Assembly (NCBI GenBank): GCA_020630395.1
Contig: JAHDBM010000012.1
Location: 11,899 to 46,386, forward strand
DNA from: Flavobacteriales bacterium
GTDB lineage: Bacteria > Bacteroidota > Bacteroidia > Flavobacteriales_D > CAJJDF01
Direction of reading: 5' to 3'
Length of the DNA stretch: 34,488 bases
Below are positions 1 through 34,488 of the stretch, piece by piece. Positions within the stretch are counted from its first letter, which is position 1, and the number at the start of each line of letters is the position of its first letter. The notes under the pieces are model-generated. The model was given only the letters and a program-made list of their open reading frames with translations, was not told the origin of the DNA and did not search any database. The position numbers were made by a program, and so were the translations under genes.

Positions 1-23
1 ATTAAATCTTAATATGATTTTTT

Positions 24-55
24 AAAAGGGGTTGGCTATCAACCTCTTTTTTTTT
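24..55 (+). terminator. Rho-independent terminator of an upstream gene outside the window
   Basis: An 8-bp stem (AGGGGTTG at 27-34 pairing with CAACCTCT at 40-47, one G-T wobble) with a 5-nt loop is followed by a run of nine T. A short A-run precedes the stem, so it may also help end the PorV2-like transcript arriving on the minus strand. Confidence 0.7.
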
Positions 56-63
56 CTCAAAAA

Positions 64-99
64 ATTAACTCACAAGACTTTTTACTACACTGAGTTAAT
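64..99. other. 9-bp inverted repeat downstream of the PorV2-like gene
   Basis: ATTAACTCA (64-72) and TGAGTTAAT (91-99) are perfect inverted copies separated by 18 nt. The repeat lies just 3' of the minus-strand PorV2-like gene and beside the terminator at 24-55. It has no T-run of its own. It could be a 3'-end stabilising hairpin or a protein site, or chance in AT-rich DNA. Confidence 0.3.
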
Positions 100-128
100 A
101 TCTAACTAGTAAAACATTTTTAAGGCGT

Positions 129-1205
129 TCATTTAAATGAATACCGAACAGAAAATACATTAGAAAATAAAGCAATAGATTGATTACCAACATCAGTAAG
201 AGCATAATCTACCGCGAATTGTTTTACTTTGATTCCTAGACCAAGATTCGGCTGAATGGATAATGTTTCGTTATTGTCAACTTGTTTTATCCATTGAACA
301 TTAGATATACCTGTTCTAAAATAAACAGCTTTTTTATATCCAACTTCCATACCTAATCTAGGAGCTACACTAAAAGCTCTAGATCTTATAAACGTATTTC
401 GTTTGCCATCAAAAGTAAAATCCAAATCTAGCTCAGCATTAAAATCTATTGTTTTACCAAACTTAAAATCTCTAGCTACACCTGTAATCATTCTAGGTAT
501 TGTTAATTCTGTAGAATTTTGAGGAATCTCATTATCTGTAGAGTCGAAGGTTGCTTTAACTTCATCAGATATATTAAAACTCCATGCATTAACTGTAGTT
601 GTAACGTCTCTAATTACAGCTGATAATTTCCAATCTTTATATTTATAACTTGCAGATGCATCTAACCCAAAACCCCAAGCTGTTGCAAAATCTCCTATTC
701 TTCTATGAATAATCTTAAAATTTGCTCCTCCTTCTATTCCAAGAGGTAAATTACCTCTAGCATAAGAAAGTATTACACCATAATCAGCTGCAGAAAAAGT
801 AGTAATACGATCATAATCAATATTTCCATCTTTATCAATTAACTCTGTAGTGTTAGGTATATCATCAACTCCAAAACGAATAACCGATATGGCAGCAACA
901 CTATTATCATCTATTCTTTTAGAAAAACCTAAATAATCATATTTAGCAATTCCAGCAAAATACTCCGAGTGCATTAAACCTGCCCCCATAGATGATTTAT
1001 CCTTAAGTAATCCAGATGGATTCCAATAACCAGCAGTTACATTATCTACATTTGCAATAGTTGCATTTGCCATACCTAAATTTCTGGCTCCAACACCAAT
1101 ATTTAAAAATTCATTACTATACTTTGGAGCAGTCGTTTGACCAAAAGAATATTCTGTATAAACTACACTAAGTAATATAAAAAATAATAAAAGATTTTTC
1201 GCCAT
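129..1205 (-). CDS. porV2: PorV2-like outer-membrane protein of the type IX sorting system (PorV/PorQ family)
   Basis: 358 residues with an N-terminal signal peptide (hydrophobic to about residue 20, ending SFGQ). The mature start reads KYSNEFLNIGVGARNLGM, and NVDNVTAGYWNPSGLL and GLMHSEYFAGIAKYDY follow. These are the hallmarks of the PorV/PorQ outer-membrane barrels, and I recognise the set as the form annotated PorV2 in Flavobacteriales. The C-terminus ends in an alternating beta strand with a late aromatic residue (VRYSFK), typical of outer-membrane barrels. PorV itself shuttles T9SS cargo to the attachment complex; the role of PorV2 is not settled. The start is ATG at 1205. It is divergent from the M19 gene with 83 nt between them. 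At least four T9SS-sorted proteins lie elsewhere in the window, but this gene is not in an operon with them. Confidence 0.8.
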   Translation of the reverse strand: MAKNLLLFFILLSVVYTEYSFGQTTAPKYSNEFLNIGVGARNLGMANATIANVDNVTAGYWNPSGLLKDKSSMGAGLMHSEYFAGIAKYDYLGFSKRIDDNSVAAISVIRFGVDDIPNTTELIDKDGNIDYDRITTFSAADYGVILSYARGNLPLGIEGGANFKIIHRRIGDFATAWGFGLDASASYKYKDWKLSAVIRDVTTTVNAWSFNISDEVKATFDSTDNEIPQNSTELTIPRMITGVARDFKFGKTIDFNAELDLDFTFDGKRNTFIRSRAFSVAPRLGMEVGYKKAVYFRTGISNVQWIKQVDNNETLSIQPNLGLGIKVKQFAVDYALTDVGNQSIALFSNVFSVRYSFK

Positions 1206-1288
1206 AGGTTAAATGAACTATTTATATTTGAATCTGATTGAGATAAACACTAATTTAACGCTAAAATAAACCTTTTATTTCTTTGTTC

Positions 1289-2608
1289 ATGAGACAACTG
1301 TATAAACTTTACTCAACAATAGCCTTTTCCCTATTTTATAATCTTGTGGAGTCGCAAATAATACATGAATATATGGATATGCAAATCCATCCCACCATGC
1401 ATTTACGCTATAAATTCTTTAATGACGGTTTAACTTGGATTGATTCTAATGAATCTCCAAAATTAAATTCAAAACACATGTTTAAAAACGTATGTTATGC
1501 TGATTACTTTTATAAGAATAAAGGAACAAGAATCTTTAATGTAGGTTTAATTGGTTATGATACAAAAACCACAAAAGAAAAGGCTATAGCAAACATAGAA
1601 CAGCAACTAGCATATATGACTAATTTTGTTACAGAACATGATACAGCATTCGCAATTGCAACCACACCTCAAGAAGTTAGACAGCTTGTAACATCAACTA
1701 ATAAAACTATTTTTTTACTATCTATTGAGGGAGCTTACAAACTTATTGACACAAAAAAAGATGTTGAATATTGGTCAAAAAAAGGGATATCATTTATTAC
1801 GTTAATTCATTTAAAAGACTGTGAATATGGTGGATCTGGAATTAAACCAGGAATTGCTCCAGCTATCATTAACTTTAAAGGGTGGGTAAAAAGAATATTT
1901 AGACCAAAAAAAAGAGGGTTAACTCAACATGGGTTAAACAGCATACAATGGATATATGAATCAGGCATGTTAATAGATTTAACTCACATGTCAAAACATA
2001 GCAGAACAGACGCATTAAAATACATGGAAGAAAACAACATCCCTCCATTTGTATCTCATGATATGTATAAACCTATACAACATCACAAAAGAAGTATTAA
2101 TAGAGATGAAATACTCAAAATATACGAATTAGGTGGTCTTGTCTCCTTACCAGTTAGTGGAGAAGCCTTATCTCCTAAGAGACCTACTAAAGAAATGAAA
2201 CAAATTATTAAGTCGTTTCCTGATTATAAAAAGAAAACGATAGATAATTATGAAATAACGTACAAAGATGTAAATAAGTTTATATGGAGTAATAGATATG
2301 ATATATTAAAAGATTCAGTTGGAGAAACATTAACTGAGCAGCAATTAATAAACTTATCAGTTGGATTTCAAACAGATTTTAATGGTTGGGTTAACCACTC
2401 TAAACCAAAGTATAAAACCAAAAGACAAAAAAGAAAATCAGGAAGAGAAACTTTTAATGAGTTTGACGAAAAAGGATTAGCTCATCCTGGTCTAATAAAT
2501 TTACATTGGGAGGAATTAACAAAAAGAGGAGTCGATTTGACTCCTCTAAAAAGATCTAGTGAAAAATTTCTACAATTATGGCAATCTGCAATTGATCAAA
2601 AACATTAG
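1289..2608 (+). CDS. Membrane dipeptidase-like protein (peptidase M19, renal dipeptidase family), first metal ligand altered
   Basis: 439 residues from the ATG at 1289. A TTG two codons upstream is in frame but less likely. The N-terminus is hydrophobic (IAFSLFYNLVESQ), so it may be exported. M19 features are the metal-site region DMQIHPTMH (residues 30-38), the bridging Glu in SIEG, the His in IDLTHMS, and the His in PPFVSHDMY. M19 enzymes bind two zinc ions and cleave dipeptides, sometimes D-amino acid or beta-lactam-like substrates. The first ligand motif, normally HxD or HxH, reads QxH here (Q32, H34), so activity is uncertain. The stop codon overlaps the stop of the convergent T9SS gene by 4 nt. 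There is a TATATTTG at 1223-1230 that could be a -7 element, without a clear -33. Confidence 0.8.
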   Translation: MRQLYKLYSTIAFSLFYNLVESQIIHEYMDMQIHPTMHLRYKFFNDGLTWIDSNESPKLNSKHMFKNVCYADYFYKNKGTRIFNVGLIGYDTKTTKEKAIANIEQQLAYMTNFVTEHDTAFAIATTPQEVRQLVTSTNKTIFLLSIEGAYKLIDTKKDVEYWSKKGISFITLIHLKDCEYGGSGIKPGIAPAIINFKGWVKRIFRPKKRGLTQHGLNSIQWIYESGMLIDLTHMSKHSRTDALKYMEENNIPPFVSHDMYKPIQHHKRSINRDEILKIYELGGLVSLPVSGEALSPKRPTKEMKQIIKSFPDYKKKTIDNYEITYKDVNKFIWSNRYDILKDSVGETLTEQQLINLSVGFQTDFNGWVNHSKPKYKTKRQKRKSGRETFNEFDEKGLAHPGLINLHWEELTKRGVDLTPLKRSSEKFLQLWQSAIDQKH

Positions 2609-4308
2609 TTTCTAATCAGTCGTTTTACTAGTTGTCTTTGTTTTATATCTACCATCTTAACTAAATACGCTCCTCTAGATAAATTGTCTAGTTGGATTGA
2701 ATTAGTAGTAGGCTTAATAACATCAATAACTTTACCCGATAAGTCTAAAATTTCTATTCTCGAAACCTCTACAGATTCATCTATTTTAATATTAACTAAA
2801 CCATTAGATGGATTAGGAAATATAGTTAACATATTAGCTGTTAATTCCTCTAATGACAGTGGTCCACCACTTGATATATAACAGTTAGATGGATTTAAAT
2901 TATTATAAAACCATTGTATGTAAGAAACATCTGTTTTCAACTTGTCTATACTTGTTAAGTTAGTTCCTGTATCACTTCTTGAATAGACATAAGCTAAATC
3001 TAGCTCTATAACATCTCCTGGAGCAAAAACAGTATGGTTTACATTTGCTAACATTTTTCGTGATCCAGATGGATTAGCAGAACTAGGTGTAGAATTAACT
3101 TCTGTCCACATTTGACCCCCAATAATAGTATCTTGAGGAAAAGCAAACTGAGCATTCGTAGTAGTAGCACCAGAATATCCAGGTACACCAGTATAACCAA
3201 CTACCAATGGCTGTCCATTAAGCCATTTATTTTGCTGATAATTTCTTACTGAAATACCATTACTAGGTTCTCCTGAAATAAAACTATTAGTGCCCGTATA
3301 ATACATTGATCCTGATAAAGAATGGTTCAATACGGTTATTCCTTGAGCGGGTGGAATAGTATCAAAAGGATTTTGGTGTAAATAACAATTATCATCAATT
3401 TGATCAGCATTGTAAGCAAATATAGTGTTTAATCCAGGAAAAGTTCCAACATAGTCATCAGAACTACATCCTATATCAAAATCCGCATAAGCTGATGTAA
3501 CAACATCTACTAGAGAGTCGGTACTTCTATTAATGATATCATATTCAACAAAAATAGTATTGGCTAATGGATGTAAGGCAAAGGTATCGTAAGCGTATAC
3601 TCCTACATGAATTTCTACTCCAATTGTTTGTCTAGCGTATATATTTAAGTCTCCTAAATCATTCATAATGATTTTTGCATACTTATCCCCTTTAATACAA
3701 GGGTAATCACCATCATTAGGATCATATATCCCATCCAAGTTATAATCTATAAATGGGCTTAAATTATAGTCTTCATCTAAACTAACATCTCCATGAGCTG
3801 GCCAGTCCAATAATTCTTGAGGAATCCTATATCCAGGATAAGCTACACTTGTATCACATAATGGATCCATTAAGCAATCGAACCAAGTTTTAAAAACATC
3901 TATTTGACTTTTGTACACCACAAATACCTTATTCCAATTATTTTGTTGAAGTGTGGTATTTGTTCCTAAACCATAGTCTCTTTTTAATCCACCACCCGAT
4001 CCAGCAACTACAGATAAAGGACCTGTAGAATATGCATTAAAGTAATTAGTATCATTATATCTAGAGTATGAAAATTTCAATAATGAATCTGAAGGTCTGA
4101 TTCCTGAAAACCATAAATTACTCGCATAAATTGTAGATGTTGCAGAGTCTTTTAGAGTTTCGAATACATCTGTGTTACCAGTATCTCTAAAAAATAATCC
4201 TTTAGGAATGATTGGTGCACTGATATTATTAATATCCATTTTAACTACTTGTGCTCTAGTTGCTCCTGCCATTAGCATAAGCAATAATACTGTAAAATAC
4301 CGTTTCAT
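2605..4308 (-). CDS. T9SS-secreted protein with type A C-terminal sorting domain, function unknown
   Basis: 567 residues from the ATG at 4308, where a clean signal peptide begins (MKRYFTVLLLMLMAGATRAQ). An upstream in-frame start at 4350 would put 14 unneeded residues before it. The last ~75 residues are a typical T9SS sorting domain: a short linker, LTIFPNPSNGLVNI, then LDLSGKVI, SRGAYLVKM and a basic end. The middle contains a calcium-loop-like DYNLDGIYDPNDGDYP (about residue 190-205), frequent in Bacteroidota surface proteins. No catalytic motif was recognised. It should cross the outer membrane through T9SS and be anchored or released. It is the only minus-strand gene between the M19 gene and the glycosyltransferase, with a candidate promoter and an inverted repeat upstream. 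Confidence 0.85.
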   Translation of the reverse strand: MKRYFTVLLLMLMAGATRAQVVKMDINNISAPIIPKGLFFRDTGNTDVFETLKDSATSTIYASNLWFSGIRPSDSLLKFSYSRYNDTNYFNAYSTGPLSVVAGSGGGLKRDYGLGTNTTLQQNNWNKVFVVYKSQIDVFKTWFDCLMDPLCDTSVAYPGYRIPQELLDWPAHGDVSLDEDYNLSPFIDYNLDGIYDPNDGDYPCIKGDKYAKIIMNDLGDLNIYARQTIGVEIHVGVYAYDTFALHPLANTIFVEYDIINRSTDSLVDVVTSAYADFDIGCSSDDYVGTFPGLNTIFAYNADQIDDNCYLHQNPFDTIPPAQGITVLNHSLSGSMYYTGTNSFISGEPSNGISVRNYQQNKWLNGQPLVVGYTGVPGYSGATTTNAQFAFPQDTIIGGQMWTEVNSTPSSANPSGSRKMLANVNHTVFAPGDVIELDLAYVYSRSDTGTNLTSIDKLKTDVSYIQWFYNNLNPSNCYISSGGPLSLEELTANMLTIFPNPSNGLVNIKIDESVEVSRIEILDLSGKVIDVIKPTTNSIQLDNLSRGAYLVKMVDIKQRQLVKRLIRN

Positions 4309-4347
4309 AATGTTTGTTTTTTGTTCGTAATATTTAAATGTACGCAA

Positions 4348-4355
4348 CAAACATA
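4348..4355 (-). promoter_or_regulatory. Candidate -7 element for the T9SS cargo gene at 2605-4308
   Basis: Read on the minus strand the site is TATGTTTG, a full match to the Bacteroidota -7 consensus TAnnTTTG, about 40 nt upstream of the chosen ATG. No perfect TTG -33 element is found at 17-23 nt; the best is TTC. Start of transcription would fall near 4341. Confidence 0.4.
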
Positions 4356-4361
4356 CAAAAG

Positions 4362-4379
4362 TTAGTTCAAATGAACTAA
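4362..4379. promoter_or_regulatory. 18-bp palindrome (possible operator) in the -33 region
   Basis: TTAGTTCA-AA-TGAACTAA is a perfect 8-bp inverted repeat with a 2-nt spacer. It sits immediately upstream of the candidate -7 box at 4348-4355, where a repressor or activator would contact the promoter. It is too short and lacks the T-run needed for a terminator of the glycosyltransferase gene. Confidence 0.35.
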
Positions 4380-4392
4380 AGGTAGTTTGTAC

Positions 4393-5433
4393 TTATTTAA
4401 CGGTAATATGAGATTGATTAATATTTGAAAAAACTTTCTTCCCAAATAAAAAATAGGACCAAACAATACTTTTCTTATAAACAGCAACATTATTATATGC
4501 TCTAATACCTTGCTGAATATAAGCCCTCTTACTTTTTAATAGAGCTTTGTGTTGGTAAAAATATTTATGTGCCTTTACTACTGATTTAAATGATTTAAAA
4601 TCTAGTTTAACCAAAAACATAGCTAATGCAATATAATCAAGCCAAATTCTAGTTGTCATTTTCCAAAACAAAGAACTCCCTTGATGATTTTTATAAAGTG
4701 TGGATAAACTATTTCTAAAATTTAAATAAACCTTTCTTGGACTCATGTAATCTAAAGTCCCACCTCCTAGATGATATACTTTACTATTAGAAGTGTAATA
4801 TACCTTATATCCTTTTAACTTTATTCTCCAACACAAGTCTATTTCTTCCATGTGAGCAAAATAATCATCATCAAATCCTTTTAATTCATGAAAAATTTTT
4901 GATTCAATAAACATACATGCACCAGTTGACCAAAAAATCTCGTTTGTACCATCATATTGTCCTTTATCTTCTTCTACCCTATCAAATATCCTTCCTCTAC
5001 AAAACGGATAGCCATTCTTATCCATAAAACCACCAGCAGCTCCAGCATGCTCAAACATATTCTTATTAGTGTGAGATAATATTTTAGGTTGGCAAGCAAC
5101 AATATCGTCATCAGAATCAAGTACATTAACAACTGGAGATATCCAATTCTCTGTTACTTCTACATCAGAATTTAATAAAATATAATATTCATATCTTCCT
5201 TCTAAATGAACTAACCCTTCATTATAACCGCTTGCAAAACCAGAGTTTTTAGGATTAATAATTATTTCTATTGATGGGTAATTTTCTTTTAAAAAAGCTA
5301 CAGAATCATCTGTAGAATCATTATCAATAACAATTACATCATAACCTGTTGAGTATTGTATTACAGATGGTAAATAAGTTTCTAAATGTTTTTTACCATT
5401 CCAATTTAAAATGACAACTGCTGCTTTCTTCAC
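4393..5433 (-). CDS. Family 2 glycosyltransferase (GT-A fold, rhamnosyltransferase-like)
   Basis: 346 residues starting at GTG (5433). No in-frame ATG lies upstream before the divergent gene, and the fold begins right at residue 3 (AAVVILNWNG). Visible GT2 features are the nucleotide-binding strand VVILNWNGKKHL, the VIDNDSTDDS segment, NPKNSGFASGYNEGL, the metal-binding LLNSDVEV (about residue 90) and the acceptor-side motif EEIDLCWRIKLKGYKVYY, with the HLGGGT loop after it. These are typical of cytoplasmic enzymes that add sugars to cell-surface polysaccharide or O-antigen. The C-terminal ~100 residues are basic with a hydrophobic patch (LDYIALAMFLVKL) that may sit on the inner membrane. It stands alone rather than in a polysaccharide cluster, so its substrate cannot be inferred. 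Confidence 0.9.
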   Translation of the reverse strand: MKKAAVVILNWNGKKHLETYLPSVIQYSTGYDVIVIDNDSTDDSVAFLKENYPSIEIIINPKNSGFASGYNEGLVHLEGRYEYYILLNSDVEVTENWISPVVNVLDSDDDIVACQPKILSHTNKNMFEHAGAAGGFMDKNGYPFCRGRIFDRVEEDKGQYDGTNEIFWSTGACMFIESKIFHELKGFDDDYFAHMEEIDLCWRIKLKGYKVYYTSNSKVYHLGGGTLDYMSPRKVYLNFRNSLSTLYKNHQGSSLFWKMTTRIWLDYIALAMFLVKLDFKSFKSVVKAHKYFYQHKALLKSKRAYIQQGIRAYNNVAVYKKSIVWSYFLFGKKVFSNINQSHITVK

Positions 5434-5434
5434 T

Positions 5435-5458
5435 TTGTAATAATTATCAATACTTTTG
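5435..5458 (+). promoter_or_regulatory. Candidate promoter of the PhoD-type phosphatase
   Basis: TACTTTTG at 5451-5458 matches TAnnTTTG exactly and would start transcription about 15-20 nt before the TTG start codon at 5481. The only nearby TTG (5435-5437) is 13 nt away, shorter than the usual 17-23, so the -33 half is weak. Confidence 0.35.
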
Positions 5459-5480
5459 TTAAAGTTTTAAAGATACAGTT

Positions 5481-6986
5481 TTGAGTTTTATTTGGTTTAA
5501 ATACCTCCTTTTTTTAATCGCATGTCATAATAGTATTTTATCACAGTCTTCATTCAGATATGGAGTTGCATCTGGAGACCCTAAACCAAATGCTATTATT
5601 CTATGGACCAAAATCACACCAAATACTACAGATTCTATTATTTATGGCAGTTATCAACTCTCAACAAATAGATCATTTAAAGAAAATACCAAACAAATTC
5701 CTTTTGCAACCAATTCTTCAAAAAACTATTGTGTTAAAGTTGATGCAAGTAACTTAACTCCAAACACTTGGTATTATTATCGGTTTATTTATAAAAATGA
5801 CACCTCAATTATAGGACGAACTAAAACAGCTCCAAATACAAACCAAAAACAAGTTAATTTTGCTGTTGTTTCCTGCTCTAATTATGAACATGGATATTTT
5901 AATGTATACGAAAGCATAACGAAAGCTAATAATGTAGAAGCTATTATACATTTGGGAGATTATATTTACGAAATGCCTACTGGTGTTTATTCAGCTAACA
6001 TGTTAGATAGAAAAACATTTCCGCCTTATGAAATTTTAACGTTAACTGATTATCGTGATCGATATGCTCATTATAGAAAGGATCAACAATTACAACAATT
6101 GCATCAAAATTTTCCTTTTATAAATATTTGGGACGACCATGAAATAGCAAATGATTCCTACAAGAATGGAGCTTCTAATCATGATAGCACTGAAGGTGAT
6201 TATTTAGAAAGACTAAAGCATGCAAAACAAGCTTACTATGAATGGATGCCAATAAGAGAAAAAGAACACAGCCATTTGTATAGAAAATTAACTTATGGAG
6301 ATAATATTAATTTACTATTTCTTGATACTCGAATAGATGGAAGAGACAAACAATCTTCTAGAAAAAAAAGATATAGAACAGATTCTACTAGAAGATTAAT
6401 TGGAGACAAACAATTTAATTGGATAAAGAATAATGTATCAAGAGATTCTAATACATGGAATATTTTTGCTCAACAAGTAATGATTACTCCATTTAAAGTT
6501 GCTGGGGTTACTGCTAATCCAGACCAATGGGATGGTTATTTATATGAAAAAAATAGGTTAATCGATTATTTAGTGAATCAACAAATTAAAAATATAGTTG
6601 TACTTACTGGAGATTTGCATTCGGCATGGGTAAATGATATTCCACTAAAAAAATATAAAGCTAGAAATGGTAAAAATAGCCTTGGGGTTGAATTTATTAC
6701 ACCCAGCATTACATCCTCTAGGGGAATACCTATTCCAGCTTGGAGCGTTAAATTATTTAATAAACATGTAAAATATTTAGAACTTAAAAAACATGGATAT
6801 ATAAACTTCTCTATAAGTCCAGAGGAAATCCAAGCAAACTTTAACTATGTTAGTACTATTCTTTCAAAAGATTGGACACTAATTAATGGACCTTCTTTTT
6901 ACATGAGTAAAGGAACTTCTAATATTGAGAGAATGAAAGAAAATATATATATAAAGACCACTAACCCTCCCCTAGTAAATTATTAA
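5481..6986 (+). CDS. Secreted PhoD-like alkaline phosphatase/phosphodiesterase
   Basis: 501 residues. The start must be non-ATG: TTG at 5481 follows an in-frame TAA at 5460-5462, and a signal peptide (FIWFKYLLFLIACHNSILSQ) begins at once. An N-terminal PhoD domain (FRYGVASGDPKPNAIILWT) precedes the metallophosphatase domain. Metal and active-site motifs are SCSNYEHGYFN (from 131), GDYIYE (159-164), WDDHE (217-221), LDTR (281-284) and GDLHSAW (377-383), then GVEFITPSITSS. PhoD enzymes hydrolyse phosphate mono- or diesters outside the cytoplasm and usually carry Fe3+/Ca2+. There is no T9SS domain at the C-terminus and no Tat twin-arginine in the signal, unlike Bacillus PhoD, so Sec export to the periplasm is likely. 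Confidence 0.88.
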   Translation: MSFIWFKYLLFLIACHNSILSQSSFRYGVASGDPKPNAIILWTKITPNTTDSIIYGSYQLSTNRSFKENTKQIPFATNSSKNYCVKVDASNLTPNTWYYYRFIYKNDTSIIGRTKTAPNTNQKQVNFAVVSCSNYEHGYFNVYESITKANNVEAIIHLGDYIYEMPTGVYSANMLDRKTFPPYEILTLTDYRDRYAHYRKDQQLQQLHQNFPFINIWDDHEIANDSYKNGASNHDSTEGDYLERLKHAKQAYYEWMPIREKEHSHLYRKLTYGDNINLLFLDTRIDGRDKQSSRKKRYRTDSTRRLIGDKQFNWIKNNVSRDSNTWNIFAQQVMITPFKVAGVTANPDQWDGYLYEKNRLIDYLVNQQIKNIVVLTGDLHSAWVNDIPLKKYKARNGKNSLGVEFITPSITSSRGIPIPAWSVKLFNKHVKYLELKKHGYINFSISPEEIQANFNYVSTILSKDWTLINGPSFYMSKGTSNIERMKENIYIKTTNPPLVNY

Positions 6987-7027
6987 CATCAGTTTTTGTA
7001 TAAAAAATTAGTACCAATAACTATTAA

Positions 7028-7070
7028 AGCAACTGGTTTTCTATCTTTAGCAAATCTTTAACCAGTTGCT
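7028..7070 (+). other. 11-bp perfect hairpin directly upstream of the dihydroorotase-like start codon
   Basis: AGCAACTGGTT (7028-7038) and AACCAGTTGCT (7060-7070) are exact inverted copies separated by 21 nt. The second arm ends 3 nt before the ATG at 7074. In the mRNA this would tie up the ribosome-binding region. There is no T-run, so it is not an intrinsic terminator for the phosphatase gene. A protein-binding dyad is the alternative. Confidence 0.45.
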
Positions 7071-7073
7071 GCT

Positions 7074-8318
7074 ATGCGAATTCTTGTTAAACAAGCCAAA
7101 ATAATCGATCCTAACAGTGATTTTCATTTACAAACTGTTGATATATACATTGAAAACGGAACAATTAAAGAGATAGGTAATCTATCTAACAAAGAAACTG
7201 ATCAAGTTATAGATGAGCCTAACTTACATGCATCTATTGGGTGGTTTGATCTTAAAGCAAACTTTAGAGAGCCCGGAGAAGAATGGAAAGAAACTCTTTC
7301 TACAGGTATTGAAGCTGCTAAAAAGGGAGGTTTTACTGAAATTGCCTTATCGCCTAATACAGCAACACCAATAGATAACCGAACTCAAATAGAATTTATA
7401 AAAAACAGAGGAAACCATAAAGAGATAAACATTCATCCTTATGGTGCATTAAGTAAGGAGTTAAACGGAAAAGACCTAGCTGAAATTGCGGATATGAAAG
7501 ATGCTGGCGCTATTGGTTTTACTGATGACAAACAGCATATATCAAGTAGTTTGCTCTCTAGAGCACTTTTATACACTAAAACCTTTAACACTAAAGTTTT
7601 TGTATTTGCTAGTGACAAAGAGTTGTCGAAAAACGCTCAACTTAATGAAGGTATCGTGAGCACTAAAATGGGCTTAAAAGGGTTCCCTTCAATTGCTGAA
7701 GAAATACAAATCAATAGGGATATACAGTTGTCAAAATATCATGATGCGCCTATTCATTTTTCTACTATATCATCTACTAATAGTATAGAACTTATAAGAA
7801 AAGCAAAGCAAGAAGGACTACAAGTAACTTGTGATGTTGCTGCACATCAATTATACTTTACTGATGAAGCTTGTAATACCTATGACGCTAATACAAAAGT
7901 AATCCCTCCTTTTAGATCAAAACAAGATATAGTTGCAATAATTGAAGGCTTAAAAGATGGAACTATTAATGCGATATGTTCCGATCATTCTCCACAAAAC
8001 ATAGAAGAAAAAAATATTGAATTTAGTGACGCTTCTTTTGGTATTATTGGCTTAGAAACTCTTTATGGCTCTATCAATAAAAATTTAACTGGTAAATTAT
8101 CTATTACCGAAATAATTGATAAAATTACAATAGCGCCAAGAAGCATTCTTAATATGGCAATACCGTCAATAGCTGTAAATCATAAAGCAAACTTAACGTT
8201 ATTTAACCCCGATATAAAATGGGAGTATAACAAAAAAGATATTGTATCTAAATCTAAAAACACTCCTTATGTTGGAGAAACACTTATAGGTAAAGCTGTT
8301 AATACTATTTTAGGATGA
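7074..8318 (+). CDS. Dihydroorotase homologue lacking metal-binding residues (probably non-catalytic)
   Basis: 414 residues with the length and fold of type I dihydroorotase, the third step of pyrimidine synthesis (carbamoyl-aspartate to dihydroorotate). Recognisable family blocks are GWFDLKANFREPGEEWKETL, GGFTEIALSPNT, GAIGFTDD, IHFSTISS, VTCDVAAHQLYFTDEA and ICSDHSPQ. The zinc ligand pair HxH, expected just before the REPG motif, reads K61-A62-N63, and the HCED ligand block is also gone (VFVFASDKE). H228, H258 and D304 remain. I recall that flavobacterial genomes often carry such a degenerate copy beside a true pyrC. A structural partner for aspartate transcarbamoylase, as with the inactive PyrC' of Pseudomonas, is possible. 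The ATG lies just after a hairpin. It overlaps ddl by ATGA. Confidence 0.8.
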   Translation: MRILVKQAKIIDPNSDFHLQTVDIYIENGTIKEIGNLSNKETDQVIDEPNLHASIGWFDLKANFREPGEEWKETLSTGIEAAKKGGFTEIALSPNTATPIDNRTQIEFIKNRGNHKEINIHPYGALSKELNGKDLAEIADMKDAGAIGFTDDKQHISSSLLSRALLYTKTFNTKVFVFASDKELSKNAQLNEGIVSTKMGLKGFPSIAEEIQINRDIQLSKYHDAPIHFSTISSTNSIELIRKAKQEGLQVTCDVAAHQLYFTDEACNTYDANTKVIPPFRSKQDIVAIIEGLKDGTINAICSDHSPQNIEEKNIEFSDASFGIIGLETLYGSINKNLTGKLSITEIIDKITIAPRSILNMAIPSIAVNHKANLTLFNPDIKWEYNKKDIVSKSKNTPYVGETLIGKAVNTILG

Positions 8319-9295
8319 AAAATATAATTGTTGGTGTTATTGCCGGAGGTTATTCTAGCGAATATGAAGTATCCTTAAACAGTGCAGATACTCTTTTAAC
8401 CAATATTCCAAATACATACATTAAGTATTTAGTCATTATAACAAAAGAGAAATGGGTAGTTTCAATTGATAATGAAGAATATCCTATCGATAAAAATGAT
8501 TTTTCATTTACCTATCAAAACAAAAAAATAACATTCGATTTTGCTTACATAACGATTCATGGTACTCCAGGAGAAGATGGGAAGCTACAAGGATATTTTG
8601 ACATGTTAGACATACCCTATTCTACTTGTAGTCAAAAAGCTTCTGCTTTAACATTTAACAAATGGGCAACTAATAAAGTATTAAAAGAACATGGTATATC
8701 TTGTGCAAACTCCATAATTTTAAGACAACATAATTCAGTAGTAAATACTAAACATATTATTGATGAATTAGGGTTACCTCTTTTTGTAAAGCCAAATGAT
8801 GGAGGTTCTAGCTTTGGAATATCAAAAGTAAAAGAAGAAAGTAATATTCAAGATGCCATAAAAAATGCATTTAAAGAAGGTAAAGAAGTCGTATTAGAAT
8901 CTAATATTAATGGAACTGAGGTAACCTGTGGTGCATATATATCAAAAGGAACAGTATATACATTACCATTAACTGAAATTGTAAGCCATAACGATTATTT
9001 CGATTTTGAAGCTAAATACAAAGGCTTATCAGATGAAATCACACCCGCCAGAATAAGTAAAGAGCTAACAAACAAAATACAAGAACTAACGATTAATATA
9101 TATCATCTACTTGGATTATCTGGAATAATTAGAATAGATTATATGTTAGATGATATTACACCTTATGTAATTGAAGTTAATACTACACCTGGTATGTCTA
9201 AAGCTAGCTTAATCCCACAGCAAGTGGCTTATCAAGATAATATTGATTTACCATCTTTATTGAATCAATGTATTCAAGATAAATTAACAACATAA
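8315..9295 (+). CDS. ddl: D-alanine--D-alanine ligase
   Basis: 326 residues, cytoplasmic. It joins two D-alanines with ATP for the peptidoglycan stem peptide. Motifs in order are the N-terminal GGYSSEYEVS (11-20), IHGTPGEDGKLQG (from 81), the ATP-grasp lysine segment LFVKPNDGGSSFGISKV (about 156-172), EVVLESNINGTEVTCG, and the metal/D-Ala loop YVIEVNTTPGMSKASLIPQQ (284-303). The length is normal for the family. The start overlaps the stop of the dihydroorotase-like gene (ATGA), which implies translational coupling. It lies upstream of an L,D-transpeptidase gene but the genes between them are unrelated to wall synthesis. Confidence 0.96.
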   Translation: MKNIIVGVIAGGYSSEYEVSLNSADTLLTNIPNTYIKYLVIITKEKWVVSIDNEEYPIDKNDFSFTYQNKKITFDFAYITIHGTPGEDGKLQGYFDMLDIPYSTCSQKASALTFNKWATNKVLKEHGISCANSIILRQHNSVVNTKHIIDELGLPLFVKPNDGGSSFGISKVKEESNIQDAIKNAFKEGKEVVLESNINGTEVTCGAYISKGTVYTLPLTEIVSHNDYFDFEAKYKGLSDEITPARISKELTNKIQELTINIYHLLGLSGIIRIDYMLDDITPYVIEVNTTPGMSKASLIPQQVAYQDNIDLPSLLNQCIQDKLTT

Positions 9296-9333
9296 TTTAT
9301 ATATCTTTAAATCAAATATTTATACAAAATAAC

Positions 9334-10962
9334 ATGAATAACATTGCACTTTTATTGATTAGTTTAGTCATGTGGTTTAACAAAAGTTTTACACAAGAGT
9401 TATATCCTGTTGTACTTAAAGGAAACCAAGTACCATGTATTATAGGAAAATCTCCACAAAACATAGTTGGTTTTGTATACAAAACGGGGGCATGGCAACA
9501 AATCCCTATACAAATTGATGAAATGGAAGTGAATGATATCACTTCTCCTTACGGTCCTTTTGCCAGCACATATTACTCTGTGCCAACCGGAGTAAATGAG
9601 TTATTTTACTCAGATGAAAATACCTTTATAGGTAAAGATTCTACAGATTTTAATTTCGATAATGATGACGAACTGGTTATTATGTGGAGTGATTTAGCTG
9701 ACAAAGCTAATGCTACTACAAACCCAAATGGCACGTTAAATACGTTATGTTGCGAAATAAAAATTGCTAACCCACTAAATAATAACGATTCAGCTTTTTT
9801 ATACCTTTTTGAAAATAATGGTAGTTTAAATCAAGATGCTGGTGTAAGTTATGTATCGTATAATTTCAATTTAACTGCAGGTACATATCCTACAAATTAT
9901 AACATTACTTCTGGGCCAAATCCAGAAACGTCAACATTAATAACTAATACTTACCAAGTTAATATGATTGATAGATGGGTAAATGAAGAGTTATATATCA
10001 AAAAAAACACTTCTAACCCTAATATATTTAATGGTCATCAAAACTTTTTTGCTCCGGGTTCATGTGGAAGATCAGAATATACATTTGCTATTGGTGAAGG
10101 AGCATTTGCTACTAATAAAAATGGGCCTATTCGAGCAATAAGATCGTATATGGGAGCAAATAGTGGACCACTAACTCAAAGAACACACTTATTTTATGCT
10201 AAAAAACAAACTATTATTACAGATTTAAGAGTACACTCAATACCATCAATTTATGATGTTTTTGACTATTCATCTAATGCTTATGGCATGATGAATGTTA
10301 ACAATTTAAATACTACTGCACTAACCATAGATGGTAATACTGATGTATATAATAGTAGTGGACAACTTGAATGGGAATTAGTAAGTGGAAATCTAGGCAG
10401 TATTATAATATCTCATAAACTAGAAGGCACATTTACTCCTGGAACTGACGGTACTGTTTCTTATTATTGGGAAGATAATGTATCCTCTCCTGTTTCTAAT
10501 TGTACTGGCGATAATTTACCTATTGGCACAAGTGGTCCATCAATATCCATTGGTGGTATATGCACAGATCCTGTTTCATCATGTAATCCAGGTAATTATA
10601 GGTCGCTAAAAGCTATTCGAGATGTATATTATGATACTAGTGTAATTTCCGTTAATGAAGCTAAAACAATTGACTCAACTTCTAAAACTCCTTTTTTAGT
10701 AAGTATAACTAGTTGCAATTTTAATACAACAAACATCAAAGCAAGCAATATTGACAATATAAGAGTATTCCCTAACCCAACTCAGAATAGCTTTACTATT
10801 GAGGGAATAAAATTAGAAGATGTAAAAATTATTAATGTACAAGGAAAAGTTATTCAACATATTAGTAAACCATTATCTAATACCGTTAACCTGAATAACG
10901 AGCCAGGAATTTATATGATAAAACTAAATAATCAATATATTGTTAAAATAGTAAAAGAGTAG
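9334..10962 (+). CDS. T9SS-secreted protein with type A sorting domain, function unknown
   Basis: 542 residues with a signal peptide (MNNIALLLISLVMWFNKSFTQ) and a C-terminal T9SS sorting domain starting near IDNIRVFPNPTQNSFTI and continuing with VKIINVQGKVI and PGIYMIKLNNQ. The mature part begins ELYPVVLKGNQVPCIIGKSP and is rich in Asn, Ser and Gly. It contains several Cys (LCCEI, SNCTGDN, GICTDPVSSC) that could form disulfides outside the cell. No enzyme motif was recognised. The gap after ddl is 38 nt, so it could be in the same transcript. Confidence 0.85.
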   Translation: MNNIALLLISLVMWFNKSFTQELYPVVLKGNQVPCIIGKSPQNIVGFVYKTGAWQQIPIQIDEMEVNDITSPYGPFASTYYSVPTGVNELFYSDENTFIGKDSTDFNFDNDDELVIMWSDLADKANATTNPNGTLNTLCCEIKIANPLNNNDSAFLYLFENNGSLNQDAGVSYVSYNFNLTAGTYPTNYNITSGPNPETSTLITNTYQVNMIDRWVNEELYIKKNTSNPNIFNGHQNFFAPGSCGRSEYTFAIGEGAFATNKNGPIRAIRSYMGANSGPLTQRTHLFYAKKQTIITDLRVHSIPSIYDVFDYSSNAYGMMNVNNLNTTALTIDGNTDVYNSSGQLEWELVSGNLGSIIISHKLEGTFTPGTDGTVSYYWEDNVSSPVSNCTGDNLPIGTSGPSISIGGICTDPVSSCNPGNYRSLKAIRDVYYDTSVISVNEAKTIDSTSKTPFLVSITSCNFNTTNIKASNIDNIRVFPNPTQNSFTIEGIKLEDVKIINVQGKVIQHISKPLSNTVNLNNEPGIYMIKLNNQYIVKIVKE

Positions 10963-10998
10963 AATGAAATCATTACTTTTTACAAAAAACATTTATTC

Positions 10999-11388
10999 AT
11001 GAAAAGCATTATCATCCTATTATCACTATTATTATGTTCATTATCATATTCTCAAAACGATACTGCACAGCATGATTGTAAAAAATTTCATAAAGGAACC
11101 TTTCAGATGATCTCTAAAAAACAAAAAATAATGATCTTTAGAGACGCTACAACCCAAACAGAAACAAATCTAAAAACCGGAGAAGAGTATAAATATAAAA
11201 TCAGTTGGATAAACGATTGTAAATATCAATTAGAACCCTTCAAAGAAAACGAAGGAGATGAAGATTTCTTTAACGGACAAGTATTTATGGGTGAAATTAT
11301 ATCATCTAGTGAAAATACGTTTAAAACAAAAGCAGGATTTGTTGGAGATAAAACAACTGTTACAGATGAATTTCGTAAAATAGAATAG
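10999..11388 (+). CDS. Small secreted protein of unknown function
   Basis: 129 residues with a Sec signal peptide (MKSIIILLSLLLCSLSYSQ). The mature part begins NDTAQHDCKKFHKGTF and has two Cys (in HDCKKF and NDCKYQL). It is mostly short beta-like segments (YKYKISWINDCKYQL, FFNGQVFMGEIISS, NTFKTKAGFVG). The pattern resembles small Bacteroidota periplasmic proteins that lack an assigned role. It lies 36 nt after the T9SS gene and 38 nt before the transpeptidase. Confidence 0.75.
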   Translation: MKSIIILLSLLLCSLSYSQNDTAQHDCKKFHKGTFQMISKKQKIMIFRDATTQTETNLKTGEEYKYKISWINDCKYQLEPFKENEGDEDFFNGQVFMGEIISSSENTFKTKAGFVGDKTTVTDEFRKIE

Positions 11389-11426
11389 AGCTTGTAAATG
11401 GCAAGGTATTTGTATTCTAATAGCAC

Positions 11427-13070
11427 ATGAACAAAACACTTTTATATAGTATTACTTTTTTAATCTTATGTGCTTGTAATAATAAGGAATATATTAGTAT
11501 AGATTCTTTTAAAGATAAGATTCAATCTAACATAAATAAACAAGCAGAACTTAATAATCAACACATAAAGCTTCTGCTAAATGATCCAGTTAAAGTATTT
11601 AAAGACAGTATCTCTTTTTTGCCTAAAACAAATGAATTATACAAAGAGTATAAATCATTATGGACTGATGGATTTAAACCCAATAAATCAGCTAAATCTT
11701 TTCTGACTATTGTTTCAAAAGCAAATGAATATGGTTTTGATTCAAGTTATTTCAATATAAGTGAATTAAGATCACTATATGACACATCTATAAAATCTAA
11801 AAAAGATATTAACTTACTTGCTTCATTAGATATTATATTTAGCCAAGAAGCTATCCGTTTTTTCACATACAACAAATTTGGAGTTACTAACCTCTACAAA
11901 TATGATAGCGCATCCATAAAAACAACTATTGATACACTATCTTTAATTGACGTCCAGCACATTATTGATGGTATTTCCAACAACAACATATCAAAAGCAT
12001 TAGAAAAAACTAGTCCCAAAAACCCATTTTATATTCCATTACAAAAAGGTTTAGCTCAATTTTTAGCGAAGCATCAATTGACAAAAAAAAGACAATATGT
12101 TTCGTCTATGAAAAAAGACTCTACAGAGGCTTATGATGAAGCAAGAATTGCACTATTATTGAATAATTACTTAGACTCCTCTAATTACAAAGATGATAGC
12201 TCATTTATGAATGCTTTAAAATACTTTCAACATCAACATGGATTAAGCAATGATGGAAGAATTGGTAGAGCTACTGCACACATGCTCAGCAAAACAAATT
12301 ACGAAAGATATCAATTAGCTGCTATAAGCTTAGAAAAATTAAGACATAAAACATTTGACTCAACTGATATGTTTTTTGCTAATATCCCTAGTTACACTTT
12401 AAATGTAATTGAAAACAATAAAGTAATAGACCAGTATAGAGTTGTAGTTGGTAAAAACACTACTCGAACACCTACTTTTAAAGCCACTATGCAATACCTT
12501 ATTTTAAATCCTTATTGGGCAATACCATATAGTATTTCTTCTAAAGAAATTTTACCAAACATTAAAAAAAATGCTAGTGTTATAGAGAAAAAAGGATATA
12601 CTATTATGGATCAAAATCGTAAAAAAATCGATCATAAAAGTATTGATTGGAGCAAAGTAACTCAAAGTAATTTTAATTATAGAATAACCCAAACAAGAAG
12701 TGGTGGAACAGCATTAGGTAAAGTAAAATTTATTTTTCCTAATAATTATAACGTATACTTTCATGATACACCATCTAAATCATTATTTAAAAATGATGTA
12801 AGAGCTTATAGCCATGGCTGTGTTAGAGTTCATGAACCACTAAAACTTGCTTCCTATATTTTAAAAAAGCAAGATCCTAACCTAACGCTTGATTCTGTTA
12901 AAAACCTTACAAAAAGTAACAATCAAAAAAGATTTAACTTAAAGAAAAAAATAGCTGTAGATATCGACTATTTTACAGCACTTCCCGATTCTAATAATAA
13001 TATTCAATTTTATAGAGACATTTATAACAGAAATAAAGTGTATAAAAAAGTATTGTTTTCTCAAAAATAA
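11427..13070 (+). CDS. L,D-transpeptidase lipoprotein (YcbB/LdtD type)
   Basis: 547 residues. A lipoprotein signal (FLILCAC, lipid Cys 17) is followed by a helical scaffold domain of about 230 residues, a peptidoglycan-binding stretch (ALKYFQHQHGLSNDGRIGRAT, about 263-293) and a YkuD catalytic domain. The catalytic motif is YFHDTPS (His 446), then SHGCVRV with Cys 465. NPYWAIPYSIS and the GGTALGKVKFIFPN segment before it are typical of the long YcbB class. These enzymes make 3-3 cross-links in peptidoglycan, acting in the periplasm on the inner face of the outer membrane if lipidated. The last ~60 residues after the SHGCVR motif contain a basic tail of the kind seen in this family. Confidence 0.93.
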   Translation: MNKTLLYSITFLILCACNNKEYISIDSFKDKIQSNINKQAELNNQHIKLLLNDPVKVFKDSISFLPKTNELYKEYKSLWTDGFKPNKSAKSFLTIVSKANEYGFDSSYFNISELRSLYDTSIKSKKDINLLASLDIIFSQEAIRFFTYNKFGVTNLYKYDSASIKTTIDTLSLIDVQHIIDGISNNNISKALEKTSPKNPFYIPLQKGLAQFLAKHQLTKKRQYVSSMKKDSTEAYDEARIALLLNNYLDSSNYKDDSSFMNALKYFQHQHGLSNDGRIGRATAHMLSKTNYERYQLAAISLEKLRHKTFDSTDMFFANIPSYTLNVIENNKVIDQYRVVVGKNTTRTPTFKATMQYLILNPYWAIPYSISSKEILPNIKKNASVIEKKGYTIMDQNRKKIDHKSIDWSKVTQSNFNYRITQTRSGGTALGKVKFIFPNNYNVYFHDTPSKSLFKNDVRAYSHGCVRVHEPLKLASYILKKQDPNLTLDSVKNLTKSNNQKRFNLKKKIAVDIDYFTALPDSNNNIQFYRDIYNRNKVYKKVLFSQK

Positions 13071-13122
13071 GTCAATTAATACATCCTTTATGCCTATTTT
13101 TAATTATCAAAACGATCATTAA

Positions 13123-14154
13123 ATGAAACTCTTTTTCTTTACGATACTTATTTCAGTATGTTTATTTAGTTGTAAAACTGACTTTGATGTAAATGCACCT
13201 TACGATCAAGTTCCTATTGTTTATGGTTTGTTAGATCAATCTGTAGATACACACTACATCAAAATTAATAGAACATATTTAGGAGCTAACAATCTTAATT
13301 CGGCAAATATTAACGACTCTATATTATTTAAAAATGTTAATGCACGTATTGAGCAAGTAACTAATGGAGCTGTCGGTACAGTATATACCTTACAAGAGAA
13401 ATGGGTTAACAATATTAATGAAGGAATTTTCTATCCAGATTCTCAAAAAGTATACTTTTTTGTAGAACCCAATTTAGATGCTAACAGTACTTACCGTCTA
13501 GCTGTTACTGCTGATGGAAAAGAATTTGGTAGCGAAACTACACTTTTAGGTAATTATAGTTTTACCACTTCAACCATATTAAGCACATTAAATGGTTTTC
13601 CTTTTGCTTCTGCTCCTGGTGTATACAGTACTATTGACCCTAAGTGGACAACTACATTAGATGGTATCCGTTACGATTTAGCACTAAGGTTTTTTTATGA
13701 CGAACATAAAGGAGCTAATATCACACGAAAATCTATTGACTGGTTTTTAGGTTCTGATAAAAAACCTTCCCCTACTTCTTTTGTTGAATTACAAAGAGAA
13801 GTTAATGGAGAAAGCTTTTATATTTTCTTATCTAATCAAGAAGCATTAATGGATACTGTTGGAGTTACTAAAAGAGTTATTAGAAATGTTCAATTAATGG
13901 TTACAGCTGCTGATAATGAATTAACTACATATATTGATGTAAACAAACCTGTTACAGGAGTTGTTACGGAAAGACCAGAATATACCAATATTACAAATGG
14001 ATTTGGTATTTTCTCTGCTAGAAGAACAATACAATTAAACAGAGCATTAAACCAAAAGTCTGTTCAAGAATTAGCAGAAGGACAATACACGAGAGATCTT
14101 AAATTCTGTACCGATAGTGTAGATTGGATTGGTGAGAGCTACCATTGTCCTTGA
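13123..14154 (+). CDS. DUF4249-like lipoprotein, function unknown
   Basis: 343 residues with a lipobox (ISVCLFSC, lipid Cys at about 17). The mature start resembles the DUF4249 family of Bacteroidota surface lipoproteins (VNAPYDQVPIVYGLLDQSVDTHYIKINRTY). These are beta-rich and often sit next to TonB-dependent receptors, but no receptor is adjacent here. It is followed after 27 nt by the broken hydrolase gene. The assignment to DUF4249 is by recognition of the N-terminal block only. Confidence 0.6.
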   Translation: MKLFFFTILISVCLFSCKTDFDVNAPYDQVPIVYGLLDQSVDTHYIKINRTYLGANNLNSANINDSILFKNVNARIEQVTNGAVGTVYTLQEKWVNNINEGIFYPDSQKVYFFVEPNLDANSTYRLAVTADGKEFGSETTLLGNYSFTTSTILSTLNGFPFASAPGVYSTIDPKWTTTLDGIRYDLALRFFYDEHKGANITRKSIDWFLGSDKKPSPTSFVELQREVNGESFYIFLSNQEALMDTVGVTKRVIRNVQLMVTAADNELTTYIDVNKPVTGVVTERPEYTNITNGFGIFSARRTIQLNRALNQKSVQELAEGQYTRDLKFCTDSVDWIGESYHCP

Positions 14155-14181
14155 TTTTTACTTGTTTAATTTCAATTACAC

Positions 14182-14400
14182 ATGAGATATTCTATTCTTT
14201 TTATACTCCTGATAGTAACCTTAATTGGAAATTCTCAAGTATTATCACCTACAAAATTAATGATTCCTACTTCTAATGGAGATAGTTTAGAAGCCGATTT
14301 ATACTTACCGAATTTAACTGATACTTTCCCAACAATACTTATACAAACTCCCTATGGTAAATTTGGATATTGGTTTAGTATTTCTTCTATTGTTAGATAA
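14182..14400 (+). pseudogene. N-terminal fragment of an S15/CocE-type hydrolase
   Basis: 72 residues with a signal peptide (FILLIVTLIGNSQ) and then the start of an X-Pro dipeptidyl-peptidase (S15)/CocE alpha/beta hydrolase (IPTSNGDSLEADLYLPN, FPTILIQTPYGK). Intact family members are several hundred residues long, with the nucleophile Ser and the His/Asp further on. Here homology stops near FGYW and a stop codon follows. No remainder of the gene was found in the next 1.3 kb. It looks truncated by a deletion or insertion whose right part brought in the two following genes. A short functional secreted peptide is unlikely. Confidence 0.65.
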
Positions 14401-14476
14401 GTCATACTGTTAGTACGGTGGAAATGGTTGGGTTATTGTTGATAATTAGTTAATAAGGTTTGATGTAACTTTCTTT

Positions 14477-15325
14477 TTGTTAGACACTTGTTGGGTATTT
14501 TTGTTTGTACAAATTAGTTTAATATGGCAGTTAGATTTAATTAATAAGAAGGAAATAAATGTATTTGATTTGATAGCAAATAAATCGTTTGGGTTTAATG
14601 TTAAACAAATGAATAGTGGCAATAATAGCTTTGCTCAAATTAATATCAGTAGAAACATTGATGCAAATTATAATTGTCTTTTTTTAATTAAAAAAATCAA
14701 TAGTGACAGATTCCTTATTGAATTTAACAATACTGATTTGTCAACTCTTATTAAAAATCCTGAACCAATAAACCTAGAAAATCTAAAAGATAATATCTCA
14801 TCATGGGTTAATATGGTTAAAAAAGAAATTGAGATTGAAATAGATGAATTAGACTTTAATTTAAGTAAACTAACTTACTACAGTGATACATTTGGAAGTC
14901 TGGTAAGAAATGCTATTAAAATAATTAAAGATATTGATGAAGATTGTGGTGGAATGATTCTAAGGAAGGCTATAGAAGAACTCTTTATTGATTATTTTAA
15001 ACGTAAAATTCCAGCCCTTACATCTGATTTAGATGAAAAATATAGTATTGGTCCAAAAATTAATACTTTTTACGACTATCAATTAAATGTTAAATCTAAA
15101 TATAGTGACTATTCGGATGAATTGAATGAAATAAAACCATTCATATCTGCAATATCAGAGGTTAAGGATTTAGGTAATGACTTTGCACACTATGAACGTA
15201 AACTTGAGAAATATAATGTTCACGACTTGATGGAATATATAAAACATATAATATCATTTTTAATAGATGACATTGATATGGAAATGCAAAAAAAAATTAA
15301 AGAGTTCAAAAGAAAATCTAGGTAA
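14477..15325 (+). CDS. DUF4145-like protein, 5' end doubtful
   Basis: 282 residues if the TTG at 14477 is used. The frame is open back to a TAG at 14447-14449 but holds no ATG upstream, and the first internal ATG is about residue 42. This suggests the 5' end was lost. The C-terminal half looks like DUF4145: GGMILRKAIEELFIDYF followed by VKDLGNDFAHYERKLEKY and a helical end. The family is helical and is often found with restriction, abortive-infection or other mobile defence genes; a function is not established. The composition is very rich in Asn, Asp, Lys and Ile with no signal peptide, unlike the exported proteins on either side. The position right after a truncated hydrolase supports recent arrival or rearrangement. 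Confidence 0.55.
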   Translation: MLDTCWVFLFVQISLIWQLDLINKKEINVFDLIANKSFGFNVKQMNSGNNSFAQINISRNIDANYNCLFLIKKINSDRFLIEFNNTDLSTLIKNPEPINLENLKDNISSWVNMVKKEIEIEIDELDFNLSKLTYYSDTFGSLVRNAIKIIKDIDEDCGGMILRKAIEELFIDYFKRKIPALTSDLDEKYSIGPKINTFYDYQLNVKSKYSDYSDELNEIKPFISAISEVKDLGNDFAHYERKLEKYNVHDLMEYIKHIISFLIDDIDMEMQKKIKEFKRKSR

Positions 15326-15395
15326 GATTAAGATTAAAAAAATGATACTATCTAGTCATTAGAAACGATTTGTAACTTCAATAAGTTAAACCTAC

Positions 15396-15674
15396 ATGCT
15401 CAAAGCATATAATACATCCATAGAAATAATTAATAATGCTGAATCTTTATTAATTAAACGTTTGAGTGATAAGCATAGTTCAAATGACAAAAACTCTACA
15501 ACAAGTGAGTCGATAGATACTTTTCCTAAGTGGATAATAAATGTTTTGTTGATTTTGCAAAATGTATTGAAATGGATAAATTTTAAATTATTTAGACCTT
15601 TCTTTTTTTTAATCTATGGTTTTGGGTCATTTATTAAAACTCATATTGTTTTATATCTAAACAAAAAAGGGTGA
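15396..15674 (+). CDS. Small putative membrane protein, unknown
   Basis: 92 residues from an ATG at 15396. An N-terminal helical segment (SIEIINNAESLLIKRLSDKH) and a Ser/Asn/Thr-rich linker are followed by two hydrophobic stretches (IINVLLILQNVLKWI and FRPFFFLIYGFGSFI). It lies 70 nt after the DUF4145-like gene and 24 nt before the convergent diheme cytochrome gene. No homologue was recognised. It could be a partner of the DUF4145-like protein or a decayed fragment. Confidence 0.4.
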   Translation: MLKAYNTSIEIINNAESLLIKRLSDKHSSNDKNSTTSESIDTFPKWIINVLLILQNVLKWINFKLFRPFFFLIYGFGSFIKTHIVLYLNKKG

Positions 15675-15698
15675 AATTCTTTCAAGTTTGTAAAAAAA

Positions 15699-16835
15699 CT
15701 AAGGCAAAAAGGAAGGATTAGTTACAAAACTAGAATCTGTTAGTGTTAGTAAAAACGCTTTTATATCAGCTTTTTCGGTTGGATTAAGATTTGCTCCCCC
15801 ACTACCCACTTTTTTCATCAATGGATCAATAGTTGGAGAATTTTGTAAGCCCGTACTGTAATGCTCTATTACTTCTTCTATGGTATTAAATCTACCGTCA
15901 TGCATATAAGGGGCAGTAAAAACTAAATTTCTTATTGTAGGTGTTCTAAACTTACCATTATCAGCAGAGTTTCCAGTAACGTCTCCTAATCCATTATCTG
16001 TGAAAGTTGCATCTAATCCATTATTATGGAAATCATTATCTGTCCATAATGGATTTACAGGATCCCCATGACAATGAAAACAATCTCCTTTATTTTCGTT
16101 CATGTATAAACTAAATCCATTTAATTCTTGGGAGGTAAGCGATACTTCATTTCTTAAAAATTTATCGAACTTACTATTTCCTGAAATTAGTGTCCGTTCA
16201 AACTGAGCTAGTGCTTTCACTACCAAAACTGAATCTATTGTAGAAGTACCAAAAGCTAACTTAAACATATTGGGATAATCAACTGATGCTTGTAACTTAC
16301 TAACTGCATCAATCCAATCTTCATGCATCTCTAATTCATTTCTAACTGGCTCAAAAGCTTGGTGTTCGAGACTATCTCCACTCCCATCCCAATTAAAGCG
16401 TCCATAATTCCATGCTAAATTCACTAAAGGCATTGCATTTCGTTTGCCTGGTAATCCATTTATTCCCGTACTAAATGAACTTGTATCGTCAAAGCTATAT
16501 GCTGGCATGTGACATCCTGCGCAGGATAACGTATTATTATCGGATAAAATGGGGTCGTAAAACAACTTCTTACCTAGAGCAACACCTTCATTAGTTAATG
16601 GATTATCATTAGGTATCCTTGGACTAGGCAAATACTGTTGGAATAGATCTGGAATATTAAGAACATAAGGTGTAGGTTTTACTCCACTAACTGCCTTACA
16701 CACACAAGAACCATCATCTACCCTAGCTTTATCATCATAATTATCGGCTAAAGGATTTGTACACCCTTTTTTTCTACAAGAAGAAAGTAAACTTAGAGAA
16801 AGAATAGAAATTGATATGGCAAAAAGCTTTATCAT
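15699..16835 (-). CDS. Diheme cytochrome of the bCcP/MauG superfamily, MbnH-like (copy 3)
   Basis: 378 residues. Lipoprotein signal (SLLSSC, lipid Cys 20), then a GCTNP...DDGSC linker (25-44) and the two-heme enzyme domain. Heme motifs are CAGCH (105-109) and CFHCH (252-256), with the family block TAPYMHDGR (307-315) near the C-terminus. Family members use the hemes to reduce peroxide (bCcP) or to oxidise a protein residue (MauG, MbnH). The start codon is 1 nt after the stop of an MbnP-like gene, so the pair is very probably co-translated, and that partner is the likely substrate. It should sit in the periplasm or at the surface, anchored by lipid. Alternative: a simple cytochrome c peroxidase. 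It closely resembles copy 2 at 17788-18855. Confidence 0.85.
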   Translation of the reverse strand: MIKLFAISISILSLSLLSSCRKKGCTNPLADNYDDKARVDDGSCVCKAVSGVKPTPYVLNIPDLFQQYLPSPRIPNDNPLTNEGVALGKKLFYDPILSDNNTLSCAGCHMPAYSFDDTSSFSTGINGLPGKRNAMPLVNLAWNYGRFNWDGSGDSLEHQAFEPVRNELEMHEDWIDAVSKLQASVDYPNMFKLAFGTSTIDSVLVVKALAQFERTLISGNSKFDKFLRNEVSLTSQELNGFSLYMNENKGDCFHCHGDPVNPLWTDNDFHNNGLDATFTDNGLGDVTGNSADNGKFRTPTIRNLVFTAPYMHDGRFNTIEEVIEHYSTGLQNSPTIDPLMKKVGSGGANLNPTEKADIKAFLLTLTDSSFVTNPSFLP

Positions 16836-16836
16836 A

Positions 16837-17700
16837 TTAATCTTCTGCAGGTAACTGAATTACGATATAATCAAACACATCTCTACCATTTTGATTCATC
16901 AAGAGTTGAGCTTGATAATTAGGCATTAACATTTGATTATATTGATTTAAATCCCAAACATTAGGCGTTTTAAACCAATTCGCAATATTCATTTTAATTT
17001 CAATGGTTGTATTCACTATTTCACTGATCGTAAAATTATTTGTGCCCGTAATTTTAGTTCTAAAGTGATTAGGATGAAAAATAGTATCTGGAGCAGCTGT
17101 AATTTCCCTTGCTTTTCCATTATGGTAAGCAAATCCAACTGTATCTGTTGCTGTATCTACATACATCCCCTCGAATTGCATATTATGGTAACCTCCTCCT
17201 AACATCATTGGCCAACCCCAATTCGTAATATTCAAATCTGGATAAGCTCCAGTAATATTATCAGCTACATCAAATCCAAAATTAAATGAAATAGCTGTAT
17301 AAACTCCATTATCAAAACTTGTGGAAGGAGAATATGTTAAACCTATTCCTGCTCCTAAATCAACTAAATTATAATCTTCAATTAATACGCTATCGCCATT
17401 TGCTTCGTGCAAGGCAATATCAGATACCAAATACTTTAATTTGCTAATACTATGTAAATCTCCTTTTTGATTAGTGAACTTTAAATCATTAAAATCAGCA
17501 GCTAATACAGGTGTAGCATTATAAACATGCGAAAAATTGAATGTTATTTGTTGAGTTGTATCACAATAATCACATGTACCATCATTAGAAACAGCATCAG
17601 CATCAAAGTTACAAGCATTAGGGTCTGTACAACCTCTTTTATCTTGTTTACAAGAAAACATAAATAAAAATAAGGTGATTAATATTAAAAAGTATTTCAT
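16837..17700 (-). CDS. MbnP-like copper-binding lipoprotein (copy 2)
   Basis: 287 residues from the ATG at 17700; an in-frame TTG at 17718 lies before the signal peptide and is rejected. Lipobox FMFSC (lipid Cys 17), then a GCTDP...NDGTC linker (24-43) with a further DYC, then the MbnP domain (ITFNFSHVYNATPVLAADF onward). The WxW motif is W161-G-W163, followed by the glycine-rich turn and HNMQFEG. In methanotroph MbnP the first Trp of WxW is oxidised to kynurenine by MbnH and the protein then binds one Cu(I). The next gene, 1 nt downstream, is a diheme MauG-type enzyme, matching the MbnP/MbnH pairing. I infer copper binding at the cell surface; this is not shown here. Confidence 0.8.
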   Translation of the reverse strand: MKYFLILITLFLFMFSCKQDKRGCTDPNACNFDADAVSNDGTCDYCDTTQQITFNFSHVYNATPVLAADFNDLKFTNQKGDLHSISKLKYLVSDIALHEANGDSVLIEDYNLVDLGAGIGLTYSPSTSFDNGVYTAISFNFGFDVADNITGAYPDLNITNWGWPMMLGGGYHNMQFEGMYVDTATDTVGFAYHNGKAREITAAPDTIFHPNHFRTKITGTNNFTISEIVNTTIEIKMNIANWFKTPNVWDLNQYNQMLMPNYQAQLLMNQNGRDVFDYIVIQLPAED

Positions 17701-17787
17701 AAGATTTAGGTGAACCAATTAGCTGGTATTTTTATGTTAATATTCGTTTATCAATTACAGTTATCCATCATGGACATTTAAGTTTTA

Positions 17788-18855
17788 TTAGTTGGGATCT
17801 TGAAAATCAGGGTTAGTAATAAAACTTGAATCTGTTAAAGTTAATAAAAACGCTTTTAAATCTGCTTTTTCTCCTGGTGTTAGATTTACACCTCCTTGAG
17901 ATGCAAATTCCATATTTGGACTAATATTAGGAGAACTTCCATGAACTCCTGTGCTATAAAAATCAATAACTTCATCAAGCGTATTAAAGCGGCCATCATG
18001 CATGTATGGTGCTGTAAATACTAAATTACGTAAAGATGGCACTTTAAATTTACCATTATCACTAGATAAACCAGTAACAGCTCCTAATCCAAGATCAGTT
18101 AATGTAGCATCTAACCCATTATTTTGTATGGAATGATCGGTTGTTAAAATTCCTCCATGACAATGAAAACAGTCTCCTCCAGTTAAGCTACTAAATAAAC
18201 TAAATCCATTTGCTTCTTGTGGTGTAAACCCCTCTTCTCTTCTTAATACACGGTCATATTTAGAGTTACCAGAAATTAATGTTCGTTCAAATTGAGCAAT
18301 TGCTTTAACCACTAAAACAGAGTCAATCACATCCGTTCCAAACGCTTTTCTAAACATATCAGGGTAAATTGGATCGCTTTGTAATTTAGAAACTGCATTA
18401 GGCCAATTTTCATGCATTTCAATTTCATCCACAACTGGCAAAAATGCTTGATCTTCTAAAGTAGCTGATCTACCATCCCAAAAAAAGTTAAGTTTCCAAC
18501 CTAAATTCATGATTGGCATGGCTTGCCTGGTTCCTGCAATATTATCAATCCCCACACTAAACCTTGCACTATCTGAAAAACCTAAACTAGGTGCATGACA
18601 AGAGCCACAAGACATGGTATTATTACCTGATAATTTTTTTTCATAAAATAAATGCCTGCCTAATTCAATTCCTTCTATTGTTAGCGGATTATCTTGAGGT
18701 ATCGCCATTTGTGGAAAGCCTTGAGGAATATTAGGTTGAACTATAGTTGGTTCATAAGACTTTTCGGTAGTGGTACATTCTTCTTCCTCAAAATCTTTTT
18801 TCTTACAGTTAACTGCAAGAAAGAACACTAATAATATGGCTAAATATGCTTTCAT
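17788..18855 (-). CDS. Diheme cytochrome of the bCcP/MauG superfamily, MbnH-like (copy 2)
   Basis: 355 residues, lipoprotein (AVNC, lipid Cys 17) with an acidic Lys/Glu/Thr linker in place of the GCTDP linker. Heme motifs CGSCH (83-87) and CFHCH (229-233), and TAPYMHDGR near the C-terminus. The two heme sites have almost the same spacing as in copy 3, and long stretches match it (FERTLISGNSK, RNLVFTAPYMHDGRFNT, LLTLTDSSF). This points to duplication within the operon. The ATG overlaps the TGA of copy 1. Downstream, 87 nt separate it from the start of the second MbnP-like gene. The probable role is oxidation of a tryptophan in one of the MbnP proteins, or peroxide reduction. Confidence 0.85.
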   Translation of the reverse strand: MKAYLAILLVFFLAVNCKKKDFEEEECTTTEKSYEPTIVQPNIPQGFPQMAIPQDNPLTIEGIELGRHLFYEKKLSGNNTMSCGSCHAPSLGFSDSARFSVGIDNIAGTRQAMPIMNLGWKLNFFWDGRSATLEDQAFLPVVDEIEMHENWPNAVSKLQSDPIYPDMFRKAFGTDVIDSVLVVKAIAQFERTLISGNSKYDRVLRREEGFTPQEANGFSLFSSLTGGDCFHCHGGILTTDHSIQNNGLDATLTDLGLGAVTGLSSDNGKFKVPSLRNLVFTAPYMHDGRFNTLDEVIDFYSTGVHGSSPNISPNMEFASQGGVNLTPGEKADLKAFLLTLTDSSFITNPDFQDPN

Positions 18856-19892
18856 TTTATAATTGGAAATTTACTCTCCTCTTTTAAAGTTAATGTTTTG
18901 TTTTCAAGAAATCCATCATCTGTAAGTGTTTTTAAAAATGCTTCTAATGCATTAATTTCTTGTTCAGTTAAATTTAACGGCCTAACACTATTGTTTTTAT
19001 TATCATAATCATAGCCTCCGCTATTAAAAAAAAGGATAACATCTCTAAGTGTTTGTATACTACCATCATGCATATAAGGTGCTGTTACCGCTATATTTCT
19101 TAAAGATGGAACAACAAATTTATTACGATCTTCCTCCTTAAGGGTTATTCTCATTCTACCAGAATCGGTATAATGCTCATATAGTCCTATATTTTCGTAT
19201 TGATAATTAGTAAAATTATATCCCGAATGACATGATGAACAACTGGTTTTATCACCAAAGAACAGCTTCATTCCTTCTTTTTCTTCTTTTGTAAACGCTA
19301 TTTCACCTTTTTTATACTGATCATATTTTGCATTTCCCGAAATAATGGTTCTTTGAAAAGCTCCCAATGCTCTAGTTAACACATAAGTATCTGGGGTTCT
19401 ACCGTAAGCTTTGTTACTCATTTGTATATACCAATCATTTTCTTCCATGCGTTTGACAGCATCCAAGATATTTAAATTCATCTCATTAGAATCTTCAATT
19501 GGCCCCATTGACTGTAATTCGAGTGTAGGAGAACCTCCATCTCTAAAAAAAGCTTTATTGTAGGCTACATTCGTTAATGAAGGGGCATTCCTCTCTCCTA
19601 TTCTTCCATGTACCCCTTTGCTTAAGCTAACTGTATCAGAAAATGCATATTCAGGTAAATGACAAGAAGCACAAGATAATGATCGATCACTTGATAAATT
19701 TTTATCGTAAAATAGATGTTTACCTAATGCTATTCTAGCAGCTGTCAACTCATTACCTTCAGGAAAATTTATTGATGGAAAATGAGCTGGTAATTCTTGA
19801 GAATATTCATCATTTACAACCTCAATATCATTACAATACAATAAAGTCATTGCTAATAAAAAAATTAAAAAATATGACAATGACTTTACCAA
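18852..19892 (-). CDS. Diheme cytochrome of the bCcP/MauG superfamily, MbnH-like (copy 1, divergent)
   Basis: 346 residues from a TTG at 19892. The frame is closed upstream by the TAA of the MbnP-like gene at 19899-19901, and no ATG occurs before residue 15, so TTG is forced and translational coupling is likely. The N-terminus is hydrophobic with a poor lipobox (LLYC, Cys 20). Heme motifs are CASCH (74-78) and CSSCH (218-222), with TAPYMHDGS near the C-terminus. The second heme motif and the surrounding sequence differ from copies 2 and 3, so this is an older paralogue. Its position right after MbnP copy 1 makes that protein its most likely partner. Confidence 0.83.
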   Translation of the reverse strand: MVKSLSYFLIFLLAMTLLYCNDIEVVNDEYSQELPAHFPSINFPEGNELTAARIALGKHLFYDKNLSSDRSLSCASCHLPEYAFSDTVSLSKGVHGRIGERNAPSLTNVAYNKAFFRDGGSPTLELQSMGPIEDSNEMNLNILDAVKRMEENDWYIQMSNKAYGRTPDTYVLTRALGAFQRTIISGNAKYDQYKKGEIAFTKEEKEGMKLFFGDKTSCSSCHSGYNFTNYQYENIGLYEHYTDSGRMRITLKEEDRNKFVVPSLRNIAVTAPYMHDGSIQTLRDVILFFNSGGYDYDNKNNSVRPLNLTEQEINALEAFLKTLTDDGFLENKTLTLKEESKFPIIK

Positions 19893-19898
19893 GTATAA

Positions 19899-20666
19899 TT
19901 AGGGTAATGTTATTACTGACGTAGAATTATTTGCTACTTTAGTTGCTAAAGGCATATTATTCATGGTATGTGTAGAATTTTCTACTTTAAGGTCTACACC
20001 CGTCATAAATTTACCTAAATCCACTGATAAATTAATCGTATTTGCTTGATCCTTAACAATATCTGAGTGAAGTGTACCTTGTACTGCCCTTCTTAACTCA
20101 TCTGCTCCAATATGAAGGTTTAAATTTTGATCAAATACAGCATCATCATTTGTATCAATCATTCCTTCAAGTTTGTAAAATATATATCCATTAGACCATG
20201 ACCAATGCATAGTAGGCGACTGTGGATATAACGGACTTGATAATGGATAAGTATTAGGGTCGGAATGATTTGTTGTAGAATCCATCCCCATGTTAAACGC
20301 TAATGTATGATGATGACCTGCTGCAAGCAATCCTAAATTATAAGAACTATTATCAGGATCTAACAACACAAATCTTTCCTCAGCATAAGAAGCGTTATTA
20401 TCATGATCTAAAAAGCGAATATTTCCCATGTAAATTCTTACTAAGCTAAACTTATAATCATTCCCGAAATCATCTTCATATACATCTCCATAATTAAAAG
20501 CTGTCCCGTTAACATTAAAATTTGCATTTAACACAACCGTTCCTTGACCATCCGAAGGACCATGATGATGATCATGCCCATCATCTTCGGCTTTATTTTT
20601 TTTACAACTTAACATGAGCATTGCTACTACAGCTGTTGCCAATCCTATTTTTGTTATGTTTTTCAT
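19899..20666 (-). CDS. MbnP-like copper-binding lipoprotein with His-rich N-terminus (copy 1)
   Basis: 255 residues. Lipobox MLMLSC (lipid Cys 21), then a charged linker with a His cluster (HDHHHG, 31-36), then the MbnP domain (TVVLNANFNVNGTAFNYGDVYED, FSLVRIYMGNIRF). The WxW motif is W155-S-W157 in PTMHWSWSNGYIFYKLEG, the most recognisable MbnP signature, and a second His run (AGHHHTLAF, from about 116) lies before it. Known biology: the first Trp of WxW becomes kynurenine through MbnH and Cu(I) binding depends on it. The following gene is a diheme MauG-type enzyme starting 6 nt later. The extra histidines suggest metal capture before transfer; that is inference. Confidence 0.87.
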   Translation of the reverse strand: MKNITKIGLATAVVAMLMLSCKKNKAEDDGHDHHHGPSDGQGTVVLNANFNVNGTAFNYGDVYEDDFGNDYKFSLVRIYMGNIRFLDHDNNASYAEERFVLLDPDNSSYNLGLLAAGHHHTLAFNMGMDSTTNHSDPNTYPLSSPLYPQSPTMHWSWSNGYIFYKLEGMIDTNDDAVFDQNLNLHIGADELRRAVQGTLHSDIVKDQANTINLSVDLGKFMTGVDLKVENSTHTMNNMPLATKVANNSTSVITLP

Positions 20667-20690
20667 TATATATTCTTTTAAAAACTATTA

Positions 20691-21650
20691 TTAATTTAAA
20701 TACACCATTAGTCCAAATTGAACTCTATTAATGGTTGGAAGCTGTGTGCTTCCGTTCATACTATTTTGTATTGCCTTTTGGTATTGTATATCTAGTCTTA
20801 CTTTGCTTACATATACATTAAGTCCTACTGTAGCAAACGTTACATTTCCACCTGATTGTATAATAACAGTAGAGATATCTTGTTCTCTAATGTAATCTTG
20901 ATTTGCATATTCATAATACAAACCAGTGTAGGGCATAATATTAATATCAGTCGTTACAGACTGCATATAAAATAAATTAGCACTATGATTCCAAGAGTTT
21001 CCGTATCGGTAACCTTGTTTATTAAAGCTATTTATTTTCATATTCATATTTTGCATTAATCCTATTGATTTATATCTAATCAAGTGATCTATTGTAAACA
21101 ATGCATCAACTGAACCTGTTCCTGGTTGTAAATCTAAATCAACCAAGCTATCATTATAATATACGTTTGATTTTCCAAATGGAAGCTTAACTCCTCCTCC
21201 AACCGACAATCTTTGTGAAAATTTAACATTTGGAGAGGTTACTTTAGAATTAAAAGCTTGATACATCCCAATTAACATTGGATCTCCTATTTCGGTTAAA
21301 TCTGTCATGATTTCTTGATCGTATACTTGGATATTATTTACAACTGGTAAACTTCCAATTAAACTCCATTTTTTAGAAAAATTATATACTCCTCTTATAT
21401 CTAATAAGGCAAACGTTTCTTTAACTTTTTTCCCATAATGATAAGTTTGATTAGCTCCCTGTCCTGTATGTCTACTATATGTTTGAACTTTACCAAAGAC
21501 GTTATATTCTCCTTGTGTAAGCCTAATTCTATTCGATATTGAAAATATGTTTTTATTATCTTCCGGAATTAAACTTACATTCATGTTGCATATATCACAT
21601 GCATACGTTTGTGCACACAATAACAACATGAATAACATCATTTTATTCAT
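20691..21650 (-). CDS. Outer-membrane beta-barrel protein in the MbnP/MbnH-like operon
   Basis: 319 residues from the ATG at 21650, where the signal peptide MNKMMLFMLLLCAQTYA begins; an upstream ATG at 21683 would add 11 polar residues. The predicted mature N-terminus is CDICNM, a CxxC pair directly after cleavage that could bind metal. The rest is alternating beta strands (SNRIRLTQGEYNVFGKVQTY, WSLIGSLPVVNN, FSQRLSVGGGVKLPFG) ending in VQFGLMVYLN, as expected for an outer-membrane barrel. It is 24 nt upstream of MbnP copy 1. It may carry copper or a copper complex across the outer membrane, or support the lipoproteins. It lacks a TonB plug, so it is not a TonB-dependent receptor. Confidence 0.7.
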   Translation of the reverse strand: MNKMMLFMLLLCAQTYACDICNMNVSLIPEDNKNIFSISNRIRLTQGEYNVFGKVQTYSRHTGQGANQTYHYGKKVKETFALLDIRGVYNFSKKWSLIGSLPVVNNIQVYDQEIMTDLTEIGDPMLIGMYQAFNSKVTSPNVKFSQRLSVGGGVKLPFGKSNVYYNDSLVDLDLQPGTGSVDALFTIDHLIRYKSIGLMQNMNMKINSFNKQGYRYGNSWNHSANLFYMQSVTTDINIMPYTGLYYEYANQDYIREQDISTVIIQSGGNVTFATVGLNVYVSKVRLDIQYQKAIQNSMNGSTQLPTINRVQFGLMVYLN

Positions 21651-21705
21651 CCTATTTATTAAACAATTAATATTTGATAACATACTCTCTTAGTAGAGTA
21701 TGAAG

Positions 21706-22104
21706 TTACATTAACTTGATTGTTTTTGGAGGATCTAACAAACTAAGGGTATGTCCCGACATGGGAAATGGATTATTTAACACCAAAGCCATAAGTTGTT
21801 TACGATTAAGAACAGTTGGAACTAATGTAGCAACATTTACATTAAATAAATTCGTTATGTGTGATTCTTCAGATGTAAAGTCATTAGATGAAGTACCTTT
21901 TTTTTTAACTACTTTTTCTAATTCCTTTTTTAAATGACAATTACCTTGACATGTGTTAACTTCTTTTTCCTTTTGTACACATAACGTTTTAGCGATAACT
22001 GATTGATTATACTTAAAATGAAAAAAAGTAACAGACGCAAAAAACATATTAACTAGAAAAACTCCTAGAACAACAAATACAGCTATGGTTTGTCTTGTTT
22101 TCAC
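21706..22104 (-). CDS. Cys-rich single-pass membrane protein with CxGxCH motif, unknown
   Basis: About 132 residues. There is no ATG at the 5' end: the options are TTG at 22113 and GTG at 22104, and I prefer GTG because it begins KTRQTIAVFVVLGVFLVNMFF, a transmembrane helix. Beyond the helix a short segment carries TLCVQKEKEVNTCQGNCHLKKEL, with three Cys and a His, then a Ser/Asn-rich tail ending in LLDPPKTIKLM. Small Bacteroidota proteins with this CxGxCHLxK motif and a Pro-Pro tail are known to me as uncharacterised neighbours of metal genes, and the motif suggests a Cu or heme site outside the inner membrane. The start lies about 10 nt after the subtilase stop, and the barrel gene follows. 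Confidence 0.65.
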   Translation of the reverse strand: MKTRQTIAVFVVLGVFLVNMFFASVTFFHFKYNQSVIAKTLCVQKEKEVNTCQGNCHLKKELEKVVKKKGTSSNDFTSEESHITNLFNVNVATLVPTVLNRKQLMALVLNNPFPMSGHTLSLLDPPKTIKLM

Positions 22105-22114
22105 GTTAAGCAAG

Positions 22115-23785
22115 TTAATTAATCATAAATTTAGTTACTTTTCTTCTGCCATTATCCAACTTAAGATCTAAATAATAACACCCTTTTGTTAAGTCATTAT
22201 TAAATAAATATTTACCATTACGTTCAACACTAATCTCCTCTTGGTATATCATTTTACCTATATTATCGAAAATATTAAGTGATCCGCTACCAACAGTGTT
22301 GTTTAGAAACTCAATTGTAAACTGTCCATTAGAAGGATTAGGATATAATTTAAACGTATTTCGATCGGTATATATATCTTCTTCTAAATCTGTAAGACTA
22401 CACAAACCATAGGTAATCATATCAAAAGCACTATTGTATAAATTAAGTCTTCTTCCTGATACAGTAATGGCATTTAGTGCTCCTAATGGGTCACCTTTTG
22501 TTACAATGGCCTCTTTAACTAAAAGAGCTACGCTATCTGGTTCATTGTAATAAATCTGCATAAAGTTTGAACAAGCAACTGCATAAATAAAAGCAACAGC
22601 ACCTGCAACATGAGGTGTTGCTTGAGAAGTTCCTGTTTGCGTACCATAACCTCCACTAGAAGTGGTAGAATAAATTCCTGATCCAGGAGCTCCCATATCT
22701 ATATGTGTAACTCCATAACCTGAGCTATTTTTAGTATCGGCTCCAGTTGTGTTAGTAACCGCTATAACATAGGGACTTGAACAAGTAGTTGGTATGTCTC
22801 CAACAACATCAACATTAACATTATTATTAGCTGTAGCAGCTACATTTAAAATACCCCTTGATCCCAGTGTATCATAAAAAGCACACCACAGAGGATAACT
22901 GGCTGGATCCCCATTATCAACACCAAAAGAAGAGTTTGTAGCGACAACAAAAGCTCCTTTAGCTCCATTTGTACTGTCATATAAATCTCTCATGGTTAAT
23001 ACATAATCATAAGATTCAATAACAGTAGATTCTATTCCAGATGATCCTTGAACTGGCAAAATACTTACACCTCCTAAAACCCCCGTAACTCCTTCATTAT
23101 TGTTTCCTTTTGCCCCAATAATTCCAGAAACATGTGTTCCATGGTTAGCTTGGTATATCAGATTAGAATCCCAATAAAAATTCCAACCTTGAACATCATC
23201 TATAAAACCGTTTCCATCATTATCAATGCTATCATTAGGGATTTCTTGATTATTAACAAAGAAATTTAAGTCTTGATGATTTAAATCAAAACCATCATCA
23301 ATAACGGCAACTACAATTTTGTCTCCGTAATATGTAGTATCTTCTAAGGAGTCGCTTGGATGAAAATCCCATGCTTTACAAGCATCAATATCAGCTCCAA
23401 CAGTACCTCCTGTTTGTCCGGTATTGTTCATACTCCATTGCCTTAATGCAAAGTCGGTATCATTAGGACACGTATCTCTAGTAAATATATTTGTGTGATT
23501 AAACTGGCTTACTTCGACATATCTGTTATGATCGATAATATTCAAAAACTGTTCAACAGGCATTACATCTTCATTATAGCCTAGTCTCCATATATTCAAT
23601 TTTTTTGATATTAACTTCTTAGCAATTACATGAAGATTAACATTATCCTCTTCAACACTTTGAATTACATTTTTAATCGTGTAATCAGCATATAATTTAA
23701 CTAATACTTCATCTTTTAGGTAGTTATCTTGAGAAAAAACAACAGATCCAATTAAAGAAATAAATATGATTATAGACTTTATCAT
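22115..23785 (-). CDS. T9SS-secreted subtilisin-like serine protease (S8)
   Basis: 556 residues with a signal peptide (SIIIFISLIGSVVFSQ), an N-terminal propeptide-like region, the S8 catalytic domain and a C-terminal T9SS sorting domain (FKLYPNPSNGQFTIEF, NIFDNIGKMIY, LTKGCYYLDLKL). The catalytic triad is D163 (VIDDGFD), H215 (HGTHVSG) and S387 (GTSQATPHVAG), and N284 in VATNSSFG fits the oxyanion position. A DSIDNDGNGFIDDVQGWNF insert (about 186-203) is the usual calcium-loop of Bacteroidota subtilases. The next gene on this strand starts about 10 nt downstream, so the protease may be the first gene of the copper locus; a link in function is not shown. A weak promoter-like TAAAATTG lies upstream. 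Confidence 0.93.
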   Translation of the reverse strand: MIKSIIIFISLIGSVVFSQDNYLKDEVLVKLYADYTIKNVIQSVEEDNVNLHVIAKKLISKKLNIWRLGYNEDVMPVEQFLNIIDHNRYVEVSQFNHTNIFTRDTCPNDTDFALRQWSMNNTGQTGGTVGADIDACKAWDFHPSDSLEDTTYYGDKIVVAVIDDGFDLNHQDLNFFVNNQEIPNDSIDNDGNGFIDDVQGWNFYWDSNLIYQANHGTHVSGIIGAKGNNNEGVTGVLGGVSILPVQGSSGIESTVIESYDYVLTMRDLYDSTNGAKGAFVVATNSSFGVDNGDPASYPLWCAFYDTLGSRGILNVAATANNNVNVDVVGDIPTTCSSPYVIAVTNTTGADTKNSSGYGVTHIDMGAPGSGIYSTTSSGGYGTQTGTSQATPHVAGAVAFIYAVACSNFMQIYYNEPDSVALLVKEAIVTKGDPLGALNAITVSGRRLNLYNSAFDMITYGLCSLTDLEEDIYTDRNTFKLYPNPSNGQFTIEFLNNTVGSGSLNIFDNIGKMIYQEEISVERNGKYLFNNDLTKGCYYLDLKLDNGRRKVTKFMIN

Positions 23786-23847
23786 ACTTTAAAATACAAT
23801 TTTATAATGATATTAACTAGTTATATCAACACCATATTTATACAACT

Positions 23848-24372
23848 CTATATATCAAGATCATCAATATTTTCAAAACTTTCAAATTCAGAATCATCAT
23901 ATTCATCTCCTAAATCGTAGCTAGACTCATCAGGTAATAAAAAATCATCTATTATGTTTTTAGAATCTTCTGATGGTGGAGTTCCGAATGATAGCGCAAC
24001 ATAAGGATATTGTTTAGCCTCATCTAATTCATCAATTTTAATAAGCTCCACAAAAAAACACCACATGTTTAAAAAATCATAAACATAAACCATTTTTTGA
24101 TTTGCCTCTGTAATTAATTTTTTGATAGTCGTTTTATCCATTAAGCGAAAACTACTTCCTTCTCCGCTCATATCCATTAAACCTACTTCATCTCCTTTAT
24201 TCCATTCGTCATCACTTAAATAAAATGACGCCATTTGTCCCCCTTCAAAATCAAAAGCATGAATTATAGCTTCATGAAATGAAGAAAAGCTATCGTTAGC
24301 ATTAACAACTATATCTCTAAAAACATCTACTTCTTCTTCAGCATCTATTAAAACTCTAAATGTATACTGCAT
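23848..24372 (-). CDS. Plasmid pRiA4b ORF-3-like protein
   Basis: 174 residues from the ATG at 24372; the in-frame GTG at 24381 is three codons earlier and less likely. The start MQYTFRVLIDAEEEVDVFRDIVV, followed by SFSSFHEAIIHAFDFEGGQMASFYLSDDEW, matches the pRiA4b ORF-3 family (PF07929). The second half is highly acidic (DDFLLPDESSYDLGDEYDDSEFESFENIDDLDI). There is no signal peptide, so it is cytoplasmic. Function is unknown; family members are common single genes on chromosomes, not only on plasmids. Confidence 0.8.
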   Translation of the reverse strand: MQYTFRVLIDAEEEVDVFRDIVVNANDSFSSFHEAIIHAFDFEGGQMASFYLSDDEWNKGDEVGLMDMSGEGSSFRLMDKTTIKKLITEANQKMVYVYDFLNMWCFFVELIKIDELDEAKQYPYVALSFGTPPSEDSKNIIDDFLLPDESSYDLGDEYDDSEFESFENIDDLDI

Positions 24373-24434
24373 TACACACAATTTTCTTTATTACATATAC
24401 GAGCTAGACTAGTAAAAGTTGGCTCGATACCTTA

Positions 24435-25388
24435 TTAATGTTCTACTATTTTTGATACTTCGTCAATAATATCAAAAGCGGTTTCTGCCATTTTATTGAT
24501 TTTATCATCTAAGCATGGATTAATTTCTACTATCTCAAAACAACATACTTTTTCATTTTTAACGATCGTATTTAATAAATGTTTAGTATCAACTAGGCTT
24601 AACCCATTCTTAACAGGTGTTCCTGTACCTCTTGAAATTTCTTCAGGATCCATACTATCTACATCAAATGAAACATATATGATATCACAATCATCAAGTA
24701 TATTAAAAGTCTCTTCTACAACCTTATCTACTCCTTTTTCTTTAACTTCATCTACTTTAAAGTTTTTAACACCATATTTATCAATAATATAATCTTCTGG
24801 TGCTTCAGTATCTCTAACTCCAATATACACAATGTCATTTGGACTAATATTAGGTTCTTTTCCTCCTATAGCCTTTAATTTTCTCCAATACTCAGCTGTT
24901 TCATCAGATACATCATTAACTTTTTGCTCTAAATTATCCATTTGTGCAGCAATGGCTAATGGCATTCCATGAACATTACCACTTGGGGATGTGTAGGGTG
25001 AATGAAAATCGGCATGAGCATCTACCCAAATTACTCCTAATTTAGAAGTTGGGTAATACTTTTTAATCCCTGCAATAGTTGCTGCAGCTGTACTATGATC
25101 TCCGGATAATAAAAAAGGGAAACTACCTCTTTCTAAACTAGAACAAACCGAACCAGATATTTGTACAAATTCATGTAAAATATGCTCAATTCTAATGGCA
25201 TGTTTTGTTGTATAATCTTGAAATAAATATTCATTAAAATCTCTTACCGTGATAGATGGATATCGAGCAAAAAAATCTGATTTTTTATTTAATGCAGCAA
25301 CTTTTAACGCTCCAACCCCTAAGCCCGCACCTCTGGTTCCGGCACCTAATTCAGATGTAATTTCTAATAATTCAATTACTCTTTTCAT
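24435..25388 (-). CDS. Arginase-family ureohydrolase
   Basis: 317 residues, cytoplasmic, Mn-dependent. The metal ligands are all present: GDHS with H98, DAHADFH (123-129: D123, H125, D127) and SFDVDSMDP with D242 and D244. The pattern GTGTPVKNGLS and the EIVEINPCLDD ending with a helix fit arginase (L-arginine to ornithine and urea) better than agmatinase or formimidoylglutamase. The N-terminal GAGTRGAGLGVGALKVA is typical of Bacteroidota arginases. It overlaps the upstream small membrane protein gene by 17 nt, so it is probably co-transcribed with the genes 25372-27229. Exact substrate (arginine or a related guanidino compound) is inferred. Confidence 0.85.
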   Translation of the reverse strand: MKRVIELLEITSELGAGTRGAGLGVGALKVAALNKKSDFFARYPSITVRDFNEYLFQDYTTKHAIRIEHILHEFVQISGSVCSSLERGSFPFLLSGDHSTAAATIAGIKKYYPTSKLGVIWVDAHADFHSPYTSPSGNVHGMPLAIAAQMDNLEQKVNDVSDETAEYWRKLKAIGGKEPNISPNDIVYIGVRDTEAPEDYIIDKYGVKNFKVDEVKEKGVDKVVEETFNILDDCDIIYVSFDVDSMDPEEISRGTGTPVKNGLSLVDTKHLLNTIVKNEKVCCFEIVEINPCLDDKINKMAETAFDIIDEVSKIVEH

Positions 25389-25803
25389 TTTGTTTAGTTT
25401 TATTAACGTCTTGCTTTAATTGAAGTATTTGAGTTCCTCTAGATTTCACCCACATACCTTTGGTTATTGTTTTTGCTCCTCTATTAAAGTAACTGTATAC
25501 ACCTAATACCATTAAACCTGTAAAAAGAGTTAATAAACTATATCGTATAACGGTATTAGAAACAAGTGGTTTTCTATACTTTCCGTAAGCTAAAAAATTA
25601 CAATGAACTGCTTCTGATCTATAGGATGTTTTTACAGCATAAAGAAATAAATCGCTTCTTCCATATTCGCTTTCATCCAATTTATATGCTATACCCTTTT
25701 CTTCAAGTAATTTGGCGAAATAATCTGCCATATCTCTCTTGGTATAAGTGAAAATCAAATAATTATTTAATGTTGGGTGTTCTTTATAATTAGATAAAAG
25801 CAT
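25372..25803 (-). CDS. Small membrane protein of unknown function
   Basis: 143 residues. The first ~85 residues look like a small soluble domain (YLIFTYTKRDMADYFAKLLEEKGIAYKLDE, like proteins that sense or bind a small ligand), then one transmembrane helix (VIRYSLLTLFTGLMVLGVYSYF), then a basic C-terminal tail (TITKGMWVKSRGTQILQLKQDVNKTKQNEKSN). The stop overlaps the start of the arginase gene by 17 nt and its start is 3 nt after the nitroreductase stop. The tight coupling suggests a role tied to one of these neighbours. No family was recognised. Confidence 0.7.
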   Translation of the reverse strand: MLLSNYKEHPTLNNYLIFTYTKRDMADYFAKLLEEKGIAYKLDESEYGRSDLFLYAVKTSYRSEAVHCNFLAYGKYRKPLVSNTVIRYSLLTLFTGLMVLGVYSYFNRGAKTITKGMWVKSRGTQILQLKQDVNKTKQNEKSN

Positions 25804-25806
25804 AGA

Positions 25807-26391
25807 TTACTCTTTCCATTTAGTGACGTATTCCAAAGGTTTTCTATGTCCTTTTGGCCAATCAATTTCTGGATAACCTAAATAGAACAATCCCAAACAT
25901 TTATCTTGTTCTCCTAGTTCTAAAAACTTATTAGCTTCTGGAAGATTTAATAGTTTTGGAGTAGCCCAAAATCCGCCTATGCCATAAGCTGTAGCCGTTA
26001 AATACATATTTTGTACTGCACAAGCAACAGCTTGTATTTCTTCGATTTCTGGGATACGTCCTTTAGGGTCTGGAGTCATATTAATTGCAATTACTACTGA
26101 TGATTTTAATGGTCTATTTTTGATTTTTTTGTATTTCATTTCATTGTAGTTGTCACCAATAACATCTACATAAAAACTAGCCATAAAATCAGATAAAGAT
26201 TTTCTCGATTCTTCACTCATGTACACAGTAAATCTCCAAGGTTCTGTTTTACCATGATTTGGAGCCCAAATAGCACTATTTAATATATCTTCAATAATTT
26301 CTTTATGTACTTTACGATCAGAATATTGTTCAGGATATATTGTTCTCCTATCTTTTATTAGACTTAATATTTCACTTAAATTATACTTCAT
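25807..26391 (-). CDS. Nitroreductase-family FMN protein (YdjA-like)
   Basis: 194 residues. Nitroreductase family features are the N-terminal LIKDRRTIYPEQYSDRKV (FMN phosphate contacts), ILNSAIWAPNHGKTEPWRFTVY, the helix IQAVACAVQNMYLTATAYGIGGFWATP and the end LGLFYLGYPEIDWPKGHRKPLEYVTKW. The short form resembles the YdjA subgroup, an NAD(P)H-dependent FMN homodimer with poorly defined substrates. It lies 4 nt after the barrel gene and 3 nt before the small membrane protein. Confidence 0.85.
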   Translation of the reverse strand: MKYNLSEILSLIKDRRTIYPEQYSDRKVHKEIIEDILNSAIWAPNHGKTEPWRFTVYMSEESRKSLSDFMASFYVDVIGDNYNEMKYKKIKNRPLKSSVVIAINMTPDPKGRIPEIEEIQAVACAVQNMYLTATAYGIGGFWATPKLLNLPEANKFLELGEQDKCLGLFYLGYPEIDWPKGHRKPLEYVTKWKE

Positions 26392-26395
26392 CTTA

Positions 26396-27229
26396 TTAAT
26401 TCCAAATTATTCTAAAATAAATGTTCCCATTTAATTTAAATTTTGCAGCATCTTCAGCTAAGGTAGAAGAATACCCTGTATTTTCAACTAAATCACTTAC
26501 ATAAGCTTTGTTGCGAATAACATTAGCTTCAACCCCTAAATCAAAACTAAATTTTTCATTGAAATAATATCTTGCTCCAATTTGACCAAAAGCTCCATAA
26601 CCAAAACCATCATAGACTTTATTTCGGGCGCCAACTAATTGTAAGCGCATGATACTATACCTTCTTGTGTTTCTAACCACTAATTCATGACGATCTAATC
26701 TAATGTAATTTACCATACCTCCCCCAGCTCCATAAAATTCTAACGGCCCTATTTGATTAAATTCATTTTCAATTCCTAAAGCAACATCAAATCTTTGTTC
26801 TCTAGCCGAAATTATAGCTTGCTCAGTTTGTCCTCCAATATTTTGGGGATTATCGAGTGAAATAATTAATGGTTGATTAACATTTGCATTCAATAAGTTA
26901 AAATTCATAATAAAAGACACATCTTCATCTAATCTTAATCCTAAATATCCTCCTCCAAAAATATTAACATCATATCTCATATTACCTGGAAAAGTCCAAT
27001 CTATTATAGGATAACCAAACAATTCCTCTAATTGAGGTCTAATTATTTGATCTGTTAATACTCTATTTACTCCATTAGGATGTTGTCCATTTAAGAAGAC
27101 GGCATAGGCTTTAGAAGGCAAATATGCTCCCAAATTCATTCCTACACTTAATTTCTTGGTATTTTGGCTATTACCTGTATTAATAAAAAAACAGCAAAAC
27201 AAAATACTTATTAACGTAACTCTCTTCAT
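26396..27229 (-). CDS. Outer-membrane beta-barrel protein, unknown
   Basis: 277 residues from the ATG at 27229; an in-frame TTG at 27238 is three codons earlier. Signal peptide MKRVTLISILFCCFFINTGNSQ, then alternating beta strands (LSVGMNLGAYLPSK, YDVNIFGGGYLGLRL, FGQIGARYYFNEKFSFDLGVEANVIRN) and a barrel-like end (NGNIYFRIIWN). No ligand motif is visible. It is the first gene of a minus-strand run with the nitroreductase, the small membrane protein and arginase, and is divergent from the OmpA-family gene. A TAATTTTG sits only about 7 nt before the ATG, too near to be a normal promoter. Confidence 0.72.
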   Translation of the reverse strand: MKRVTLISILFCCFFINTGNSQNTKKLSVGMNLGAYLPSKAYAVFLNGQHPNGVNRVLTDQIIRPQLEELFGYPIIDWTFPGNMRYDVNIFGGGYLGLRLDEDVSFIMNFNLLNANVNQPLIISLDNPQNIGGQTEQAIISAREQRFDVALGIENEFNQIGPLEFYGAGGGMVNYIRLDRHELVVRNTRRYSIMRLQLVGARNKVYDGFGYGAFGQIGARYYFNEKFSFDLGVEANVIRNKAYVSDLVENTGYSSTLAEDAAKFKLNGNIYFRIIWN

Positions 27230-27259
27230 AAGAAACAAAATTAAGAAATAAGTTTGTTT

Positions 27260-27288
27260 TTGCAGTCTCCTTAATTTAGTTATTTTTG
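27260..27288 (+). promoter_or_regulatory. Bacteroidota-type promoter of the OmpA-family gene
   Basis: TTG at 27260-27262 and TATTTTTG at 27281-27288 (TAnnTTTG) are separated by 18 nt, the expected spacing for the primary sigma factor of Bacteroidota. Transcription would start near 27295, leaving a leader of about 17 nt before the ATG at 27312. Confidence 0.7.
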
Positions 27289-27311
27289 TTCCGAAATTTT
27301 AATAGACAACA

Positions 27312-28082
27312 ATGAAAAAAATAGTATTATTATCATTAACAGTAGCCATGCTTTCAAGTTGTGCAACTGTATTTAGAAAAAATGGATTTATTGAGGATGT
27401 AACTTTTGCACCCAATGAACCGAAAGAAGCTTACCTATATGTAGATGGTGAATACAAAGGTGTAACACCTGTTACGCTAAAGTTAGATTCAAGAAAAACG
27501 TATGATGTAAAATATACGAAGAGAAATTATTTACCAAACCACTTCGAATTAAACGGGAAAGTTAAGCCAAAGTATATAGTTGGAAACCTTGCTATGGGAG
27601 CAGTTGTATTAGGTTGGATTCCAATGTTGGTAGATCACAGTACTGGGAAATGGAAAGGTTTTGACCAAATGGATGTTGACCACAAGTCTAGTTTAGTATA
27701 CTGGAATAAAATTACTGACGAAAAAGACCTTGATAAATACAAAGGTGAACTTTTCGAAATTGAAAACTTATTCTTTGAGATTGGAAAATCTGATATTAAA
27801 GCTGAATCATATTCTAAATTAGACGAAGTTGTTGGTTTCATGAAAAAATTCCAATCTGTTAAATTTGAAGTAAGAGGTCATACAGATAATACAGGTGGAG
27901 CTGAACTCAATCAAAAACTTTCTGAAAGTAGAGCAAAAGCAGTTGCAGATTATTTAAAAGGAAAAGGTATTGATGGATCAAGACTTACATCTGAAGGTTT
28001 TGGACCAAACAAACCTATTGATACTAACGACACTGAAGCTGGTAGATCTAGAAACAGAAGAGTTGAGTTTAAACTTATGTAA
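27312..28082 (+). CDS. OmpA-family lipoprotein with PEGA-like domain
   Basis: 256 residues. Lipoprotein signal (LTVAMLSSC, lipid Cys 17), then a PEGA-like segment (EAYLYVDGEYKGVTPVTLKLDSRKTYDVKYTK, about 39-70), a hydrophobic stretch (VGNLAMGAVVLGWIPMLVD), and a C-terminal OmpA domain (about 147-256) with VRGHTDNTGGAELNQKLSESRAKAV and GRSRNRRVEFKL. OmpA domains bind the peptide stem of peptidoglycan and tie the outer membrane to the wall. A strong promoter upstream and a clean terminator downstream indicate a single-gene, probably abundant, transcript. The Pal-like role is inferred. Confidence 0.9.
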   Translation: MKKIVLLSLTVAMLSSCATVFRKNGFIEDVTFAPNEPKEAYLYVDGEYKGVTPVTLKLDSRKTYDVKYTKRNYLPNHFELNGKVKPKYIVGNLAMGAVVLGWIPMLVDHSTGKWKGFDQMDVDHKSSLVYWNKITDEKDLDKYKGELFEIENLFFEIGKSDIKAESYSKLDEVVGFMKKFQSVKFEVRGHTDNTGGAELNQKLSESRAKAVADYLKGKGIDGSRLTSEGFGPNKPIDTNDTEAGRSRNRRVEFKLM

Positions 28083-28103
28083 TTAATCTTATTTACAGGA
28101 TAT

Positions 28104-28139
28104 TAAAAAAAGCGATCAATAATTTGATCGCTTTTTTTA
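28104..28139. terminator. Bidirectional Rho-independent terminator after the OmpA-family gene
   Basis: GCGATCAA (28112-28119) pairs with TTGATCGC (28124-28131), loop of 4 nt, with an A-run before and a T-run after. It can end transcripts of the OmpA-family gene (+) and of argS (-), whose stop is at 28209. Confidence 0.85.
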
Positions 28140-28208
28140 TTGCTTTTAATAACCCCTTATCATTATAGTTATTTCTTAATACAAAACTACAAATGCATAA
28201 GACCTAAT

Positions 28209-29981
28209 TTACATTTGATTAGGCACGTTAACTCCTAAAAGATTCATTGATTTTTTAATCACTTTGGCTACTTCTTGGGATAATAGTAATCTCATATTTA
28301 ATAATTCTTTACTGCTTTCTCTTAAAATTGGTACTGATTGATAGAAAGAATTATACAATTTCACCAACTCAAAAGTGTAATTGCAAATAATTGAAGGGCT
28401 ATACGACTTACCTGCTTCTTTTATAACCTCAGGGTAATCCACTAGCCACTTAATAAGTTCTTTTTCAGAATCTTGTAAAGCTACATCAAGAGTAGTTAAT
28501 ACAGGTTTAGATTTCTTTAATATAGATTGTATTCTAGCGTATCCATACTGAATAAATGGAGCAGTATTACCATTTAAATCAATGGATTCTTCTGGATTAA
28601 ACGACATGCCTTTTTTAGGGTCTACTTTAAGTAAAAAGTACTTTAATCCACCAATACCAATCGTTTTGTATAACCTACTTTTTTCTTCTTCATTAAGTTG
28701 CTCAATATGACCTCTTTCTTCTGTCATTAAACGCGCATCTTCAACTGTTTCAGCCATAATGTCATCAGCATCAACAACTGTACCTTCTCTAGATTTCATT
28801 TTTCCAACTTTACCAGCACTGTTTCTAAGCTCTACCATTCCATAAGATAAATGATAACATTCATCAGCAAATGAATAGCCTAACTTTTTAAGAATAATAA
28901 ATAATACTTTAAAATGATGTTCTTGTTCGTTACCTACTGTATACACCATCCCATTTGTACTAGGGTAATCTTTAAAGCGTTCAATTGCAGTACCAACATC
29001 TTGAGTCATATATACTGATGTACCATCTGCCCTTAGCAATAATTTATCATCCATTTTATAATCGGATAAATCACACCAAACAGACCCATCTTCTTTTTTA
29101 TATAAGATTCCTTTATTTAAACCTTCTTCTACAATGTTTTTTCCTAAAATATAGGTATCACTTTCATAATACAACTTATCAAAATCAACTCCCATAGTAT
29201 TATATGTGACATTAAACCCATCATAACACCAGCTATTCATTTCTTCCCACAAAGCATAAACTTCTGGGTCTTTTGATTCCCATTTTAAAAGCATTTGTTG
29301 AGCCTCCATGAATATTGGAGCTTCTTTTTTAGCTTCATCTTCTGTTTTTCCTTCAGCTATTAATTGTTTTATTTCTTCTTTATAAACTTTATCAAACTTC
29401 ACATAATATTTCCCAACTAACTTATCCCCTTTTAATCCAGATGACTGAGGAGTTTCATTATTACCAAACTTTTGCCAAGCAATCATGGATTTACAAATAT
29501 GAATACCTCTATCGTTAATAATTTGTGTTTTTATAACATCATGTCCATTTGCTTTTAATATTTCTGCAACAGAATAACCTAAAAATATATTTCTTAAATG
29601 ACCAAGATGCAATGGTTTATTGGTGTTTGGAGAAGCGTACTCAACTATAAATGTTTTTCCAGAATTATAATCAACCCCATAAGACTCATCACTAACTATT
29701 GCATTAAGATGATTAACCCAAAAGCTATCAACTATCGATAGGTTTAAAAATCCTTTAACAACATTAAATTCTTTTACATCATCAATCTGCTCAGTTAAAT
29801 ATTCTCCTAATTCTTTAGCTGTATCTTCAGGAGATTTTTTGCTTATCCTAAGCAAAGGAAATGTTACAAGGGTAACATCTCCATCAAATTCTTTTCTAGT
29901 TTTTTGAAGTTGAATAAGATTTTCTTGAATTTCTTGGTTATAAAAACCACTAAGCTTTTCTTGTATAAGCGTGTTTAACAT
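28209..29981 (-). CDS. argS: Arginyl-tRNA synthetase
   Basis: 590 residues, class I tRNA synthetase charging tRNA-Arg. The N-terminal additional domain (1-100) contains FDGDVTLVTFPLLR. The class I HIGH motif is HLGH (125-128) in ASPNTNKPLHLGHLRN, and the KMSKS-like loop is VGKMKSREGTVV near residue 394. The C-terminal anticodon-binding helical domain contains LYNSFYQSVPIL and ends VPNQM. The length is normal. Its own promoter and a terminator lie between it and the peroxiredoxin gene. Confidence 0.97.
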   Translation of the reverse strand: MLNTLIQEKLSGFYNQEIQENLIQLQKTRKEFDGDVTLVTFPLLRISKKSPEDTAKELGEYLTEQIDDVKEFNVVKGFLNLSIVDSFWVNHLNAIVSDESYGVDYNSGKTFIVEYASPNTNKPLHLGHLRNIFLGYSVAEILKANGHDVIKTQIINDRGIHICKSMIAWQKFGNNETPQSSGLKGDKLVGKYYVKFDKVYKEEIKQLIAEGKTEDEAKKEAPIFMEAQQMLLKWESKDPEVYALWEEMNSWCYDGFNVTYNTMGVDFDKLYYESDTYILGKNIVEEGLNKGILYKKEDGSVWCDLSDYKMDDKLLLRADGTSVYMTQDVGTAIERFKDYPSTNGMVYTVGNEQEHHFKVLFIILKKLGYSFADECYHLSYGMVELRNSAGKVGKMKSREGTVVDADDIMAETVEDARLMTEERGHIEQLNEEEKSRLYKTIGIGGLKYFLLKVDPKKGMSFNPEESIDLNGNTAPFIQYGYARIQSILKKSKPVLTTLDVALQDSEKELIKWLVDYPEVIKEAGKSYSPSIICNYTFELVKLYNSFYQSVPILRESSKELLNMRLLLSQEVAKVIKKSMNLLGVNVPNQM

Positions 29982-29998
29982 CTGACAAATTTAGGTTA

Positions 29999-30025
29999 CA
30001 AAGATAATTAGATAAATTAATCCAA
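29999..30025 (-). promoter_or_regulatory. Promoter of argS
   Basis: On the minus strand, TTG (30025-30023) is followed after 16 nt by TATCTTTG (30006-29999), an exact TAnnTTTG. Transcription would begin near 29992, about a dozen nt before the ATG. It follows directly after the peroxiredoxin terminator. Confidence 0.5.
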
Positions 30026-30029
30026 TAAA

Positions 30030-30060
30030 AAAAACCACAAGAACAATTCTTGTGGTTTTT
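30030..30060. terminator. Rho-independent terminator of the peroxiredoxin gene
   Basis: A 14-bp perfect stem (30030-30043 with 30047-30060, core AACCACAAGAA/TTCTTGTGGTT) with a 3-nt loop and A/T-rich ends. It separates the peroxiredoxin gene (-) from argS (-). Confidence 0.88.
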
Positions 30061-30095
30061 CTATAAAGTTTAAAAACTTATAAGTTAAATTGTGA

Positions 30096-30728
30096 TTAGT
30101 TAGCTGCTAAATAATCTGCAACACCATCAAATGAAGCTTTCATTCCTTCTTTTCCTTCACTCCAGTTTGCAGGGCAAACTTCACCATTTTCTTCAGTAAA
30201 CTTAAGAGCATCAACCATTCTTAACGCTTCATCAACATTTCTACCTAATGGTAAATCATTTACTAATTGATGTCTAACTACTCCCTCCTTGTCAATTAAG
30301 AAAAGACCTCTATATGCAATCATTGGTCCAGTAGAAATTAATTGACCATCAGCATTTACATCATATTCTCCAACTAATACACCATAAGCATCACTAATTG
30401 TTTTATTAGTATCTGCCACTATTGGATATTTAATTCCTTTAATACCTCCATGATTCTTTTCAACTTGTGCCCATCCCCAGTGAGATTCTTCTGTATCTGT
30501 TGAGCATGCAACAACTTTACATCCTTTAGCTTCAAATTCAGCTACTTTTTCTTGAAAAGCATGCAATTCTGAAGGACAAACAAATGTAAAATCTTTTGGA
30601 TAGAAGAAAAATACAACATAACTATTTCCTATATACTGATCTAAAGAAAAATCTTGTTGAATATCGTTTCCATTAATTAAAGCTGGTGCTGAAAATGATG
30701 GAGCTTTTTTTCCTACTAATACTGCCAT
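30096..30728 (-). CDS. Typical 2-Cys peroxiredoxin (AhpC/TSA family)
   Basis: 210 residues, cytoplasmic. It reduces hydrogen and organic peroxides. The peroxidatic Cys 51 lies in FYPKDFTFVCPSELHAF and the resolving Cys (about 185) in GEVCPANWSEG, with the GLFLIDKEGVVRH strand typical of the AhpC/Prx1 class. The C-terminal YLAAN tail could contain the flexible YF-like segment. It is divergent from the small lipoprotein side of a 408-nt gap, with no clear -7 box, and ends at a strong terminator. Confidence 0.95.
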   Translation of the reverse strand: MAVLVGKKAPSFSAPALINGNDIQQDFSLDQYIGNSYVVFFFYPKDFTFVCPSELHAFQEKVAEFEAKGCKVVACSTDTEESHWGWAQVEKNHGGIKGIKYPIVADTNKTISDAYGVLVGEYDVNADGQLISTGPMIAYRGLFLIDKEGVVRHQLVNDLPLGRNVDEALRMVDALKFTEENGEVCPANWSEGKEGMKASFDGVADYLAAN

Positions 30729-30845
30729 AATCTATTTTGTTTTTTTATGTTATTTATAATGAATTAAAATTACAATATATTTTACAAATAGAGTTATGAA
30801 TTAACTACAAAATTTAACTTCATTATTTTATCAAGATTAAATAAA

Positions 30846-30980
30846 TTACATAACCCCCATATTAGTTTTTATACCTCTTTTACCATCACATTTTCTAATG
30901 TGCTGTTTTGACTTACAGCTAGTAGACATTATAAACAAAAGAAGCACTACCACTGTTAAACATTTTCTCAAACTTACCAT
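30846..30980 (-). CDS. 44-residue lipoprotein, unknown
   Basis: A short reading frame from ATG at 30980 to TAA at 30846. It has a basic N-terminus, a hydrophobic core (LTVVVLLLFIM) and a lipobox STSC (lipid Cys 22), then a tiny mature part KSKQHIRKC, DGKRGIKTNMGVM. The basic end GKRGIKTNMG resembles other tiny Bacteroidota lipoproteins that I recognise by pattern only. It fills most of the 408-nt interval between the peroxiredoxin and DUF4442 genes. Function unknown. The rest of that interval (30729-30845 and 30981-31136) shows nothing I can support. Confidence 0.6.
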   Translation of the reverse strand: MVSLRKCLTVVVLLLFIMSTSCKSKQHIRKCDGKRGIKTNMGVM

Positions 30981-31136
30981 ATCATTTTTATTTGATTTTA
31001 TATAGTAGCGTTATATCATAAATTATCCTGTTTAAGTCTATTAGCTTTTGAATCTTTAAATCCTTATTTTAGCGCTATTCGATTTCATTTATTATTTGTT
31101 AATGAAACGATTTTATTTAACATCATATTGTAAGTC

Positions 31137-31601
31137 ATGAAAAACTTGTCTGCTAGTAAGTTTAATAAATTTACTTTTTTCAAATTACCAGCTGCCTTTT
31201 GGACTGGTGTTCGTTTAAAAGAACTATCAAGCCAGCAAGCTGTTGCTAGTGTAAAATATAAATGGATCAATACGAATCCATTTAAATCCATGTATTTTGC
31301 TGTTCAATCTATGGCTGCTGAGTTATCTACCGGAGCTATAGTTGCTAAACAAACCATGGAAAACAAGCACGATTTTGCCATGTTAGTAGTAGATCATAAA
31401 GGATCTTTTTCAAAAAAAGCAGTTGGAAGAATCAATTTTACATGCACAAGTGGAAATCTTGTAAAACAAGCTATTGAACAATCAATTGAAACAAATGAAC
31501 CTCAAAAAATAACCATGATTTCTATAGGTAAAGATAAAAGTGGTGACGAAGTATCTAGATACGAATTTACTTGGAGTATTAAAAAAAGAAGTAAGAAGTA
31601 A
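31137..31601 (+). CDS. DUF4442 hotdog-fold protein (possible thioesterase)
   Basis: 154 residues, no signal peptide. The blocks FFKLPAAFWTGVRLKEL, ASVKYKWINTNPFKSMYFAVQSMAAELSTG and MLVVDHKGSFSKKAVGRINFTC match DUF4442 (PF14539), a hotdog-fold family related to acyl-CoA thioesterases. The catalytic residue is not certain in this family. Its start is preceded by a small in-frame-overlapping leader-like ORF (31102-31140), which I do not treat as a gene. Confidence 0.85.
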   Translation: MKNLSASKFNKFTFFKLPAAFWTGVRLKELSSQQAVASVKYKWINTNPFKSMYFAVQSMAAELSTGAIVAKQTMENKHDFAMLVVDHKGSFSKKAVGRINFTCTSGNLVKQAIEQSIETNEPQKITMISIGKDKSGDEVSRYEFTWSIKKRSKK

Positions 31602-31656
31602 CCAAACCAATTTATAAGAATTATCGTAATATTATATAACATCTATTTTTAATGTA

Positions 31657-34482
31657 ATGAAACTAATAACAATACTATCAATTATACTAATCGCTTTTTT
31701 AGGAAAAGTACATGCTCACAATCATGAAACATCAATTGATTTCACTGAAAACAAAGGTCAATGGGACGCATCAGTAAAATATAGAACATCAATTAAAGGT
31801 GGATCTATTTACATACAAGAAAAAGGGTTAACCTTCGATTTTTATAGTCTTAAGGATATAAATAGGATTGGTGATAAACATCATCAAAAACACCAACCAG
31901 ATGTTTCTAAAGAAATTGTAAACTGCTTTAATTACAAAGTAAATTACATAGGTTCTCAAATTCCAATCTATCAATCATTAGATAAAGAAGCTCACTACAA
32001 TAATTATATTTTAGACAATGATCCATCTAAATGGACCAATAATGTTGGAAATTACAAAACCATTGTCGGAAAAGACTTATACCCTAAGATAGATGTGGTA
32101 TATAAAAGTGATGAAGGGAATCTTAAATATGATTTTATACTTCATCCTGGTGCTAATTTAGCAAACCTTAAAATGGAGTATAATGGAACAAAAGGTATGT
32201 CTATTGTAAACGGTAAATTAGTTATAGAAACATCATTTGATCAAGTTACTGAGCAAGCTCCATATGTTTATCAAGTTATTAATGGAAAAAAAATCGAAAT
32301 ATCAGCAGATTATGTACTAACAAACAATATAATTTCTTATAAAATTGGCTATTATGATAAAACGAAAGATTTAATTATAGATCCTACAGTCATAGCTTCT
32401 ACCTATTCGGGATCCACTGAGACTATATATGGTCACACTGCAACTTTTGATGACCAAGGTAATATATATGTAGGTGGAGCTGGATTTTCCCCTGGTGGGC
32501 TTCCAACTACTGTAGGTGCATACCAAACAACTTATGGTGGAGCAAGAGATATGTGTATTAACAAATATGATCCTACTGGATTAGTACTTATTTATTCAAC
32601 TTATTTAGGAGGAACATTAGATGATTACCCTCACAGTTTAATTGATTACAATGGTAATTTATGTATTCTGGGTACTTCAGAGTCAAATGATTATCCTACT
32701 ACAGTTGGTGCTTATGATGTAACTCACAATGGTCAAGAAGACATTGTAGTATCTATTCTTGATCCTACTGGTGGAATATTAAATGCATCTACTTACATTG
32801 GCGGTAGTAGCACTGATGGTCAAAATGGTATAACTCCAAATTACGGAGACACCTATAGAGGTGAAATTTTCACTGACTTGACAGGAGCTGTTTATGTATC
32901 TTCAGTATCAGAAAGTAATAATTTCCCTACTTCAGTTGGTGCATATCAAACCATACATGGAGGACAACAAGACGGTATTGCATTAAAATTGAGTAGTGAC
33001 TTAACAACCCTTATTTTTTCAACTTATTTAGGCGGACCACAAGATGATGCCGCTTATGGAGTTAAAAGTGATGGAATTAAAACCTATATTTCAGGTACAG
33101 CTGGAACTTCATTTATTAATGCTGCTGGAGGAGCATTTCCAGTTCATAATGGAGGAAATGAAGCGTATGTTATCTCTTTAGATGCAACAGGCAGTGCTTT
33201 AGTAGATGCCACCTATTTTGGTACTTCAGATGATGAGCAAGCTTTTTTTGTTGAAATTGATAAAAACAATGATATTTTTATTCTTGGCCAATCAGATGGT
33301 TCAATTGCGGCTACTGCTGGTGTTCACAATGATGGAGATAAAGTGTTTATCACTAAATTTAATAATACATTAACTACAAGAGTTTTTACTTCTACCACAG
33401 CAGATATGGCTCCAGTTGCATTTCTTGTGGATAATTGTGACTACATATATGCTTCTGGACATGGTGGTTTAGGTGGTTTATCTGGCTTTACAGTTACAAC
33501 TAATGCTATTCAAAGTTCTAGTGCCGGTTTTTATTTAATGTCGCTTAATGCTAATGCCGCAAGTTTAAATTTTGGTACCTATTACGGTACTAATAACAGC
33601 CATGTTGATGGAGGAACTAGTCGTTTTGATAAAAAAGGAGTTGTTTATCAAGCAACTTGTTCTGATGCAGGATTCCCAACAAATTTAGGCTCATTTAGAC
33701 GAAACATAAGTGGTTCTGCAAGTTGGGATATGACTGTATTTAAAATAGATTTTGAACAAGGAGCTTCTCCGGCTGTATTTGGACCTTTCCCTAATGACGA
33801 AGCTTTTGTATTTGATGCTAATGGATGTTTTGATGTTGTTGCTTTTGGAGGAAGTCCTGGAGACTCTGTTTTTATGCAAATTAATTCTTCAGCTTTTCCA
33901 TTTGGAGCTATTACCACATTACCTCCTCAAAAATTAAACGGATATTATGACTTTAATTATACCGATACTACTACTGGTACATCACAAACCATTACAGATG
34001 TAGAAGTATATCAGCAAGGCCCGCATTCTTTTGTTGGAATAGGTAGAGCTGGAGCTCGTTTTTGTTGGAATGTAGATGATTGTGACGCCTTAACAATTGA
34101 TACTTTTGATGTTAATTTATTGAGCTTAGCTAGAAGATGTGACAGTACACTTGATACACTTGAACGTGATTTAACAATCATCATTGAAAAAGACTCTTCC
34201 AACCCGTTTGTACCTAATGTATTTTCACCAAATGGAGATGGTAAAAACGATTATTTCAAATTACCAGAATGGGAATATGAAAAATGTTATGACAACCTAA
34301 CCATTAAAATATTTAATAGATGGGGAAAACAAGTATATGAATCTAATGATCCATTATTTAGATGGAATGGTGACAATACTAATGGAAAGCCATTAGAAGC
34401 TGGAACTTACTACATGATTTTAGAAGGCTTTTATGGAGGGGAAGATGTAACTAGGAATATTCCGATTACTTTGTTTAGGTAA
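31657..34482 (+). CDS. Secreted SBBP-repeat protein with gliding-motility type (type B) T9SS C-terminal domain
   Basis: 941 residues, complete (TAA at 34480-34482). Signal peptide ILSIILIAFLGKVHA, then the common N-terminal block FTENKGQWDASVKYRTSIKGG of SBBP proteins (DUF7948-like). Propeller-like SBBP repeats carry TTVGAYQTTYGG (about 281), TTVGAYDVTHNG (about 348) and TSVGAYQTIHGG (about 425), spaced 67-77 residues, with weaker copies to about 620. A Cys-containing linker follows, then a C-terminal CHU_C domain with VFSPNGDGKNDYFKLP, LTIKIFNRWGKQVYES and RNIPITLFR. It is a probable surface adhesin or structural protein secreted by T9SS; the function of the propeller is unknown. Confidence 0.9.
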   Translation: MKLITILSIILIAFLGKVHAHNHETSIDFTENKGQWDASVKYRTSIKGGSIYIQEKGLTFDFYSLKDINRIGDKHHQKHQPDVSKEIVNCFNYKVNYIGSQIPIYQSLDKEAHYNNYILDNDPSKWTNNVGNYKTIVGKDLYPKIDVVYKSDEGNLKYDFILHPGANLANLKMEYNGTKGMSIVNGKLVIETSFDQVTEQAPYVYQVINGKKIEISADYVLTNNIISYKIGYYDKTKDLIIDPTVIASTYSGSTETIYGHTATFDDQGNIYVGGAGFSPGGLPTTVGAYQTTYGGARDMCINKYDPTGLVLIYSTYLGGTLDDYPHSLIDYNGNLCILGTSESNDYPTTVGAYDVTHNGQEDIVVSILDPTGGILNASTYIGGSSTDGQNGITPNYGDTYRGEIFTDLTGAVYVSSVSESNNFPTSVGAYQTIHGGQQDGIALKLSSDLTTLIFSTYLGGPQDDAAYGVKSDGIKTYISGTAGTSFINAAGGAFPVHNGGNEAYVISLDATGSALVDATYFGTSDDEQAFFVEIDKNNDIFILGQSDGSIAATAGVHNDGDKVFITKFNNTLTTRVFTSTTADMAPVAFLVDNCDYIYASGHGGLGGLSGFTVTTNAIQSSSAGFYLMSLNANAASLNFGTYYGTNNSHVDGGTSRFDKKGVVYQATCSDAGFPTNLGSFRRNISGSASWDMTVFKIDFEQGASPAVFGPFPNDEAFVFDANGCFDVVAFGGSPGDSVFMQINSSAFPFGAITTLPPQKLNGYYDFNYTDTTTGTSQTITDVEVYQQGPHSFVGIGRAGARFCWNVDDCDALTIDTFDVNLLSLARRCDSTLDTLERDLTIIIEKDSSNPFVPNVFSPNGDGKNDYFKLPEWEYEKCYDNLTIKIFNRWGKQVYESNDPLFRWNGDNTNGKPLEAGTYYMILEGFYGGEDVTRNIPITLFR

Positions 34483-34488
34483 CTATAT

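Follow-up and report, generated by a model that had tools for sequence, protein, structure and literature searches.

A probable copper-handling operon joining two MbnP/diheme-enzyme cassettes in a Flavobacteriales bacterium

CorA and MopE carry a Trp-derived kynurenine at their Cu(I) site and have a diheme peroxidase gene adjacent to them (PMC3912023). MbnP shows no marked sequence similarity to either protein (PMC3621798), and MbnP/MbnH pairs have been termed mysterious partners because they mostly lie far from methanobactin genes and lack a link to copper. A 2013 survey held no data tying close MbnP homologues to copper (PMC3621798), and it is the only paper that we found on Bacteroidota MbnP or on TIGR04039. 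Among MauG-superfamily diheme enzymes, BthA of Burkholderia has Ser in place of the inter-heme Trp (PMC6405878). The locus described here, together with its relatives, constitutes a natural experiment on such pairs, with two MbnP lineages and co-segregating enzymes in one operon.

The locus occupies positions 15699-22104 of a 34,488-nucleotide stretch of contig JAHDBM010000012.1 (hereafter the window), where the minus strand encodes a small Cys-rich protein, a barrel, and then two MbnP (PF20243) lipoproteins and three CCP_MauG diheme enzymes. All seven ORFs appear on that strand in the ORF listing, and the gene order and tight junctions reported in a preliminary description of this DNA are borne out: 22 nt separate the Cys-rich ORF from the barrel, 24 nt the barrel from MbnP1, 6 nt MbnP1 from diheme 1 and 1 nt MbnP2 from diheme 3, and the diheme 1 and diheme 2 ORFs overlap by 4 nt. 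The exception is the junction between diheme 2 and MbnP2 (minus strand, 17701..17787), the longest intergenic gap in the run, which measures ~87 nt given an MbnP2 start at ATG 17700, the probable start codon; the ORF as listed begins at TTG 17718. At the head of the operon, the start codon of the Cys-rich ORF is TTG 22113 or GTG 22104. The ORF directly adjoins the stop codon of an S8 protease gene, which means that genes on the same strand go on upstream. We rejected this protease as a component of the system, as it adjoins the operon in the same family only. Counts of promoters (sigma-70 or Bacteroidota-type) and terminators were no higher than in shuffled sequence, and no copper sensor was found. 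The two MbnP genes are the only ones in the whole genome. The methanobactin maturase MbnB (TIGR04159), which the preliminary description did not see in this stretch, has no match in this genome (98.75% complete), so that the locus does not qualify as a methanobactin operon.

Both lipoproteins had been called MbnP-like, and profile and structure comparisons agree. Against Pfam MbnP PF20243 (gathering cut-off 27 bits), MbnP1 (type A; 19899..20666, minus strand) scores 103.3 bits (E 2e-29) and MbnP2 (type B; 16837..17718, minus strand) scores 92.4 bits (E 4.3e-26), at a sequence identity to known MbnP of ~15-20%. The NCBI equivalog TIGR04052, with its cut-off of 140 bits, gives MbnP1 41.4 bits and MbnP2 no match. 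The AF2 model of MbnP1 (pLDDT 89.5) matches the solved M. trichosporium MbnP 7L6G with Z 17.2 (199 aligned, rmsd 2.8), against only Z 4.6 for the next-best fold; that of MbnP2 (pLDDT 87.3) matches it with Z 15.8 (219 aligned, rmsd 3.9), against 6.3 for the next-best fold. Both proteins are thus predicted by these models to have the MbnP fold. CorA and MopE are not among the fold matches listed for the two models, an absence that carries no weight. The first W of the WxW motif is invariant in 86/86 aligned MbnPs and is retained in both window proteins, as Trp155 in the WSW of MbnP1 (codon 20202..20204, minus strand) and as Trp167 in the WGW of MbnP2 (codon 17218..17220, minus strand); each is a candidate for oxidation. 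MbnP1 further carries H185, H233 and a His-rich N-terminus (DDGHDHHHG), and MbnP2 carries H199, a GGGYH motif and an N-terminal GCTDPNACNFDADAVSNDGTC module. The second type-A His (H233) aligns with Leu in MbnP2. In nine B-type MbnPs from Flavobacteriaceae, Phe replaces the Trp, yet the enzyme gene is retained, suggesting that Trp oxidation is perhaps not the sole job of the pair.

All three diheme proteins score far above the cut-off of Pfam CCP_MauG PF03150 (25.6 bits), with 170 bits for diheme 1 (18852..19892, minus strand), 187 for diheme 2 (17788..18855, minus strand) and 180 for diheme 3 (15699..16835, minus strand), so that the HMM search proposed earlier as a check returned two MbnP and three CCP_MauG proteins over their cut-offs. 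Each has two CXXCH motifs, and both motifs are found in 187/187 aligned enzymes. For the MbnH family di-heme enzyme TIGR04039 (cut-off 362.85 bits) the scores are 245, 263 and 256 bits, and for the MauG equivalog (cut-off 443.85 bits) they are 182-190 bits. The description of all three as MbnH/MauG-like holds for two of them. Diheme 2, whose closest solved relative is MbnH 6E1C (E 1.3e-54), has the inter-heme Trp (Trp126) and Tyr300, which aligns with MauG Tyr294 (PDB chain residue numbering); diheme 3, which begins with an N-terminal GCTNPLADNYDDKARVDDGSC module, also retains a Trp between the hemes and the ligand Tyr. Diheme 1 keeps two CXXCH motifs and the catalytic Glu but has Arg at the inter-heme position (codon 19542-19544, minus strand) and Phe at the Tyr-ligand position (codon 19026-19028, minus strand), residues that place it outside the MauG/MbnH type. 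It belongs to the class in first position after type-A MbnP (S-class), 44/45 members of which lack the inter-heme Trp, whereas diheme 2, in second position, and diheme 3 belong to the R-class, in which 141/142 enzymes have Tyr at the MauG ligand position. Judged by these residues, the three window enzymes are not equivalent, and diheme 1 represents a conserved first-position class.

The operon is cassette A (MbnP1, diheme 1 and diheme 2) joined to cassette B (MbnP2 and diheme 3), the boundary being the ~87-nt gap. A survey of gene order in other Bacteroidota, suggested in the preliminary description, found each cassette alone in relatives: at the same chromosomal site, cassette A stands alone in a same-genus genome and cassette B alone in four same-family genomes. 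The two occur together only in the window among the 154 MbnP loci examined. The cassettes evolved separately, and each alone is common in related bacteria while their union is rare. The set earlier called doubled therefore does comprise two MbnP/enzyme sets, but as a union of cassettes that are single in relatives; local duplication of one set is ruled out, since MbnP1 and MbnP2 are only ~19% identical in the alignment and each cassette has relatives of its own. Nor is there an extra enzyme: the MbnP-enzyme-enzyme order is widespread in the order, where two enzymes are normal for a type-A MbnP.

Co-inheritance supports the earlier proposal of separate substrate-enzyme sets. One locus (L047) is the top relative of MbnP1, diheme 1 and diheme 2 alike, and MbnP2 and diheme 3 share the same six loci as their closest relatives. 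Mapped onto a 187-enzyme tree, adjacency to a B-type MbnP requires 6 changes, compared with 40.7 after shuffling; a single subtree of 47 holds 43/45 of the enzymes so placed. Enzyme phylogeny thus follows MbnP type, which supports cognate pairing. These data also bear on the alternative of ordinary cytochrome c peroxidases that serve peroxide defence and lie beside MbnP genes by chance, as the Pfam family, which includes peroxidases too, and the missing Trp and Tyr of diheme 1 might suggest. We consider this very improbable: a same-strand diheme gene directly follows MbnP in 142/161 MbnP genes collected, an adjacency that is nearly fixed; the enzymes co-segregate with MbnP type; the best solved match is MbnH; and the MauG-ligand Tyr is almost universal in the R-class. 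MbnP2 and diheme 3 also share an N-terminal GCTDP...DGSC module. A role for it as a docking tag is not supported, because another lipoprotein of this genome (G000:C59), unrelated to these two proteins, also has the module behind its lipobox and because, at the four same-family B loci, it is present in the enzymes and absent from the MbnPs.

An independent link to copper comes from the first of the two head genes. It encodes a small membrane-anchored Cys-rich protein of 132-135 aa (21706..22104, minus strand) with the motif LCVQKEKEVNTCQGNCHLKKEL and no match in Pfam or NCBIfam; the second encodes a predicted outer-membrane beta-barrel (20691..21683, minus strand) with a CxxC (CDIC) right behind the signal peptide, a family conserved across 16 aligned loci that gives only sub-threshold matches to Pfam barrel families. 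Relatives of the Cys-rich protein occur in 29/60 genomes, and 21 of 36 lie within ~2.5 kb of an MbnP gene. Others adjoin TonB-copper-type receptors: of the eight best TIGR01778 TonB-copper matches in the 60 genomes, five adjoin such a relative, and all four full-length receptors among those beside Cys-rich protein relatives have CxxxM, which is also the motif at the copper site in the plug of OprC (PMC8610252). The best TonB-copper-receptor match in the window genome is weak. These neighbours lend independent support to the copper reading advanced in the preliminary description, and the Cys-rich protein connects the MbnP system to copper receptors. They argue, too, against cassettes that make a Trp-derived site in MbnP for another metal or for electron transfer. 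MauG-type enzymes do make the TTQ of methylamine dehydrogenase, copper binding has been demonstrated only for distant MbnP, CorA and MopE proteins, and the Trp is missing from the nine B-type MbnPs; set against the MbnP fold match and the conserved Trp and His, this reading seems to us decidedly improbable.

Copper defence would fit the same anatomy: the MbnPs, matured by the enzymes, would be extracellular or periplasmic sponges for excess Cu(I), and the operon would be induced by copper excess rather than starvation. Excess copper could bind the His-rich MbnP1 N-terminus and the Cys-rich head protein, and two relatives (L068, L092) adjoin small proteins with a heavy-metal-binding-like motif, CPMH..CPTCGM. 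However, the other neighbours of the head protein are importer-like (TonB-copper-type, CxxxM) rather than P-type ATPases or Cus efflux systems, and the CorA and MopE precedents are repressed by copper (PMC3912023), so that we regard defence as unlikely.

We instead favour, with reasonable though far from full confidence, a copper-handling operon in which two MbnP/diheme maturation cassettes lie beneath one pair of head genes. We infer Trp oxidation, copper binding and the direction of transport as follows. In each cassette the MbnP lipoprotein would be the substrate, with diheme 2 acting on MbnP1 and diheme 3 on MbnP2; the MbnH-like enzyme would oxidise the invariant Trp (W155 in MbnP1, W167 in MbnP2) with peroxide or oxygen. 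Outside the inner membrane, modified W155 with H185 and H233 may form the Cu(I) site of MbnP1, and modified W167 with H199, and probably H178, that of MbnP2. Diheme 1 accompanies cassette A; because it has neither the inter-heme Trp nor the Tyr ligand, its redox role is most likely another one, and it may scavenge peroxide, pass electrons or carry out a second oxidation. Passage of copper through the outer membrane and periplasm most likely involves both head proteins, the Cys-rich one and the CxxC barrel. The conserved two-enzyme arrangement offers a division of labour defined by residues. More tentatively, type-A MbnP could be matured by two non-equivalent enzymes acting on the same substrate, the R-class making the Trp-derived ligand and the order-wide S-class adding a separate second oxidation or supplying electrons, and the Cys-rich protein could represent an unnamed copper-delivery family common to MbnP systems and OprC-like receptors; we hold this as a possibility, and a rather doubtful one.

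Among known systems, BthA resembles diheme 1 in missing the inter-heme Trp, with Ser in BthA and Arg in diheme 1, but retains Tyr-His ligation where diheme 1 has Phe at the Tyr position; the part of its description available to us mentions no MbnP partner (PMC6405878). MauG has the inter-heme Trp and Tyr axial ligand seen in diheme 2 and diheme 3 and oxidises a Trp of its partner, although that partner, methylamine dehydrogenase, belongs to another substrate family. CorA/CorB of M. album and MopE/SACCP of M. capsulatus show the same pairing of a copper protein gene with a diheme peroxidase gene. MbnP/MbnH of M. trichosporium OB3b (TIGR04052/TIGR04039, GenProp0940) shares the MbnP fold, the invariant WxW and an adjacent MbnH-like diheme enzyme whose Trp and Tyr occupy the positions of MauG Trp93 and Tyr294. 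Unlike it, the window has no methanobactin genes and its proteins score under the equivalog cut-offs; both partners are lipoprotein-anchored, two MbnP types are accompanied by a second, Trp-less enzyme class, and the operon is headed by Cys-rich and barrel genes.

The operon occupies minus-strand positions 22104 to 15699 and encodes, from its first gene to its last, a Cys-rich small protein (21706–22104), a predicted outer-membrane barrel (20691–21683), MbnP1 (19899–20666), diheme enzymes 1 (18852–19892) and 2 (17788–18855), MbnP2 (16837–17718) and diheme enzyme 3 (15699–16835). In Pfam profile searches both MbnP proteins scored well over the MbnP cut-off and all three enzymes matched CCP_MauG, bearing out the family assignments of a preliminary description whose observations stood but whose interpretation survived only in part. 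The lack of a methanobactin maturase that it reported extends to the whole genome, where our search found none; the genome's only MbnP genes are these two, and one additional CCP_MauG protein lies elsewhere. All five N-termini (both MbnPs and the three enzymes) carry Cys at the lipobox position. Most junctions are indeed tight, but that between diheme 2 and MbnP2 is ~87 nt, the widest. An S8 protease gene with a type IX secretion sorting tail (22115–23785) abuts the operon, and occupies the same place in same-family genomes; a 72-aa ORF (14182–14400) resembles the start of a hydrolase, ends early and is a possible truncated gene.

A PF20243 search found MbnP in 93 of 100 genomes, and we fetched 80 neighborhoods from relatives and drew gene maps. 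A same-genus genome (L047) carries the Cys-rich gene, barrel, MbnP and two enzymes, whereas four sister-genus genomes (L049, L051, L053 and L055) have one MbnP–enzyme pair in the equivalent chromosomal place, behind the S8 protease gene. By BLAST among locus proteins, the closest relatives of MbnP1 and of the two enzymes after it are those of L047; for MbnP2 and diheme 3 they come from the same six single-pair loci. On this sequence relatedness, the operon joins two cassettes that meet at the single wide gap: cassette A, with one MbnP and two enzymes, lies first, and cassette B, with one MbnP and a single enzyme, comes second. The set previously described as doubled thus does contain two MbnPs, but in two distinct cassettes with different closest relatives. 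With MbnPs labeled type B by a motif rule (GGGYH or GQGYH), 101 of the 154 loci in a limited sample, which includes a few genome regions fetched twice, had one A, 46 one B, six two A and, among the matches listed, only the window A plus B.

The head genes vary among relatives. L055 has neither, and at L049 (~6250–6840) both seem dispensable, since the Cys-rich gene has degenerated, with several stop codons, and there is no barrel gene, while the MbnP and diheme genes are intact. The sister genus also has second MbnP loci (L050, L052, L054 and L056), headed instead by HYC..CC small proteins, of which those of L052 and L054 exceed the NF047658 HYC_CC_PP cut-off; L052 also encodes a third tandem diheme protein (8838–10004) on a very long branch.

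The preliminary description singled out an extra enzyme, which is present but normal for cassette A: the MbnP–enzyme–enzyme order is common within the order, although we found no description of it in the literature searched. When 101 enzymes were placed on a tree together with MbnH, one branch (starred) split 28 of 30 first-position from 28 of 30 second-position enzymes. After adding 80 further loci from named genomes, a FastTree analysis placed 35/37 first-position enzymes in one subtree and 43/45 enzymes adjoining B-type MbnPs within a single 47-member subtree; on the enzyme tree, the B label required 6 changes, versus 40.7 in shuffles. In this set a single enzyme followed every B-type MbnP, and two followed 37 A-type MbnPs.

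AlphaFold2 models of MbnP1 (pLDDT 89.5) and MbnP2 (pLDDT 87.3) matched the solved MbnP 7L6G with Z scores of 17.2 over 199 residues (next fold, 4.6) and 15.8 over 219 residues (next fold, 6.3); sequence profiles saw 7L6G weakly (E 0.0054). The first Trp of the WxW motif is present in 86/86 aligned MbnPs and one His in 84/86. Nine Flavobacteriaceae B-type MbnPs (L142, L143, L146, L152 at 7236–7997, L156, L166, L170, L171 and L181) have Phe at this otherwise nearly invariant Trp site, with an R-class diheme gene (the MbnH/MauG-like class of diheme 2 and diheme 3) still adjoining; they are the strongest sign of what may be non-uniform chemistry in the family. After their lipoboxes, MbnP2 and diheme 3 carry a C-(~20)-C module, GCTDPxAxNYDxxAxxDDGSC, with just three matches in the genome, the third being G000:C59 (L223:3304–4617).

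An earlier report states that, when it was written, no data connected close homologues of MbnP with copper (PMC3621798). We found relatives of the Cys-rich head protein in 29 of 60 genomes, and by our count 21 of 36 matches lie within ~2.5 kb of an MbnP gene. Five others (L207, L211, L214, L215 and L220) precede TonB receptors that make up five of the eight best matches to TIGR01778 (TonB-copper) in the same 60 genomes. The four full-length receptors carry CTDKM or CPNRM in the plug region, a CxxxM resembling Cys143/Met147 of OprC (PMC8610252). The Cys-rich protein therefore offers an independent line linking the operon to copper, as support rather than proof, because none of the receptors reaches the curated TIGR01778 cut-off and a hemin-receptor model outscores it for two. 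More relatives sit beside a CDxCG-type barrel, joined in some cases by a His-containing lipoprotein (L210, L213 and L217–L219). The window's genome has only a weak TIGR01778 match (53 bits), and the Cys-rich family members tested matched no Pfam or NCBIfam model.

All 187 aligned diheme enzymes retain both CXXCH motifs and the catalytic Glu. The residue between the hemes (Trp93 in MauG, a Trp in MbnH), assigned through an FWDGR-type motif in alignments to MbnH and solved peroxidases together with established knowledge of the family, is Trp in 141/142 R-class enzymes versus 1/45 of the S class (first-position type A enzymes such as diheme 1). The Tyr aligned with MauG Tyr294 by PDB alignment numbering is kept in 141/142 and 32/45, respectively. 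Diheme 2 and diheme 3 retain the Trp and the Tyr; diheme 1 has Arg at the inter-heme site and Phe at the Tyr site.

We propose that the lipidated MbnPs and enzymes would lie together on the envelope, where each R-class enzyme would oxidize the Trp of its own MbnP to form a Cu(I) site with nearby His, and the barrel and Cys-rich protein would pass copper inward. This most likely scheme builds on the families, folds, cassettes, co-segregation, residues and neighborhoods observed here; its Trp oxidation, copper binding and direction of transfer are inferred. BthA, like diheme 1, does without the inter-heme Trp, having Ser there, and stays active, still reaching the bis-Fe(IV) state, but unlike diheme 1 it keeps the Tyr ligand (PMC6405878). 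Given its substitutions at both sites, diheme 1 probably has a different role from the R-class enzymes, which is not to claim that it is inactive. Set against MbnP/MbnH, the operon is a variant: a rare two-cassette arrangement incorporating a common two-enzyme cassette.
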